From: Scytolyngbya sp. HA4215-MV1
GTDB taxonomy: Bacteria > Cyanobacteriota > Cyanobacteriia > Leptolyngbyales > Leptolyngbyaceae
Length of the DNA stretch: 64,000 nucleotides
Direction of reading: 5' to 3'
NCBI GenBank assembly: GCA_019359045.1
Contig: JAHHIA010000011.1
Location: 62,001-126,000 of the forward strand
The translations under genes were made by a program, and so were the position numbers. Below the pieces are notes generated by a model that was given only the letters and a program-made list of their open reading frames with translations, was not told the origin of the DNA and ran no database searches. Shown here in pieces: positions 1-64,000 of this stretch. Numbering within the stretch: the first letter of the stretch is position 1; each line of letters opens with the position of its first letter.

Positions 1-925
1 AAACGTGACTCCCTGCCAAAGAGGCACCACCTCAGCATCCTGCTCGATCGTCTTTCCACTTTAAACAAGTATGAGCTTGAGACATGCTGCACGAGCAGAA
101 ACTTGAAGAATATAGAAGCACCCCCTGGTTGCTTACGTTACTCGTCAAACCTACTCAATGATGGGTGTCATCGCCATGAAGAACTGTTTTAGGTATGTAG
201 GAGCGATTTACCTACAAATTCAGAGACAGAACGACATCGAGCACCACTAGATTATTTGAACCAGACTACCAAATTTACTTGAGAGATGAACTGTAGCCAA
301 GTTTAAGAGTTGGATCTGAATAGGGTTGAGTGACCTTCCAGTATGAGGTAATTATTTATTTTTATAAAAAATATCTACTGACAGGAGCTTGCTAGCTGCC
401 AGAGGGATTTTTTATTTTATGAATTAAATCGTTGACCACAAATATTCTGTGAACCCAGTCCAAGTTGAGCCTGCTGCACCGATATCCCATTTCAGGATTC
501 TGATAAAAGCTGAGAATCATTCATCTAGATTAACATTCGTAAAAACTCTGTTGTCTTTTTACGTGAAAGTACAGGATACTTATGCATTAATAGAATGAAG
601 TTTCAGAAAATTTTCGGATTAATTTTAGTAAAGAACTGAGGTGAGCTGATCCTAAGCTCCTAATTGGCTTGGGAAAACGGCAGGTATTTAGCTGGCTAAC
701 CGTACAGGTTATGTGGGATTTAATACTTTTCCGCAAACGAATTACTTCAGTATTTCTCTTTGGTAAGATTCTTTCCTTAACGAGATTCTTGTTGAGTAAA
801 GTTCAGTTGAGTCGCACTTTTCAGTTTAATTAGTTAGTTTGCTTGCTGACTGACCTGAAATTTATCTTTCCAGATTTTTTGGGTTGGCGGCAAAAAGGTT
901 CCTTTGATGATTTTGGAATAAGACA
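1..925. other. Long region with no supported gene
   Basis: No gene could be supported here. One frame on the plus strand is open from base 1 to a stop near 192 (about 63 codons), but its composition is not convincingly coding and no family is recognised; it could be the 3' end of a gene starting before the window. The rest is AT-rich and contains only short weak inverted repeats, such as the GTAGG/CCTAC pair near 199-217. The last 100 bases probably hold the promoter of the gene starting at 926, but no clear -10/-35 pair was assigned. Confidence 0.5.
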
Positions 926-1984
926 ATGACCTATACGGCAGCATCTCCCGCTTCTTCATCAGCTTTTGTCGGTGGTTTACACCAACCCGCGAAAAGCAAC
1001 CGCTCTGGGCACTCAAAGGTCTCTTCCCTCGCTGCACTTTGGGCAAGAAATTACTTTGTTTCGGTAACCACGCGGGATGACGCGGAGCAACTGAGAAAAA
1101 CGGCAAGTCTGGCTGAGATGACCTCGAAGCAAGGACGCAGTCGGACTGCGACTAAACTCAGCTCCAACTTGACGCTGGCGAGTGCTCAGGCATGGTCAAT
1201 GACAGAAAATCTTTTATCAGAAGAGGTTCGTCGGCATGGAATTGATCCGACTTTGATTAACCCATGGGAAATTGCAGCGGATTCGCACGAATTGTTTAAG
1301 AAAGCGTTGATTGCTTATGGAGATCGCGTTACTCCCCGTCGGCTTTCGGTATTGATTAGTTCAGACTTTGGGCAGGTTCGCCACAAGTACACTGCCCAAG
1401 ATCCTCGAGCGATCGGTTTTGTCAGTATGCAATTTCATTACACAGGACAAGTCTTATTGAGCGAGCTGTCAGCTAGTGAGCGAATTTTGTTGGAGCCATA
1501 TTTCAAGGTCATGGATGATCACCTCTATATGCCTCTACGTGCTGCCTACGAAGCAGCTGCCAGACATTCTTACCACTCGCCTACGCTCAAAGCGGTGCAA
1601 AATTTGTTGCCCATCAGTACCCGCATTGCCCATGCTGTGCATAAGCGCGTGAGTCGTCAACATGCGGGTTACATCAGCCATAACGGGACGTTAACTTCGC
1701 CAATGGTCAAAACCTCGAGCATTCGGGATATCGAAATGTTCCAGGTCTATCTCTGTCTGTGTGTGCTGGAGGATAGTATCCAGTCCGTACAGCGCGAACT
1801 GTTCCCTTTGTGTGTGATGCTTTATCCTCGTCTGCACGTTAAGTGGCAGTTAGTACAGGATATGTTGCAAGCGATCGGTTGGGAAATGCACGATCGCCTC
1901 CATCCCAACGAGGTTGCCGCTTTCCTGCCTTATCTTCGCAGTTTAACTGAAATGTTTTCTTGCGATGTCTTTCGTAGCGCTTAA
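926..1984 (+). CDS. Unrecognised soluble protein, 352 aa
   Basis: I do not recognise this family. The ATG at 926 follows a GGAA purine run 8 bases upstream. The first 60 or so residues are Ser/Ala-rich and low in complexity. The rest (about residues 95-350) looks like one mostly helical globular domain, rich in His, Arg and Leu, with no membrane segment or signal peptide. Regular codon use, HIP1 octamers in the reading frame and two hairpins straight after the stop support a real, singly transcribed gene. Possible metal or nucleotide ligands cannot be assigned. It stands alone: the next gene, at 2285, is on the other strand. Confidence 0.75.
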   Translation: MTYTAASPASSSAFVGGLHQPAKSNRSGHSKVSSLAALWARNYFVSVTTRDDAEQLRKTASLAEMTSKQGRSRTATKLSSNLTLASAQAWSMTENLLSEEVRRHGIDPTLINPWEIAADSHELFKKALIAYGDRVTPRRLSVLISSDFGQVRHKYTAQDPRAIGFVSMQFHYTGQVLLSELSASERILLEPYFKVMDDHLYMPLRAAYEAAARHSYHSPTLKAVQNLLPISTRIAHAVHKRVSRQHAGYISHNGTLTSPMVKTSSIRDIEMFQVYLCLCVLEDSIQSVQRELFPLCVMLYPRLHVKWQLVQDMLQAIGWEMHDRLHPNEVAAFLPYLRSLTEMFSCDVFRSA

Positions 1985-2008
1985 ATCTCAGTCTCAGTAG
2001 ATCACCGA

Positions 2009-2036
2009 AGTCTAAAGTTTAAACAGACTTTAGACT
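2009..2036 (+). terminator. Hairpin after the 352-aa gene
   Basis: A perfect 10-bp inverted repeat (AGTCTAAAGT / ACTTTAGACT, 8-base loop) lies 25 bases after the stop codon. No T-run follows directly. It precedes a stronger terminator hairpin and may act with it or protect the 3' end. Confidence 0.45.
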
Positions 2037-2057
2037 CTTATCCAGAGCCATCATTGC

Positions 2058-2093
2058 AAAACCGCGGCTACCCCATGGGTATCTGCGGTTTTT
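2058..2093 (+). terminator. Rho-independent terminator
   Basis: An AAAACCGC / GCGGTTTT stem, with an inner TACCC / GGGTA pair, ends in a T-run. It fits termination of the 926-1984 gene. The T-run adjoins the left end of an 81-bp MITE-like element. Confidence 0.75.
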
Positions 2094-2174
2094 GGCGTTG
2101 CTCAACAACAGAATGAAAATGATGCTGAATGATTTGAAACTTCGTTCCCAATAATCCTGCTTTTCAGCAATGCT
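2094..2174. mobile_element. 81-bp MITE-like element, copy 1
   Basis: This 81-bp segment matches 74 of 81 bases of a second segment at 54748-54828. The ends are imperfect inverted repeats (GGCGTTGCTCAA at the left, TTCAGCAATGCT at the right). The flanks CGGTTTTT (2086-2093) and CGTTTTTT (2175-2182) match at 7 of 8 bases, as expected of an ageing 8-bp target duplication. It encodes no protein, so it would need a transposase supplied in trans. Its position at the T-run of a terminator suggests insertion into that site. Confidence 0.8.
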
Positions 2175-2284
2175 CGTTTTTTTGAATCAGTCCAAGTTTC
2201 TCAGTCTCAAACCACTTGGCTAAAGTCAAAATTGGCTCAAGTCCAAGATTCATAAGCGAGCCATGCTCTAAGGACACTTGCCCG

Positions 2285-2617
2285 CTAGAAGCGAATTCTC
2301 CCAGTTGATAACAATTGGTAGCCCCCTGCCAATGCCCCAAAGCCCAGCAAAAAATTCCATAAACTGGTGGGTCGCAAAGCAATGCCGCCACTGAGAAATA
2401 CCAGCACAACGCTGATAATCAACAGAATCCAGCCCGAATTACCAGTTTCTCGACGAAAAAATAAAAGTGAAACAACCCCACCGATCATGGCAAGGGCAGA
2501 CCCCAAAGCCGGCAAGTTTCTCCAGAAATAAGGAGAATAGTAAGTTGAGAAGAAGATATTTTTTCCTAAAAAATAAGCTCCTGCCAGTAGGAGCAACATG
2601 CCCAGAAATCTGCTCAT
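2285..2617 (-). CDS. Small multi-pass membrane protein, 110 aa
   Basis: The protein has about four hydrophobic segments (roughly residues 2-22, 36-53, 62-79 and 85-105) joined by short polar turns, so it is very probably an inner or thylakoid membrane protein. No family motif is recognised. The start at 2617 has no clear Shine-Dalgarno sequence, and a short gap on the opposite strand separates it from the ABC transporter pair starting at 2735. It could be a divergently transcribed neighbour of that exporter, but nothing in the sequence ties the two functionally. Confidence 0.6.
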   Translation of the reverse strand: MSRFLGMLLLLAGAYFLGKNIFFSTYYSPYFWRNLPALGSALAMIGGVVSLLFFRRETGNSGWILLIISVVLVFLSGGIALRPTSLWNFLLGFGALAGGYQLLSTGRIRF

Positions 2618-2734
2618 GATAGAGTAACCAGTTCATAGGTCGCCGATCGTTGTTCTTTCCCATCATGGCTCAACAACTTCGATCGCGCCAATTCCGGATT
2701 CCGTAGACTTTCCCAGATTTTTTGACGCAAAACC

Positions 2735-3655
2735 ATGAATATTTTAGAGGCCGATCACCTCAAAAAGTCCTACCGTTATCAGGGCAAGTCTATTGAAGCT
2801 GTGCGAGATGTGTCGCTGAAGATTGCTGCGGGTGAAGTCTTAGCATTTTTGGGTCCTAACGGGGCGGGTAAAACCACCACGATTAAAATGATTGCTGGGT
2901 TAATTTTGCCCGATCAGGGCTGGGTCAGGATTGTCGATCTCGATCCCCATCGCGATCCCCGCTGTTTGCGATCGCTGGGTGCAGTGCTGGAGGGCAATCG
3001 GAATGTCTACTGGCGGCTCACTCCTCTGGAAAATCTAGAATATTTTGGGGTATTGCGGGGGCTAAGTCGCAAAGTTGCTCGTCAACGTGGACAAGAATTG
3101 CTGGAGCGGTTTAGCTTAACGGAAAAACGCAATGCTATTGTGCAAAATCTTTCGCGGGGAATGCAACAGAAACTGGCGATCGCAGTTGCCCTAATTCATC
3201 AACCCCAATTGTTGCTGCTGGATGAACCGACTCTGGGGCTGGATGTCGAGGCAACAGAAGATGTCAAAAAACTGGTGAAAGAAATTTCTCGTGCCGGTTG
3301 TGCGCTCCTGCTCACCACCCATCAATTGAACATCGCTGAGGAACTCTCCGATCGGGTTGCCATTATTCACAAGGGCGAGATTTTGGCAGAAGAACCCACG
3401 GATGAATTGATTCGACAATTTTCAGGCACTGCTTACGTTATAGAACTCGATGATCCTCTTGATCCGGTGCGAATAAGCCAGATTACTCAGATCGGGGGGG
3501 TGATTGCAGACAAAATTGTTCGGATTCGCGATAGTGAAATACTCTATCAGGCACTAGCCGTGTTGCATCCCTTGCCCATTTTGCGAGTAGAACGAGATCA
3601 GGCAAACTTGACCGATGTCTTTTTGAAATTGGTACGCGAGGAACAACATGCTTGA
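2735..3655 (+). CDS. ABC transporter ATP-binding protein
   Basis: This is the ATPase subunit of an ABC-2 type exporter. It carries Walker A (GPNGAGKT, residues 40-47), the signature LSRGMQQ (139-145), Walker B ending LLDEPT (Asp163, Glu164) and an H-loop His in TTHQ. About 70 residues follow the nucleotide-binding domain, as is common in the DrrA/NatA-like exporter group. The stop overlaps the start of the permease gene by 8 bases, so the two are translationally coupled and should form one complex. The substrate cannot be told; drugs, lipids or polysaccharide precursors are all possible for this group. Confidence 0.92.
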   Translation: MNILEADHLKKSYRYQGKSIEAVRDVSLKIAAGEVLAFLGPNGAGKTTTIKMIAGLILPDQGWVRIVDLDPHRDPRCLRSLGAVLEGNRNVYWRLTPLENLEYFGVLRGLSRKVARQRGQELLERFSLTEKRNAIVQNLSRGMQQKLAIAVALIHQPQLLLLDEPTLGLDVEATEDVKKLVKEISRAGCALLLTTHQLNIAEELSDRVAIIHKGEILAEEPTDELIRQFSGTAYVIELDDPLDPVRISQITQIGGVIADKIVRIRDSEILYQALAVLHPLPILRVERDQANLTDVFLKLVREEQHA

Positions 3656-4436
3656 ATTGTTTTTGGCGGAACTCAAACGCAGTTGGATTCAATTTCTTCG
3701 CTATCCCACTGAATCTCTGGCAGGCGTTGTCATTACCACCGTATTTTTCTATGGACTTTTTTTGAGTGCCCGATACATCGCTACGCCCGGTGCAGGGCAA
3801 TTGCCTGTCTCACTCGGCGATCGGCTAAACGTGATTGTGGTTGGCTACGTTCTCTGGACACTGGTGCTGTTTGTTATGGGTAACATCAGCGGCACTCTAC
3901 AATCCGAAGCCCAGACGGGCACCTTGGAACAACTGTTTCTGTCCCAATTTGGTGCCCCGATCGTGTTTATGGTACGGGCGATCGCCAGTTTGTTTCTCCA
4001 GATTATTTTGATCGCAACTATTTTGATCATCATTATTTTGTTAACGGGTAGCCACCTCTCCTTTCCATGGACGTTGCCGCTTCCCCTTTTTACCGTGCTG
4101 TTAGCAGCCTATGGGATGGCATTTATCATGGGGGCGCTGGCATTGCGACTCAAGCAGGTGCAACAACTCGGCAATATTCTCAATTTTCCCCTCCTCTTTT
4201 TACTGACCGTGCCTATTGAAACTTCGAAAGGGCTGCCCCATATCCTGGGTTGGCTATTGCCCATGATGCCAGGTGCCGGACTGATGCGTGATCTGATGGC
4301 ACGAGACAATTCTCTCAATTGGGGTATCTGGGCGATCGCATTGCTTAATGGCAGTGTTTACTTTGCGATCGGCTGGTTTCTCTTTCGTTGGGCAGAGCGT
4401 GAAACCAAACGGAGTGGCAAAATCGGGGGTTATTGA
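3648..4436 (+). CDS. ABC-2 type transporter permease
   Basis: A 262-residue integral membrane protein with about six hydrophobic segments, arranged as in ABC-2 permeases. It is the membrane partner of the ATPase encoded just upstream, with which it overlaps by 8 bases (ATG at 3648). The N-terminus begins with a short amphipathic cytoplasmic stretch rich in Glu, Arg and Trp, and the C-terminus ends in a basic tail. The transporter is expected to work as a dimer of ATPase-permease pairs exporting an unknown substrate. No further gene is coupled downstream. Confidence 0.88.
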   Translation: MLELFLAELKRSWIQFLRYPTESLAGVVITTVFFYGLFLSARYIATPGAGQLPVSLGDRLNVIVVGYVLWTLVLFVMGNISGTLQSEAQTGTLEQLFLSQFGAPIVFMVRAIASLFLQIILIATILIIIILLTGSHLSFPWTLPLPLFTVLLAAYGMAFIMGALALRLKQVQQLGNILNFPLLFLLTVPIETSKGLPHILGWLLPMMPGAGLMRDLMARDNSLNWGIWAIALLNGSVYFAIGWFLFRWAERETKRSGKIGGY

Positions 4437-4831
4437 TCCGATTGGCGATCGCAGATTCGAGATTTCAGATGTGCAAGCCTAATTAGATCAGATTTTGAGG
4501 TGATTTCTTGCCTTAATTCCCTTCTAGGCATCAATATTTTGCTTAAAAATTTATTCGATTAAATCACTAAATTGTGGGAGGCAAAAAACCTTCCAGAAAG
4601 CATACCTTAGAAATATCGATCTAGACCTACTACCTAACCCATTCGGGTGAAGAAGCCTGCGAGTGAAAAAGGATATTGAAGTAAGGAGCATCCCACATTT
4701 CAAAATAACATCGCTATAGTAGCTAAAGTACGCGCCTGGAAGATCTACGTAAAGTTACGATACTCATTGCTGAGCAGATTCGGTTCTGATGCCGTCTTGA
4801 TTCAAATTACCTGAATTTTCGAGCACCAATT
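4437..4831. other. Intergenic region, nothing recognised
   Basis: These 395 bases are AT-rich and have no open frame worth calling. The 3' end must contain the promoter and leader of the acyltransferase gene starting at 4832, but no promoter, riboswitch or strong hairpin was found. Confidence 0.5.
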
Positions 4832-5974
4832 ATGAGAACTGAATCAAGTCACGCTTTTTCAAATTTACGTCCAAAGCTGCCTACTTCTCCGCAAAAGCGC
4901 GATATTCGGATCGATCTACTGAAGACGATCGGGATCTTTTGCATTATCTTTGCTCATACTTCTTCAGAGGCAGATGTCTTTTATCAAGTTCGTAATTTTG
5001 ATGTTTCCCTGATGGTTATTTCATCAGGGATTTTGTTTAGTTATTCAACGCAAGATAAACCTTTTTCATTTTGGAAATATTTAAAAATTAGAGTTCCCCG
5101 ACTCATTGCACCAGTTTGGGCATTTATTATTTTTTATTTCGCCTCAGCCTATCCGATTTCACTGCTTTCACATCAGCCCTATCCCTTTTCTATCAAGGAT
5201 TTTTGGGAGGGACTGTTTTTAATTGGGGGCAGTAGTTATTTTTGGATTATTCGAGTGTTTCTGTTGGTTGCAATACTTTCGCCTTTCTTAGTGAAGCTAC
5301 AAAAATATTTAAAGCACAATAGCTATTTTTCACTGGCTCTACTTTTCATGTACATTGCTTATGAAACAATTCATAGCTTAATTAGTATTTTTGATATCAA
5401 TTTATTATTCGTGTCTTCTATTTTTCATGATTATATCTCTTATGTAATTCCCTATGGTTGCTTATTTGGTTTAGGAATGGTTTTGGCTCAATCGAATCAT
5501 CGATTATTAGTACGGATTCTAGGGATCTTTCTATTTTTATTTGTCGCTTTTTCAATTTATTCTACATATGATTTAGGTTATTCGATCGCGACTCAAAAAT
5601 TTAAGTATCCACCCGGACTTTACTATCTATCCTATGGAATTTTTGTATCGATCTCTTTACTTCTTTTCGTGGATTATCTACTTCGGAAAACCCTTCATTT
5701 TAGAAAATATCAAAATTTTTTGGTCAGCCCCTCTATTTTTATCAGTACATCTTCTCTCTGGATTTATCTTTGGCACATTTTTTTCCTGCGTTATTGGAAA
5801 TTTCTGCCTTTCCCTGTCCTCACTTCAAAACAATTCTTAATTCCTTTTATCGGAATTTCTCTAATTTCGATTTGGGTGACTTATCTACAGAAAAAATGGA
5901 TTACTCAAGTGATTCAAGACACGAAATTTGGACAGATAAATTCTGACCTACTCACAACTTTGTTTTTGAAGTAA
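4832..5974 (+). CDS. Acyltransferase 3 family membrane protein
   Basis: A 380-residue protein with about ten hydrophobic segments. The family signature is near the N-terminus: an Arg-Asp-Ile-Arg-Ile-Asp-Leu-Leu-Lys stretch leads into the first membrane segment, which ends in FAHTSSEAD, where the His is the residue expected to be catalytic in acyltransferase-3 proteins. Such enzymes O-acylate sugars or membrane lipids. The gene is clearly more AT-rich than the ABC genes before it and lacks HIP1-rich coding sequence, which suggests transfer or relaxed selection. Three glycosyltransferase-type genes lie a short way downstream, so modification of a surface glycan is a reasonable inference. Confidence 0.8.
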   Translation: MRTESSHAFSNLRPKLPTSPQKRDIRIDLLKTIGIFCIIFAHTSSEADVFYQVRNFDVSLMVISSGILFSYSTQDKPFSFWKYLKIRVPRLIAPVWAFIIFYFASAYPISLLSHQPYPFSIKDFWEGLFLIGGSSYFWIIRVFLLVAILSPFLVKLQKYLKHNSYFSLALLFMYIAYETIHSLISIFDINLLFVSSIFHDYISYVIPYGCLFGLGMVLAQSNHRLLVRILGIFLFLFVAFSIYSTYDLGYSIATQKFKYPPGLYYLSYGIFVSISLLLFVDYLLRKTLHFRKYQNFLVSPSIFISTSSLWIYLWHIFFLRYWKFLPFPVLTSKQFLIPFIGISLISIWVTYLQKKWITQVIQDTKFGQINSDLLTTLFLK

Positions 5975-5993
5975 AGGTTCAAAAACCAGAGCG

Positions 5994-6209
5994 CTAAATC
6001 GCTTCCAAATACTGGCTATCCATTAAGAAAGCTCCCCTGGCGAAACGCACACTCCAGTTTCCTCCGGGTCGACGATCGAGGACAATTCCTTCTTCTCCCA
6101 GCACAATCAAGTCTGGAGAGCGCAAAATGGGCATCGGATCGGCAGTTTTCACATAGGCGGGGCGGGCAATCACTCGGACTTTGGCTCCAATGGCAAATTC
6201 TTTTGACAT
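5994..6209 (-). CDS. sipA: SipA, NblS-interacting regulatory protein (DUF3148)
   Basis: This 71-residue protein matches the SipA/DUF3148 family: an SH3-like beta fold with conserved VRVIARPAYVKTADPMP, LGEEGIVLDRRPGG and VRFARGAFLMDSQYLE stretches. In Synechococcus, SipA binds the ATPase domain of the essential histidine kinase NblS, which controls high-light and nutrient-stress genes. The length is normal for the family and the start ATG (6207-6209) gives the expected N-terminus. It converges with the acyltransferase gene and is probably transcribed alone. Confidence 0.9.
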   Translation of the reverse strand: MSKEFAIGAKVRVIARPAYVKTADPMPILRSPDLIVLGEEGIVLDRRPGGNWSVRFARGAFLMDSQYLEAI

Positions 6210-6548
6210 GATTCTTAGCCTAATTAGTGGGTCTGTTAAAAGTCAGATCGCACCTTCTACCCGAAGGACTGAGCATTTGAGTCGCGATTTCAGAAACTTG
6301 TTCCCAAGCCAAAATTCAAAATCTAAAATCGAAACCGGGTTAAACACTCGACGAATCAGTTAATTGTAGGTTTATATAAGGGGGCAGATTCTCAAGATCT
6401 CTCAAAAATCTTGTGCCAGCTTAGACAAGCGATCGCATTCTGGCGTATCACTAGTTCATTCTGAATCACCAGAGCAAACGTCCGACTCATTCAAACCCAC
6501 TGTTCTAATCCCCGGTTCGTGCTCTGAGTGGCTTCCTAACAAACCACT
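6210..6548. other. Divergent promoter region
   Basis: These 339 bases separate sipA (leftward) from a glycosyltransferase gene (rightward), so both promoters should lie here. Short open frames on the plus strand look like chance. A GCGATCGC octamer occurs near 6429. No operator or RNA element was recognised. Confidence 0.45.
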
Positions 6549-8207
6549 ATGACAAAATCTCTGCCCATGACAAAGATACAGGGGCGCATATCTTTAGAAT
6601 CTTTGCTGCTGGTGACGATCTCAATCGCCGTCTTAATCCGCATTCTCAATCTGGGTAGCCGGGAATTCTGGTATGACGAAGTTCTAACATTATTGCTTTC
6701 GACCGGGCAACGCAGTGCTTACAACACGCCAGAAACCACTCCCGTGATTTTGAGTGCTTATACACCATTGCTCAGCCTACCCCCCGAATCGGGTCTCCTG
6801 GCAGGGCTACAAACCGTGAGAAGTCTATTAAAAAGTCTGATCGGCGGGGAACCTCATCCTCCCTTACTGTTTTTGGGGCAACATCTGTGGTTACGGCTGT
6901 TTGGAAATGGAGAAGCCGCATTTCGTAGCTTGGGTGCGCTGCTCAGTGTTGGGGCGATCGGATCAGCCTATGGCTTTGGGCGCGTTTTGTTGGGGCATCG
7001 GGCAGGTCTCATGTTAGCAGCGCTGCTGGGTACGAACCCATTTTATTTACTCCACTCACTGAACGTGCGCATGTACGGACCACTTGTGCTGTGGACAGTC
7101 TTGAGCGGCTGGGCACTCCTACATCTGACCGCCCCCTCAGAACAAAGACCCAAAACCTGGAGTCGGCGAGTTCAGTTTGGGTGGAGCGGATTACTCATCC
7201 TGTCAGTTTTCGCAGGATTGATGACGTTTTATCTGTTTGCTTACTGGGTGATTGTGCTAGCCGTAGTCGTGTTCTACCGCGATCGTGCTCGTTGGTGGCA
7301 GCAGGGGTTACGGCTCGCGATCGGTGTGTTGCTGACGCTCCCCTGGGCATTTTGGGGCACCATCAAACAATTGAAAAACGCTGATCTCAAGCGCTTTAGC
7401 AATGGACAGGCAAATCCGCTTCAACATCTTCAGAATTTGATCGAAGTGCTGGGCAATCATCTTCTGCTGGGGGATTGGGCTACTAGTCTGCCACCTGTTG
7501 CAGTAGTAATCGCAGGGCTGATGATGGCAGCCATTTTACTGGGGATGATTTTGTGGCTCTGGCGTACGGAACAACGCCCATTGTTGGTGACTGTTTTGCT
7601 ATTAGGAATTTTTCCCCTTCTTATAGCGCTCACGGTCGATGTCATCGGTCGCAAATTTACGATCGGGTTTGGTGAAGGGCGCACGCTTATCTTTATCCTG
7701 CCCGGTTGCTTGCTGCTCCTAGTGCTGGGGCTAGAACAATTGCGCGATCGCTGGCGCAGCGTTCTGACTGTGGGATTGTTAGTTCTTTACCTCAGCATCG
7801 ACATTGGCAGCTACAGCCTGAAGCCACGTCAAATGTTTCACCAAATTGCCAGTTTAGTCGGTTCAGCATCGACACCCACTCTGATAGCCATGAATTCTCA
7901 AGCTTGGGGGCATGTGATGCGATTGGCTTACTACATTCCGCCTACCGCTCCAGTGGCACTCTTGGCACAAGAATCAGCAGACTTGCCAGCAGCGTTGCAG
8001 AACGCATTGGTGGGCGATCGCTATACACGTGTGCTGTGGCTAGAGAGTGCTCGCCCGATTTGGTCACCCGCCAGTACACCTGCGGAAAAGCAACAAATTG
8101 AACAGATTTTGCAAAAGCAGTTCAAACTCGTCAAAACAGAACCCTTATCTGGCACGATGAAGTCGGATGAATTTGTCGCGAAACTTTACACTCAAAGCAA
8201 TTTGTAG
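6549..8207 (+). CDS. GT39/ArnT-like membrane glycosyltransferase
   Basis: A 552-residue protein with about eleven hydrophobic segments. After the first membrane segment comes REFWYDEVLTL, the first-loop Asp-Glu motif of the GT-C fold (PMT, ArnT and related enzymes), which transfer sugars from polyprenyl-phosphate donors to acceptors on the outer side of the membrane. The C-terminal 130 residues form a soluble domain. There is a second ATG nine codons in. It is followed closely by a second membrane protein of similar type and a GT2-GtrA fusion, so the three probably serve one envelope-glycan or glycolipid pathway. The acceptor is unknown. Confidence 0.8.
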   Translation: MTKSLPMTKIQGRISLESLLLVTISIAVLIRILNLGSREFWYDEVLTLLLSTGQRSAYNTPETTPVILSAYTPLLSLPPESGLLAGLQTVRSLLKSLIGGEPHPPLLFLGQHLWLRLFGNGEAAFRSLGALLSVGAIGSAYGFGRVLLGHRAGLMLAALLGTNPFYLLHSLNVRMYGPLVLWTVLSGWALLHLTAPSEQRPKTWSRRVQFGWSGLLILSVFAGLMTFYLFAYWVIVLAVVVFYRDRARWWQQGLRLAIGVLLTLPWAFWGTIKQLKNADLKRFSNGQANPLQHLQNLIEVLGNHLLLGDWATSLPPVAVVIAGLMMAAILLGMILWLWRTEQRPLLVTVLLLGIFPLLIALTVDVIGRKFTIGFGEGRTLIFILPGCLLLLVLGLEQLRDRWRSVLTVGLLVLYLSIDIGSYSLKPRQMFHQIASLVGSASTPTLIAMNSQAWGHVMRLAYYIPPTAPVALLAQESADLPAALQNALVGDRYTRVLWLESARPIWSPASTPAEKQQIEQILQKQFKLVKTEPLSGTMKSDEFVAKLYTQSNL

Positions 8208-8253
8208 CTGGATGGTTGATCTGAGTAGAGGAAAAGTTATAAAGGGAGCAAGA

Positions 8254-9876
8254 ATGCTGAGCAAGTTAAAGTTAAATTCTCAGAAGCTTGATTGGCTACC
8301 TCTAGCAGTCATTGTTGCAGGCATTCTCTATTCGTTTTATTTACTTCAGCAAACTCCAGAAGGGTTGTTTTTAAGTGGAGATGGTGGACTCAAATATCTT
8401 TTGGCAAAACAACTCGGATCTGGTGAATTTCGGTTTGATCTTAATTTGACTGTACAACCCTGGGTTGCGCAACTTTGGAAAGCTGGGTTTTATCCTTTCA
8501 AGCCACCCTTTGCTTACGAAATTTCAGATAAATACTACATCACTTTTCCCTTTACCTTTCCCGCTATCACAGCCCCTTTCTATCGTCTTTTTGGTTTTCG
8601 AGGGCTATCTCTTGTGCCATTGGTATCCACCTGGGTGTTATGGTTGACTTTCTATCAAGTTTGTCGCCAATTGAATCTGGGGAAATGGATCACGATTGTG
8701 ATGCTCATAACGCTCATTTTTGCGTCTCCTTTAACCATTTATAGTGCTACTTACTGGGAACATACCCTCGCGATCGCCCTAGCATTTGGTGGGATGTCGC
8801 TCTGGCTGGGTAAGCAGTTCCAGGATCTCAATCACTTTCAATTAATTTTAAGTGGAATTTTAATTGGTTTATCAGTCTGGTTTCGAGAAGAGTTGCTTTG
8901 TTTAGTGATTGCCATTGTTTTAGTCAATGGTATTGTCGCTAGCCTCAATTGGCATCAATCCGAAAATATTCCTAAATCTAAAATTATTTTGTTTCTTGTT
9001 TGCTTACTCCTCACCGTAGCGCTATTTTTTGGCTGCAATATTCTAGTTTATGGACATCCTTTAGGAGCGCATTCTTTTCAGGTACTTGAGAAGGTTTCAC
9101 TCATCGCTAGAATTCACGCAGCTCTAGAAAATTTTCAAAAGCTCAGCTTTGACTTTGTCGCCTATTTCCCCCTAACAATCTTTTTGCTTATTTATTTAGG
9201 ACTGGTTCTTTTTAATCAAAATCTAAGATTAACTCATGAGACTAAAATTTTGTTACTCATTGGACTCATTTTTATCTGTACGATTCCTTGGATACTTTCG
9301 AGTGCGGAGGGTATTTCTTTAGGATCTCGAACGGGTGGAAAACAATGGGGACCTAGATTTTTGCTGATCTTAGTGCCGATGGTCTCTCTCTTGAGTGCAA
9401 TTGGCTTAAAGAGTTTAACATCTGTCCATTCGCGATCTTTAAGATATGCAACAATCGTGATTTTTACGGCATTGCTAATGGTAGGAATTCGTTGGAATGT
9501 CTTTTCAGGAACCAATTTTTTGGCAGGTGCCCAAAGACCGCTGCCCCTATTAAATTATTTAAAAACGCAGCCAAATCCGATCATTGCCGTTTCTCATCAA
9601 TATATGAGTCAGACTTTGACACAGTTATTTGATCAAAAAACTTTCTTCTTGGCTGAGAAAAGTGAGGCTGTGAAAAAGCTAAGTGTAGCTTTACACCAAA
9701 TAGGACATCCTAATTTTCTTTATATTTGTTATCCCTTTAATCCCTGTGAGCCTGAGAAAAAGATGGTAGGAAATTCAAATTTCTTGTCGGGTGCTCAAAG
9801 CTACACCATCCAATTCGATCGTGCTGGAGTTTTCGGCAAATATCCTGTGTATGAAGTTTCAGTAAGAGAGAATTGA
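8254..9876 (+). CDS. Multi-pass membrane protein, probable GT-C glycosyltransferase
   Basis: The ATG at 8254 is chosen because AAAGGGAGCAAG lies just before it; an in-frame ATG at 8167 would overlap the previous gene by 41 bases. The resulting 540-residue protein has ten or more hydrophobic segments and a first-loop SGDGGLKYLLAKQL stretch, where an acidic residue sits in the place typical of polyprenyl-phosphate-sugar transferases. A long soluble C-terminal end contains several Cys (near CYPFNPCEPEK). No precise family is recognised. Base composition is markedly AT-richer than the neighbouring genes, like the acyltransferase at 4832. It probably works with the flanking glycosyltransferases. 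Confidence 0.72.
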   Translation: MLSKLKLNSQKLDWLPLAVIVAGILYSFYLLQQTPEGLFLSGDGGLKYLLAKQLGSGEFRFDLNLTVQPWVAQLWKAGFYPFKPPFAYEISDKYYITFPFTFPAITAPFYRLFGFRGLSLVPLVSTWVLWLTFYQVCRQLNLGKWITIVMLITLIFASPLTIYSATYWEHTLAIALAFGGMSLWLGKQFQDLNHFQLILSGILIGLSVWFREELLCLVIAIVLVNGIVASLNWHQSENIPKSKIILFLVCLLLTVALFFGCNILVYGHPLGAHSFQVLEKVSLIARIHAALENFQKLSFDFVAYFPLTIFLLIYLGLVLFNQNLRLTHETKILLLIGLIFICTIPWILSSAEGISLGSRTGGKQWGPRFLLILVPMVSLLSAIGLKSLTSVHSRSLRYATIVIFTALLMVGIRWNVFSGTNFLAGAQRPLPLLNYLKTQPNPIIAVSHQYMSQTLTQLFDQKTFFLAEKSEAVKKLSVALHQIGHPNFLYICYPFNPCEPEKKMVGNSNFLSGAQSYTIQFDRAGVFGKYPVYEVSVREN

Positions 9877-9984
9877 TGGGCTACCGGGATCTTTCTTTCG
9901 CTAGTTATCATCGCGTTATTGCTCTTAGCCAACTTGGGGCGATAGTTTTCTGTTTGTCAACAATCACTAATTGAGAACTGCTCA

Positions 9985-11238
9985 ATGTTCACCGACGAAT
10001 CCCATGATCTCCTGACTGTACCGACTGGCAACCTGCGGATTCCTGAAGCTCCGCCTGTGACTGCCGGAGATAATGTCTCAGAGTCACCAGACGATCGCGC
10101 CGTCTATTTTTCGTTGGTGATTCCGACCTTCAACGAAGCCAAAAACATTCGGAAAATTGTTGAGCTACTGACTAAGTTGTTGGATGGCTTTATAGCCGAT
10201 GACTATGAGCTAATTGTGGTAGACGACAATAGCCCAGATTGTACCTGGGAGTTAGCTCAAGCGTTGATGAGTGAGTACCCGCAACTCCGGGTGATGCGTC
10301 GCCAGGAAGAAAAGGGGCTTTCAACGGCAGTGATTCGAGGTTGGCAAGCAGCCAAGGGTCAGGTTTTGGGTGTGATTGATGCTGACTTGCAGCATCCTCC
10401 CGAAGTCTTGCAGCAGTTGCTTGCCGCGATCGAGCAGGGTGCTGATTTAGCAACCGCCAGTCGTCATGTTGAGGGCGGGGGCGTTAGTGAGTGGAGTGTC
10501 GTTCGGCGTTTCCTCTCTCGTGGTGCCCAACTTTTAGGATTGGTAATTTTGCCAAGGGTGATTGGACGAGTTTCCGACCCCATGAGTGGCTACTTTATGG
10601 TGCGTCGTAGCGCGATCGCCAACCGCACTATGAACCCGATGGGTTACAAGATTCTGATTGAGGTGATTGGGGTTGGCAATATTGACCAGGTTGCAGAAGT
10701 CGGCTACGTCTTCCAAGAACGGCAGGAAGGGGAAAGCAAAGTGACCTGGCGGCAGTATGTTGAATACATCCTGCACCTACTACGTCTGCGATCGGGCGGA
10801 CGCGTTGCCCGCCTTAGAAAACGCTGGCAACCTCCGGTTGCTCGCTTTATGCGGTTCGGAGTAGTTGGTTTGAGCGGGGTTGGCGTCGATCTAGGCATCT
10901 TTTATCTGCTGCGTGAGTTTGCCGGTTTAGCGCTAACCCGCAGTGCCATCTTGTCTTCAGAAGTCGCAATCATCACCAACTTTTTGCTGAACGATGCCTG
11001 GACGTTTGGCGATATTTCTAGCAAACAAAAAGGATGGAAAAGACGCATCAAACGATTCATCAAGTTCAACATTATTTGCCTGATGGGCTTGATTTTAAAC
11101 GTGTTGCTAGTGAATCTGCTCTTCAATGCTTTTGGCATGAATGAATACTTGGCAAAACTTATTGCCATCGCTGCCGTGACCCTGTGGAACTTCTGGATCA
11201 ACCTAAAACTCAGCTGGCGAGTTACAGAGACGAAGTAG
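9985..11238 (+). CDS. Fusion of GT2 glycosyltransferase and GtrA domain
   Basis: Residues about 42-270 are a GT2 domain of the dolichol-phosphate mannosyltransferase/GtrB type: FSLVIPTFNEAKNI, a VVDDNS stretch and the metal-binding DAD motif (residues 132-134) in VIDADLQHPPE. Residues about 288-412 are a GtrA domain with four membrane segments, starting FMRFGVVGLSGVGVDLGIF. Such proteins load a sugar from a nucleotide donor onto polyprenyl phosphate and help move it across the membrane, giving the donor used by GT-C enzymes such as the two encoded just upstream. Having both activities in one chain fits a one-step supply. Confidence 0.88.
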   Translation: MFTDESHDLLTVPTGNLRIPEAPPVTAGDNVSESPDDRAVYFSLVIPTFNEAKNIRKIVELLTKLLDGFIADDYELIVVDDNSPDCTWELAQALMSEYPQLRVMRRQEEKGLSTAVIRGWQAAKGQVLGVIDADLQHPPEVLQQLLAAIEQGADLATASRHVEGGGVSEWSVVRRFLSRGAQLLGLVILPRVIGRVSDPMSGYFMVRRSAIANRTMNPMGYKILIEVIGVGNIDQVAEVGYVFQERQEGESKVTWRQYVEYILHLLRLRSGGRVARLRKRWQPPVARFMRFGVVGLSGVGVDLGIFYLLREFAGLALTRSAILSSEVAIITNFLLNDAWTFGDISSKQKGWKRRIKRFIKFNIICLMGLILNVLLVNLLFNAFGMNEYLAKLIAIAAVTLWNFWINLKLSWRVTETK

Positions 11239-11382
11239 CGGTGTAGAAGCGTAAAGAGGGCACGGATTAATAGGGATAAGACCCAGAGAGAATCAGAGCC
11301 AGAAAAAGGGTCTGATAAAAAGTTGGAGGTGGAATGCACCTCCCTGAAATGGATTCCCCAATCTTCAGCTTTCAATCGCTCC

Positions 11383-11991
11383 TTAATCTTGCCTGATACT
11401 TTGCGGTACTCCGACCGGAGAGGTGCCAGCAATCGATCGCAAATTCTGGCAACGAATCAGTTCAGCGAAGTTCAGACTGGGACGACCTTCAATCTGAGCA
11501 ACGGCTTCAATCGCGGAGAGCAGATGGCGGGCTGCCTCAGTTTCGGTGTAGCCACGGCGCAGGGCAACCCGCACGGCAGCTTCATCTGCATCTAGCTCTG
11601 CCCGCGAGTTGTTGTTCGATCGCCAAATCTGGGTTGCTGCGATCGTCGTCAACCCCCCTGCCACTGCTGCTCCCAAAATATCGACCTGCACCATTTCCAC
11701 CACAGCGCCCAATAGACCAACTGCAACCAATCCCTGATACAGATTGGGCTTGAACCATTTCACTGAGGTTAACCAACTCACAGTCCGCAAGATCATCAAA
11801 TCCCGCTGTGGACGTGACAACTCGCTCCACAGATCAAAGTTAATTGATACAGGCCGTTCCCGTATCCAAGGCAAGGGAAATGTGTAATCCACAACGACCC
11901 GTTGTTCTGGCTTACTGACCAGTTTTACCATCATGCGACCTGACGCCGGAAGCACATCTAATAGGCGACGAATTTCGGGTTCGGGATTCAT
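11383..11991 (-). CDS. DUF3318-like membrane-associated protein
   Basis: The start is placed at 11991 (MNPEPEIRRLLDVLPASGRM), which fits my memory of the DUF3318 family start; the 18 codons before it translate a low-complexity G/A repeat and are probably not protein. The 202-residue product has a hydrophobic region at about residues 86-122 that likely forms two membrane passes, flanked by soluble parts. The C-terminal half (DADEAAVRVALRRGYTETEAARHLLSAIEAVAQIE) is helical. The function of this cyanobacterial family is unknown. It converges with the GT2-GtrA gene and is separated from the next upstream gene by a strong terminator. Confidence 0.75.
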   Translation of the reverse strand: MNPEPEIRRLLDVLPASGRMMVKLVSKPEQRVVVDYTFPLPWIRERPVSINFDLWSELSRPQRDLMILRTVSWLTSVKWFKPNLYQGLVAVGLLGAVVEMVQVDILGAAVAGGLTTIAATQIWRSNNNSRAELDADEAAVRVALRRGYTETEAARHLLSAIEAVAQIEGRPSLNFAELIRCQNLRSIAGTSPVGVPQSIRQD

Positions 11992-12143
11992 AGGCGGCAG
12001 GAGGAAAGGTAAAGGGTGGGGGATAAAGGCATAGAGAGAGGGCAAAGGTAGGAAAAGGTAGGAGAGTGTTAAATGTTGAGTGCCGCTGCCCTAGCGTTGG
12101 TGACTGATAGCAGTTCTACATTTTTTGTGAAAGAGAAAGCCTT

Positions 12144-12178
12144 TGTAAAAAAGAGTTCCAAAGGAACTCTTTTTTACA
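12144..12178 (-). terminator. Strong, possibly bidirectional terminator
   Basis: A perfect 16-bp stem (TGTAAAAAAGAGTTCC and its complement) with a 3-base AAA loop, with T-rich 3' arms on both strands. It lies 28 bases after the stop of the exported-protein gene at 12207 and should end that leftward operon. Confidence 0.85.
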
Positions 12179-12206
12179 GTCCAATTAGGATTGCCATATC
12201 ACCTAT

Positions 12207-12989
12207 CTAATATAAAACCTCAAAACTATTTGCCAGAGCAACGATCGCGTTAGGAAGTTGAGCTTTTCCAGTCTCAGTGGCAGCAAGCAAGAGCAGTAAG
12301 GCATCTTGACCAGCGGGGCGTGCTAGGATCACTCCACTGATGGGTTGAGTTTTACCGGCAATGGTGAGGGAGCCAGTCCATTCAATTTGGATGCCTGATG
12401 GGGCGAACGATTGTGCGAAACCTGGTTTGAACCCTTCTCCGCGTTGAAAGAGTGTTTGGGCAACCTGAGTCAGAGAATCACTAACAGACTGGGGATCGAG
12501 AGCAACCTTCGCCAACGCTTGGGGTTGTGGAACCACTGTGTAGGAAAGACTCCCATCCGGCGCTTCGATTAGGACTGAGCCTGCTAAAGGACTGAGGTTA
12601 TAGCCCTTCAAAATACCTACCTTGAAGCGATTTGCAGCATCCTGATACACCCCACTGAGGGGTAGAGGGGGAACTGCGGGTAGGGGTAAAGGAGGCGGTA
12701 CAAAATTGACTGGCGGTAGAGTCGGAGTGGAAGATGGAGCAGGCGAAGCGCTAGAAGAGGAAGTTGGCACAGTCGGGGCTGCAGTTGGCACAGGCGAAGA
12801 AACTGTGGGAGAGAGTTTTGGCGTCGGGGTCGGAATCAATTCGGGCGGGGAAGTTTGAGCGATCGCCGTTTCTAAGGGGACACCGACTGGTTGCCTCCCT
12901 ATCACGGGTGCCGCCATCGGATGCGTCAAGATCAACCCGATTGTCACCAGTACCCACACACCAAACCACCACACGCGATTGCGTCTCAT
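12207..12989 (-). CDS. Exported protein with Pro/Ser/Thr linker
   Basis: A 260-residue protein with an N-terminal hydrophobic segment (about residues 6-27, signal peptide or anchor), then a Pro/Ser/Thr/Ala-rich linker (about 45-110) and a folded C-terminal domain (about 110-260) that starts SGVYQDAANRFKVGILKGY. The domain resembles the general layout of PsbP/Mog1-like periplasmic domains, but this is a guess. A GGGAGA sequence 6 bases before the ATG is a good ribosome site and lies inside the end of the upstream transporter gene, with only three bases between the two coding regions, so they form one operon. No function can be assigned. Confidence 0.7.
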   Translation of the reverse strand: MRRNRVWWFGVWVLVTIGLILTHPMAAPVIGRQPVGVPLETAIAQTSPPELIPTPTPKLSPTVSSPVPTAAPTVPTSSSSASPAPSSTPTLPPVNFVPPPLPLPAVPPLPLSGVYQDAANRFKVGILKGYNLSPLAGSVLIEAPDGSLSYTVVPQPQALAKVALDPQSVSDSLTQVAQTLFQRGEGFKPGFAQSFAPSGIQIEWTGSLTIAGKTQPISGVILARPAGQDALLLLLAATETGKAQLPNAIVALANSFEVLY

Positions 12990-12992
12990 GCC

Positions 12993-14465
12993 CTATCTCC
13001 CAATAATGGATGGGTTACCTGTATCAAATAGTCCCGCTACACAGCCAATCATGAGGGTGGCTAGCGTCGCTGCCCAGAGGGCTTTCCAACCTAAAACGCT
13101 GATATCTTTTCGGCGAGAAGGAATCAAGCTGACCAATCCTCCCACAAAAATCCCTACTGAGGGCAGATGAGCAAAACCACACAGGGCATAGCTCACAACT
13201 AACAGCGTACGATCGCTAATTAATTTCTGACTCGATAAAACAGCAAGTTGTTGATAGGCAGGTACTTCGGTTTCCAGCAAGCGTCGCCCAATCAACACAG
13301 AAGCTTGCCATAGTTCTTGTGAGTTGAGAGACACGCCAGTCAAGAACGTCAATGGCAAAAATAGGACACCTAAGATATTTTGTAGCGTTACGAACTGAAA
13401 AATCTTCCCTAAATTGTGGAGAAGAGGATTTTGGCTTAGCGCTAAAGACGCTAGATTGCCAAAGAAAAGGTTAACCAGCGCAACTAATCCTAAAACTGCA
13501 ATCAGCAAAGCGGCGATCGAGATCGCCAACTTAACCCCATCCATTGCCCCAATAATTAAGCTTTCCATTGGACTGACCTTTTCCAAATCAACCCCTGCCT
13601 TTTGAGTCAGTAAGTCATCTGTATGGGCGATTTCGTTCTCGGCAATGGCTTCCGGCAAACCACCTAATGTTCGAGGCACTTCGGTCTCAGGCACTAAAAT
13701 TTTGGCGATGACAAAACAAGCTGGAATCGCCATGAAGGAAGCAGAAACCAAATGCCCAGTGATGTTAGGAAAAGTGGGTCGAAGCAAACTGCTATACAGT
13801 GCCAAGACTGTGGAGGCAATGCTACCAAAGCAAGACGCCAAAATAGCACACAATTCGCTGCGAGTCATGTCCACCAAAAAGGGGCGCACCACTAACATCG
13901 ATTCAATACCCACAAAAATATTGGCGGCTCCACTCAGTGCTTCTGCCCCGCTCAGATTCATCGACCATCGAAAAATTCGGGCAAATACCGTCACGATCGG
14001 CTGAATCAATCGCAAGTTATAGAACAGGGACATTAGCGCCGAAAAGAAAATGACGATTGGTAGGGCACGAAAAGCAAAGACATAGCCCAGATTGAGGTTA
14101 TCAGGACTGAGTCGATCGCCCGGTACAGGCACATACGGAGGCGTAACTGCTCTAGCAATCCATCGCCCGGCTAAGACTGGACCCGGCACCTGCGCTGCAT
14201 CAGGCACCAGTAAAGAGCCAAAAATGAATCGAGATCCAGCTTCGGTAGCATCCAGAATGGCATTTACACTATCGTTGATCACCTTCACTGCATCACGCGT
14301 TCCTGGCACTAGGAACACTAGCGCTCCCAGCACCAACTGCAACCCAATTCCCCAAAAAATCACTTTCCAGGGAATAATTCGGCGATTTTCAGAACCGAGC
14401 CAAGCGATCGCGCAAAGCCCAAAAATGCCCAGAAAAGATAAACCATTCAACCAGGGCATCAGCAT
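12993..14465 (-). CDS. nupC: NupC/CNT-family nucleoside transporter
   Basis: A 490-residue membrane protein of the concentrative nucleoside transporter family. The family pattern is visible: a first helix pair (residues 5-55), a long loop containing FIFGSLL, FFSALMSLFYNL, a scaffold region with GAANIFVGIESMLVVRPF (the two nucleoside-binding stretches of CNT proteins) and YALCGFAHLPSVGIFVGGL near the C-terminus. It should carry nucleosides inward with Na+ or H+. The protein is longer than the roughly 400 residues of E. coli NupC because of loops after helices 3 and 6. It heads a two-gene operon with the exported protein at 12207. Confidence 0.9.
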   Translation of the reverse strand: MLMPWLNGLSFLGIFGLCAIAWLGSENRRIIPWKVIFWGIGLQLVLGALVFLVPGTRDAVKVINDSVNAILDATEAGSRFIFGSLLVPDAAQVPGPVLAGRWIARAVTPPYVPVPGDRLSPDNLNLGYVFAFRALPIVIFFSALMSLFYNLRLIQPIVTVFARIFRWSMNLSGAEALSGAANIFVGIESMLVVRPFLVDMTRSELCAILASCFGSIASTVLALYSSLLRPTFPNITGHLVSASFMAIPACFVIAKILVPETEVPRTLGGLPEAIAENEIAHTDDLLTQKAGVDLEKVSPMESLIIGAMDGVKLAISIAALLIAVLGLVALVNLFFGNLASLALSQNPLLHNLGKIFQFVTLQNILGVLFLPLTFLTGVSLNSQELWQASVLIGRRLLETEVPAYQQLAVLSSQKLISDRTLLVVSYALCGFAHLPSVGIFVGGLVSLIPSRRKDISVLGWKALWAATLATLMIGCVAGLFDTGNPSIIGR

Positions 14466-14637
14466 CTAGATCCCAAAACGGTACATGGGGGAATTCTATC
14501 TTTTCTACGTACCTTGCTGGATATCGCTCCCCGATTTAGAGAGCCAAGAAGCTACTAGAAAAACTTTTTAGTAATACAAAATGCTCCTGAAGGCTGGCTT
14601 CTGATACCAATTTAAATTGAGAATATGACACTTAGGA

Positions 14638-14740
14638 GGTCCCCTAAATCCCCCTTAAAAAGGGGGACTTCAAGACTGGCTTGGGTTTCCCCCCTTTTTA
14701 CTAGCGCAGCGGTGCATTAGCGCGGGGGCTAGGGGGGATC
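14638..14740. repeat. Dispersed palindromic repeat (CCCCTAAATCCCCC type)
   Basis: The region starts with a CCCCTAAATCCCCC run, has an inner 7-bp hairpin (CCCCCTT AAA AAGGGGG, 14650-14666) and ends with GGGGGCTAGGGGGGATC. It shares the 15-base CTAGCGCAGCGGTGC (14701-14715) with the reverse complement of 57032-57046 in a second element of the same kind, so it belongs to a dispersed repeat family, possibly MITE-derived. Confidence 0.7.
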
Positions 14741-14887
14741 TAGATCTGTCGCAAACACAAATCAAATTGGTATGACTCCCCGATCGAATGATTAGATTGG
14801 ACCGATTGGAGAATCGCCATTCCTTCAAGGCAATCTCTCTGCAAAAAAGCAGCGATCGTGTTTTCCACAATTCGCTGCTTTTTAACT

Positions 14888-14922
14888 AAAAGCAAAGGAC
14901 AGAACTTCTAACCTTTGTTTTT
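14888..14922 (-). terminator. Possible terminator of the psb operon
   Basis: AAAAGCAAAGG (14888-14898) pairs with CCTTTGTTTTT (14912-14922). On the minus strand the stem runs into TTTTAG. It lies 187 bases after the psbJ stop, past another hairpin. The stem is AT-rich and imperfect. Confidence 0.4.
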
Positions 14923-14960
14923 ACCAATTTAGCAAGCTTACTGGGTGGTGGTGAATAGCA

Positions 14961-14991
14961 GTGTGAATTGAGACTTCGTTTCAATTCACAC
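14961..14991 (-). terminator. Hairpin downstream of psbJ
   Basis: A GTGTGAATTGA / TCAATTCACAC stem, extendable to 14 bp with one G-T pair and a very short loop, lies 118 bases after the psbJ stop. No T-run follows, so it may be a 3'-end processing or stabilising structure rather than a simple terminator. Confidence 0.45.
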
Positions 14992-15108
14992 AACTCCAAA
15001 TTCATACCCAGAATCAGCAATGCTGGGTTACATAAGTTAGCCGAGACTAATCTATTAACGGTTAATCGTTGCAAACAAAACAAACCAAGCTTGACAACGG
15101 AAACTGGA

Positions 15109-15228
15109 CTAGATAGAAGAACCTAGCCCTGCATAAGCACCATAAAAGAACAGTCCAACTACGGTGAGAACACCCATACCAGCGATCGTTGCAACGATCC
15201 ACAATGGAATTCTTCCACTTCCAGACAT
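15109..15228 (-). CDS. psbJ: Photosystem II protein J (PsbJ)
   Basis: Translation of the minus strand gives a 39-residue protein with the PsbJ pattern: [19 protein letters not shown], a single membrane segment and the end [13 protein letters not shown]. PsbJ is a small photosystem II subunit near the QB pocket and cytochrome b559, needed for efficient electron flow and assembly. A perfect Shine-Dalgarno sequence, AGGAGG, lies 7 bases before the ATG. It is the last gene of psbE-psbF-psbL-psbJ, 78 bases after psbL. The length is the usual 39-40 residues. Confidence 0.97.
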
Positions 15229-15306
15229 GAATTCACCTCCTAAAATTTAGGCAATTTCTAAACACGAAATCTTCAATCTTGAAAAATCTAGTCAACTTTA
15301 CGCCAG

Positions 15307-15429
15307 CTAGTTAAAGAAATAACTAGAGAAAAGAATGCCAAGCACAAAAACGAGTAACAGACCTAGATAAAGGGATGTCCGATTTAACTCAACGGGCTGT
15401 TTATTGGGGTTAGAACTTTTTGTTTTCAC
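15307..15429 (-). CDS. psbL: Photosystem II protein L (PsbL), GTG start
   Basis: The 40-residue product has the strongly conserved core [16 protein letters not shown] followed by one membrane segment and the end ILFSSYFFN. PsbL sits at the dimer interface of photosystem II and supports QA function. No ATG is available in frame at the expected position; a GTG at 15427-15429, 7 bases after the psbF stop, gives the normal length and is the likely start, possibly read through coupling with psbF. The N-terminus (MKTKSSNPN) is one residue longer and more basic than the MERTPNPN form I recall from other cyanobacteria. Confidence 0.95.
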
Positions 15430-15436
15430 TACTTTT

Positions 15437-15571
15437 CTACCGTTGAATAAACTGCATCGATGCGATTGCTCCCAAGAAGAAAACCGTGGGAACGGCAAGT
15501 GTGTGAACGGCAAGCCACCTAACCGTAAAAATAGGATAGGAGGTTGGTTGGTTGGGGTTATTGCTAGTCAT
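15437..15571 (-). CDS. psbF: Cytochrome b559 beta subunit (PsbF)
   Basis: A 44-residue protein, [20 protein letters not shown] followed by [20 protein letters not shown] and FIQR, matching PsbF closely. His23 at the start of the membrane helix is the heme ligand, paired with His23 of PsbE. Cytochrome b559 is an essential core part of photosystem II. The gene lies 19 bases after psbE and 7 bases before psbL, in the standard order. The length and every landmark residue are normal. Confidence 0.97.
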
Positions 15572-15590
15572 GACTTTAGGGGGTTAAAAA

Positions 15591-15848
15591 CTACTTATCC
15601 AGTTGCTTCACAAATTGGTTAATTTGCTGCTTTGCTTCATAACGCTTGTTCAAAATCGGAACTTCTTGCTTAGCTGTGGGATAGTACTCATTTGGACGAG
15701 GAGTTCCAAATGCGTCATATGCCAAGCCCGTGCTGACAAACAACCAACCAGCAATAAACAACGCTGGAATGGTAATGCTATGAATTACCCAATAACGGAT
15801 ACTCGTAATAATGTCGCCAAATGGGCGCTCTCCGGTTGTACCAGCCAT
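15591..15848 (-). CDS. psbE: Cytochrome b559 alpha subunit (PsbE)
   Basis: An 85-residue protein starting [20 protein letters not shown]. His23 in WVIHSITIP is the axial heme ligand. One membrane helix (about 20-42) is followed by a lumenal tail ending in a Gln/Lys-rich helix. A GGAGG ribosome site lies 7 bases before the ATG. It heads psbE-psbF-psbL-psbJ; the 298 bases between its start and the ycf48 stop leave room for an own promoter in addition to read-through from rubA-ycf48. Confidence 0.97.
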
Positions 15849-16146
15849 TCAGATTCCTCCACTACAGACTTCAAAACTTGATCTTAATAATACGAAACCA
15901 CTGAAACACTCACAAGCAATTAGCAAACAGATTGCGATCGCTGACCTACTCAAACCAAAGATCTGAACAAGCATGCTGATTAGATGAAAAGTAGAAATGG
16001 AAATATTGCATCAATCAAGCCAAACCCCGCTGCAAAAAACATTCCTACCAAATCACCAATTGTCCTCTTATTCAAACCAAAATCGCTGACACTCTGAACC
16101 AGAAACTAAAGCCCTCAGCCCTACACAAGCTTTTCAGAAAGAACCT

Positions 16147-17139
16147 TTAAGAAACAGCTTGGTACTTTAGCAAAGTCCCTTTCTGCCCCAAAATGAAGCC
16201 CTGTTCAGAATTGACAAAGATAATCTTATATAAGTTTGAGGGTACATCCTCAACATCTTTATCCTTTTGCCAAGTCTGACCACCATCCAAGCTGCAAAGC
16301 AAGTTTCCACTGCCTCCTGCAATCCACACCTCGTTGGGTGTACGATATGCCAAATCGAGCAGTCCCCAACTCGTTGCTAACTCAGGACTCTTTGCATCTT
16401 CCCACTGTTCGGGATCATCCAACCGAGTAAATTGAACTTGTCCACCCCGCGCTAACATCCAGAGTCGTCCGTCCTGGGTAAAGCCCATGCCCTGGACTCG
16501 GCGTGAACTGTTGCGATTGTGGGGAGTCCAAGCCGCCTGACCAGGTTCCCAAGTCGAGTAAAAACTGCCTCTGGACGAAACAGCAACATATCGCCCTTCA
16601 GGCGATCTGGCAATACTCCGAACCACGCCCACCGCTTCTTCTACCATCGCTTTCCAGGTTTTACCACCATCGTCCGTGCGGTAGATTGCACCGATGTCGG
16701 TCGTCATTTCGGCAGATTGAGATCCAAGTGCCACGATCGCATTAGGTGAACCTGGCAACTTCTCGCTGAGTGGAATACGCGACCAAGAATGACCATCATC
16801 ACTGGTGTGGAGCAAAAGAGATGGCTGTCCAACCACCCATCCCTCTTGACCATCAAAGCTCACAGAAGTCAAAAGATAGGGCGCATCCAAATTCAGCTTT
16901 TTGGGCTGCCAGGTATCTCCCCCATCCGTTGTTTCCAGAATGGTGGACTCGTTCCCCACGATCCAACCGTGCTGAGGACTACTAAAGCTTAGATCGAGCA
17001 AGTTTGCTTCAGTCGGTAACTGGAGCACTTGCCAAGGATTGTAGTCTAATAAGGGTAAATAGCCCCCACAGCCTACACACAGCAATCCCACAGCGCATAA
17101 AGCTAAAACCCGTTTGAAAAATTTGGAAATCAACTGCAT
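16147..17139 (-). CDS. ycf48: Photosystem II assembly factor Ycf48 (Hcf136)
   Basis: A lumenal assembly factor that binds newly made D1 and helps form the D1-D2 reaction-centre complex. The 330-residue form starting at 17139 is preferred because its N-terminus (MQLISKFFKRVLALCAVGLL then CVGCGG) is a lipoprotein-like signal with Cys24 as the likely lipid site; an upstream in-frame start (17196) would bury it. The body is a seven-bladed propeller with repeated GWIVGNES, DGGDTWQ, GWVVGQPS, DDGHSW, DDGKTWK and DGGQTWQK blade motifs. The order rubA-ycf48-psbEFLJ is conserved in cyanobacteria and supports the call. Confidence 0.95.
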   Translation of the reverse strand: MQLISKFFKRVLALCAVGLLCVGCGGYLPLLDYNPWQVLQLPTEANLLDLSFSSPQHGWIVGNESTILETTDGGDTWQPKKLNLDAPYLLTSVSFDGQEGWVVGQPSLLLHTSDDGHSWSRIPLSEKLPGSPNAIVALGSQSAEMTTDIGAIYRTDDGGKTWKAMVEEAVGVVRSIARSPEGRYVAVSSRGSFYSTWEPGQAAWTPHNRNSSRRVQGMGFTQDGRLWMLARGGQVQFTRLDDPEQWEDAKSPELATSWGLLDLAYRTPNEVWIAGGSGNLLCSLDGGQTWQKDKDVEDVPSNLYKIIFVNSEQGFILGQKGTLLKYQAVS

Positions 17140-17240
17140 CGATTCAATCACTTCTGTAGAAAATTCATCTCTTGGTAAAGATCGGTAAAGAGACATCAGC
17201 CAATCTCGTCACCCCTCGATCGCCTCGAAGCCTGACCGTT

Positions 17241-17576
17241 TTACTGAAGCCCATAGAAACTCAAAAAGAACAGGCCCGCCAGCGCCAAGCCCCCAAAAAT
17301 CAAGATGTTTTTTTGACCAGGCGTTAGCGCATTCACGCCCAAACCGTAACCCATATTTTGTTTGAAGCCAGAAGGGTTGCCGACCGGACCCATATTTTGG
17401 AACCGGGCAATGGGTGCACCACAAACGGGACAACGCCAATCTTGAGGCAACTCTTCAAACGGGACACCCGGTGCAACCTGATGTTTGTCATCCCCTTTGA
17501 CAGGCTCGTAGATGTAACCGCAGGCTCCACATTCGTATCGGTCTAGTGTTTTTGGATCAACAGTTTGAGTACTCAT
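17241..17576 (-). CDS. rubA: Membrane-anchored rubredoxin RubA
   Basis: A 111-residue protein with two iron-binding Cys pairs, C16-GA-C19 (YECGACGYIYEP) and C49-PV-C52 (WRCPVCGAP), giving a rubredoxin [Fe-4Cys] site, and a C-terminal membrane anchor at about residues 89-108. Cyanobacterial and chloroplast RubA is needed early in photosystem II (and possibly photosystem I) assembly. It lies 101 bases before ycf48 on the same strand and probably starts the rubA-ycf48-psb cluster. The start at 17576 gives the normal length. Confidence 0.95.
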   Translation of the reverse strand: MSTQTVDPKTLDRYECGACGYIYEPVKGDDKHQVAPGVPFEELPQDWRCPVCGAPIARFQNMGPVGNPSGFKQNMGYGLGVNALTPGQKNILIFGGLALAGLFFLSFYGLQ

Positions 17577-17998
17577 ACTCTAGAAAGAGAATAGGTGCTA
17601 AAGCTTAAATCTCTGTAAAGATGATTCTATCGGGTTTTGGTTGATTTTACAAATCTCAATTTTCCTCTCATTTTCTATAATCCTGCCCAATGAGTTGGTC
17701 AATCTATTGCATGTGAGTGAACAATTTGGATTCCCGAGGAGCGGCGCCTCAATGTAACGCCAATCTTTTTAATTCTCGACAGAAAATGTCTTAAGAATTG
17801 CATCTCTGAGCCTGAGTGCGGAGTAATTTTCCTGATGCCTGACTAAACAATTCATATATTCTGATCTATTCATGCTCCTGCCAGATTCCACTGAGGAAGA
17901 CATGAGATTGTAAAGAAAAGCCCCGTATAATGTGAAAGACCAGTTAACATAACGCTTGAAATCCCATTCATCTAGTCATTTAGAGGTCTCCTGCGCCT
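17577..17998. other. Divergent promoter region of rubA and ndhC
   Basis: These 422 bases lie between the leftward rubA cluster and rightward ndhCKJ, so both promoters should be here. The sequence is AT-rich with no credible open frame. TATAAT occurs at 17927-17932 and could be the -10 of ndhC, but no matching -35 was assigned. Confidence 0.45.
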
Positions 17999-18361
17999 GT
18001 GTTTGTTCTTAGCGGCTACGAATACTTTCTAGGCTTTCTGTTGATTTGCAGTCTGGTGCCTTTCCTGGCGCTGACCGCTTCCAAACTCGTTCGCCCCAGC
18101 CGTCGTGGTCCAGAAAGGCGAACCACCTATGAGTCAGGCATGGAACCGATCGGGGGAGCCTGGATTCAATTCAATATTCGCTACTACATGTTTGCCCTGG
18201 TGTTTGTCATTTTTGACGTAGAAACTGTTTTCCTCTATCCGTGGGCAGTCGCATTCAATCAGTTGGGGTTATTGGCTTTTATCGAAGCCTTAGTTTTTAT
18301 TGCAATTCTGGTTGTGGGTCTCGTCTATGCATGGCGGAAAGGAGCACTGGAATGGTCTTGA
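17999..18361 (+). CDS. ndhC: NDH-1 subunit 3 (NdhC)
   Basis: A 120-residue membrane subunit of the photosynthetic NDH-1 complex, with three membrane helices. The conserved first loop ([22 protein letters not shown]) and the second helix region ([20 protein letters not shown], with its acidic FDVE pair) are unmistakable. The start codon is GTG at 17999, giving [12 protein letters not shown]; no ATG fits. Its last 10 bases overlap ndhK. ndhC-K-J is the standard cyanobacterial and chloroplast operon. Confidence 0.96.
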
Positions 18362-19086
18362 ATTCTGACATCGTGCCACAGGCGGCTAGCGATCGCATCA
18401 TGAACCCGATCGAGCGCCCCAAGATCACGCAAGAACTGTCTGAAAACGTCATTCTGACGACAGTGGATGATCTATATAACTGGGCAAGACTGTCTAGCCT
18501 TTGGCCCATGCTTTATGGCACTGCTTGTTGCTTTATTGAATTTGCTGCGCTAATTGGTTCACGGTTTGATTTCGATCGGTTTGGCTTGGTGCCCCGATCA
18601 TCGCCTCGTCAGGCTGACTTGATCATCACTGCTGGCACCATTACGATGAAAATGGCTCCGGCATTAGTGCGCCTCTATGAGCAAATGCCCGAACCTAAGT
18701 ACGTCATTGCGATGGGAGCTTGCACCATCACTGGCGGCATGTTTAGCGTCGATTCACCCACGGCCGTACGAGGAGTAGATAAGCTGATTCCGGTCGATGT
18801 CTACCTGCCCGGATGCCCTCCCCGTCCAGAAGCAATCATTGATGCCATCATCAAACTACGGAAGAAAATCTCGAATGAGTCGATGCAGGAACGGGGTGAA
18901 ACCCGCCAAATCCATCGTTACTACAGCACAACGCATAGCATGAAGGCGATCGAGCCGATTTTGACGGGTAAGTATCTCCAAGTTGAGACCCGTCAATCTC
19001 CACCAAAAGAGTTGATGGAAGCGATGGGCTTGCCTATCGCTCCTGCGTTGAAAGCTGCCGAAAAGGAGGGATTGAGTCGTGGCTGA
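18352..19086 (+). CDS. ndhK: NDH-1 subunit K (NdhK)
   Basis: This is the subunit holding the terminal 4Fe-4S cluster N2 in the hydrophilic arm of NDH-1. Four cluster cysteines are present: Cys59-Cys60 ([11 protein letters not shown]), Cys124 (MGACTITGG) and Cys155 (PGCPPRP). The ATG at 18352 follows AAAGGAG and overlaps ndhC by 10 bases; the longer open frame from 18241 is out-of-frame ndhC sequence. The 244-residue product carries the C-terminal extension seen in cyanobacteria and ends 8 bases into ndhJ. Confidence 0.97.
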
Positions 19087-19591
19087 AGCGGAAAAAACGA
19101 CTGCGCCTCTGGCTGAGGTGGGTAAAATTTCTCGATGGCTCTCTCAAAATGGCTTTGAGCATGAGTCGTTGGGAACGGATGCCAGCGGAGTTGAGATTCT
19201 GAAGGTGGAACCAGAGTTTTTGGTTCCGTTCTGTACAGCGTTGTATGCCTACGGGTTCAACTGTCTTCAGTGTCAGGGAGCCTATGATGTGGGACCGGGC
19301 GAAGAATTGGTGAGTTTTTATCATCTGATTAAGGTTAGCGATGGTGCCGATCGTCCCGATGAGGTGCGGATTAAGGTATTCTTACCCCGTGAGAACCCCA
19401 GCGTCGCCTCTGTTTATTGGATTTGGAAAGCCGCAGACTGGCAAGAGCGTGAGTCCTATGACATGTATGGCATCGTGTATGAGGGGCACCCCGATCTCAA
19501 GCGGATCTTGATGCCTGAAGACTGGATCGGTTGGCCTCTCCGTAAGGACTATATTTCGCCAGACTTTTTTGAGCTACAAGACGCTTATTAA
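19079..19591 (+). CDS. ndhJ: NDH-1 subunit J (NdhJ)
   Basis: A 170-residue hydrophilic subunit of NDH-1, equal to the 30-kDa subunit (NuoC). The conserved [22 protein letters not shown] and [15 protein letters not shown] stretches are present. The start is GTG at 19079, overlapping the ndhK end by 8 bases, which implies translational coupling. It is the last gene of ndhC-K-J; a very stable hairpin lies 39 bases after its stop. Confidence 0.96.
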
Positions 19592-19630
19592 AAAGCACTG
19601 AGACGCATCGACGTATCTAAACCGGAAAAT

Positions 19631-19672
19631 AATCAGCTAGCGCTGCGCGAAGGAGCGCAGCGCTAGCTGATT
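19631..19672 (+). terminator. Perfect 18-bp hairpin after ndhJ
   Basis: AATCAGCTAGCGCTGCGC pairs perfectly with its complement across a GAAGGA loop, followed by the short T-run TTTC. The GC-rich stem would be very stable. It fits termination or 3' protection of ndhCKJ. The stem also contains the GCGCAGCGCTAGC motif seen in dispersed repeats of this genome, so it may derive from one. Confidence 0.75.
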
Positions 19673-19779
19673 TCTCGGCTCAATTGTGAGACCCTTCTCC
19701 CAAGATACGGACGATCAAAAACACGAGTCATCGCAAGAGCAACTTCAAAAGTTTTGATCTTGCTCGGAAGTGCTGGGGT

Positions 19780-22719
19780 TTAGGTGATCGGAAATTGTAA
19801 GGTAAAGGTTGTTTGCATCTTCTGACTTTCGACCCAAATCTTTACGCCTAGGGTCTCGGTCAATTTTTTGACCAAGGCCAAACCTAAACCGGTTCCGCCA
19901 TGTTTCCAGGGATCGCTGTTGGGGATGCGGTAGAAGCGATCGAAAATTCGCTCAAACTCTGCCGGAGAGATTTCTACACCCGTATTGCTGATGCTAAGCA
20001 GCAGAAAACTTGAATTGGCAGTCAAGGATGGCGACGAAATACTGGATTGATAAAGCTTTCTTGCATTCAATGGCAGAGCATTTTGAGTTTTGGGATAAAG
20101 CGAACTCTTCTGAATGGGCGATCTCTCAGTGATTTGATGACTGGCATTAATGGTAATCGTGCCACCGATCGGGGTGTATTTACAGGCATTGGTCAAAAGT
20201 TCGGTAAAAATTCGTTCTAGATAGGAAAGGTCGGTAGTCAGCAGGGGCAGATCATCCGGTAGGTTGAGTTGAATCCGTTGTTGTTGCTGCTGGGCGCGAT
20301 CGTAAAAAGAACCCACTGCATGAGAAATCCAGACATGAGGGGTAATCGTGCTCATTAACAGCGGTTCTGTTTCTGCATCCAATCGAGAAAGATCGAGCAA
20401 GTCATTAATCAGTCGAATTTCTCGCTGACATTCGGTTTTTAAAATATGGAAATACCGTTCTGCCCGCTGTAGGGCGGAGTAGAGCGGAGTAGAGGGGGAT
20501 GTCGTTAGGGGTTGATCAGGTGAGTGAGACAGGAAATTCGCACCTGCCCGATTGAATAAGACGGTTTCTAGCATCTGAATCGCCATTTTGATGCTTGACA
20601 TGGGAGTTCTCAGTTCATGAGAAACCGTACTGAGAAAATCATCCTTGAGTTGATTCAGCCGTTCGAGTTCTTTTACCTGAGCCTGAGCTGTTTGATAAAG
20701 GCGGGATTGGCGCAGGGCGATCGCACACTGACTGGCAACCTGCTCAACCAAACGAATATCAGCCGCACTAAAGCAATAGTAAGACTGATTGATCAGCCAC
20801 AAGTCTCCCAAAACTCCTTGATCGTCAAAAATTGGACAGCACAACATTGCCACCTGCCCCCGATCAGGATTAGGAATGAGGGAACAGAACTGAAAGCATT
20901 GCGCCTGGAGCAGTTGCCCATAAATTTCTGGAAAATCTGCCAGATAAGAGACTCGCCCATAGGAGGGCAAAACTGAAGTGGTGTATTCGTAATGGATGGT
21001 CGATGTCCCGTGCTCCAAATCAAACAGCGCTGCATTACAACAAGAAATCCGCAACCCCCGCACTAGTTCTTCAACCGCACTTTGGAGAATTTGCGTCTCA
21101 TCGAGAGAATCACGCACGCGATCGGTAATGCGTTTGAGCGCTGATTCAAAGTCATGTGCCAATTGCAATTCAGCCGTTCGTTGTTTGACCTTGCGTTCCA
21201 GGTCTGCATTCAGCCGTTGTACATGGTGAAACAGTTCAGATTGTTGAATCGCAATACTGACCTGGGTTGCCAGTTGTTTGAGCAAGGTCAGTTCCCAGGC
21301 TTGCCATTGACGAGGTGCGGCGCATTGATGAGCAATCAGCAGTCCCCAGAGCTTTTCACCTTGTAAAATCGGAATCACGAGGTTGGCTCTGACTTGAAAT
21401 TGTGCCAGTAGCTCAATATGGCAAGGCTGAATCCCTTCGTGATAAATATCGGCTTTCGCGGTCACTAACCCTTGCTGAAATTTTTCAACATACTCTTTAG
21501 CCAGGCAAGGATCGAGGATGGTTTGATTCAGAATGGATTGCCAACCGGGGGCAACAGATTCAACCACAACGGTGCCACTGAAGTCTTCTTCTAGACGATA
21601 GACCAAAACCCGATCGACTTGGAGTAGATGCTGCACTTCAGCAACTGTCGTTTCTAAAATTTCGTTCAGGTCAAGCGATTGACGAATCCGTTGGGTAATG
21701 GCTCCGATTAATCGTTCCAGATCAGCTTGCTGTTGCAAAACCACTTCTGCTAGTTTGCGATCGGTAATGTCTCGCCCAACCGACTGAAACTCCACCACCT
21801 TTCCTGTTGTTGCATCACAAACCGCTTGATCTGTCCATTCCTGCCAAAGGATGGACCCATCAGCCGCTAAAACTTGATGTTCGTAGGTAATTGAGCCTTT
21901 TGTTTGCAGAAGCGTTGCAATTTTTTGGCGTGGGATAGCACGATCGGATGGCGGAATCAAGTCAAAAAAACTATAACCAATTAATTCCTGCGGAGATTTT
22001 CCAAAAAATTCGCAGTATGCACGATTCACAAAGGTTAGAGTGCCATCAACCAAAAAACAGCAGACTAACTCTGACAAATTGTTCAGAACTTTTTGATGAC
22101 GGACTTCGTTCTTACACAGGGCTGCTTCGGTGCGCTGGCGCTCTTGAATTTCTCGGCGAAGTTCTTGATTAGCACGTTCCAACTGCTGAGTCCGTTCTAG
22201 AACGCGCTGTTCGAGTTGTTCGTTCAGGCTACGAATCTTGGCTTTTGCTTGCTTACGTTCAGTAATATCCCGTAATACTGACAGATGGCGATGGGGTAAA
22301 AAGTGGGTGGTGGTGGCATATTCGACGTCGCGCAAAGTGCCATTGGAGGATTGGAGACAACATTCCCCTATGAATCGTTGCTCGGTCTGTACAGTTTGCC
22401 AATTTTTGAGAAATTCCTTGTCGGCTGTAAAGAAATCAGTGATATTTCTGCCAAGTAATTCTTCTCTAGGCAGGTCAAATAAATCGCAAGCTGCGGGGTT
22501 GACATCAATGTAGCGACCTTCAGCATCAGTGATGATCATCGCGTCGATCGCCCCTTCAAAAAAAGCCCGAAGTTGGCGATCGCGTAACGAAGCGAGGGTT
22601 GTAGCCTGCTCCCCTAATTCATCTTCAGCCAAGCTCACCAGATCTTGAGAGCTGGCTGAATAATCCTGCTCTGGATGGCTACTGGCGTTAGAACGAGTTG
22701 GATATCGATTGGGGTTCAT
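19780..22719 (-). CDS. PAS-PAS-GAF-GAF sensor histidine kinase, possible cyanobacteriochrome
   Basis: Domain order in 979 residues: PAS (about 48-155), coiled coil (156-200), PAS (205-325), GAF (330-495), coiled coil, GAF (515-680), HisKA with His701 (STVSHELRTP) and HATPase (N-box Asn844, G2 box GGTGLGLALV at 941-950). The first GAF has DPCL (Asp403, Cys405) and CH (Cys433-His434), 28 residues apart, the layout of dual-cysteine cyanobacteriochromes, with Leu instead of Phe in the first motif. The ATPase G1 box is NTGVEI instead of the usual DTGxGI. No response regulator is next to it; the target is unknown. Confidence 0.9.
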   Translation of the reverse strand: MNPNRYPTRSNASSHPEQDYSASSQDLVSLAEDELGEQATTLASLRDRQLRAFFEGAIDAMIITDAEGRYIDVNPAACDLFDLPREELLGRNITDFFTADKEFLKNWQTVQTEQRFIGECCLQSSNGTLRDVEYATTTHFLPHRHLSVLRDITERKQAKAKIRSLNEQLEQRVLERTQQLERANQELRREIQERQRTEAALCKNEVRHQKVLNNLSELVCCFLVDGTLTFVNRAYCEFFGKSPQELIGYSFFDLIPPSDRAIPRQKIATLLQTKGSITYEHQVLAADGSILWQEWTDQAVCDATTGKVVEFQSVGRDITDRKLAEVVLQQQADLERLIGAITQRIRQSLDLNEILETTVAEVQHLLQVDRVLVYRLEEDFSGTVVVESVAPGWQSILNQTILDPCLAKEYVEKFQQGLVTAKADIYHEGIQPCHIELLAQFQVRANLVIPILQGEKLWGLLIAHQCAAPRQWQAWELTLLKQLATQVSIAIQQSELFHHVQRLNADLERKVKQRTAELQLAHDFESALKRITDRVRDSLDETQILQSAVEELVRGLRISCCNAALFDLEHGTSTIHYEYTTSVLPSYGRVSYLADFPEIYGQLLQAQCFQFCSLIPNPDRGQVAMLCCPIFDDQGVLGDLWLINQSYYCFSAADIRLVEQVASQCAIALRQSRLYQTAQAQVKELERLNQLKDDFLSTVSHELRTPMSSIKMAIQMLETVLFNRAGANFLSHSPDQPLTTSPSTPLYSALQRAERYFHILKTECQREIRLINDLLDLSRLDAETEPLLMSTITPHVWISHAVGSFYDRAQQQQQRIQLNLPDDLPLLTTDLSYLERIFTELLTNACKYTPIGGTITINASHQITERSPIQKSSLYPKTQNALPLNARKLYQSSISSPSLTANSSFLLLSISNTGVEISPAEFERIFDRFYRIPNSDPWKHGGTGLGLALVKKLTETLGVKIWVESQKMQTTFTLQFPIT

Positions 22720-23227
22720 TGTTTAAGATTGCCCCCTTATGAGAACTGAATGCACGATCGTCAGTCGCGTGACATTAACTAAATTTTTCCCAAAATCGCC
22801 TTTTTTTTACGGTTACTGACTACAGCTTAATCTTGCTTATTTTGCTTGGTTAAAGATGAATCCCATCGGGTAGAAAATAACCATTGTTTACGGAATAAAG
22901 CGGCACTCTCTGACTGAAAAACAGTAAAGTCATGCAATCTTCTCTATCAGAGGGCAAAAAACGTCGTTTGCGTTAATAGAAAAAACGATGTGTTTCGATT
23001 AAGCCTTGAATTATCTCACATTCTGGAACAGATGGAGTTTAATCGCCGTTTTTAGATGTTTAATTTTAGGACCCATCAGATTTTTCAGGCTGCTCAATCA
23101 AGATTTATTCAAGCATTGAGTTTCTCTGAGGCAACCGGGTGATGTTCTAGATCCGTTGCGAACATTTTGGAACGCTGCCAGGCAATCGTCCAGTCAGGTT
23201 TTTGGGGAGGGCTTACCCGAGATTCCC
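22720..23227. other. Intergenic region, nothing recognised
   Basis: These 508 bases lie between two leftward genes. They are AT-rich, with a T-run near 22801-22808 and no convincing open frame, hairpin or repeat. The kinase promoter should lie in the part next to 22719. Confidence 0.5.
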
Positions 23228-24805
23228 TTAAGCAAAAGCAGTCTCAAATTCGCCCATTCGGCTTGCTTCCAAGTAGTTGGGTCTTCCATAGATTTGTGAG
23301 AGTTGCCCAGTCTGAACTAAGACTTGTCTAACTTCGCGATTGGTAATGGTTGCCAGGTCGCGTCCGGAGACCAAGGCGATCGCAGCGGCAATTCCAACGC
23401 CCTGCCCCACTGCTGTATTAAACTCAACAATCCGACCGGCGGCACAGGCATAGCCTTCAAATCCGGAAGCAGGACTGACGACTGCCAGATTTGGGACATT
23501 GCGCACCAGCGCATGGCGAATGCCGAGATTGAAGAGAGGCGGTTCATGGAACGAGACGCTGCTGAGACCATTCTCAGAAGCTTTTTGTCCTAAGCCAGTG
23601 ATTCCACCCCGAACGTCTAGATGATAACCAAAGGTGCCTAGAGCTTCTTCTTCCGGCACTCCGCCTTCGTACATCTGAGCGGCTCGTAAAGGCTCCACAA
23701 CGCCAACAATATTGCCTGCGTGACGAATATACAATTCAGAGGCGGGTCTTACCACTGTTGCCCCGAGGCTTTTGAGCCACTTCTCAATAAACTGCATTTC
23801 GTTGAGCATGGCAGCGGTTGGTTTGGCAGCGCCTCTGGCAAGGGTTTCTGCTTGAGCACCTGTGACATAACACAAAAAGGCGTTCCACGAGAGCCGATCG
23901 CCCGGTAAAATCGCGATATTTGCCTGATCAAGAATGGCACCACTTTCAGACAGGGATAGCTTTTTGCCCCGAAACGAGTGATAGGCGATCGACAAGGCTT
24001 TGCAACGCACATCTGCGTGATCTTGCCCAACATACAGCGATTTCAAAGCCCATTGCGAATTCATCATTTCGCTACAAAAGCTCGCCGCTAGCGTAGGATT
24101 AGACCCTGCTGCAACATTGACATAAACCTGTGCCTGAGCATCGTTTGGATTAGTAAACCGTTTGAGGTATGCCAGTTCGATCGCTCTAAGTTTTTGAATA
24201 TTGAGTCCTTCGGTCTCAAACGCCAGAGTTACAGGTAGTTCCGAGTCGGGCAAGCCAAAGGTGGCAAAGCCCTGAAGCTTTTGTACTCCTGCTGCTTGCG
24301 CGAGTTCAGCATTCACCGTCGAGTCAATGAACTGTTTGGCTAAATAAGTTTCCCCTTTGGTCAAAACAATCCCCGTCAGTTTGCCCGCATTTTGGAGAAC
24401 CGAAGCAATTTCCACCCGGCTAATGATGTCTGCTCCCACTTCGCTCAACATTTGGCGAAGCGTCACATCTGCTTGGCGGGGATCAAGCGCAACCTGGTTG
24501 ACATACGCTCTCTGCAAAAATTCCTTATAAATTGCAACAGGATCGCCAAAAACGGGTAGGCAATAGGTTTGACGAATCTCAGCGGGAATATAGCTACGGT
24601 CGAGATATGCCAACCCCCCTCTAACCAGATGCCCACCAACGCCTTCCTGGGAGTTGCCTTTAAACATAATCAGCGATTTGAGATGCTTGCCTGTACGGCG
24701 ACGATATTCTCTGGCAGCAGCAACAATTGCCAAAATGCCGGGAACTTCATCCCCAAATCCAATCAAGTCGTAGGAGCGGGTTACAGAAGGCATAGCTGAG
24801 GTCAT
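23228..24805 (-). CDS. FAD-dependent oxidoreductase (FAD_oxidored-like)
   Basis: A 525-residue protein with an N-terminal dinucleotide fold (SYDLIGFGDEVPGILAIVAA), the EGVGGHLVRGGLAYLD stretch that follows in FAD_oxidored-type proteins, and a C-terminal FAD-closing region (NLAVVSPASGFEGYACAAGR then GQGVGIAAAIAL). The glycine-rich loop is unusual: Asp-Glu-Val replaces the usual Pro-Ala part. The substrate is unknown; the family includes enzymes acting on organic acids and amines. The start at 24805 is chosen over 24847 because the earlier codons look like leader, but neither start has a good ribosome site. It appears to be monocistronic. Confidence 0.75.
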   Translation of the reverse strand: MTSAMPSVTRSYDLIGFGDEVPGILAIVAAAREYRRRTGKHLKSLIMFKGNSQEGVGGHLVRGGLAYLDRSYIPAEIRQTYCLPVFGDPVAIYKEFLQRAYVNQVALDPRQADVTLRQMLSEVGADIISRVEIASVLQNAGKLTGIVLTKGETYLAKQFIDSTVNAELAQAAGVQKLQGFATFGLPDSELPVTLAFETEGLNIQKLRAIELAYLKRFTNPNDAQAQVYVNVAAGSNPTLAASFCSEMMNSQWALKSLYVGQDHADVRCKALSIAYHSFRGKKLSLSESGAILDQANIAILPGDRLSWNAFLCYVTGAQAETLARGAAKPTAAMLNEMQFIEKWLKSLGATVVRPASELYIRHAGNIVGVVEPLRAAQMYEGGVPEEEALGTFGYHLDVRGGITGLGQKASENGLSSVSFHEPPLFNLGIRHALVRNVPNLAVVSPASGFEGYACAAGRIVEFNTAVGQGVGIAAAIALVSGRDLATITNREVRQVLVQTGQLSQIYGRPNYLEASRMGEFETAFA

Positions 24806-25195
24806 AGATTTAAGATGCAGCAAGTGAGCGCGGAGACGATCGAGCAATTCAGCAAGCGCAGAATAATCTCAGTTCTCTACCCTAGCTCAAAACTCAAAAT
24901 CCAAACCCTCCTTCTTGCTAAGTTGCTCAAATGATTGATTGTGATTTCAAAAAAATGGGGATCGAGATCGGCTGAGATCACGACTTTACAGACCTTACAA
25001 GGGGTTTGCCGACAAAGCTTCACTCGACCTGCATGGTTACACAACCTTCAAAATTGGCACAACCTTTCCGATCAAAGACTAATTTAATGAACTTTTCTAA
25101 AGCACAGACTGAATTCTGAAATTAAGCCCCCCTACTTGTTTAGAATTAGGTTCAAATTCTTCTTCCGCTTTTCAGATATTTCAGGAATATTAAAT
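24806..25195. other. Upstream region of psaL
   Basis: These 390 bases separate the leftward FAD gene from psaL. A search by eye for psaI, often next to psaL, found nothing. The psaL promoter should lie here. An in-frame start at 25136 would add 20 basic, aromatic residues to PsaL and is not favoured. Confidence 0.55.
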
Positions 25196-25663
25196 ATGAC
25201 TGAGCAGCTTGTTAAGCCCTACAACGGGGATCCTTTTGTAGGTAATTTATCTACACCTATCAGTGATTCCGCTTTTACCAGGGCTTTTATTGGCAACCTT
25301 CCAGCCTATCGGAAAGGGCTTTCACCGCTCCTTCGTGGGTTAGAAGTGGGTCTGGCACACGGATATTTTCTGATTGGTCCCTGGGTGAAACTTGGTCCCC
25401 TGCGGGATTCAGATGTTGCTGCCCTGGGTGGACTGATTTCGGCAATTGGATTGATCTTGATCGCAACCGCCTGCCTGTCGGTTTACGGTCTGGTTTCTTT
25501 CCAGGACGGAGGCAGTTCTAGCGATTCTTTACAAACATCTGAGGGTTGGAGCCAATTTACAGGTGGCTTCTTTATTGGAGCAACTGGCAGCGCCTTCGTT
25601 GCATACTTTTTGCTCGCCAATATCTCAGTAGTAGATGCCATTTTCCGCGGCTTGTTCAACTAG
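25196..25663 (+). CDS. psaL: Photosystem I subunit XI (PsaL)
   Basis: A 155-residue photosystem I subunit with three membrane helices, needed for PSI trimer or tetramer formation. The start [20 protein letters not shown] is the family N-terminus; [35 protein letters not shown] and [19 protein letters not shown] are the conserved core. The ATG at 25196 is preferred to the open-frame start at 25136 because it gives the usual length and N-terminus. psaI is not adjacent. A terminator follows at 25743. Confidence 0.97.
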
Positions 25664-25742
25664 GTTTTCTGACTTGATAATTTTTTCATGACAGAATTTT
25701 GTCTCTAGTTGCACAAATTGTGCTCATAAGTTTAGGATTTTA

Positions 25743-25781
25743 GGGTTTGATTGCAAAAAAACGCAGTCAAACCCTTTTTTT
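25743..25781 (+). terminator. Rho-independent terminator of psaL
   Basis: GGGTTTGATTGC (25743-25754) pairs with GCAGTCAAACCC (25763-25774) with one G-T pair, followed at once by seven Ts. It lies 79 bases after the psaL stop and is the clearest terminator in the window. Confidence 0.9.
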
Positions 25782-25932
25782 GGGATTTGACGATCGGCTC
25801 TGATTTACTTAAAGTCAGAAAGCATGCTTGCTCTTTTGGAAGATAAACAACTGCCCGCTCCAAGGATGCCCTTATTGCAATTTCACTACTTGATTGCTTC
25901 ATCCACAGCAGACCTTTCTACTCAATACTCGT

Positions 25933-28722
25933 ATGCAAGCCTCTAAACCCGCGATCGCTGATCCGGCTTATGATATTTTTCGCCAAATTCGCTCTCCCCT
26001 TGATGCCATTTTTGCACCCAAAACAGTGGCTGTGATTGGTGCCACCGATCGCCTTGGCAGCGTTGGGCGCACTGTGCTATGGAACCTGATCAGTAGTCCT
26101 TTTGGGGGGACGGTGTTTCCGGTCAATCCGACTCGACAGAGTGTTTTGGGCATCAAAGCCTATCCCAGCATTGCAGATGTGCCAGAACCTGTTGATTTGG
26201 CATTGGTCGTGACTCCAGCGGTCACCGTGCCGGGGGTGATTCGAGCCTGTGTAGACGCTGGGGTGAAAGGAGCTATTATTATCTCAGCCGGATTTAAGGA
26301 AATTGGTGCGCCAGGGATCGCCTTAGAGCAAGAGATCCTGGCAGAGGCACGGCGAGGTAAATTGCGCTTGATCGGTCCCAACTGTTTAGGGGTCATGAGT
26401 CCCCATACAGGACTGAATGCAACCTTTGCTAGTACGATTGCTCGTCCTGGCAGTGTGGGGTTTATTAGTCAAAGTGGTGCGCTCTGTACCTCAATTTTGG
26501 ATTGGAGTTTTCGCGAAAATGTGGGGTTTAGTGCATTTATTTCGATCGGCTCGATGTTGGATGTTAACTGGGGAGATTTGATCGATTATTTGGGTGATGA
26601 TCCCAATACTCACAGCATCGTGATCTATATGGAGTCGATCGGAGATGCCCGGGCGTTTCTGTCCGCTGCCCGTGAAGTTGCCCTGACCAAGCCTATTATT
26701 GTGATTAAATCAGGCAGAACTGCGGCAGCCGCCCAAGCTGCGGCTTCGCATACTGGAGCACTGGCGGGTCGCGATGGAGTGCTGGATGCAGCTTTTCGTC
26801 GCTGTGGTGTATTGCGCGTTGACACGATTAACGATCTATTCAACATGGCAGAAGTGCTGGCGAAACAACCTCGTCCCAGAGGGCGTCGCCTAACGATTCT
26901 GACCAATGCCGGAGGACCTGGTGTTCTAGCAACCGATGCATTAATTCGGGGAGGGGGAGAATTAGCCGACCTGTCGCCTGAGACGATCGCGGCATTGGAT
27001 GCTATTCTGCCAGCCCATTGGAGCCACCAAAACCCGATCGATATTTTAGGGGATGCTGATCCCGATCGCTATGCCAAAGCGGTCGAAGTTGCTGCCAGCG
27101 ATCCCAATAGTGATGGATTATTGGTCATTCTGACGCCTCAATCGATGACTGATCCCACGGAAACCGCCATTCGTCTCAAAGCCCTAGTTCAAACTCAGTT
27201 AACAGCCTGCTTGCACAATAAAACTCTGCTTGCCAGTTGGATGGGGGGGGCCGAAGTCACACCAGGTGAAGAAATTCTCAATCAAGCTGGGATATTTACT
27301 TTCCCTTTCCCCGATACTGCTGCTCAGGTTTTTAACTACATGGGACGCTACAGTTACAGTCTGAAAGGACTGTATGAAACGCCAACCCTCCCCCCGGATG
27401 GAGAAGAAGATCAGGCACGAGCGGCTCAGATTCTCGACTTAGTGCAGCAGTCGGGACGAACCTTGTTAACCGAGTATGAGTCCAAGCAATTGCTCGCTGC
27501 GTATGGCATTCCAGTCGTAGCAACCGCGATCGCCCAGACTGAAACTGAAGCTGTGGAAATAGCCGATCGCATCGGTTATCCAGTTGTCCTTAAACTGTTT
27601 TCCGAAACCATCACCCATAAAACGGATGTGGGTGGCGTTCAGTTGAACCTAGCTCATGCAGAAGCCGTGCGTCAGGCATTCCAATCAATCCAAGCCTCGG
27701 TAGCACAGTGGGAAGCCACGCTAGATCCCAATGTTTTAGGGACCGCATCTACCCCGGCATTTCTGGGAGTTACGGTTCAGCCTATGCTGAAGCTAGAAGG
27801 TTATGAATTGATTATTGGGAGTTCTCTCGATCCCCAATTTGGACCCGTTTTGCTCTTTGGCAGTGGTGGGCAATTGGTTGAAGTGTTTCGTGATTCGGCA
27901 TTGGCACTGCCGCCACTCAACACCACCCTGGCGCGACGCATGATGGAGCAAACCCAAATTTACAAGGCATTACAGGGTGTGCGGGGGCGGGCGTCCATCG
28001 ACTTGGCAGCGCTGGAGCAATTGTTAGTGCTCTTTAGCCATCTGGTGGTGGAACATCCCTGGATCAAAGAAATCGACATTAACCCGTTGCTGGCTTCTCC
28101 AGACCAATTAATTGCGCTGGATGCCCGTGTGGTCTTGCATGACCCGACTACACCAGAATCTGAATTACCCAAACTGGCGATTCGTCCTTATCCTTTGCAA
28201 TATGCACGCGCCTGGACTTTGCGGAATGGCACACGGGTGGTAATTCGCCCCATCCGCCCAGAAGATGAGCCGTTGATGGTGCAGTTGCACCAAAACTTGT
28301 CGGAAGAAAGTGTGTATTTTCGTTATTTTCATATGATGGGTTTGAAGCATCGGATTTCCCACGATCGCCTCACTCGTATCTGTTTTATTGACTACGATCG
28401 CGAAATGGCACTGGTCGCGGACTACCAAAATCCTGAAACCCATCGCCATGAAATTTTGGCAGTGGGACGACTGAGTCAGGTGCACGGCAGCAATGAAGCC
28501 GAGTTTTCGATGTTAGTGGGCGATCGGCATCAGTGTCAGGGGCTGGGGACTGAACTGTTGCGACGGCTAGTCCAAGTAGGGCAGGATGAACGATTGGATT
28601 GCATTACGGCTGAAATCTTGGCTGAAAACCGTCCCATGCAGCGTGTTTGTGAAAAACTTAACTTTCAAATTGCCCGATCGCCAGAGCCAGAAATCGTTAA
28701 AGCAGTGCTATTTCTTTCTTAG
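25933..28722 (+). CDS. ADP-forming acyl-CoA synthetase fused to GNAT acetyltransferase
   Basis: A 929-residue fusion: CoA-binding domain (about 20-115, [20 protein letters not shown]), succinyl-CoA-ligase-like domains (about 120-460, [12 protein letters not shown]), ATP-grasp domain (about 490-710, [18 protein letters not shown]) and a C-terminal GNAT domain (about 745-925, [22 protein letters not shown]). This is the layout of Pat-type protein acetyltransferases, which acetylate lysines of acetyl-CoA synthetases and other enzymes; the ligase part may be regulatory. ATG at 25933 is preferred to a TTG at 25894. The last 26 bases overlap the end of the convergent P450 gene. Confidence 0.88.
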
Positions 28723-30070
28723 GAATCAATCCATTTTCGATCACTTTCATCCGAACACCCCCTGCCGGAGCCAGGGTAAACCCACGGCGTTGCAACTGGA
28801 CTGGCTGCTTTTCTGCCAGGTTAAATTGTACCTGAGCAATGGCCGTTGCCAGCACCAATTTCATTTCCAACTGTGCCAATGCGTAGCCCAAACAGCGACG
28901 GTTCCCTCCGCCAAAGGGTAAGTATTCAGAGGCAGAATATTGCCGTTCAAAAAAGCGTTCTGGTTGAAATTGGTGCGGTGCTGGGTAGAGATCTTCTCGA
29001 TAATGCACCAGGTAAATGCTGGGCATGAGGGTGGTTTCGGCATCGTAGAATTGCCCTGCGATCGTCATTGCCGATTTAGTAATCCGGGGGAATAACACCG
29101 GGATCACCGGATACATTCGCAAGGTTTCCTGGCACACAGCGTTGAGATAAGGCAGTTGGGCAACTTCCATTGGATTGGGATCATCGCCCAATTGCACCAG
29201 TTCCCACTGCAGTTTTTTCAAAATTTCGGGATGCTTGTGGATTTCGTAGAATGCCCAGGCAAGCAGGATCGCTGTAGTTTCATGTCCTGCTAACAGCAGG
29301 GTGAGAAGTTCATCCCGTAACTCTTCATCACTCATGGGTTGTCCGTTTTCGTCTCGTGCCGCCATCATTAAACTGAGGATATCTGTGGAGAGTTCAGCCC
29401 CCATGGTTCGGCGCTCTTCAATTTCTGCCTGAAGTAAATTATGAATTTGTTGCTGGCGCTGTTTCATTTTGCCCCAGGGAGTCCAGGGACCCCAGTCTTT
29501 TTGAAGAAAGCGCAAAAACAACAGGCTGGAACTGAGGGGAGAATCGGTCATATTGCTCCAGTCAATCAACAGTGGTTTGATCTGCTGGTAGCGTTCTCCT
29601 TCACTCAGCCCAAAGACGATTTGCAAAATCACTTCCAGGCTAATCTGCTGCATGGCAGTGCGCGCGATCAACGATTGACCAGGTTGCCACTGGCTGGCAA
29701 TTTGCTGAGTAATCTGGCAAATCTTTTGGGCATAGGTCTGGAGCCGATCGCCATGGAAAGGGGGCATCAGAAGTTTGCGTTCGCGACGGTGACGATCGCC
29801 ATCCAACAGCATTAGCGAATTGCTACCAATCAGCGGTCTAGCCAGCTCATTAGCGCGTCCTGCATCAAAGCAACGCGCATCCTGGCTGAAAATTTCTTGC
29901 AATGCTTGCGGGTTACCCATGATCACATACGGTCCCATGCCACTCAAGCAAAGCGTGAAAATATCGCCATACTTTTTCTGACAACGCACCTGAAATTTAA
30001 TGGGATCAGCAATCCAGGTAATCAGCTGCCACCAGGGTGGGCTGGTCACGCAATTGGGTAATTGGCTCAC
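28697..30070 (-). CDS. Cytochrome P450, CYP110-like
   Basis: A 457-residue P450. The I-helix AGHETT motif, the K-helix ETLR (ExxR) motif and the heme loop [10 protein letters not shown] with Cys393 as thiolate ligand are all intact. The sequence resembles the cyanobacterial CYP110 family, several of whose members oxidise fatty acids or terpenes; the family number is from memory. The start is a GTG at 30068-30070 behind GGAGGGGGAG, an excellent ribosome site. There is no N-terminal membrane anchor. The 3' end overlaps the convergent synthetase/GNAT gene by 26 bases; a hydrolase gene is divergent at 30201. Confidence 0.92.
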
Positions 30071-30200
30071 GGCAATGCTCCCCCTCCAGGTCTGAGAATG
30101 TTCTTACTCTAGCAAAGCCTTTCATTTCAGGTGCTAGGAACCCTTGCATCGACCCTGTTACTAATGATTGCTTCTACTGAGAAAGCAATTTTCTTGAGCC

Positions 30201-31958
30201 ATGATGGAACTAGGAGAAGATCTGGACGACACCATTGTCATTCATAGACGAAGGTGCCTTATGGGCTACGTAAATTCTCCACCCGATCATCCCACTTCCC
30301 CCTCTAAAAAAACGACCTTAAAGTATCTTAAGATGCTTTTCCTGCAAGCTTTACGGCAAACCAAAGGGTTTCTTGAGGCACAAAAGTTACCCTACGTGGC
30401 CAACAAAGCTTGCTCTGTCTATATTGGTACCACTGATAAAGCTCATCAGGCCAAATGTCGTCACCTTTTACAAACTCGTTTGGAGCTAAACCCTGCCCAA
30501 CTGCACCGTTTTTTCCACACCACAACGGGGGAAAAGTTATTGGCGTGGTTTGAGCGCTTCTTTCACTTACCGGACGATCGTCCCAATTCATCGGGCTTCA
30601 AGGATTTATTACTCCAGATGGCAGCTGATCCAGAAGGGTTGTCGATTCTCAGCTTTGTGGATCGGTTTCCCCAGACTTTGCAACTCAACCTCGATCAATT
30701 GCTACTGACTGCAAAGCGTGTAGAACTGTTGCTGAAAGAAACGGATGCCATGATCGCGATCATTCGAGAATTGGCGATCGGCGAAACTCAGGCAGAGAAG
30801 GAGTTAGCAAGCGCAGTTTATTTTGCCGATCGCATCGATTTGCGGCAACCAGGTCCTTTTGCGGTGAAGCAATTTATTTTGCTTTTAGAAAAAACGACTG
30901 GAACTGCTGCCCACGCAAATTTGTCCCCTTTGCGCGTCTCTTGCTATCAACCCGAACCGTTGCCTACGGGACAAGTTCCGGTGATTATTCAGTCACACGG
31001 TTTAGCCTCTAATCCAGAAGAACTGGCTCCCTATGCCGAACATCTGGCATCCTATGGCTATTTTGTTGCCGCGCCGCAACATCCTGGTAGCGATGCAGAA
31101 CAGGTACGCAATATGCTGGCGGGTAACACACAGGAATTGTTTAAGCTGACAGAGTTTGTCGATCGTCCGTTGGATATTCGGGATCTCTTGGATGAATTGG
31201 AGCAGTGCAACGCTAGTGAATTTGAGAATAAGCTGAATTTGAATGCTGTAGGGGTGATGGGTGACTCGTTTGGGGCTTACACAGCGTTTGCTTTGGCAGG
31301 CGCAGAGATCCAGTTTGATAAGTTGGAAGTCGCCTGTGGGATGGCAAGTGCTGATCCAAATATTTCGCTCTTGTTGCAATGCGAAGCCCTGGAATTGCCC
31401 CGGCAATCGTATGACTTGAGAGACGATCGGGTGCAAGCCATTTTTTCCATGGATTCAGTCGGTAGCGAAGTGTTTGGTCAACAAGGCATTGCCAAAATCC
31501 AGATTCCCACTTGCCTAATTGCTGGGAGTCATGATGCAGCCGCACCCCTGGCACTCGAACAAGTGCGGATTTTTCAGTGGCTCACATGCTCAAATCATGC
31601 TTTAGCCCTGGTGCAGGGAAAGGCTCATATTCAAGATGTCAAACGTCTAGTCAACACCCTGGATTTGCAAATTAAAATGACTCCGTCATCGGTAACCCTT
31701 GCTCAGAACCGATACTTTGAACAATATACCAAAGCACTGTGTCTTGCTTTCTTTAGCCAATATTTGGCATTCCCAAATGATGCTTTCCCTCGCTTTAGTG
31801 CCAGTTATGCAGCTTATCTCAGTCATCCCCCAAGTGATTTGTGGCTCATTAGCCAGACCTCAAGCCCGCTGCTAAAACAGAAATTGCAAGCGTTGGATAC
31901 CACGCGACTGGTTGATGAAATGACTTTTTCTCGGAGACACGATCATGTCACAGGTTGA
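30201..31958 (+). CDS. Alpha/beta hydrolase with DUF1400-like N-terminal domain
   Basis: A 585-residue protein. Residues about 70-190 match the DUF1400 region found before cyanobacterial hydrolases (LLQTRLELNPAQLHRFFHT, MAADPEGLSILSFVDRFP). The alpha/beta hydrolase domain follows (about 245-500): oxyanion-hole SHGLAS (265-270), nucleophile Ser356 in GDSFGAY, and likely Asp and His in AGSHDAAAP and GKAHIQD. Unlike the family members I recall, it has no signal peptide and the first part of DUF1400 is altered. The start is uncertain: ATG at 30261, behind GAAGG, is an alternative. It overlaps the next hydrolase gene by 14 bases. Probably an esterase or lipase. Confidence 0.8.
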   Translation: MMELGEDLDDTIVIHRRRCLMGYVNSPPDHPTSPSKKTTLKYLKMLFLQALRQTKGFLEAQKLPYVANKACSVYIGTTDKAHQAKCRHLLQTRLELNPAQLHRFFHTTTGEKLLAWFERFFHLPDDRPNSSGFKDLLLQMAADPEGLSILSFVDRFPQTLQLNLDQLLLTAKRVELLLKETDAMIAIIRELAIGETQAEKELASAVYFADRIDLRQPGPFAVKQFILLLEKTTGTAAHANLSPLRVSCYQPEPLPTGQVPVIIQSHGLASNPEELAPYAEHLASYGYFVAAPQHPGSDAEQVRNMLAGNTQELFKLTEFVDRPLDIRDLLDELEQCNASEFENKLNLNAVGVMGDSFGAYTAFALAGAEIQFDKLEVACGMASADPNISLLLQCEALELPRQSYDLRDDRVQAIFSMDSVGSEVFGQQGIAKIQIPTCLIAGSHDAAAPLALEQVRIFQWLTCSNHALALVQGKAHIQDVKRLVNTLDLQIKMTPSSVTLAQNRYFEQYTKALCLAFFSQYLAFPNDAFPRFSASYAAYLSHPPSDLWLISQTSSPLLKQKLQALDTTRLVDEMTFSRRHDHVTG

Positions 31959-32847
31959 GCCGTTACAAGTTGAAGGCACATTTCCAGGCGCGGATGGTCT
32001 GGAGCTTTACTATCGAAGCTGGCATCCGCCGGTGCCACCTCAAGCAGTTTTGGGGATTGTGCATGGCTTGGGCAGCCATAGTGGTTGGTTCGACTCTATC
32101 GGGGAGGCATTGCTGCCACGAGGTTATGGAGTTTATGGGTTTGATTTGCGTGGACATGGACGATCGCCAGGACAACGGGGTCATATTCGCCACTGGGCAG
32201 AGTTTCGGGCAGACTTTGACCATTTTTGGCAATTGATGCACCGCCAACATCCCCACCTGCCCTGCTTTGTTTTGGGACATAGCCTGGGAGCCATCATCGT
32301 ATTGGACGATGCTTTGCGTACTCCTCAACGACTATCCGGCATAATTGCGATGGCTCCGGCACTGACCCCGGTAGGCGTCCCGCCCCTACGGTTAGCGATC
32401 GGACGGTTGCTTTCCCAGGTCTATCCGCGCTTTACGCTCAACAGCGGGATTTCCAAAAGTGCGGGTTCTCATGATCCAGCGATCGTGGCGGCTTATCTCA
32501 ACGACCCCCTTCGGCACACCAAAGGAACCGCCCGGTTAGCCACGGAATTTCTTCAAACTGTCCGGTGGATTCAGACCCATCTCCAACGGTTGCAAACGCC
32601 AATTTTGATCTTGCACGGCAGTGATGATGGGGTGGCACTACCTGCCAGTAGTCGATGGCTGTTTGAGCAAATTTCATTCATGGATAAGGAATATCGCGAA
32701 TATCCAGGTGGCTATCACGATTTGCACAACGATCTGGAGGCACCGCTCGTCGCCGCAGATATTGCCAACTGGCTCGATCGTCACGTGCGTGGAGAACGCC
32801 CGATTTGTAAACTTAGCGATCGGCGTCTGCTTATCTCGCATCACTAG
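31945..32847 (+). CDS. Alpha/beta hydrolase, monoacylglycerol-lipase type
   Basis: A 300-residue soluble hydrolase of the lysophospholipase/monoacylglycerol lipase group. The oxyanion-hole HGLGSHSGW, nucleophile Ser113 in LGHSLGA, Asp in LHGSDDGVALP and His in GGYHDLHND form a complete catalytic set. The YGFDLRGHGRSPGQRGH stretch is typical of the group. GGAG lies 8 bases before the ATG, and the gene overlaps the end of the preceding hydrolase by 14 bases, so the two are co-translated and probably act on related lipid esters. Confidence 0.88.
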   Translation: MSQVEPLQVEGTFPGADGLELYYRSWHPPVPPQAVLGIVHGLGSHSGWFDSIGEALLPRGYGVYGFDLRGHGRSPGQRGHIRHWAEFRADFDHFWQLMHRQHPHLPCFVLGHSLGAIIVLDDALRTPQRLSGIIAMAPALTPVGVPPLRLAIGRLLSQVYPRFTLNSGISKSAGSHDPAIVAAYLNDPLRHTKGTARLATEFLQTVRWIQTHLQRLQTPILILHGSDDGVALPASSRWLFEQISFMDKEYREYPGGYHDLHNDLEAPLVAADIANWLDRHVRGERPICKLSDRRLLISHH

Positions 32848-32860
32848 TGGTCTGTCAAGA

Positions 32861-32893
32861 CTGTTTTGAGGGGTTGAAAACCCCTCAAAACAG
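32861..32893. terminator. 15-bp perfect hairpin between convergent genes
   Basis: CTGTTTTGAGGGGTT pairs perfectly with its complement across a GAA loop, 13 bases after the hydrolase stop and 105 bases from the end of the convergent kinase gene. There is no long T-run on either strand, so it may work as a bidirectional 3'-end structure or be a repeat. Confidence 0.6.
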
Positions 32894-32997
32894 CTTAAAA
32901 ATGGATTTTTGTAGATTTGAGTAACCCTTCCAATCGATGTCTACAGGATCGGGTTCAACCCTATCAACCAGATGTCTAGATGGCACATAGGTCCGAT

Positions 32998-35900
32998 TTA
33001 CTGGAGACGCTCGCTGGAATCTGCCTCCGACGATAGAAGTTGATGGATTCGGGTCGCCAACTGGGTCAAACGCACAGGTTTGGTGAAGTAATCAGTCGCA
33101 CCTGCTGCCAGACATTGTTCGCGATCGCCTGGCATCGCTAGCGCAGTGAGTGCAATGATGGGCACCTGGATCAAGGTTGAATCGGCTCGTAATTGTCGAA
33201 TTGCTTCCAGTCCATCCATCCCTGGCATTTGAATATCCATCAAAATCAAGTCGGGGTGATGGGTTTGGATTAAGTCAATGGCTTCCTGTCCGTTGCCTGC
33301 TAAAAGTAAGCGATACCCACGCATTTCCAAATAGGCAGACATCGTTTCGATATTGGCAGGGTTGTCTTCGGCTAAAAGAATCAGGGGAGCCAAGGGAGAA
33401 TTGGCAGGGGCTGTACTGGAAATCTCCTCAGTCTCCAAGCTAGCGGTGGTCGAGTGAGATGACGGGGTTGGCATAGAGCGAGATGGGGGCGGCTCTGGGG
33501 AGGAGAGGAGCGATCGATTAGTTGGCTCGATCTCGCAACCCTGAGCAGGAATTCGCACTGTAAAGCAACTTCCGCATCCCGGTTCGCTCTGAACTGTGAC
33601 CTCACCACCGTGCAACTCTACAATTTGACGCACTAAGGCAAGACCCAATCCAGTCCCGTTGTATTGACGGTTCAGCTTACCATCGATTTGCACAAATGCT
33701 TGAAAGAGCTGCGGAAAATATTCTGGCGCAATGCCAATCCCTGTATCGACCACAGCAAACTCAAGCCAGCAGCCTGAGGCTTTCAGGGAATCAGCATGAT
33801 CCTCTATTCGACTGTTGACCTCCAGGGTCACAGCCCCTCCTTCGGGCGTGAACTTCACAGCATTATTGAGCAAGTTGATGAGTACTTGACGCAAGCGACG
33901 ATCGTCCGCCTGAATACTATGAACGTTAGTAGCAATCTGACTCGTCAGGCGAATATTTTTCTTGAGTGCCATTTGCCGCACAAAAGTGAGGCTGTTATTG
34001 CACAGACTACGAATCGACACTTCGCTGATGTCGAGTTCCAATTTGCCAGACTCAATCTTCGACAGATCGAGAATGTCATTAATTAGCTCTAGCAAATGTT
34101 GACCACTTCGTTCAATGGTGGCGATCGCTTTTTTCTGAGCATCGTTCAGTGCCCCGAAGACTTCTTCCAGGAGTCCTTCTGACATCCCTAAGATCGCATT
34201 GAGGGGAGTGCGCAATTCATGACTCATGTTCGCCAAAAATTCATCTTTAAGACGAGTCGCACGCATCAGCTCAGCATTGGTTTGGATCAGTTGTTCGTGG
34301 CTCTGGCGGAGTTTTTCTTCTGCCTGTTTGCGATCGCGGTTATCGACCAGGGTGGCTCGATTGCAGAGATAGTTCCCATGTTCATCTTTGAGCGCAAACG
34401 CACTAATCAATACAGGCAAAATGCTGCCATCTTTACAGAGCATGTCATATTCTAGATTTTTGACCCGCCCCTGTTGTTGAAAATCGGCATGATCTTGCAC
34501 GAAAGCGTGACCACTAGCTTCGGTGAAGAATCGCATAATCGGCTGACCCAGCATTTCTTCACGGGTATACCCCAACCATTGCAATTCGGTTTCGTTGACT
34601 TTGAGGTAACGACCATCTGGATCGAGGGAGTGGTAACCGCAAGGGGCATTGTTATACAGATCCTCAACTTCACGGGTGTAGGTTTCTAGTGCTTCTTCGA
34701 TGTGTTTACGAACCGTGATGTCAGTCAAGGTCCCAACATAACCGAGCAAGTTGCCATTTGCGTCAATTTCAGGCAATGTCTGGCTATAGGTCCAAACCAT
34801 CTGACCGTCAGGACGGAGATGCCGACATTCTGTCTGATAGCCTGTACCGATTCCTTCTCCCTGTTCAAATTTCTTCGCCCAGTCTTGGAAGATACGATCG
34901 CGATCTTCAGGATGCAAGGTCTGAAAACAGCCCATTCCCAGCGCTTCTTCGATCGGTCTGCCCATCATTTCAGACCAGCGATCGTTGACATAAACGCATT
35001 GTCCTGCGGCCTCTTGGCGGAAAATCACGACGGGTACTGCTTCGGTTAAGGTGGCATAACGCTGCTCACTTTCTCGCAGGGCTGCTTCAGCTTGCTTGAG
35101 ATCGGTGATGTCAAAGTGACAACCAATCACACGGGCGGGCTTGCCCTCGGCATCCCACTCAATCACTCTTCCAGAGCAGATAACCCAAACCGTGGACCCA
35201 TTTTTGTGGTGGTATCTTAGCTCGTTATAGTAAGGAATTTGTCCTCGGCTCTGCACATGTTGCTCGAAGCTTTCTATTGCCTTCGGTAAATCTTCTGAAA
35301 AGATTAATTGCTTCCATGTGTTTGGCGAATTGGGCAATTCATGGTCTTCGTAGCCAAACATTTGCTTGAAACGCGGACTGATATATTGGTGAGCATTGGG
35401 AATATCGGCTTCCCAGTAGCCTGCCAGTATCGTTTCGAGAATGTTTTCCAGAAGGGTGAGTTGTCCCCGCATCTTTTCAGTTTCCAGGCGTTCGGCTTCT
35501 GCCTGTCTACGATCGGTGATGTCTTCAATCACTGCCATCAGATAGGCAGGTTGATTAGAAAAATCATGAACCACAGAAACCGTAATGTTCGTCCAAATAA
35601 AGGATCGATCTTTGCGAAGATAGCGTTTTTCTATCGAATAGGTTGATAGGTTGCCACTGATCAGTTGGTGAGTTGCTTCTAGATCGGCTGCGAGATGATC
35701 GGGATGGGTGATTTCCTGAAACGTCAGGGTTTGTAGCTCTGCTTGCGAATATCCCACAATGTCGCAAAAGCGTTGATTAACCCGCAGGAACTTGCCAGCA
35801 AATGAGACATGGGTGATGCCAACCGCTGCTTGTTCAAAGGTGTTACGAAATCGCTGTTCGCTTTCTCGCAAGAATATTTCGGCTTGTTTACGCTCGGCTA

Positions 35901-36837
35901 ACTCAATTTGGATTTGTTGGTAGGTGCTTGCCTGCTGAATCGCGATCGCAATTTGCACTGCCAGTTGATCGAGCAACTCTAACTCGACTGTGTGCCAATG
36001 ACGGGGAGCAGAACATTGGTGAGCAATTAGCAAACCCCACAATTGATTGTTCACCAGAATGGGCACGACCAAGTTGGCTTTGACTTCAAATTGTTCTAAA
36101 AGCTGGATATGACAAGGAGTTAAGCCTGCTTGATAGATATTCTCGATCGCCCGCTTTTTCCCGTGAGCATAATTTTCTCCTGCCGTCCGTTGAAAGCAGG
36201 TATCTTCAATAAGTGCGTGCAACGATACAGTCCAATTGGGTTGTACCGACTCAGCCACAACCTCACCGCTCATATCTGGCTGAAATTGATAGACCAGCAC
36301 CCGATCGGCTTTGAGAAATTGGCGGACTTCAGTAGTCGTGGTATTCAGAATCTCATCCAGATTCAACGATTGCCGGATGCGAAGGGCGATCGTAGCAATC
36401 AATTGTTGCTGATCTCGACCTTGCTCAAGTTGTTGGGTCAGATGCATGCGTTCGACCGCGTTATGAACCGAGCGTTGCAAACTGGCAGAGGTTAATTGAT
36501 CTTTGATCAAATAATCCTGCGCCCCATTTTTCATTGCATTGATTGCAAAATCCAGAACATTCTGCCCGGTCAACATAATGACAGTAGACTGAGCAGGACT
36601 CAACCGCCTTCTGAACTGTTGCAAACAGTTTAGACCATTGAGATCAGGCAAGCACCAGTCCAACAAAACCAGGTCAGGAATTTGATTTTGACACCACTCT
36701 AAAGCCTCTGTTGCGGTTTCAGCTTCCACAAACTGGTAATTGTAGAAGTTATCTTGGTTGAGAAACCGACGATAAGTCATTCGGTCTTCAACGCAATCAT
36801 CCACCAATAGCAGGGTAAGGCGAGAGGCTTTACTCAT
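32998..36837 (-). CDS. Hybrid sensor kinase with DXCF cyanobacteriochrome-like GAF
   Basis: Domain order in 1279 residues: receiver (about 6-125, Asp60), GAF (140-305), four PAS domains (about 320-445, 455-580, 590-710, 720-840), HisKA (His873, MSHELRTP), HATPase (Asn992, DTGIGI 1031-1036, GTGLGL 1061-1066), then a second receiver (1150-1275, Asp1201, Lys1253). The GAF has DTCF (Asp212-Phe215) and CH (Cys242-His243), exactly 28 residues between the two Cys, plus ANLVVPI and LWGLLIAHQC. This is the signature of dual-cysteine blue/green-type cyanobacteriochromes. A kinase with receivers at both ends suggests a phosphorelay; no partner is adjacent. Confidence 0.93.
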   Translation of the reverse strand: MSKASRLTLLLVDDCVEDRMTYRRFLNQDNFYNYQFVEAETATEALEWCQNQIPDLVLLDWCLPDLNGLNCLQQFRRRLSPAQSTVIMLTGQNVLDFAINAMKNGAQDYLIKDQLTSASLQRSVHNAVERMHLTQQLEQGRDQQQLIATIALRIRQSLNLDEILNTTTTEVRQFLKADRVLVYQFQPDMSGEVVAESVQPNWTVSLHALIEDTCFQRTAGENYAHGKKRAIENIYQAGLTPCHIQLLEQFEVKANLVVPILVNNQLWGLLIAHQCSAPRHWHTVELELLDQLAVQIAIAIQQASTYQQIQIELAERKQAEIFLRESEQRFRNTFEQAAVGITHVSFAGKFLRVNQRFCDIVGYSQAELQTLTFQEITHPDHLAADLEATHQLISGNLSTYSIEKRYLRKDRSFIWTNITVSVVHDFSNQPAYLMAVIEDITDRRQAEAERLETEKMRGQLTLLENILETILAGYWEADIPNAHQYISPRFKQMFGYEDHELPNSPNTWKQLIFSEDLPKAIESFEQHVQSRGQIPYYNELRYHHKNGSTVWVICSGRVIEWDAEGKPARVIGCHFDITDLKQAEAALRESEQRYATLTEAVPVVIFRQEAAGQCVYVNDRWSEMMGRPIEEALGMGCFQTLHPEDRDRIFQDWAKKFEQGEGIGTGYQTECRHLRPDGQMVWTYSQTLPEIDANGNLLGYVGTLTDITVRKHIEEALETYTREVEDLYNNAPCGYHSLDPDGRYLKVNETELQWLGYTREEMLGQPIMRFFTEASGHAFVQDHADFQQQGRVKNLEYDMLCKDGSILPVLISAFALKDEHGNYLCNRATLVDNRDRKQAEEKLRQSHEQLIQTNAELMRATRLKDEFLANMSHELRTPLNAILGMSEGLLEEVFGALNDAQKKAIATIERSGQHLLELINDILDLSKIESGKLELDISEVSIRSLCNNSLTFVRQMALKKNIRLTSQIATNVHSIQADDRRLRQVLINLLNNAVKFTPEGGAVTLEVNSRIEDHADSLKASGCWLEFAVVDTGIGIAPEYFPQLFQAFVQIDGKLNRQYNGTGLGLALVRQIVELHGGEVTVQSEPGCGSCFTVRIPAQGCEIEPTNRSLLSSPEPPPSRSMPTPSSHSTTASLETEEISSTAPANSPLAPLILLAEDNPANIETMSAYLEMRGYRLLLAGNGQEAIDLIQTHHPDLILMDIQMPGMDGLEAIRQLRADSTLIQVPIIALTALAMPGDREQCLAAGATDYFTKPVRLTQLATRIHQLLSSEADSSERLQ

Positions 36838-37260
36838 GGGTCAACTTTTCTTCACGAGTCACAACAATTTGAACGATGAAATAAACAGCAAAACACCTCG
36901 AGTAAAAGGGGGATTTTTAACTTTTTGTAGAGTTTGTGCGTCGTCCCTGTGTATCAATAAAAACAAAGTTGCCTTTGCTTGTACCTAAATTAAGCATTAC
37001 ATAAAATTCAAAAGCTTAATCTTAAGAGGTTCAAAATTTACCTTGTAGAAAAATAACAGGGAGCTTGATTTCAAAGTTTTTAGCTGCTTGGGGTGTTTTC
37101 CGAATCGGCGAGCAGGGCTGTGACAACAACCAGAATGACTGAAATGAACCAGCGAGTCTCAGTCTAATCCCAGCCACTTCTGCACTAAAATCCGTCACCT
37201 GAAATATATCCGTAGAAATAGCATTCCCACTTAACCGGAACTTATCACCCGGAACAGCGA
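36838..37260. other. Intergenic region, nothing recognised
   Basis: These 423 bases lie between the kinase start and the end of the NTF2-like gene. A 91-codon open frame overlaps the NTF2-like gene end in another frame and is judged to be chance. No hairpin or repeat of note. Confidence 0.5.
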
Positions 37261-37647
37261 TTAGGATCCCGTCGTAAGTGTTCCCTGGTGAAAAACCATT
37301 TTCCAATGATTGTCAATTAATTTCCAGATGGAACTACGGAGGGAATAGATAGGTATTTCACTGGACGATTGATATTGAACCACTCGATAAGTCACTAAAA
37401 CCACACCTGCTGCCAAAACACAGGTCTGGAAATCTAAGAGGGATTGACAAACCACACCCTCTTGTGGTTCGTTTTGCAATGTATGAATTGCTTGCTGCTT
37501 ATCATAAACTTGCCCAGAACTGCCAAACTCAAAAAACTCATCCGCAAGTAACGCTGCTACACTTTCCCCAGATTTCCGCAGCTCTGGGTGAAGCAGTTGT
37601 TCTTCCAACTCTCGAAGCAGCACTTCCTGTAAATTGCTAACTGACAT
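37261..37647 (-). CDS. NTF2-like/DUF4440 protein
   Basis: A 128-residue protein with the NTF2-like fold pattern: an N-terminal helix (LQEVLLRELEEQLLHPELRK), VAALLADEFFEFGSSGQVYDKQQ and a final strand pair ending WKLIDNHWKMVFHQGT. DUF4440 members of this fold are small-molecule binding or enzyme-like proteins of unknown role. A GAGGT ribosome site lies 6 bases before the ATG. The gene stands alone; the nearest upstream open frame on the same strand is doubtful. Confidence 0.8.
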   Translation of the reverse strand: MSVSNLQEVLLRELEEQLLHPELRKSGESVAALLADEFFEFGSSGQVYDKQQAIHTLQNEPQEGVVCQSLLDFQTCVLAAGVVLVTYRVVQYQSSSEIPIYSLRSSIWKLIDNHWKMVFHQGTLTTGS

Positions 37648-38168
37648 GATGGCACCTCATCAAACTGAAACCTTACCGTTGTAACGTATCAGTTCTCTGA
37701 CAGCAAGGATTTGCTATCACGAATTAATATCGCTGTCTAGGAAGCGGATTGAGGACATTAATGAGCACGTCAATAACGTATGGAGACAGAGTTATGTTGG
37801 GAAAAGGGTGCCCCTTTTTCCACTCGGTGAAGGGTAGTGCAGTTTGATAACTGTCTACCTCTTGGCAAAATCGACCTTGATACCCTTTATTCTGAAGCCG
37901 GGTAACCAAGCAAAAGAGTTGGGGCTGTTTCCCAATTCGTTGATGTCCCATTCAAGGGTGTGCTCCTTCTGATACCTGAGTTGAAACCAGTTTAGATTAC
38001 TGTCTGAGTTCAGGGTGTGCACGCAAGAACAATGTTCCCGATCGTTCTCTATGCAAGTTCAACAGGTTCTCTACAGCAGTGATTGATGAACTTGAAGTCG
38101 CTTTAAATTAAACGCCTTCTCAGGAGAATTGACCGAACCTGCGAACAGAATTATTGGAGGAATCTTCC
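37648..38168. other. Intergenic region with one doubtful small open frame
   Basis: These 521 bases separate the NTF2-like gene from the exported propeller gene. They contain a 75-codon minus-strand open frame, listed separately at low confidence. The plus-strand promoter for the gene at 38169 must be in the right half; no element was recognised. Confidence 0.45.
37724..37951 (-). CDS. Doubtful small protein, 75 aa
   Basis: An open frame with a GGAG 11 bases before its ATG. The product is basic and soluble, with no recognised motif, membrane segment or repeat. It might be a real small gene, a remnant of a larger one, or chance. Nothing nearby suggests a role. Confidence 0.2.
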   Translation of the reverse strand: MGHQRIGKQPQLFCLVTRLQNKGYQGRFCQEVDSYQTALPFTEWKKGHPFPNITLSPYVIDVLINVLNPLPRQRY

Positions 38169-39821
38169 ATGAGTTTTCGTTTCATACCGCTGCTACGCGG
38201 TCAGATTTTGTTTGGATTTGGCAGCGCCTTGGCAATGAGTGTGACGATCGGTGCAGTTTCGGTACAAGCCAAGCCTGCAACCAGCCCATTCTCACCTACG
38301 GGTAACTTCTCACAGCTTAAGTCAACCCGCCCGGCGACTAACGAAATTCCGAAAACGACCAGTCCGACTCCTAGTCCAATACCGGTGAAAGGCGAGCGAT
38401 CTCAACCCACGCCAACGCCAGTTCCTGCTGCGATGCCAACGTCCCCTGCGATTCCAACTGCACAAGTTACTCCTTGCACGCCTTCAGGCAACTCGGCAAC
38501 CAATCTAGTTGTGTGTACCGCATCTTATCTGGGCGGTACCAGTAACGACACCGCCGCTGCTGTCGAAGTTGCCCCCGATCGCTCAGTTGTGATTGCAGGC
38601 ACATTGGTCGGCACCACACTGAATCTCCGGCCTATCTATTTGCAAGTGACCGGCAGCCCGGCGCAGGGAAATGGCAGCATCTTGCGGATGGATGCGACCG
38701 GCGGCACGGTTTTGTCAATGACGCGATTGGGGAACACGATCGATGATATGGATATCAATCGCACTACTGGCAATATTGCAGTCGCGGGCGATTTTGGCGT
38801 GGCAATGCTCAATCCCCAAGCGAACCGAGTGCTTTGGAGCCAAAACCAGGGCGTGGGGGGCGGTGCATCTTTTAGCACGGGTCGCCGGGTTGCAGTAGGC
38901 AATGGCGGACAGGTTGCGACCCTGTTTAATAAGCAGGTTCAGGTGTTTGACGCTGCGGGTCGGCGATTGGGTCAGTTTTCCCCAGGTGGCAGTTTTGTTG
39001 AGGATATTGCAGTTGATAGTGCCAGTGGTTCTGTAATCGTGACAGGCTACACCCAGAAAAATGGGGGAGGGTGCAGCCAGTTGCAAGTCGCCTTTGTCCG
39101 CAGTTTTAGCTACACTGGCGTTGCTAAATGGACGAATTATGATTGGAGCCACGCCCAGGCGTTTGGGGCTCAGTCTTCCTGCGCCGATTCTCGCGGAGCC
39201 AGAGTGGCGATCGGTCGAGACAATATGCTGTATTTTGCGGGAGAAAGTGCGGGCGGCAATAGCATCTTCCGGTTTAACCCCAGAAATTTGAGCTTGGCGG
39301 CTCCAAATGTCAAATACGACGCTTATACCGATCCTTACAACACCAAGTCTAACCACATCACCTACTACACGAAGCTGGTGCCTTCGACCGGCAATATTGT
39401 CGCTGGGCAGTTTCTCTTGGCGCGCCTCAAGGCTGGCGGCGGCAATACGATTCGCCCTCGCGCTATTACTGCCGATGAGCAAGGCAATGTATATGTGGCT
39501 GGGGCAAGTGCAGCGGCGATCGCCAATCGGAATCCGGTGAATCTCTCGATTTCAGGACAAGCGATCGGCAACTATAGTGGCGGCGATGGATTTTTGCTCA
39601 TCGTCTCTCCGAACCTGCGCAATCGCTATATCTGGACCGCTTGGACAGGTGTCAACCCGACCAGTGTGGGCACAACCATTATGGGGGTTGCAGTGTCCCA
39701 GGGCGTTGCTGCGATGGTTGCAACTAGCAACGGCAACATGATTCTGGTCGATCCATTGCAGCTCAACAACCAGGGTGGCAGCGATATTTTCTTCTCGGTC
39801 TTTCCAGCCAGAACGAACTAA
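38169..39821 (+). CDS. Exported SBBP-type beta-propeller protein
   Basis: The ATG at 38169 follows GGAGG by 8 bases; the earlier TTG at 38154 overlaps that site and is rejected. The 550-residue product has a signal peptide (about 1-35), a Pro/Thr/Ser-rich linker (about 45-100) and a propeller with SBBP-like repeats such as YLGGTSNDTAAAVEVAPDRS then VVIAGT, EDIAVDSASGSVIVTGYT and RAITADEQGNVYVAGASAA. Several Cys could form disulfides. Such proteins are extracellular or outer-surface; the ligand is unknown. Two hairpins lie between it and the next exported-protein gene. Confidence 0.82.
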   Translation: MSFRFIPLLRGQILFGFGSALAMSVTIGAVSVQAKPATSPFSPTGNFSQLKSTRPATNEIPKTTSPTPSPIPVKGERSQPTPTPVPAAMPTSPAIPTAQVTPCTPSGNSATNLVVCTASYLGGTSNDTAAAVEVAPDRSVVIAGTLVGTTLNLRPIYLQVTGSPAQGNGSILRMDATGGTVLSMTRLGNTIDDMDINRTTGNIAVAGDFGVAMLNPQANRVLWSQNQGVGGGASFSTGRRVAVGNGGQVATLFNKQVQVFDAAGRRLGQFSPGGSFVEDIAVDSASGSVIVTGYTQKNGGGCSQLQVAFVRSFSYTGVAKWTNYDWSHAQAFGAQSSCADSRGARVAIGRDNMLYFAGESAGGNSIFRFNPRNLSLAAPNVKYDAYTDPYNTKSNHITYYTKLVPSTGNIVAGQFLLARLKAGGGNTIRPRAITADEQGNVYVAGASAAAIANRNPVNLSISGQAIGNYSGGDGFLLIVSPNLRNRYIWTAWTGVNPTSVGTTIMGVAVSQGVAAMVATSNGNMILVDPLQLNNQGGSDIFFSVFPARTN

Positions 39822-39828
39822 CGCTGCG

Positions 39829-39854
39829 GATTGCGGAGACACGGCTCCGCAATC
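39829..39854 (+). terminator. 9-bp hairpin after the propeller gene
   Basis: GATTGCGGA / TCCGCAATC with an 8-base loop, 7 bases after the stop. No T-run follows, so it is more likely an RNA-stabilising structure than a terminator. Confidence 0.4.
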
Positions 39855-39859
39855 TGTAC

Positions 39860-39914
39860 GGGCGGGTTGAACTGGGCGATCGTCTACGGCACGATGTGCT
39901 GGATCAACCCGCCC
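39860..39914. repeat. Inverted repeat GGGCGGGTTGA, 33-base loop
   Basis: GGGCGGGTTGA (39860-39870) and TCAACCCGCCC (39904-39914) are perfect complements. The loop holds a smaller ATCGT/ACGAT pair, so a branched hairpin is possible. The motif looks like a dispersed cyanobacterial repeat lying between two exported-protein genes. Confidence 0.6.
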
Positions 39915-39970
39915 TTGCCGAAACGGGAATTTTACTTCGCCAATGGTGTTCTCAAAATTTGGATGGTGGT

Positions 39971-40432
39971 ATGCGAACGCTTCGTACTAGCTTGTCAGCA
40001 ATTGCCTTGTCTTGGGTAACGTTGCCAATTGTGGGGGTTGCCAGCCAAAGTGCGCCAGTGACGACTTCCCAAGGTGATGATTATCTCTGTTATATGCAGA
40101 CTTCAGGCGGACGCACGCTAGATCTGAGCAAACTGTGCCAGTCTTCTAATAAGCAAATGGATGCTGCTGCGGAAACTGGAGTGGTAATTACAGAAGTGAA
40201 GCTATCGGGGACACAATTTCAAGGCAAGGTGAAGAACAATACCAACAGTCGGGTCACGTCAGTCGTGATTAACTACACGGTAGATGCGCCTGGTGCCAGT
40301 AATGAGGATCTGGCATTTACCTATGTTGATCAGGGGTTGCTGGAACCTCGACAAGAAGGGACGTTTCAAGGAGAATTGACGCGATCGGGGAAGCTCAAGA
40401 TCCTCTCGGTCACTTGGGCGAACTCTCAATAG
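39971..40432 (+). CDS. Small exported protein, 153 aa
   Basis: The start at 39971 (MRTLRTSLSAIALSWVTLPI) gives a signal peptide with likely cleavage near residue 28; the open frame from 39896 would hide it. The mature part has two Cys (in YLCYMQ and SKLCQS), then a beta-rich domain (VVITEVKLSGTQFQGKVKNN, SVVINYTVD) like the FxLyD-type immunoglobulin folds, which is only a resemblance. It follows the propeller gene by 149 bases on the same strand and may share its transcript. Confidence 0.7.
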   Translation: MRTLRTSLSAIALSWVTLPIVGVASQSAPVTTSQGDDYLCYMQTSGGRTLDLSKLCQSSNKQMDAAAETGVVITEVKLSGTQFQGKVKNNTNSRVTSVVINYTVDAPGASNEDLAFTYVDQGLLEPRQEGTFQGELTRSGKLKILSVTWANSQ

Positions 40433-41227
40433 TCGTCTCTCAACAATGAATGCATTGACACATTGATGTGTTTATAGGGTTGTGTTCGCACTTTCCGTCT
40501 CTAGCGTTTGCCACTTTTATCGGAAATCCGAAATAAAATGTAAACAAAATTGAACTTTTCTCATTTTGCGCCGGAAAATACTGATGATAGCCTGAAAAAT
40601 TGGTCTCAGCTCCCTTTTTGCTGCGATCGACTCAGGTTTTTTACAAAAGTTATTTACGATAGATGTCATTTTGCGCTCCCCGAAAAAGTCAAAAGCTATA
40701 CTGAATACAGAACAACCCAGTTGTTTCTGGTCAATTTCAATTCTTGCCTTGTGTATCTGTATCAGCGACAATGCCTACCCAATATGAGGTGTGGTCGGAT
40801 TTTTTAAGTTAAAAGAACGCTAAAACTAAAAGGTTCAAGCTCAACAATTTAATTGACTTTTAGCTTTTGGAGTTTCTTCTCTATTGAGATTTGTGCCTCA
40901 ATTTTTGGCTTAAAAAGAGGGCAGAAATCGCTTTTTGAGTCAATTTTTTCTAATTAACACGATTGATCATTATCTAGTTGACATGATCACTCCTTGAGTG
41001 ATGATTGCTGCTTGGATTCCAAGATTTGCTGCGAAATCTGATTGCAGCAGGTGTTGCTGTTCATTTTTTCTCATTCCTGTACGAGAAAAACTGCCAATTT
41101 ATCTTCTCCTTCTCCGATCGTTGGAACTCAGCGATCACACCACCGTCGTCCAATTCTCGTCCAGGCAATTTTCACCCACGCCGCACGCTTCAGTTTTGCC
41201 TGAAGTGTGATTTATCTTTTCAAACCT
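40433..41227. other. Long AT-rich region with no supported gene
   Basis: These 795 bases carry several short overlapping open frames on both strands (for example about 85 codons on each strand around 40517-40807). Composition is low in GC and none shows a ribosome site or family motif. The right end should contain the promoter of the beta-oxidation cluster starting at 41228; no operator was recognised. Confidence 0.5.
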
Positions 41228-43354
41228 ATGACTGGCACCCACACAATCTACCGTGCCCCACCTGACGCTTGCAAGCTAATCCTGGGGCGAACTTTGCCTT
41301 CTTTATTAGATGAAGCCTGCGATCGTTACCCCAACCCACGCGCACTCAATCAATGGCGCGATCGACGCTGGCAATCCCTTTCCAATGTCGATTTTCGCAC
41401 TGCTGCCGAAGAATTTGCGCTGGGATTGCTGGACTTGAATCTGCAACGAGGCGATCGCATTGCTCTGTTGATGTACAGCAACATTTCCTTCTGCATTGCC
41501 GATATGGGATGTTTGCTGGCGGGGTTAGTGGATGTGCCAATCGATTTAACCCAGACCATTGAAAATATCCTGTTCATTCTGCAACATACAGAAACCACAA
41601 CTCTGATTGTTTCTAATTGGGATTTGTTGCGACAGGTACAACCCTATTTGTCCGAAGCCCCAGGGTTGCGACAGGTGATTGTAGCAGAGGTGCCAGAACA
41701 GTGGGAGCAAATGCTGGCGCAGCAGTGTGGAGCGGGAGCGGTGGGCAACCCCGCTCTACAACCGCCCGCTCGCTGTTTGCACATTCCTCATCTATTGGGG
41801 GATGCCCAGACAGGGGAGACCCATTTGCTTCCACTCTTTCCTCCAACTCTTCGCCTGTTTTCCCTGGCGGAAATTCAGCAGAGCGGGCGCAGTCAGTGGT
41901 CAACTGAACGGTTGCAACAATTGCGAACTGCGATCGCCCCTAACGACCTTGCCACGATTCTCTACATTGCCAGTGAAACCAAGCGCCCCAAGGGGGTGAT
42001 GCTGACCCACGAAAATATCTCAGCCGACATCCTGGCTGCCTTTGCCAACCATCCCGATTTAGAGATGGGTGCGAAAGAAGTTGCCCTGCTGTTTTTGCCA
42101 TTGACGCATATCTTTGCTCGCGCGTTTCTCTATGGACATTTTGCCTATGGACATTGCGTATACTTTTCCGATCCAAACCATGTGATTAAGCATCTTCAAT
42201 CGATCCATCCCACGGTTTTGATTACAGTGCCACGGTTGCTAGAAAAAATCTATGAACGAATCCTCGATCAACCAAAGCGGCTAAGCAAGTTTGATCGGGC
42301 AGTGTATACTTGGGCACTGAACCTGGTACAGCGCTATGAAGTGGGGCAACTGCTCCCACCTTTTTATGCACTGCAACTGAAGCTTGCCGATCGTCTGGTG
42401 TTTGCTCAGTGGAGATCGGTGTTTGGCGATCGCATGAAAGCTTTGATTAGTGGTGGTGCTGCCCTCCGCGCCGATCTCACCAATCTCTTTTCAGGCGCGG
42501 GAATTCCCGTTTTACAGGGGTATGGGCTGACCGAAACGAGTGCCGTGCTTTGCTACAACCGGGGCAGGCATAATCGGGCAGGCACCGTGGGCAAACCCAT
42601 TGCAGGAGTGGAAATTCGGTTGGCAGAGGATGCTGAAATTCTTGTTAAAGCCCCCTTTGTCACGCAGGGATATTATCGCGACCCAGAGGCGACTCGACAA
42701 GTTCTGGAATCTGACGGCTGGCTCCATACGGGCGATCTGGGCGAAATCACGGCGGATGGCTTTCTCAAAATTACGGGCGTTAAGAAGGCTTTGTTTAAGT
42801 TATCAACTGGAAAGTACGTCTCACCCCGCTTACTGGAGTACGAACTGAACCAGTCCCCATGGGTTGCCCATGCCATCACAGTGGGTGTCAATCACAAGTT
42901 TTGCGGCATGTTGATCGTGCCCGATCGCGCCAGCCTGCAATCTAGTTTGCGATCGCTAGATATTGATTTGACCGATGCCAACGGGTTGCAGCATCCCTGC
43001 ATTCTGGCGCTTTACCAAGCGCTGATTGACACAGCCAATTGCCACCTGCCCGATTGGTCAACCGTGAGAAAGTTTAGGTTACTGGATGTCGATTTCACGC
43101 TGGAAAACGGTTTGCTGAAATCCGATGGCAGCATGAATCGCGTGCATGTCCTAGAGCGATTTGCGCCAGAGATTGAAGCCCTATATGCGAATGATGCTGA
43201 GCGGCGGTGGGGAGACACAGAGACGCAGAGGAAAGGAGGCACAGAGAATGATGCAGTCTCCGTGTCCCCGCCGCCCCCAGTTGCCGCGTCCCCCTGCCCC
43301 CAAATTCCTGTCTCTACCTGCCCTACCTATGCCCGATCGCTGACACAACACTAA
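41228..43354 (+). CDS. AMP-binding acyl-CoA ligase-like protein with degenerate motifs
   Basis: A 708-residue member of the long-chain acyl-CoA synthetase group: GYGLTETSAVL (A5), GWLHTGDLGEI (A7) and LSTGKYVSPRLLEYEL (A8) are clear. Two catalytic places are odd: the phosphate loop reads YIASETKRPKGV where YTSGTTGxPKGV is usual, and the final catalytic-Lys region reads KSDGSMNR with Ser where Lys is expected. The last 50 residues translate a low-complexity repeat. It heads the row with fadN-, fadA- and fadE-type genes, so a role in fatty-acid activation or sensing is likely, but full ligase activity is doubtful. A GTG at 41207 is an alternative start. Confidence 0.85.
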   Translation: MTGTHTIYRAPPDACKLILGRTLPSLLDEACDRYPNPRALNQWRDRRWQSLSNVDFRTAAEEFALGLLDLNLQRGDRIALLMYSNISFCIADMGCLLAGLVDVPIDLTQTIENILFILQHTETTTLIVSNWDLLRQVQPYLSEAPGLRQVIVAEVPEQWEQMLAQQCGAGAVGNPALQPPARCLHIPHLLGDAQTGETHLLPLFPPTLRLFSLAEIQQSGRSQWSTERLQQLRTAIAPNDLATILYIASETKRPKGVMLTHENISADILAAFANHPDLEMGAKEVALLFLPLTHIFARAFLYGHFAYGHCVYFSDPNHVIKHLQSIHPTVLITVPRLLEKIYERILDQPKRLSKFDRAVYTWALNLVQRYEVGQLLPPFYALQLKLADRLVFAQWRSVFGDRMKALISGGAALRADLTNLFSGAGIPVLQGYGLTETSAVLCYNRGRHNRAGTVGKPIAGVEIRLAEDAEILVKAPFVTQGYYRDPEATRQVLESDGWLHTGDLGEITADGFLKITGVKKALFKLSTGKYVSPRLLEYELNQSPWVAHAITVGVNHKFCGMLIVPDRASLQSSLRSLDIDLTDANGLQHPCILALYQALIDTANCHLPDWSTVRKFRLLDVDFTLENGLLKSDGSMNRVHVLERFAPEIEALYANDAERRWGDTETQRKGGTENDAVSVSPPPPVAASPCPQIPVSTCPTYARSLTQH

Positions 43355-43380
43355 CTGCTGCGTTTCGAGGAAAACCCATC

Positions 43381-45738
43381 ATGTTTAAACCATTTCAAAC
43401 TGCTGCTGTACTGGGTGCCGGGGTAATGGGTGCCCAGATTGCGGCTCACCTCGCCAATGCCGGACTGACGGTGCATTTGTTGGATTTGCCTGCCCCCTCC
43501 GGTGACAAAAATGCCCTGGTCGAAGGCGCATTTAAGAAAGCGTTGAAGCTCTCGCCCCCCATTTTCTTTACCGAGAAAACGGCTCAACGGGTAATTTTGG
43601 GCAATTATGAAGAACATTTCGATCGGCTCGCTCAAGTGGATTGGGTAATTGAAGCCGTAGTAGAGAACCTGTCTATTAAACAACAACTGATGGCACGCGT
43701 GGAAAAGACTATCCGTGAAGCAACGGTAGTTTCCACCAACACTAGTGGATTGTCGATCGCAGCGATTGGGCAGGGACGATCCCTCGCCTTCCGGCAGAGG
43801 TTTCTGGGCACTCACTTTTTTAATCCACCACGTTACCTCAAGTTGTTAGAACTGATTCCCACCGTTGATACCGATCCCAAGATTCTAGAGCAGATGCAAC
43901 AATTTGGCCGAATGTATTTAGGGAAGGGGGTTGTCATTGCTCAGGATACTCCAAACTTCATTGCCAATCGAATTGGCATTTTTGTGACCATGCTGGGGCT
44001 GAATGGATTAACGAAACAGGGTTACAGCATTGAAGAAATTGATACTTTGATGGGTGTGTTGGTGGGTCGTCCCAAATCGGCGATTTTCCGAACAGCTGAT
44101 CTGGTGGGGCTGGACACGCTGATTTATGTGGCAGAAAACCTATACCCAGCGCTGCCTCAGGATGAGTGCAGAGAGACATTTCATATTCCCGACCTCATGC
44201 GGAAGCTGGTGGAAACGGGATCTCTGGGGGCTAAAGCGGGACAAGGATTTTATAAGAAAGTGCAGGGTGAAATTCTGTCACTGAATCCCCAAACTTTTGT
44301 CTACGAATCAGCTAAGCCGTTGAATTTGGGGAATCTGGATGCGATCACAAAACTGCCTCTAGCGGAACGATTGCAAAAACTGTATCACCACAAAGGACGG
44401 GCAGGCGAATTTTTCCGCTACGCTACTCTTACGACCCTGGCTTACAGCGCGAACCGCATTCCTGAAATTGCTGCCAGTCCAGTGGAAATCGATCGGGCCA
44501 TGCGGTGGGGTTTTGGTTGGGAACTCGGTCCTTTTGAACTCTGGGATGTGCTAGGTTTCGAGGCGGTTTTAACCGATCTGCACAAAGCCGGATTTGCGCT
44601 GCCTCCCTGGGTCGAATCTATGCAGCAGAAAAAGGTAACTGGATTCTATCAAAAGCATCAGGTTTATCTCCCTGAGCAACATTACCATCCCTTAGAAATC
44701 CTCAGAGATGAAATTCACTTAGAAACTATCAAAGCCATTTCTCAGTCAACGCTTTGGCACAATGCAGAAGCTGCCTTGCTAGATATCGGAGATGGCGTGG
44801 TGCTGTACGAATTTCGATCGAAAGCCAACACCCTTAGCACTCAGGTAATCGATGGTCTAGGAGAAGCGTTGGACTGGCTGGAAACCCATGATTACCGCGG
44901 TATGGTCATTGGCAATGAGGGGAGCAACTTCTGCGTCGGCATCAACCTGGCAGAAGTGGGCAAAATTGTCCAAATGGAAAACCTCAATCCCTTTAACCAC
45001 TCGCATCGCGCAATCGCCAAACTGCTCACCCAATTTCAAACCCTGGTGCAGCGCATTCACTATTTCCACAAACCGATCGTTGCGGCGATTCAGGGACGAG
45101 TACTGGGTGGCGGGTGCGAATTGGCGATGGCGTGTCCTCATGTGGTTGCCGACGCCGAAACCTACATTGGTCTAGTCGAACTCGGTGTGGGGTTGATTCC
45201 CGCAGGCGGTGGCTTGATGCGACTGGCACGTTGGGCAGCCGGACGTGCCGCCACCGATACTCCAGCTGACATTTTGCCCTTCCTGAAGCGAGTATTTGAA
45301 ACGATCGGCATGGCAAAGGTATCCAGCAGCGCCTATGAAGGGATAGAACTGGGCTTTTTACCCGCAACCACGCAAGTCGTGATCAATGGCGATCGTCGCC
45401 TCTACGCTGCCAAACAAGAAGTTCTTTGCCTCGATCACCTGGGCTATATCCCGCCTTCGCGCAATCCCATCCCCGTTTTGGGACAGCCCGCCAGAGCCAT
45501 GCTGGAGCACATGGCATACATCTTGCACCAGGGTGGCTACATTAGCGACTACGATCGCGCCCTCGCCGATCGACTGGCTTATGTCCTCACAGGTGGCAAC
45601 CTGACCGCACCCGCCCAGGTTGACGACGATTATCTGTTAACCCTGGAGCGCGAAAACTTCCTGCCCCTGGTCGATGCACCCAAGACGAAAGAACGGATGC
45701 TGCATATGTTGAAGACGAAGAAACCGTTGAGGAATTGA
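43381..45738 (+). CDS. fadN: 3-hydroxyacyl-CoA dehydrogenase/enoyl-CoA hydratase (FadN type)
   Basis: A 785-residue bifunctional beta-oxidation enzyme. The dehydrogenase comes first ([16 protein letters not shown] fold at about 11-24; catalytic [10 protein letters not shown] His; [11 protein letters not shown]), and the enoyl-CoA hydratase part is C-terminal (oxyanion loop [14 protein letters not shown] with the first catalytic Glu, [15 protein letters not shown] with the second). This is the reverse of E. coli FadB and matches Bacillus FadN in order and length. All expected catalytic residues are visible. The ligase-like gene is 26 bases upstream and fadA starts 2 bases downstream. Confidence 0.93.
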
Positions 45739-45740
45739 CC

Positions 45741-46922
45741 ATGAACACCACCTACATTGTGAGCAGTGTGCGAACTGCGGTTGGCAAAGCCCCTCGCGGC
45801 ACACTGCGCCATACTCGTCCCGATGACTTAGGGGCAGCAGCAGTGAGAGGCGCTATCGCCCAAGTCAAAGGACTGATCTCGAATCAAATTGAAGATGTGA
45901 TCATCGGCTGTGCCATGCCTGAAGCAGAACAGGGCTTTAATCTGGGACGGGTTGTGGCATTGCGGGCAGGCTTACCAGACTCAGTGGCAGGCTGCACTGT
46001 CAATCGCCTGTGCTCGTCCGGCTTGCAGGCGATCGCCATGGCAGTCCAGGCGATCGCCTGCGGACAGGCGGAAGTGATGGTGGCAGGAGGAGTGGAGTCC
46101 ATGAGCCTAATTCCCATGGGCGGACAGCAGTTTTTGCCCAATGTCGAACTGCTTGCTGAAGCCCCGGAAACCTATATCTCAATGGGGCTGACGGCTGAGA
46201 ATGTGGCAACCCAATTCCAGATTTCTCGCGCCGATCAAGATGCCTTTGCCTTGCGATCGCACCAGCGAGCCATTGCGGCGATCTCGGCTGGACATTTCAA
46301 AGCAGAAATCGTTCCAGTCACTGTGCGAGAAACTCGTTACGTCAACGGCAAAACTGAAACGATTGAAACCCTGTTTGACACCGACGAAGGTGCGCGCGCG
46401 GATACCAGCTTAGAAGCACTGGCTCATCTCAAACCTGTGTTTCGGGTGAATGGCACCGTCACAGCAGGCAACTCTTCCCAAATGTCCGATGGGGCTGCTG
46501 CGACCCTCCTGATGAACGATCGCTGGGTCAAGGAACTGGGAATTCAACCCTTGGCACGATTACTCGGCTTTGCGGTTGCCGGAGTTGCGCCTGAAATCAT
46601 GGGCATTGGTCCTGTCGTTGCCATTCCCAAAGTGTTGAAACAAGTTGGCTTAACCCTCAAAGACATTGGACTGATCGAACTCAACGAAGCCTTTGCGGCA
46701 CAATCCCTGGCAGTGATCCGCGTGTTGGGTTTGGACGAAGCCATCGTCAATGTGAACGGCGGCGCGATCGCGCTTGGTCATCCCCTCGGTTGCTCTGGTG
46801 CTAAACTCACTGCCACCCTGTTGCACGAAATGAAGCGTCGCCATATTCGCTATGGCATGGTGACGATGTGCGTCGGTGGTGGCATGGGTGCTGCAGGCGT
46901 GTTTGAAAACCTGATGATCTAG
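45741..46922 (+). CDS. fadA: Acetyl-CoA C-acyltransferase, 3-ketoacyl-CoA thiolase (FadA)
   Basis: A 393-residue thiolase that splits 3-ketoacyl-CoA in the last step of beta-oxidation. Cys91 in [14 protein letters not shown] is the nucleophile; His347 in [11 protein letters not shown] and Cys377 in [10 protein letters not shown] complete the catalytic set. The ATG at 45741 is preferred to the overlapping TTG at 45735; GAGG lies 9 bases before it, inside the end of fadN. The two genes are 2 bases apart and surely co-translated. A hairpin follows at 46932. Confidence 0.95.
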
Positions 46923-46931
46923 CCATTTTTT

Positions 46932-46963
46932 AGGGTGCGTTACGGCGTTGTCTAACGCACCCT
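46932..46963 (+). repeat. 11-bp hairpin between fadA and fadE
   Basis: AGGGTGCGTTA and TAACGCACCCT are perfect complements with a 10-base loop. The GGGTGCGTTA palindrome resembles dispersed repeats common in cyanobacteria. No T-run follows, so read-through into fadE is likely; it might lower downstream expression. Confidence 0.6.
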
Positions 46964-47044
46964 TCCAGAATTTTAGATGCATGACCCAGTTGTTACACAG
47001 AGCTGAACGCACCCGATGGCTCTGATCAAATTTGGAATAACCCT

Positions 47045-49495
47045 ATGATTCCCCACTCACTCACCCTTACCATTTCCGGCTTGCTTTCCCTATTCCTGCT
47101 GTTGGGCTATCTGGGTGCTCCACTCTGGCTCTGGACTGTTTATGGAGCAATGCTTTGCGGGGTGGTCAATCCACCGATCGCAGTTTGGATACTTTTGGGT
47201 GTTACTGCGTTGATCCTTAACATCCCCTGGTTACGGCAAAAGTTGGTGACAGGCTGGATTGTCAAAGCGATTCAAGCAATGCAAGTATTGCCTAATATTT
47301 CAGAGACCGAGCGGGCAGCGATCGAGGCAGGCAATGTCTGGGTCGAAGGCGAATTTTTCACTGGCAAACCTGACTTGCAGCGCATTCTCAACGAGCCTTA
47401 TCCGCAAACTTCTCCAGAGCTTCAGGCATTTTTGGACGGTCCTGTGGAAAAGGTCTGCCAAATGGCAACGGACTGGGAGATCTATCAGCGCAAAGATTTA
47501 CCGACAGCAGTTTGGGATTATCTCCGGCAAGAGCGCTTCTTTGGCATGATGATTCCCCAGGAATACGGTGGCTTGGGCTTTTCTAATTTGGCGTACAGTT
47601 CCGTGATGGTGAAACTGGCATCACGTTCCTTTACCCATGTCGCAACCGTAGGGGTGACCAATTCGCTGGGACCCGCTAAACTCCTACTGCGCTATGGCAC
47701 GCCGGAGCAAAAGCAATACTATCTGCCCCGATTGGCAAAGGGAGAAGAAATTCCCTGCTTTGCGCTGACGGAGCCAAATGCGGGGTCGGATGCGGCGAGT
47801 TTGATTTCGCATGGGGACGTGTTTCGAGGGGAAGATGGCAAGCTCTATCTAAGACTGAATTGGAGGAAGCGCTACATTACGCTGGGCGCGATCGCCACCC
47901 TGTTAGGGCTGGCATTTCGTCTGCGTGACCCCGACAACCTGCTAGGTAAAGGCAAAGAACCGGGCATTACTTGTGTGTTGGTGCCGACTCAGACACCTGG
48001 TGTAGTGATTAACCAGCGTCATGATCCAATGGGGGTGCCGTTCTACAACTCCCCAACTGAGGGACACAACGTCATTCTGCCGGTAGAACAAATCATTGGG
48101 GGGGTGGAGCAAGCCGGACAGGGTTGGAAGATGTTGATGCAGGCGTTGGCTGCGGGACGGGGCATCAGTTTTCCGGCAACCTGTACGGGCGTGGCAAAAT
48201 TGGTGGCACGGGTGGCAGGTGCCCATAGCGTGATTCGACGACAATTTGGACTGTCGATCGGTCGCTTCGAGGGCATTGAAGAACCCCTAGCTCGCATCGC
48301 CGGATTGACCTATGTGATTGATGCTGCCCGCCTCTATACTTGCGGTGCAGTGGATAACGGGCAACAGCCTGCAGTGGTCTCTGCGATCGCCAAATACCAA
48401 ACTACGGAACTTGCCCGACAAATCATTAACGACGGCATGGATATTTTGGCTGGCTCCGGCATTTGTCGCGGTCCTCGCAACTTGTTAGCCAATATCTACA
48501 CTGCCACACCGATTTCGATCACCGTAGAAGGTGCGAATATTCTCACCCGCACGTTGATGATTTTTGGGCAGGGGGCAATTCGCTGTCATCCCTGGGTCTA
48601 TGACGAAATTCAAGCGTTGAGCCGTGGCGATGGGGTTGGATTCGATCGCGTCTTCTGGTCCCACATGGGAACAATGATTCGCAATGGCTTCCGTACCAAG
48701 CTGTTGAGCCTGACTCGTGGACGGTTGGCACGATCGCCCGTTACTGGTGTCACGGCTCCTTACTACCGCAAACTTGCCTGGGTATCGGCTATCTTCGCCT
48801 TCCTGACCGATTTGGCAATGCTCTCTCTGGGGGGGGCACTCAAGCGCCAGGAAAAACTGAGCGGACGATTTGCCGATGTCCTGTCCTGGCTCTACCTAGG
48901 GTCTGCGACCCTGCGCCGCTTCGAAGCAGAAGGACGACAACCGGAAGATCTGCCCCTGGTGCATTGGGCAATGCAGTACGCTTTTGTCCAAATGCAACAG
49001 GCGCTTGAAGGCATTGTCAGTAATCTAGAAATTCCTGTTCTGGGTGGCTGGCTGCAAGGATCGATGTTGACCTGGTGGCGGTTAAATCCGATCGGCACAA
49101 TGCCTTCCGATCGACTTGGCAGCCAGGTGGCACAAAGTTTGCAACAACCGGGACAGGTTCGCGATCGCCTCACTCAGGGCATTTACCTTCCCACCGATCC
49201 ACAGCAAGCCCTGGGACGAATCGAACATGCTTTTGCTCTGGCACATCAAGCAGAACCGATCTTGCAAAAAATCAAAGCTGCCAGTCGCAGCGGACAATTA
49301 CCCTCAAGCAAACCTGATCAGTTGCTAGAGTTGGCTTACCAATCTGGGGTGATCAGCGAAGCTGAAGTTACCCTGATCTGCGAAGCCGAATTTGCCCGAA
49401 ATGATGCGATTCAGGTGGATGCCTTCAATTTTGAGGAGTATCAAAGCGGGGGGAACGCGCACCCCGAGTCGCTCAGTGAATTGGTAAGGGTTTAG
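47045..49495 (+). CDS. fadE: Acyl-CoA dehydrogenase, E. coli FadE type
   Basis: An 816-residue flavoenzyme for the first oxidation of beta-oxidation. Length and sequence match the E. coli FadE type: two N-terminal membrane segments (about 5-60), ISETERAAIEAGNVWVEGEF, FFGMMIPQEYGGLGFS, EIPCFALTEPNAGSDA, RYITLGAIATLLGLAFRL, GRFEGIEEPLARIAG and ITVEGANILTRTLMIFGQGA, followed by a C-terminal DUF1974 extension. The form is common in proteobacteria and rare, to my knowledge, in cyanobacteria. It is 122 bases after fadA and ends the cluster with a clear terminator. Confidence 0.95.
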   Translation: MIPHSLTLTISGLLSLFLLLGYLGAPLWLWTVYGAMLCGVVNPPIAVWILLGVTALILNIPWLRQKLVTGWIVKAIQAMQVLPNISETERAAIEAGNVWVEGEFFTGKPDLQRILNEPYPQTSPELQAFLDGPVEKVCQMATDWEIYQRKDLPTAVWDYLRQERFFGMMIPQEYGGLGFSNLAYSSVMVKLASRSFTHVATVGVTNSLGPAKLLLRYGTPEQKQYYLPRLAKGEEIPCFALTEPNAGSDAASLISHGDVFRGEDGKLYLRLNWRKRYITLGAIATLLGLAFRLRDPDNLLGKGKEPGITCVLVPTQTPGVVINQRHDPMGVPFYNSPTEGHNVILPVEQIIGGVEQAGQGWKMLMQALAAGRGISFPATCTGVAKLVARVAGAHSVIRRQFGLSIGRFEGIEEPLARIAGLTYVIDAARLYTCGAVDNGQQPAVVSAIAKYQTTELARQIINDGMDILAGSGICRGPRNLLANIYTATPISITVEGANILTRTLMIFGQGAIRCHPWVYDEIQALSRGDGVGFDRVFWSHMGTMIRNGFRTKLLSLTRGRLARSPVTGVTAPYYRKLAWVSAIFAFLTDLAMLSLGGALKRQEKLSGRFADVLSWLYLGSATLRRFEAEGRQPEDLPLVHWAMQYAFVQMQQALEGIVSNLEIPVLGGWLQGSMLTWWRLNPIGTMPSDRLGSQVAQSLQQPGQVRDRLTQGIYLPTDPQQALGRIEHAFALAHQAEPILQKIKAASRSGQLPSSKPDQLLELAYQSGVISEAEVTLICEAEFARNDAIQVDAFNFEEYQSGGNAHPESLSELVRV

Positions 49496-49531
49496 GGAAT
49501 GACCTCGATCGAACCAAACACCTGCTAAAAG

Positions 49532-49560
49532 ATGCGCGTTTCTCTAGAAACGCGCATTTT
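49532..49560. terminator. Terminator between fadE and the HEAT-repeat gene
   Basis: ATGCGCGTTTC pairs with GAAACGCGCAT across a TCTA loop, followed by TTTTCTT. It lies 36 bases after the fadE stop and 10 bases before the end of the convergent gene; the run of As on the left lets it serve both directions. Confidence 0.8.
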
Positions 49561-49569
49561 CTTCGCTCA

Positions 49570-50232
49570 TTATGCTTGCAACCCAGCTTGGGCTTCTTGG
49601 GCAATTTGGGAAACTTCATCGGTTGCCAATTTTTCTAATATAGGACGGGCTGCTGCGTCTTTAAACCGTCCAAGCGCCTGAGTCACCCGGTAGCGCACCT
49701 GCCAATCTGGATCGCTGGCAAAGGGAATGAGTAGGTCGATCGCCCGTGCATCGCCCAATTCGCCCAAAGAACCGATCGCCACCATTCGCAGCAATTCCTG
49801 ATCCGATTTCAGCGCCTCTTCTAAAAGCTCAAAGCCACGTGGATCGCCTAATTCTCCCAATGTGGCGATAATACTAAACCTGACTAACCATTCCGATGTG
49901 CGCTCATAGAGTTGCTTCAAATCATCAAACGCTTCTGTCAGTTGCAGCGCCCCAATGGCATCCGCTGCCGCTGCCTGCACATCTGCCTCCGAGTCGCGAT
50001 ACATGCGACCGCGTAAGAGAATCAGCGCCTTGGCTGGGTCTTGCTTCCCCAGCGTTGCCACCTGGCTTACCGCTGCATAGCGAACCCGCACATTGTTATC
50101 CTCAATCACCGTTTGAATTAACTCAAAGGCGATCGTGGGTTCCAGTTGGCGAATCAGATTGATAGCATGAAGGCGATCGCTAAAGTCAGATGAACCCAAC
50201 AGTTCCCTAACCGATTCGGGTGTCACAGTCAT
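49570..50232 (-). CDS. HEAT-repeat protein, NblB-like
   Basis: A 220-residue all-helical protein of PBS-lyase type HEAT repeats, with recurring units such as NNVRVRYAAVSQVATLGKQD, EADVQAAAADAIGAL, EWLVRFSIIATLGELGDPRG and DWQVRYRVTQALGRFKD. The length and N-terminus agree with what I recall of cyanobacterial NblB, involved in phycobilisome breakdown and chlorophyll homeostasis under nutrient stress. The family has many paralogues, including bilin lyases and IaiH, so the exact role is not certain. It lies 74 bases downstream of the CBS-domain gene on the same strand. Confidence 0.75.
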   Translation of the reverse strand: MTVTPESVRELLGSSDFSDRLHAINLIRQLEPTIAFELIQTVIEDNNVRVRYAAVSQVATLGKQDPAKALILLRGRMYRDSEADVQAAAADAIGALQLTEAFDDLKQLYERTSEWLVRFSIIATLGELGDPRGFELLEEALKSDQELLRMVAIGSLGELGDARAIDLLIPFASDPDWQVRYRVTQALGRFKDAAARPILEKLATDEVSQIAQEAQAGLQA

Positions 50233-50306
50233 TGATTTTCAAGTCTCGCTTACTAAAATTTTTCAACCGATAGAAAATATGTGATTGAGCAATGGGCAAG
50301 AAAGCG

Positions 50307-50771
50307 TCAAGTTTGTTCTGCTGCCATTGCCCGAACAATGTCTCCCCGTGTCAAAACCCCAATCACTGAACCTTTGGTATCAATGACCGGAAGACGATGC
50401 ACGTTTCGCTCATGCATCAAGTGGGCAGCATCCCGTAACGGTTTTTCAGGGGTAATGGTAATGGGGTTTTTACTCATCACTTCTCCAGCTGTTTGCCCCA
50501 GGACCTTATGAAGTTCTCGTTCATAGCGACCCGGATTTTCTAGATAGATCACACTATCTAGCAGCATGATGTAAGGAGGGGGCGTGGCTCCCGATTCTCG
50601 CCACATCAGATCCGTCTCTGAAACAATTCCCACCAATTTGCCCGTTGAATCAATGACTGGCAGACCGCTAATCCGCCGTTCTGCCAGAATTTTGATTACG
50701 TCTCCCAAAGATGTGTCTATCCCCACCGTGATGGGGTCACGAGTCATAATATCGGCAACAGTTTTGGTCAT
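50307..50771 (-). CDS. Two-CBS-domain protein
   Basis: A 154-residue protein made of two CBS motifs (about 1-60 and 95-152), each with the VxDIMTRDPITV / VMSKNPITI start and RISGLPVIDSTGKLVGIVSETDL / VHRLPVIDTKGSVIGVLTRGDI end. Such pairs bind AMP, ATP or SAM and sense energy state. A 35-residue insert between the motifs (PPYIMLLDSVIYLENPGRYE) is typical of cyanobacterial forms. It probably shares a transcript with the HEAT-repeat gene downstream. Confidence 0.9.
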   Translation of the reverse strand: MTKTVADIMTRDPITVGIDTSLGDVIKILAERRISGLPVIDSTGKLVGIVSETDLMWRESGATPPPYIMLLDSVIYLENPGRYERELHKVLGQTAGEVMSKNPITITPEKPLRDAAHLMHERNVHRLPVIDTKGSVIGVLTRGDIVRAMAAEQT

Positions 50772-50859
50772 GCTCAGCAGATCGCGTATTGGTTCTCTGG
50801 CTTTATTTTAGGGAATTGTGGGGATCAACCTGAGGGGATTCATAGGATGTTACATGACG

Positions 50860-50965
50860 GAGTGATGGGGTAGATGTGAGGGGATGGGGGGATGGGGTAC
50901 GTCGCTTGTCTCCTGACTCCTGACTCCTGACCCCTATCGCCTGTCTCCTATCGCCTATCTCCTCA
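50860..50965. repeat. Low-complexity tandem short repeats
   Basis: GATGGGG units and CTGACTCCTGACTCC / TATCGCCTGTCTCC units of 7-9 bases are repeated in imperfect tandem. This resembles the short tandem repeats common in filamentous cyanobacteria. Similar units occur at 52015-52170 and 12000-12065. There are no spacers of CRISPR type. Confidence 0.7.
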
Positions 50966-51994
50966 TTCCTCGCAAAACGCCCGAAGCAGCCGAATGCACT
51001 GCTCGATCGCACCTAGATGAGCAATTTCGTAGCCATGGGTGTTTTGAGTGGGGAAGCTGAGGCAGGCAGCACGGGCAACATGACCAAATTTCATAGCGAT
51101 CGAGGCATCACTGCCAAAGCCACTCAGGGTCGTGAGTTGCAGGGAAATGTTTTGAGCATCCGCCACTTGCCGAATCTCTGCATTCAACCCTTCATCATAA
51201 AGACCATAACCATCCTGTGCCAGAAGCACCGGATCGGCTCCGGGTTTAACCGGGTACTCCGAGGAAAGCGGACAAATTTCGAGGGCAATCAACGCATCCA
51301 AGGATTGTTTTTGAGTAAAGTAGAGTGCCCCGATCGCTCCCACTTCTTCTTTGGCAGAAAAAACGAGATAGGTGTCGATGGCAGGGGATGGTAGCTGCTC
51401 TGCCAGTGCTAGCAGAATCGCGATCGAGGCTTTGTTGTCGAGGGTGTAACTGGCGATAAAATCCTTAATCCGAAAGGGCTGCTTGCGGTGTTTGCCGACC
51501 ACAACGCGCGTGCCCGATCGTACTCCTGCTTCAGCCAGTTCTGCTGCTGTGCAGCAAGTCTCAACCCAGGCAGTTTCCCAGCGGACTGGAGTATCTTCTT
51601 GTTGTGCTTTTTGGGGCGATTCATGGGAAACATGGCGCGACCCAAAACTCAGAATGCCACTCAGGGTTTGGCGATCGCCCAATAAATCCACTACTCCCTC
51701 GCCATAAACCCAGGGAAATGCTCCCCCCAGGCGACGTACCTGCACTTGCCCTTCCTCCTCGACCGACTTAACGATCGCACCAATTTCATCCTTATGGGCT
51801 GTAATTGCCAGCGATCGGGTTGGGTCACGCCCCGCAATCTTCGCAACCACATTGCCTGCCGCATCTTGCCAGTGCTCTACCCCCAAAGCTTGCAACCGCG
51901 CCAGCAAAAACTGATCAATCTCAGTCTCCACACCACTGGGAGAATGCAGCATCACCAGCGTTGCGATCGTGTCAAATAGGCTCTCGTAAGGCAT
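50963..51994 (-). CDS. M42 family metallopeptidase
   Basis: A 343-residue aminopeptidase of the M42 (glutamyl/deblocking aminopeptidase) family. Metal ligands His67 and Asp69 (ITAHKDEIGA), the YTLDNKASIAI bridging Asp, the catalytic pair in SAKEEVGA and a final ligand region FPTQNTHGYEIAH are in place. Members form tetrahedral 12-mers that degrade peptides. The start at 51994 gives the usual N-terminus. The C-terminus runs into a tandem-repeat region, but the expected final helix (CIRLLRAFCEE) is complete. Confidence 0.9.
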   Translation of the reverse strand: MPYESLFDTIATLVMLHSPSGVETEIDQFLLARLQALGVEHWQDAAGNVVAKIAGRDPTRSLAITAHKDEIGAIVKSVEEEGQVQVRRLGGAFPWVYGEGVVDLLGDRQTLSGILSFGSRHVSHESPQKAQQEDTPVRWETAWVETCCTAAELAEAGVRSGTRVVVGKHRKQPFRIKDFIASYTLDNKASIAILLALAEQLPSPAIDTYLVFSAKEEVGAIGALYFTQKQSLDALIALEICPLSSEYPVKPGADPVLLAQDGYGLYDEGLNAEIRQVADAQNISLQLTTLSGFGSDASIAMKFGHVARAACLSFPTQNTHGYEIAHLGAIEQCIRLLRAFCEE

Positions 51995-52009
51995 AGGTTA
52001 TCGCGGGTT

Positions 52010-52170
52010 GTGTTTGGGAGACAGAATTTGGGAGTCAGTATTCAGGAGTCAGAATTCAGCATAGGCCTCGATCGAGCGAAGTCAGAATCTAAAAGACTTA
52101 AAACTTCTTCATCCCCCTTCCTTCCTCACTCTACTTCTTCACCCCATCACCCCATCACCCCATTACCTCG
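52010..52170. repeat. Low-complexity repeats between M42 and oxidase genes
   Basis: GGGAGTCAG/CAGGAGTCAGAATTCAG units and several ACCCCATC octamers (52141-52163) are repeated in tandem. The octamers encroach on the end of the oxidase gene at 52155, whose last residues are therefore less certain. Confidence 0.6.
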
Positions 52171-53522
52171 CGCTCGATCCATCCCCGCATCTTACCGGGA
52201 TTCAGCAAGCCATAAGGGTCAACCGTTTCTTTAAACGCCAGTTGCACCTTATCCACTTGTTTCATACCGCCATCTTCTAGTAAATAGGTGTGAGGATTGA
52301 AGTTCATCACCCCCTGAGACTCGTGGTAATCCATGATTTCATTCAGACGGGCTTCGGTGGTATAGCGAATAATTTGCAACCCAAAAATTCTGACACTGCC
52401 CATTAACCGAACAAACTCCAAATGCATCATTGCCTCATCGCCAAAGTGATGATACAAATGCTCCATTGCTTTCAGCTCTTTGTCTTCAGGAAAGAGGGTT
52501 TGCAGATAGGTCAACGTGGGGTCAACACTTCGCCCGTGCAATGTGCTGTGATTCCAGGAATATTCTGCTAATGCCACACCACGACTCGCTTCCTGAGCCG
52601 ATTTCTGATAGCAAATATTTCCTCCGTAGGCTTTCACCAATTCGGCTAGCGGTTCCAGGCAAGTTTCGGAGAGAATCAGCAGTGCTGCATGTCCTCCTTC
52701 GGGCACATAGCTCTTGAGGGCAGTGAAGTAGGTCGGGATGGGATGGGCACAGATACAGACCAGTTTTTTGATGATGCCATCGCAGTAACTGAGCGCCTGA
52801 CCAAAGTGAGCAGCAGTCATAAAGTCTGGGAAGCTGACGATTAGCTCTGCCCAAGGATAGGCAGGTCCCAGGGGAATTTCCAGTTCGGTAATAATGCCAT
52901 TGGTGCCGTAAGCGTGATTTACCTTCTGTACATCGTCGCCGCGCAATTCCAGCACGCGTGGTTCGTCTTCCATCGTGACCACGCGAACTGCCAACAGATT
53001 GCCCCGATCACGTAGTTGCCCGTAGGTGATGGAGCCAATGCCGCCACTGCCCCCACCGATGAAGCCCCCGATCGTTGCGGTGCGATAGGTCGAGGGAGCC
53101 ATGCGGATCTCCCAACCCATTTCCCGTGCCTGTTTATCCAGCGCTGCCAGCTTTACCCCCGGTTCTACACAGGCTAACCCTGGTTTCAGCCATTTTACCG
53201 CTTGCATCTTGCTCAGATCGAGAATGATGCCGCCTGCTAAGGGAACGCACTGCCCATAGTTGCCAGTCCCAGCACCGCGCACAGTCAGGGGTACTTTGTG
53301 CTTGACACAAACTTGGGCAACCCGCAAGACCTCTGCCTCACTGGTCGCCCGCACCACCAGATCACCCCGCTTCGACTCCAGTATCGGAGTCAGCACCGGG
53401 CTAAAGGTGTAGTAATCTTGCGACAGTTTGGTCAGTTGGGCGGGGTCGGTGATGACCTCCAGTCCAGCCAGTTCAACAATCAAGGCACTGATGTCCGGGG
53501 TAGTGGTAGCACTTGAGGTCAT
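52155..53522 (-). CDS. FAD-binding oxidase, GlcD-like
   Basis: A 455-residue flavoprotein of the VAO/glycolate-oxidase GlcD type. FAD-binding motifs VRGAGTGNYGQCVPLAGGII and IGGFIGGGSGGIGSITYGQL are clear, as is the NGIITELEIPLGP stretch. The C-terminal region is that of FAD-linked oxidases acting on 2-hydroxy acids such as glycolate or D-lactate, but the substrate cannot be read from sequence. The ATG at 53522 follows GGAG by 8 bases; a GTG three codons earlier overlaps that site. The gene stands 111 bases from the next, on the same strand. Confidence 0.85.
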   Translation of the reverse strand: MTSSATTTPDISALIVELAGLEVITDPAQLTKLSQDYYTFSPVLTPILESKRGDLVVRATSEAEVLRVAQVCVKHKVPLTVRGAGTGNYGQCVPLAGGIILDLSKMQAVKWLKPGLACVEPGVKLAALDKQAREMGWEIRMAPSTYRTATIGGFIGGGSGGIGSITYGQLRDRGNLLAVRVVTMEDEPRVLELRGDDVQKVNHAYGTNGIITELEIPLGPAYPWAELIVSFPDFMTAAHFGQALSYCDGIIKKLVCICAHPIPTYFTALKSYVPEGGHAALLILSETCLEPLAELVKAYGGNICYQKSAQEASRGVALAEYSWNHSTLHGRSVDPTLTYLQTLFPEDKELKAMEHLYHHFGDEAMMHLEFVRLMGSVRIFGLQIIRYTTEARLNEIMDYHESQGVMNFNPHTYLLEDGGMKQVDKVQLAFKETVDPYGLLNPGKMRGWIEREVMG

Positions 53523-53633
53523 GGCGAGCACTCCAGCAAAGGATTGAAATTCAAAATATCACGCTCTCTATTGTTAGGGAGAATGCTGGAATTGAGAGGT
53601 GTGATTGGATGCAGAATGCTGAGATGCACTCCC

Positions 53634-54572
53634 TTAGGCGACGTTTGCCAAAATTTCATCGTCGGTGGAGAAATCAATTTCTGCCTGATCGCGTCCGGAT
53701 GCCAGATAGTCGTTTTGGTAAGCGTCTTGCAGTCCTGAAACCAGGTCAAAAGCAGGGAACCAATTCAACTCAGTCGTGGCTTTGTGAATAGAGGCAAAGA
53801 AGTGCTGGGTGCGCATAGGGAAGGCTTTGCGCTTACCGAAGTCAAATTTTTGGGGATCGTAATGGACGATCTTGGCATCGTCGGCAGACTTGCCTACCGC
53901 GATCGCACAAGCACGCGCCAGCCCATCGAAGGTGACGCAGCGATCGCCCGATACGTTATAGATTTGTCCGATCGCCTGTTGACGTCCCAACACTTGGGTC
54001 ATCGCTGTAGCCAGGTCTTTCACATGCCCAAACTGGGTGAAGTGCTGACCATGTCCTGGGATCGGAATGGGGCGATCGCGCACAATGCGATCGAAAAACC
54101 AGGCTTCCAGGTCGTTATAGTTTTGAGGTCCATAAATGTAAGTGGGACGAATCGAGGTAAAGGGCACCCCTTGTTCTGCTAGGTATGATTCGGTCTCATG
54201 CTTCCCTTTGTGGCGACTTTTGGGATCGATGGCATCCCCTTCGACATGGGGCATCTGATCCGATTTCAGATATACTCCCGCAGAACTCATATAAATAAAG
54301 TGCTGCACTTTGCCCTTGAACAAATCTGCCAGGGGTTGTGTATCGCTCAATTCCCGCCCATTGTTGTCAAAAATGGCATCAAAGGTTTCGCCAGAGAGTT
54401 TAGAGATAAGGTCTGCGGCATCGGTGCGATCGCCATGGATCTGCTGAAGCCCCTCTACGGGCGCAGGCTTTTTTCCCCGATTAAACAGCACCACTTCATG
54501 TCCCTGTTCTACCAAAAGTTGGGTTAGAGACACCCCAATAAACCGGGTTCCACCCATGATTAAAATTCGCAT
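53634..54572 (-). CDS. CSP41b-like NAD(P)-dependent epimerase family protein
   Basis: A 312-residue extended short-chain dehydrogenase. The nucleotide fold GGTRFIG (7-13) is intact, but the usual YxxxK catalytic pair is not seen; SSAGVYLKS is followed by RHKGKHETESYL, as in the CSP41 group. CSP41 proteins bind RNA and act in chloroplast RNA and ribosome stability; cyanobacterial homologues are common and their role is less clear. The start at 54572 gives the fold at its proper place. A 609-base control region separates it from the divergent mnx gene. Confidence 0.85.
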   Translation of the reverse strand: MRILIMGGTRFIGVSLTQLLVEQGHEVVLFNRGKKPAPVEGLQQIHGDRTDAADLISKLSGETFDAIFDNNGRELSDTQPLADLFKGKVQHFIYMSSAGVYLKSDQMPHVEGDAIDPKSRHKGKHETESYLAEQGVPFTSIRPTYIYGPQNYNDLEAWFFDRIVRDRPIPIPGHGQHFTQFGHVKDLATAMTQVLGRQQAIGQIYNVSGDRCVTFDGLARACAIAVGKSADDAKIVHYDPQKFDFGKRKAFPMRTQHFFASIHKATTELNWFPAFDLVSGLQDAYQNDYLASGRDQAEIDFSTDDEILANVA

Positions 54573-54739
54573 TGTCTAACCCTTCCCCCTGCAAGAACCA
54601 AAATTCATTGGAATCGCTGTCAAGCATGGCGACTCGATTGGAGCCAGCAAAATTATGCTGTTCGCCCAGTCCACTTTGACCAGCAATCCCTCACTATCTT
54701 AAGACTTGTAGAACCCACCCAGCCTCGAATCTGAGAGCG

Positions 54740-54836
54740 AAACATCGGGCGTTGCTCAACAACGGGATGAAAATGATGCTGAATGATTTGAAACTTCCTT
54801 CCAAATCATCCTACTTTTCAGCAATGCCAAACATCG
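54740..54836. mobile_element. 81-bp MITE, copy 2, with perfect 8-bp target duplication
   Basis: The element spans 54748-54828 (81 bp) and starts GGCGTTGCTCAA and ends TTCAGCAATGCC, imperfect inverted repeats. It is flanked on both sides by AAACATCG (54740-54747 and 54829-54836), a perfect 8-bp target-site duplication. It is the same length as the copy at 2094-2174 and identical to it at 74 of 81 bases. The intact duplication suggests a recent insertion, upstream of the mnx riboswitch. Confidence 0.9.
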
Positions 54837-54860
54837 AGCATGCTGTCCACCCCTTCCTAA

Positions 54861-54877
54861 AACCATGTATCATGGTT
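54861..54877. promoter_or_regulatory. Inverted repeat AACCATG TAT CATGGTT
   Basis: A perfect 7-bp inverted repeat with a 3-base spacer, 6 bases before the riboswitch. It could be an operator overlapping the start of transcription, or a small hairpin. No known regulator site is matched. Confidence 0.35.
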
Positions 54878-54883
54878 GTGAAA

Positions 54884-54977
54884 CTGAAGGGGAGTAGCTG
54901 CTGGAACACCAGCCCACCTAAATCAACATACTGGCGATGAGCCTGGTTTAGGTGACAGGTAGCTTTAAGAACTTCAG
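54884..54977 (+). promoter_or_regulatory. Manganese riboswitch (yybP-ykoY class)
   Basis: Conserved loop GGGGAGTAG (54889-54897) and TCAACATACTGG (54923-54934) match the two Mn2+-binding loops of the class. Helices: P1 CTGAAG / CTTCAG (54884-54889 / 54972-54977), P2 GCTGG aaca CCAGC, and ACCTAAA / TTTAGGT (54916-54922 / 54947-54953). The gene downstream is a UPF0016-type Mn2+ exporter, the target expected for this RNA, which switches expression on when Mn2+ is high. The mechanism (transcription or translation) cannot be told, as no expression-platform terminator was recognised. Confidence 0.92.
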
Positions 54978-55181
54978 CTTTCAGCTCTCAGTTTGATTGT
55001 TGATTGCTCTTAATCCAAAAGAGGTTCTCAATCGTTGATGGCTGATCGCTGATGCCTAACCGCTATTTTGCAAGCGAGACCTTCACTGAGTTCACATTCT
55101 GTGAGCTTGGTGGGGTCTTATTTTAGTTCTCCTCAAGCTCTCAGGATGGTTACAGCCAAAATCCTAGAGGAGCCGAAGAGA

Positions 55182-55831
55182 ATGCTAACTGCTTTTACTG
55201 CAAGTTTATTGCTCATCACCATTTCAGAGTTGGGCGATAAAACCTTTTTTATTGCGGTGGTGCTGGCAATGCGCCATGCCCGTCGTTGGGTACTGGCAGG
55301 GGTGGTTTCTGCCTTAGCCGCCATGACCATTTTGTCGGTGTTGATGGGGCAGGTGGTATCTTTTCTGCCCAAGGCATATCTTCATTATGCTGAAATTGCG
55401 CTGTTTTTTGGGTTTGGAGTGAAGTTGCTCTATGATGCCAGCCAGATGAAGGCGCCAGCCAAAGCGGCGAACGCAAACGCCAGCCAACTCTGTACAACTT
55501 CAGAAGCAGAAGAGGAGGCAGCCGCAGTGGTAGCCAAAGCAGAATCTCGGCTGAAACAGGCAACCCCGATCGCCATTTATTTGGAAGCCTTTACCCTAAC
55601 CTTTTTGGCAGAATGGGGCGATCGTACACAAATTGCCACGATCGCGTTGGCGGCTTCTAATAATCCGATTGGGGTGACGATCGGCGCAATTCTGGGACAC
55701 ACTATCTGTGCTGTGATTGCGGTGATTGGTGGCTGTCTCATTGCTGGGCGGATTTCAGAACGGATGATCGTGGCATTGGGCGGGGTTCTATTTCTCATTT
55801 TTGGCACGGTTGCCTGGTGGGAAGGGGTGTA

Positions 55832-55832
<1 letters not shown>
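55182..55832 (+). CDS. mnx: Mn2+ exporter Mnx, UPF0016/GDT1/TMEM165 family
   Basis: A 216-residue membrane protein with six helices in two repeats, each with the family ion-binding motif: ITISELGDKTFF near residue 14 and LTFLAEWGDRTQIA near 140. A soluble Ala/Glu-rich loop joins the halves (about residues 85-125). Synechocystis Mnx exports Mn2+ from the cytoplasm. The ATG at 55182 has GAGGAG 9-14 bases upstream; the open-frame start at 55068 adds a non-conserved leader. The Mn2+ riboswitch upstream strongly supports the function. A large hairpin begins at its stop codon. Confidence 0.92.
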
Positions 55833-56908
<1,076 letters not shown>

Positions 56909-56982
56909 GAGGGTTTCTCAAAACAATCTCCTGTCTTGTAAGAGGATGTTTTGAAAGTCCTTTCGCAAGTAGCAACAGACCC

Positions 56983-57071
56983 GATCCCCCTCAATCCCTG
57001 TGCTTTAGCGAAGCCATGCCGACAGGCTATACGCACCGCTGCGCTAGAAAAAAGGGGGATTTAGGGGGATC
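56983..57071. repeat. 89-bp palindromic element, GATCCCCCT ends
   Basis: The ends GATCCCCCTCAATCCC and GGGATTTAGGGGGATC pair at 15 of 16 bases. The centre holds a GGCATGGCTTCGCTAAAG-type segment (on the other strand) and shares CTAGCGCAGCGGTGC with 14701-14715 in reverse. It looks like a non-coding, possibly MITE-type repeat; no clear target duplication was found. Confidence 0.65.
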
Positions 57072-57179
57072 AACCCACTCAAGGACATCACTATCAGTGT
57101 GTACACCGTAGCTTTTTAAGGGGAGCTAGGGGGGGGCTGAGTGTCCAACATCACGCGCACACCTGGTTCAAACAACCGC

Positions 57180-57204
57180 TAAGGGCGCAAGCCTTGTGCC
57201 CTTA
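57180..57204. repeat. Palindrome TAAGGGCGCAAG
   Basis: TAAGGGCGCAAG and CTTGTGCCCTTA are complementary except for one G-T pair, with almost no loop. It resembles a dispersed cyanobacterial palindrome and lies 51 bases after the end of the small membrane-protein gene, so it might also act as its terminator. Confidence 0.55.
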
Positions 57205-57255
57205 TAACCGTTTCCGTTTGGGCGTTGAAACTGCTAGAAACTAGCTGAGAAGACC

Positions 57256-57474
57256 TTATTGCCCACCTTTTTCTTCCTTTTGGATCGCTTGTTCTGTGCG
57301 CTCATAAGGCGATCCCGTCTTTACGCTGGGAAATAGACCCACAATGGTTTGGTTGAGGCTGTTGCGGGTTTGGATGCTATAGGTGCTCAGGGGTTTGGGC
57401 AAAAAGCGATCGCCAAACCCAATGAAAACTAAGATCAGCAGAAAAAAAAGCGTAAGAGTAGGTTTGCGAGACAT
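57256..57474 (-). CDS. Small single-pass membrane protein, 72 aa
   Basis: A 72-residue protein with one membrane segment (about 6-22) followed by a soluble tail of about 50 residues (SIQTRNSLNQTIVGLFPSVK, ending in charged residues). No family is recognised. It is on the same strand as the receiver-kinase upstream at 57601, with 126 bases between them, but no link can be shown. Codon use is like that of neighbouring genes. Confidence 0.55.
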   Translation of the reverse strand: MSRKPTLTLFFLLILVFIGFGDRFLPKPLSTYSIQTRNSLNQTIVGLFPSVKTGSPYERTEQAIQKEEKGGQ

Positions 57475-57600
57475 GGCTAGGAAGGTTTGCCTGACTGGCT
57501 AGCGTATACAAGCAAAATTCCAGTCTCCTGCCAAAAATCCGGATATTCACTGAGCAATCTCCGGTGTAGAGAATCGAGATGCTCTTTTGATATGGGGTGC

Positions 57601-58782
57601 CTACGTATGTGCAGGTAAGCGAACCGTAAACGTGCTGCCTTTACCGAGTTCTGATTGGGCTGAGATCGTGCCTTTGTGTGACTCAACAATTTGGCGAGAC
57701 AGGTATAGCCCCAACCCACTGCCCGATCGGCGATGCTTACTCTGCCGAAACCGTTCAAAGAGTGTCGCCAGTTCGTTGGGCGACATGCCGCTGCCTGTAT
57801 CGATCACTTGCAGGGTAACCCCAGACTGCAAAGGTGAAGTAGCAGAAACCGCCAGGGCAGGGGGATAGGCTCCCGTTAGCCGAATCGTGATGCTCCCTGA
57901 TTCCGTAAATTTGATGGCATTGCCTACTAAGTTGGTCAACACGCGGCGCAATTCTAACCGATCGCCCAGGACTTGGGTGAGAGGATGGCTAAACTGATCA
58001 ACTCCAGTGTTGGGGGGATGCGTCACCTCCACAACTAAGTCTAACCCTTGAGCCATCACCAAAGGTTTCAGTTCTTCCGCCACTTCATTTATTACAGCAA
58101 CCAAGTCACAAGGGGCAAGATTAAACACTTTGCACTTGGCTTCGTGGCGATAAACTTCCAACACCGTATTGACAATTTGCAACAAGTTTTGATTGCTGCG
58201 AATCATAATGTCGATCGCTTCCTGCATCTCGGTTGAAATTTCACCAAATGCCCCATTCTGAAAAAGCGTAAACATGCGATCGCTGGCAACCAAAGGGGTG
58301 CGTAAATCGTGCGTGAGCCATGAAACAAAATCTTCCCGCTGACGGATGCTTTGTTCTTGCTCATCAATGCTGTATTTTAGCCGCAAGAGCGATCGCACCC
58401 GTGCCGATAACTCATCCACATCAAAAGGTTTACGGATAAAATCATCGGCTCCGATATCGAGTCCCTTCACCACACTCGATCGCTCATCCGCAGTAATCAA
58501 CAAAATTGCGATAAAGGGCAATGCTTTAGTTTGCATTTTCTGTCGGATGCGCTTTGTCACTTCATAACCATCCATTCCAGGCATCATCACATCCAACAAG
58601 ATGAGATCGGGTTTAAATTTTTCGACCTCAGCTAAAGCTTCTTCTCCACTTTTTGCTAGCTTAACCTCGTAATGACTGTCTTCCAGAACCGTTTGAATCA
58701 AAAACAAATTATCTGGTAAGTCATCAACAACTAAAATACGACCGACACGGGACACATAATCAGGGAGGTAAGACATCATCAA
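57601..58782 (-). CDS. Receiver-histidine kinase hybrid, 393 aa
   Basis: The chain starts with a receiver (about 14-132; Asp20-Asp21, phospho-acceptor Asp64, Lys118), followed by a HisKA domain with His158 (WLTHDLRTP) and a HATPase domain with Asn288, DTGSGM (328-333) and GSGLGL (354-359). There is no membrane segment or sensor domain, so it acts inside the cell, with input probably by phosphorylation of the receiver from another kinase. The receiver-first order is frequent in cyanobacteria. The kinase gene at 59120 is upstream on the same strand, 337 bases away, and may be its partner. Confidence 0.92.
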   Translation of the reverse strand: MMMSYLPDYVSRVGRILVVDDLPDNLFLIQTVLEDSHYEVKLAKSGEEALAEVEKFKPDLILLDVMMPGMDGYEVTKRIRQKMQTKALPFIAILLITADERSSVVKGLDIGADDFIRKPFDVDELSARVRSLLRLKYSIDEQEQSIRQREDFVSWLTHDLRTPLVASDRMFTLFQNGAFGEISTEMQEAIDIMIRSNQNLLQIVNTVLEVYRHEAKCKVFNLAPCDLVAVINEVAEELKPLVMAQGLDLVVEVTHPPNTGVDQFSHPLTQVLGDRLELRRVLTNLVGNAIKFTESGSITIRLTGAYPPALAVSATSPLQSGVTLQVIDTGSGMSPNELATLFERFRQSKHRRSGSGLGLYLSRQIVESHKGTISAQSELGKGSTFTVRLPAHT

Positions 58783-59119
58783 CTGCTAATTAACAGGATA
58801 AAGAACTATCTATGATATCGAATTCTCGTAAGGAGTCATTGTTACCCAAGGGTTGAACAATCAGGCTTAAAGGATGACAAGAATGGACTTACAAATTTTA
58901 TTGAACTATACAAGCGATATCTTAATTAACCGATTCGGCTTGGTTTGTACCTATCTTCAGAATGGCATCGTAGTTGCGTCGGAAATGTTTGTGAGGCAAT
59001 ACCGTCACACGCCACTGCCAGAAATTTCGGTAAGTTACGCTATCAGCAGAGCCATGATGTTAGGCTTGACAGCACCTGACACGCAGCTCTCAGGATTGCG
59101 TGACCCATGCTTTAGGACA
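58783..59119. other. Region between two kinase genes
   Basis: These 337 bases hold a plus-strand open frame of up to 92 codons (58874-59152) that runs into the end of the next kinase gene. It has an AGG near its second ATG but no recognised motif, so it is not called. The promoter of the leftward kinase gene should lie near 58783. Confidence 0.45.
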
Positions 59120-61186
59120 TTATCCGTTTTCCTCCGCTCTTTTTTCCCTTGAGTGGGTTGAACGATCTCCGGATATCAGTTGACAAACGGTCTCTATAAT
59201 CTTTGTCGATTCTAGGGGGTTTGCCATACAAAGCTGCAATCCGATCGCAAACCCTGGTAATAGTTCAATCTCACCGTCATCCGCCATTAACACCAGTACG
59301 GGAATATTATGAAACTGCTGCGATAAAGCCCGGATAGACTGTGGTGAGGTTGCATGGCTCGTACCCAGGACACTCGTATCCCCAATCAATAGATTGGGTA
59401 CAAATTGTTCTAAGATTGCATGAGCTTCTTGCACAGAGTGGGTCATAACAACCTGTGCACCTTGTTGCCCTAATAGGTTGGCAAATTTTACCAGCGTATT
59501 CGTATTATCTTTGTCTATGCTTTCGATCAGAACTATTCTGACCCCGTGTAAGGGAAAGCGAGGGGGCAATTCACCGGTCTCAATGCAAGGATGATCATGA
59601 AGAGCATCGCCCATGCTTGCGCTCGATCGAATCGGCAACGTTAGGGTAAAGGTAGCCCCCTGTCCTTGACCCAAACTTTTTGCCTGAATGGTGCCGCCGT
59701 GTAATTCCACGAGGTAACGAGAGATTGCTAACCCCAACCCTAACCCGTTATAGAACCTTGTCGTTGATGCATCAGCCTGACGGAAGTATTCAAACACATA
59801 AGGTAAAAAATCGGCTTCAATCCCAATCCCCGTATCGATGACTTGAACCCGAATGTGAGTTCCTTGTTGGTCAAGTTGGACTGTTATTTGCCCACCCGCA
59901 GGAGTAAATTTAATCGCATTCGATAATAGATTCCAAAGTACCTGCTGAAGCCGAACGGGATCGCCAGAAACTTTTGTCACTGGGCTATTCATCACCCACT
60001 TCACCTGAATGGATTTTGCAGCGATCGCGGGTTCCAGAGCATCCAGGGCTGCTCGAATGGTATTTACCATATCAACGCAACCCAGAGTCAAGCGCAGGTT
60101 GCCTCGGAGAATGTGAGACATATCCAGCAAATCTTCAATCAATTGAGTTTGCAATGTCGCATTGCGCTCAATCACTTCTACAGCCTGCTTGAGTACCACC
60201 GGATTCAGGTTGTTTTTTTGAATCAATTTGACCCATCCCACGATCGCGTTGAGGGGGGTTCTTAGCTCGTGGGAGATCATCCCTAAAAATTCATCTTTAA
60301 TGCGGCTGGCAGACTCTAGTGCAGTTCGGGCTTTTTGCTCACACCACAACTGATCCAGACGATCGCTCCTGGTTGGTTTGGAAGCCGTGCGCTCGATCGC
60401 TGTAATCACAACCCCATGCACCTCTGATTGAAGATTGTGCACAGGCAATAGAGAAGCGCTGATCTCAACCAAGCTCCCATCTTTTTTCAGATGCTGGCAT
60501 TCTAAATTAGTGAGTGTTCGGCTATGCAATACTTGATGAAAGTGTTGTTGGAAGGCACTGAGGGAATTATCTGGAATCACTGGCAGGGGACGGTCAAGCA
60601 CTTCTTTGGCTTGCCAACCATAAATTTGCTCTGCCATGACATTCCAGGTCATGACACGACCATCCAGATTCAGGGTAAAAATCGCGATCGGAGAAGCCTC
60701 AACAATCGCTTTCAATAAATCATCCGTCTGGTGGAGAGAGGCTTCCAATTGCTGGCGTTTCCGTCGCTCTCGGCTTTCTTGTAATGCCCGTACTGCCGCA
60801 GGCACTAACCGCTCCAGTCGATGCTTGAGGACATAATCCGTTGCACCTTGCTTCAGCGCTTCGATCGCTTGCTCTTCGCCTAAGACACCAGACACCATAA
60901 TAAAAGGCACTTCTGGACGAACTTCACAGGCAATTTTTAGCGCTGAAAAACCATCAAACTTTGGCAGAATATAGTCTGACAAGATCAAATCTGGCGGCTG
61001 CGTTTGCAAAATCTCCAGAAAATCCTGGCGCTTATGGGTACAAATTAGTTCAGCTTGAACTCCTCCACTGCTAAGCGCCGTCTGAATTAGCTCAACATCG
61101 ATCGGGTCATCTTCTAGGAGAAGGATTTTAAGCCCTGAATAGTCTAATGGCTTTTCATCCGATCGCAGACGGGGAAAAGGTTTCAT
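59120..61186 (-). CDS. Receiver-PAS-histidine kinase with degenerate C-terminal receiver
   Basis: 688 residues from the ATG at 61186, chosen over a TTG at 61339 because the receiver begins only 18 residues later. Order: receiver (about 19-135; Glu25-Asp26-Asp27, phospho-acceptor Asp71), PAS (155-265), HisKA with His306 (ISHELRTP), HATPase (Asn423, DTGIGI, GLGLGL 481-486), then a receiver-like domain (about 548-670) starting VRIVLIES. In this last domain the acidic pair is replaced, Asp603 is kept and the conserved Lys is Asn656 (MANP), so it is probably not phosphorylated. The output partner may be the receiver-kinase encoded downstream at 57601. Confidence 0.88.
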   Translation of the reverse strand: MKPFPRLRSDEKPLDYSGLKILLLEDDPIDVELIQTALSSGGVQAELICTHKRQDFLEILQTQPPDLILSDYILPKFDGFSALKIACEVRPEVPFIMVSGVLGEEQAIEALKQGATDYVLKHRLERLVPAAVRALQESRERRKRQQLEASLHQTDDLLKAIVEASPIAIFTLNLDGRVMTWNVMAEQIYGWQAKEVLDRPLPVIPDNSLSAFQQHFHQVLHSRTLTNLECQHLKKDGSLVEISASLLPVHNLQSEVHGVVITAIERTASKPTRSDRLDQLWCEQKARTALESASRIKDEFLGMISHELRTPLNAIVGWVKLIQKNNLNPVVLKQAVEVIERNATLQTQLIEDLLDMSHILRGNLRLTLGCVDMVNTIRAALDALEPAIAAKSIQVKWVMNSPVTKVSGDPVRLQQVLWNLLSNAIKFTPAGGQITVQLDQQGTHIRVQVIDTGIGIEADFLPYVFEYFRQADASTTRFYNGLGLGLAISRYLVELHGGTIQAKSLGQGQGATFTLTLPIRSSASMGDALHDHPCIETGELPPRFPLHGVRIVLIESIDKDNTNTLVKFANLLGQQGAQVVMTHSVQEAHAILEQFVPNLLIGDTSVLGTSHATSPQSIRALSQQFHNIPVLVLMADDGEIELLPGFAIGLQLCMANPLESTKIIETVCQLISGDRSTHSREKRAEENG

Positions 61187-61654
61187 ATCAGTAAAATGGT
61201 TTCGCACAATCGGGTAGGCATCTTCTCCTAAGACAAGAATTGCCGTTCTGCTGCCCACCAGGTGACAATCTATCAGACTTGATTTTGTACCTTGAGAGTC
61301 AAGCAAGATTGATGATTTGGCAAGTTGAAACCTCGCCAAATAACGCTTGGCAGAGTAACGGGCAGTTCTAAGTTGGGATCTTAAATTAGGCTTACCTTGT
61401 TATAACGATACAAGACTTCAAATTCTCTTGACCCTAAGGATGATTTCTTTGGAGAAGATGATTTCTCAAACAGTCAGAACATAGGCACGGTAAGCCTTCA
61501 AGCCCATGCGTTGACAGATATTGAAGGCGACAACATCAGGGAGGGAACATATTTTTGTCTGGTTAAGTAAAGCCTTATTGAGACGGGCTACGTTTTAGGA
61601 CAGGCTCGGTTACTATTGACTTTGTCTGGAGAAAATCAAATTAGGGGAATATCC
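61187..61654. other. Divergent promoter region of kinase and lipase genes
   Basis: These 468 bases separate the leftward kinase from the rightward lipase. Open frames extend into both sides (a TTG-start extension of the kinase to 61339 and a 13-codon extension of the lipase from 61616), but neither is favoured. No element was recognised. Confidence 0.45.
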
Positions 61655-62491
61655 ATGGCAAACCAACCAGATCCTAAAACAACTGTCGGCTATGGTAAGT
61701 TTGTGGCCGCTGCGTATTCAATGTTCCAGCCAGGTGTGCTCAATCCTCCTGCCAATTGTGATTTTCCACAGGGGTATCAGCTGCTCGCAACTATCCAAAT
61801 GACTGACTTTTTTGGAGAAGATACCACACGCCAGTTCTACGGCTTTATCGCCCAGGGTGAAACCAATCCCTTAGAAATCGTCATTGCCCTGCGTGGCACA
61901 GAAGATTTGATGGAATGGTGGGATGATTTCCACTTCCTCCCTACCCCATTTTTACAGGTAAGTGGAGGCGGTAATGTCGCAACTGGATTTCTAGATATTT
62001 ACAACACTTTTGGGATTATGACACCTCAGCAGTTGGAGGCTGAGTCTGCACCTTCGAAAAACTTTGCATCGGATGTCGCTCAAATTTTGCAAGAGAAAAC
62101 TGGGATCTCAGATTTAAGTGAGATCCATGCCATTGCAGTAGGACATAGCCTGGGAGGGGCGCTGACCACGCTCTATGCCCTCGATATTGCCAGTAATAAC
62201 GGCTTAAAACCCGACACTTACACATTTGCCTCACCTAGGGTGGGAGATGACACATTCAAACAATGTTTCGATTCGCATGTCCCTTTCAGTTGGCGAATCT
62301 ATAACCATTACGATATCGTGACGGATTTTCCCAAAGATCCGTTTGATAACTATGCGCATGTCGAAAGAGAATATCGGGTGGGATCTGATGCCGTACGATG
62401 GAGTATCAGCTGTGAGCACGCTTTAAATACCTATCTCTTTCTCGTCGATCCGCAGGAGGTTCACCTTGACCCGGCCTGTCAGTCCAAATAA
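61655..62491 (+). CDS. Class 3 lipase
   Basis: A 278-residue soluble lipase. Ser165 in GHSLGGAL is the nucleophile, with Asp220 or Asp224 (NHYDIVTDFP) and His255 (SCEHALNTY) completing the triad, and IALRGTEDLMEWWDDF before it giving the oxyanion region. FASPRVGDDTF is the typical class 3 stretch. No signal peptide is seen. The ATG at 61655 begins the family-like part. It is a single gene; its lipid products could feed the acyl-CoA pathway elsewhere in the window, but that is inference only. Confidence 0.88.
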   Translation: MANQPDPKTTVGYGKFVAAAYSMFQPGVLNPPANCDFPQGYQLLATIQMTDFFGEDTTRQFYGFIAQGETNPLEIVIALRGTEDLMEWWDDFHFLPTPFLQVSGGGNVATGFLDIYNTFGIMTPQQLEAESAPSKNFASDVAQILQEKTGISDLSEIHAIAVGHSLGGALTTLYALDIASNNGLKPDTYTFASPRVGDDTFKQCFDSHVPFSWRIYNHYDIVTDFPKDPFDNYAHVEREYRVGSDAVRWSISCEHALNTYLFLVDPQEVHLDPACQSK

Positions 62492-62567
62492 GGAGTTGCA
62501 GGTAAGATATCTTTTGCTGTATATGCGATCGTAAAAGATAAATCCCCTGGTCTCTTCATTGATCTTC

Positions 62568-64000
62568 TTACCAAGGATTGCCAACCAGCGTAAACGGTGA
62601 CCAGAAATAGGGATGGGTTAGATTGCTGTTGGATAAACCTACCAAATCCTGAGGTAAAGGGATGTCTGGCTGTCCAGCAACTTGGAGTCTGCCGTCTTCA
62701 AACTTTACCTGCCCTTTTAACAAAGCAATTTGTGCCTGTCGCAAAGCTTCCGCTTTGGTTGGCAGTTGGCGTAACTGGTCGTAAAACTCACTCATCAATG
62801 CCAGGGTGCCGACATCGCTGACGTACCATAGGCTACCCAGCGCCGATTTTGCCCCTGACTGGACTGCCATGCCAGCAAAACCCAACTCGGCATCGCGATC
62901 GCCCAAGGCTGTGCGGCAGGCACTTAACACCAAGAGTTGTGCGGGGGGATAGTTTAAGCCCAATTCTTGAAACTGGCTCAATCGCAGTGGTTTATCCCAC
63001 AAGCGGATGAAAGAATGATTGGAATTTCCTGGCAGAAATTCACCATGGGTTGCCAAATGAATGATGCCAAACGGGTGCTTTTCTCGCTGTGTCTTCAGGT
63101 TGTTGAGCGTAAAGTCTTGATTGAGAAACGATTCCCCCTGCCACAAATGGCTCAGGATAGAAAGCTCTGCCGGAACCGCCGGTAAAGGGTTGAGGTCAGA
63201 AAACTCCGAAGCCCCCATGGCAAGTACTTGACTCTTGCGAATATCGACATAACGGGTATCCGTCAGGTTAATGCTGGGCATGAGACCGAGGCTATATTTC
63301 TCCACCAAGAATTCTTTGCCATCGTGCAAGGCAGCCAAGGGGAGCGATCGCAGCCCTGCATCCAGAATAAATGCCAGATTTTCGACTTTGCGGGTTTGTA
63401 AGTCACTTTCCAGAGGCGCAATCAGCAGTTGATAGAGGGCTTGCGCTGGCTTCAGATAACTCTTGGTGCGGATTTTGCGACCATCTGAAACCTCCCGCCG
63501 GAAAGTATTGGCGAGTTCCACCACATTCGCGCGTGTAGCCCCCTCAATGCGTTTGCGGATGGGCAGTCCTTGCGCCGTCACGAGCACCAGTTCTAGCTGA
63601 TCGTTGGCTTGGGGGGGACGATCGCCCGCATCTGACTCCAGTGACTTGTTCCCTGCCCCGGTCAGCGTCCCTTCTGGCAGAAATGCGGCATAGATCAGGG
63701 CTGGACGAATGCCTGTTTCAGATTCGATATTGCTCAAAGTACTGCACATATCGCCCAGGTTGCGATTGCCCCCACTGGCAGCAGTCCCTAAATATTTCTC
63801 ATACTCACCTGTAAAGCCACTATCAACGCTAGAAATGCCTGAATCCAGGCAGGGCAGCTGAGCGCTGCCGCCAGGGATGCCCAGGAGCGGCGCGGGATGG
63901 TTTTGCGGGGGGCCGTCAAAATCCTGCGTGATAATTTGGATAATGTCCTGGAAATGGCTGCCTGGGAACGATCGCAAGGGGGCGATCGTGCCATCAGGTT
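62568..64000 (-). CDS. CHAT-domain protein, 5' part outside the window
   Basis: The frame is open through the right edge of the window, so only the C-terminal part (about 477 residues) is present. Residues near the C-terminus form a CHAT caspase-like domain with catalytic His in IIHLATHGEF and Cys in LVLSACRTALGD, then MAVQSGAKSALGSLWYVSDV, and an end PYFWSPFTLVGNPW typical of the family. The part before it (TGNGG-like Gly/Asn-rich stretches, SGFTGEYEKYLG) is as seen after haemagglutinin-type repeats in large cyanobacterial exported CHAT proteins. CHAT proteins are proteases in defence, cell death or protein processing. Confidence 0.9.
   Translation of the reverse strand, partial: PDGTIAPLRSFPGSHFQDIIQIITQDFDGPPQNHPAPLLGIPGGSAQLPCLDSGISSVDSGFTGEYEKYLGTAASGGNRNLGDMCSTLSNIESETGIRPALIYAAFLPEGTLTGAGNKSLESDAGDRPPQANDQLELVLVTAQGLPIRKRIEGATRANVVELANTFRREVSDGRKIRTKSYLKPAQALYQLLIAPLESDLQTRKVENLAFILDAGLRSLPLAALHDGKEFLVEKYSLGLMPSINLTDTRYVDIRKSQVLAMGASEFSDLNPLPAVPAELSILSHLWQGESFLNQDFTLNNLKTQREKHPFGIIHLATHGEFLPGNSNHSFIRLWDKPLRLSQFQELGLNYPPAQLLVLSACRTALGDRDAELGFAGMAVQSGAKSALGSLWYVSDVGTLALMSEFYDQLRQLPTKAEALRQAQIALLKGQVKFEDGRLQVAGQPDIPLPQDLVGLSNSNLTHPYFWSPFTLVGNPW

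Follow-up and report, generated by a model that had tools for sequence, protein, structure and literature searches.

A conserved beta-oxidation gene set in scattered cyanobacteria without detected ETF

Beta-oxidation is stated not to be present in cyanobacteria in a passage of PMC6123915, and a passage of PMC7133116 states that it is not encoded in Synechocystis. A stretch of 64,000 nucleotides of Scytolyngbya sp. HA4215-MV1 DNA, here called the window, nevertheless carries four neighboring genes assigned to this pathway. This raises the question whether the locus encodes a complete cycle, how it is inherited and to which acceptor its FadE delivers electrons. In our reading, the four genes are a self-contained operon for the beta-oxidation of fatty acids, which is mobile between cyanobacteria and possesses an ETF-free FadE; we assign a probability of about 0.6 to this explanation as a whole.

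Gene content, order and relatives of the operon

Genes for an acyl-activating ligase, FadN, a thiolase and an E. coli-type FadE are located in tandem on the forward strand at positions 41228-49495 (Table 1), in agreement with the first-pass annotation. The ligase reading frame was listed as 41207-43354 with a GTG start. The alternative ATG at 41228 is a likely start: in many relatives the N-terminal alignment opens at residues 2-8, in others further in. The fadA frame was listed from a TTG at 45735, and its third residue is the ATG at 45741, where the alignments of many relatives begin. With this start the previously described gap of two bases between fadN and fadA is correct. A consensus scan for promoters and terminators 5' of the ligase gene gave counts within those of shuffled sequences, and comparison of the 400-base upstream regions of 18 loci revealed no convincing common word indicative of a shared operator.

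Table 1. Features of the operon region in window coordinates
Feature	Position	Strand	Basis
Region 5' of the ligase gene, with promoter-like match (40978-41005) and stem-loops (41024-41052, 41184-41209)	40433..41227	+	consensus scan; putative
Acyl-activating ligase, presumed long-chain acyl-CoA synthetase	41228..43354	+	PF00501 (AMP-binding), PF23562 (AMP-binding_C_3) above cut-off
fadN, fusion of 3-hydroxyacyl-CoA dehydrogenase (N-terminal) and enoyl-CoA hydratase (C-terminal)	43381..45738	+	PF02737, PF00725, PF00378
fadA, 3-ketoacyl-CoA thiolase	45741..46922	+	TIGR01930; Thiolase_N and Thiolase_C
fadE, E. coli-type acyl-CoA dehydrogenase with ACDH_C and hydrophobic N-terminal helices	47045..49495	+	NF007000, PF09317

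The domains of FadN are arranged in the order 3HCDH_N, 3HCDH and ECH, all above cut-off, and the protein scores 645.8 bits against the Staph_FadB model, below the cut-off of 999. Counted by alignment columns, as for all catalytic residues here, S122, H145, E157, N196, E580 and E600 are conserved except where loci L095 and L102 are split. The thiolase exceeds the TIGR01930 cut-off (471.1 against 240.55), harbors the Cys-His-Cys residues C93, H349 and C379 found in 41/41 aligned rows, and is the sole Thiolase_C match in the genome. FadE contains Acyl-CoA_dh domains and a strongly conserved ACDH_C domain (3.9e-103), passes the NF007000 cut-off of 600 with 1042.8 bits and shares its catalytic glutamate E495, located in an EGAN stretch, with 40/40 aligned rows. 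It stays below the cut-offs of the E. coli-specific model NF038187 (FadE_coli; 877.1, under 1300 bits) and of the Bacillus-type model NF058590 (102.2, under 600 bits). By these scores FadE is homologous to E. coli FadE and lies outside the NF038187 subfamily.

The ligase is assigned less narrowly. Among the best 25 of 85 matched NCBIfam models, FadD11 ranks first and all are under their cut-offs; the best score is 218.8 against a cut-off of 950 bits, so that the protein passes none of these FadD models. It shares 26% identity with the nearest other ligase of the same genome, which is not identified as Aas. A role as a CoA ligase is suggested by the operon context, with the substrate assumed.

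The order ligase-FadN-FadA-FadE is kept in 31/31 other cyanobacterial loci (20/20 fetched and 11/11 named), two of which have one split gene; among 33 operon copies inspected, three contain interrupted genes (L095, L102, L112). Because of these same-order homologues and the conserved catalytic residues of FadN, FadA and FadE, the locus is far from a chance arrangement.

Outside cyanobacteria, the same operon with the same order was found in Rhodothermota and in one Bacteroidota MAG, the closest relatives among those sampled; for ligase and thiolase, sampling covered neighbors of FadN matches only. Identities to Rhodothermota are 53-57% for FadN and 59-62% for FadE, the operon there giving the highest or near-highest values sampled outside cyanobacteria, whereas Bacilli FadN reach 40-45% and proteobacterial FadE at most 48% (best 40 of 100 records). 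Roseithermus sacchariphilus CP030158 (Rhodothermota) has the same four genes in the same order and on the same strand, with identities of 56% (FadN), 69% (FadA), 62% (FadE) and 45% (ligase) to the window. Unlike in the window, about 1.6 kb with another acyl-CoA-dehydrogenase match separates its ligase and FadN genes. The Bacillus-type fadN-fadA-fadE operon, as on a Priestia plasmid, agrees with the window in FadN domain order and in the gene order fadN-fadA-dehydrogenase, but its dehydrogenase aligns to window FadE over the core only (23-28% in the matching Bacilli rows). E. coli FadE shares ACDH_C and 46.6% identity over residues 46-815; in E. coli, however, FadB carries the hydratase first and the genes are scattered. 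A Piscirickettsia salmonis plasmid (NZ_CP039041) harbors FadN, thiolase and E. coli-type FadE in the window's order (35, 55 and 42% identity), but no ligase gene is annotated within the 20 kb stretch.

The combination of a Bacillus-like FadN with a proteobacterial-type FadE had been taken as a local mixture. This is not supported, as the whole operon occurs with higher identities in Rhodothermota. Its presence there and in the Bacteroidota MAG rules out a mosaic assembled within cyanobacteria. A single clade of cyanobacterial FadN with five Bacilli FadN was likewise rejected (p 2.3e-56).

Electron acceptor of FadE

ETF is the usual acceptor for acyl-CoA dehydrogenases. ETF (PF01012) was above cut-off in 0/40 operon-bearing and 0/20 operon-free genomes and in 0/34 further genomes with FadN. 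Thus, none of 74 genomes with cyanobacterial-type FadN, of which 72 also contain FadE, showed the ETF that accepts dehydrogenase electrons in the mitochondrial scheme. The same search was positive in 10/14 control genomes. Unlike in the cyanobacterial carriers, it also detected ETF in 5/5 genomes with a FadN operon whose dehydrogenase is, by tblastn, short and Bacillus-like, three of them Bacilli. Roseithermus, which has the same operon, showed no detectable ETF. Against an ETF-free reading counts its presence in 5/7 genomes with E. coli-type FadE from the FCB/Gemmatimonadota group (our label for L141-L149, which include one deltaproteobacterial and one unclassified MAG). FadE is the sole acyl-CoA-dehydrogenase middle-domain match in 8/21 operon-bearing genomes. 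Other acyl-CoA-dehydrogenase-like proteins occur without ETF in some cyanobacteria, including the window's genome, and in Roseithermus, so the missing ETF is not a feature specific to FadE. PF05187 (ETF-QO) is absent from the carriers, which says little, as it is also missing in the ETF-bearing FCB genomes and was found in only 3/14 controls.

Hydropathy revealed hydrophobic N-terminal stretches in all FadE rows checked (3 cyanobacterial, 4 FCB/Gemmatimonadota), and the AlphaFold model (pTM 0.84) predicts helices at residues 4-23, 27-41 and 45-59. These helices suggest coupling to the membrane. For E. coli FadE, no ETF partner is known according to sections of PMC11495604 and PMC9329746, the former of which allows for a direct transfer of electrons to quinone. 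From the genome survey it is likely that FadE of the operon works independently of ETF. With no ETF in these genomes, FadE would most likely pass its electrons straight to the plastoquinone pool; to direct quinone reduction as such we give about even odds.

O2 would be the main alternative acceptor. FadE would then be an acyl-CoA oxidase producing H2O2 in peroxisomal style, with no need of contact to quinone. This would fit the 74 ETF-negative genomes and the O2-rich interior of oxygenic cells, and a section of PMC11495604 reports H2O2 formation by E. coli FadE and a predicted structure like that of ACOX-1. However, the hydrophobic N-termini point towards the membrane, and among the best 50 Foldseek rows for the FadE model, long acyl-CoA dehydrogenases such as VLCAD and ACAD9 come first and no acyl-CoA oxidase appears, so that an oxidase seems unlikely. 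Somewhat less probable still is a diverged or unrelated substitute for ETF that escaped the model: the further acyl-CoA-dehydrogenase-like proteins of ETF-free genomes speak for it, but the search succeeded in most controls and in all five genomes with the Bacillus-like operon. An ETF-like role is proposed in part of the review PMC9329746 for the C-terminus of E. coli FadE, which is essential in Salmonella, and the conservation of ACDH_C would fit such a role here. It is nevertheless very doubtful that ACDH_C replaces ETF within FadE and relays electrons to the membrane chain, since the review describes the proposal as unsupported by experiment and the domain matches no ETF among the Pfam families listed.

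Occurrence and inheritance in cyanobacteria

The rarity of the gene set, as supposed in the first-pass annotation, is borne out as a patchy distribution. Among 388 genomes drawn from the class, 70 contained both FadN and FadE, four FadE alone and two FadN alone (FadE in 74/388, FadN in 72/388), and among 386 drawn from the phylum five contained cyanobacterial-type FadN; as the draws include at least 37 and 3 genomes of the window's family, respectively, neither gives an unbiased rate. In all 61 genomes with both genes on one contig, FadN precedes FadE in the same orientation; the other nine have them on separate contigs. As a conserved cassette, the operon is confined to a minority of cyanobacteria with a scattered distribution; Fischerella thermalis PCC 7521 and Xenococcus sp. 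PCC 7305 are among the named carriers.

In each of the four protein trees, the copies from cyanobacteria group as a single clade. By gene order and by the clade that each protein shares with its Rhodothermota counterparts (FadE 100, FadN 99, FadA 100, ligase 100), the operon is of the Rhodothermota four-gene type; all trees were made by a quick method with SH-aLRT only, and these values are weaker than in a careful tree, above all for long rows. Short or split rows were left out of the FadN tree (L102, L095) and the ligase tree (L095, L112), while the concatenation included L112 and L102 with partial ligase or FadN. The FCB/Gemmatimonadota group is one branch for FadE (82), FadA (93) and ligase (94) and is split for FadN. 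With 17/32 cyanobacterial rows, neither this group as one clade (AU p 0.717) nor a clade of cyanobacteria and Rhodothermota (AU p 0.213) was rejected.

Within cyanobacteria, the inheritance of the operon is discordant with rpoB. AU tests on FadA and FadE (LG+G4) rejected the window's family as one clade (p 2.85e-95), although rpoB holds it together with a support of 88. Family f23 was rejected too (p 0.0056), and a seven-genome clade of the operon was itself rejected by rpoB (p 6.4e-11). This conflict makes a movement of the operon among cyanobacteria probable. Ancient vertical inheritance with very many losses and no horizontal transfer would agree with the single cyanobacterial clade and with families f18 (p 0.652) and f5 (p 0.158), which were not rejected as clades, but it is opposed by these rejections, by a copy on an Acaryochloris plasmid and by the six flanking proteins of the window, none of which recurs in 20 loci (flanks 0.4 to about 5 kb); we regard it as improbable. 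The earlier interpretation is therefore retained for gene set, rarity and possible transfer, but not for a Bacillus/proteobacterial mosaic.

The predicted pathway and its implications

The four genes are predicted to encode all reactions of the cycle and an activation step, as initially proposed, and judged from families and the intact catalytic residues of FadN, FadA and FadE the operon very probably carries out beta-oxidation. Acyl-CoA would be made by the ligase from free fatty acids, which probably stem from the turnover of membrane lipids. FadE, anchored in the membrane through its N-terminal helices, would form trans-2-enoyl-CoA, which FadN would hydrate and then oxidize with NAD as 3-hydroxyacyl-CoA, before FadA cleaves off acetyl-CoA. 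Of the 40 operon carriers tested for isocitrate lyase, 37 gave no match and two a clear one. Acetyl-CoA is therefore more likely to enter respiration, lipid re-synthesis or storage than to support growth on fat alone.

With a full catabolic spiral encoded and characterised FadN and FadA relatives using CoA thioesters, it is quite unlikely that the operon instead serves to alter or trim specific acyl chains or operates synthetically, as might be read from the scarcity of isocitrate lyase and the sub-threshold ligase scores. The ligase could charge ACP, as does Synechocystis Aas (slr1609), an acyl-ACP synthetase of the same superfamily of fatty-acid-activating ligases that, although homologous to CoA ligases, hands fatty acids back to ACP, as described in part of PMC11973298. 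Synechocystis itself lacks the operon genes, yet a paper cited in a portion of PMC7133116 reports that it retains fatty-acid catabolism; another breakdown route may thus exist.

On the beta-oxidation reading, a gene set common to an unrelated bacterial group persists as a conserved cassette in scattered cyanobacteria, a phylum for which the pathway had been called absent. This is relevant to fatty-acid production in cyanobacteria, where no breakdown is often assumed. The finding of most weight is the unexpected lack of detected ETF in the hosts, which makes the carriers a natural test of the electron-acceptor question for E. coli FadE. Tentatively, cyanobacterial FadE, and E. coli-type FadE generally, may be a membrane-bound, ETF-free acyl-CoA:plastoquinone oxidoreductase that reached scattered cyanobacteria on a laterally moving operon. 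If this is true, membrane-lipid breakdown would feed the quinone pool common to photosynthesis and respiration.

The ligase-FadN-FadA-FadE operon and its distribution in cyanobacteria

The ligase, FadN, thiolase and FadE genes are arranged in tandem. The two-base gap between fadN and fadA reported in the first-pass annotation was confirmed when counted to the fadA ATG. FadE and the thiolase score above the cut-offs of NF007000 and TIGR01930 (NCBIfam), respectively. The best NCBIfam model for the FadN protein is Staph_FadB, with a score below its cut-off, and the ligase falls below the cut-off of every one of the 25 NCBIfam models shown of 85 matched. No Thiolase_C match other than the operon thiolase occurs in the 6.6 Mb genome. 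At window 41184-41209, ending just 5' of the ligase ATG, a stem-loop of 10 pairs precedes a T-rich stretch and could be an attenuator; such matches in the region upstream of the ligase were not more frequent than expected by chance.

Genes of the operon, with positions in the window
Product	Length (aa)	Position	Strand	Pfam domains in order
Ligase-like protein	715	GTG 41207; ATG 41228 (likely start)	+	AMP-binding, AMP-binding_C_3
FadN-type fusion	785	43381-45738	+	3HCDH_N, 3HCDH, ECH_1
Thiolase (fadA)		45741 (ATG)-46922	+	Thiolase_N, Thiolase_C
Acyl-CoA dehydrogenase (FadE)	816	47045-49495	+	Acyl-CoA_dh N, M, 1 and ACDH_C

Among 388 genomes drawn from the class, FadE (ACDH_C) is present in 74 and FadN (E<=1e-60) in 72; 70 harbor both, four FadE alone and two FadN alone (Fisher p 1.6e-69, a statistic that ignores relatedness). 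Of the 70 genomes with both, 61 have them on one contig and nine on separate contigs. In all 61, FadN is located upstream of FadE on the same strand, 2.6-4.3 kb ahead of the ACDH_C match. The complete four-gene order was found in 20/20 fetched loci, picked for breadth among genomes with FadN and FadE on one contig, and in 11/11 named cyanobacterial loci of a genome scan, a set in which some genomes are also among the anonymous ones of the draws. None of the six window proteins flanking the operon was found near the other cassettes, whose available flanks measured 0.4 to about 5 kb. In a draw from the phylum, 5 of 386 genomes contain a cyanobacterial-type FadN (the window's own genome, G183, G191, G209 and G332); the prevalence figures of the two draws disagree, the window's family being represented by 3 genomes here versus at least 37 in the class draw. 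The operon is a patchy minority among cyanobacteria, occurring in 11 families in the genomes examined.

Two genomes of other classes in the phylum draw, G047 and G053, encode a full-length FadN of a different type (45% and 39% identity), which is placed outside the cyanobacterial clade. The G047 locus (L128, 6562-11397) shows FadN-thiolase and then a short dehydrogenase match that is not an E. coli-type FadE. Interrupted frames in two cyanobacterial loci, the ligase of L112 (genome G535, at 10764-10767) and the FadN of L102 (genome G588, at 8249-8281), may reflect either decay or sequencing error.

Excerpts of published papers describe beta-oxidation as not present in cyanobacteria (PMC6123915), its genes as lacking in Synechocystis (PMC7133116, PMC11973298) and the pathway as incomplete (PMC11546870). 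The excerpted text of PMC7133116 cites one report of fatty-acid catabolism retained in Synechocystis, and that of PMC4040986 predicts beta-oxidation in a non-photosynthetic Melainabacteria genome. A literature search by titles and abstract openings, with most subscription journals outside its range, found no description of a cyanobacterial operon of this kind or of an ETF-free FadE there.

Relatives and phylogeny of the operon

Scanning with a FadN alignment confirmed at least 590 relatives. Among the best 80 of 590, 11 cyanobacteria rank first, followed by Rhodothermota (57, 56 and 53% identity), a deltaproteobacterial MAG (54%), two Gemmatimonadota (53-54%), a Balneolia MAG (50%), a Bacteroidetes MAG and an unclassified MAG (46%), and Bacilli and others (40-45%). 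The identical four-gene order, with an E. coli-type FadE of 53-62% identity, occurs in five non-cyanobacterial loci, namely three of Rhodothermota (L141, L142, L145), that of the Bacteroidetes MAG (L148) and an unclassified one (L149). The Balneolia locus L146 and the Gemmatimonadota locus L147 contain FadN-FadA-FadE, the short contig of L143 contains FadN-FadA, and in L144 (Gemmatimonadetes) FadN stands alone within 12.9 kb. FadN-FadA-FadE is also present on a Piscirickettsia plasmid, and among 40 listed plasmid records FadE outside cyanobacteria reaches up to 48% identity. The Roseithermus locus L142 has an extra acyl-CoA-dehydrogenase match between ligase and FadN (about 6093-6374). The combination of a Bacillus-like FadN with a proteobacterial FadE had been regarded as a notable mixture at this locus. 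This view was not upheld, as the whole operon type occurs in Rhodothermota and others; since the same gene set is found in the five loci, the mixture represents an operon type also present elsewhere.

The cyanobacterial rows form one clade on starred branches in the trees of FadE (support 99, 33 rows), FadN (100, 31 rows), FadA (97, 33 rows) and ligase (99, 31 rows). In all four trees this clade adjoins the FCB/Gemmatimonadota rows (L141-L149), separate from the other rows. A nearer relative elsewhere is possible, because ligase, thiolase and, apart from the plasmid search, FadE relatives were sampled only beside FadN hits. The operon may have passed between FCB/Gemmatimonadota-type bacteria and cyanobacteria in either direction.

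Within cyanobacteria, the rpoB tree recovers the window's family f1 (12 rows, support 88) and the families f23 (94), f18 (98, starred) and f5 (86). In the four-protein operon tree f1 requires four changes, and starred branches force three of these. AU tests on FadA and FadE rejected single operon clades for f1 (p 2.85e-95) and f23 (p 0.0056) and did not reject them for f18 (p 0.652) and f5 (p 0.158). Conversely, a seven-genome clade of the operon tree is rejected by rpoB (p 6.4e-11). The operon grouping conflicts with the rpoB families. Differential loss of old duplicates may account for this conflict, but each of the 74 genomes contains a single ACDH_C match. In Acaryochloris sp. 'Moss Beach', plasmid pMB02 (NZ_CP071719.1) carries a four-gene cluster (L095, 6169-14343), and a transposase gene lies about 5 kb from it. 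The FadN of this cluster is missing from the gene table used. This copy may be decaying, because the FadN frame is broken and the split ligase is annotated as two CDS.

Catalytic residues, FadE model and carbon fate

Residue conservation in FadN, FadA and FadE was assessed in MAFFT alignments that combined cyanobacterial with FCB/Gemmatimonadota rows. Presumed catalytic residues, assigned from family knowledge and positioned via alignments with solved structures, are kept in all rows for the thiolase (C93, H349 and C379; 41/41), FadE (E495; 40/40) and FadN positions E157 and N196 (42/42). FadN S122, H145, E580 and E600 are each kept in 41 of 42 rows, the exceptions being the split genes of L095 and L102.

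Strong hydrophobicity marks residues 1 to about 60 of FadE in all rows checked, three of them cyanobacterial and four FCB/Gemmatimonadota. An AlphaFold model (19 sequences, pLDDT 79.4, pTM 0.84) predicts helices at 4-23, 27-41 and 45-59, then 61-79. Among solved folds, VLCAD and ACAD9 come closest, along with further long acyl-CoA dehydrogenases. The model is weak at 239-253, 276-287, 326-336 and 489-502; as the last segment includes E495, nothing was drawn from it about the active site.

Of 40 operon carriers, two (G419 and G332) have a clear isocitrate lyase, and a third (G484) has a 26.5-bit fragment barely above cut-off. The enzyme was found in one of 20 operon-free genomes (G469), and two operon-free genomes show sub-cut-off fragments. 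Owing to this rarity, most tested carriers cannot run the standard glyoxylate shunt. This gene content suggests that the operon would serve to recover energy or turn over lipids and not to support growth on fat alone.

Possible electron acceptors of FadE

Acyl-CoA dehydrogenases of mitochondria and many bacteria pass their electrons to ETF. PF01012, which we take to represent both ETF subunits, yields neighbouring pairs of matches in ETF-bearing genomes. No match over cut-off was detected in 40 operon-bearing and 20 operon-free cyanobacteria, one of the latter showing a sub-cut-off fragment, nor in 34 additional FadN genomes and four named cyanobacteria that may overlap other genomes. In total, PF01012 was found in 0 of 74 genomes with FadN, 72 of which also harbor FadE; the four FadE-only genomes lie outside this set. 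Ten of the 14 controls gave a positive result in this search; Synechococcus elongatus is not one of the ten. ETF is present in all five tested genomes in which a short Bacillus-like dehydrogenase, typed by tblastn alone, follows FadN, and in five of seven FCB/Gemmatimonadota genomes with an E. coli-type FadE; it was not found in the complete genome of Roseithermus sacchariphilus and in one Gemmatimonadota MAG. ETF thus seems to be missing from cyanobacteria with or without the operon.

FadE is the sole acyl-CoA dehydrogenase middle-domain match in 8 of 21 operon-bearing cyanobacteria, and 8 of 10 operon-free relatives have none. The window's genome has three such matches and Roseithermus five, both without an ETF match. 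As extra acyl-CoA-dehydrogenase-like proteins occur in ETF-free genomes, some of them must use other acceptors or behave as oxidases. A second such match in the window's genome (contig C16, 150788-153253) adjoins an AMP-binding match and possibly belongs to a natural-product cluster. For E. coli FadE, excerpts of the literature give the ETF partner as not known (PMC11495604, PMC9329746) and consider direct quinone reduction (PMC11495604) or a C-terminal domain that acts in the manner of ETF (PMC9329746). The cyanobacterial operon, if functional, would work in hosts that lack ETF.
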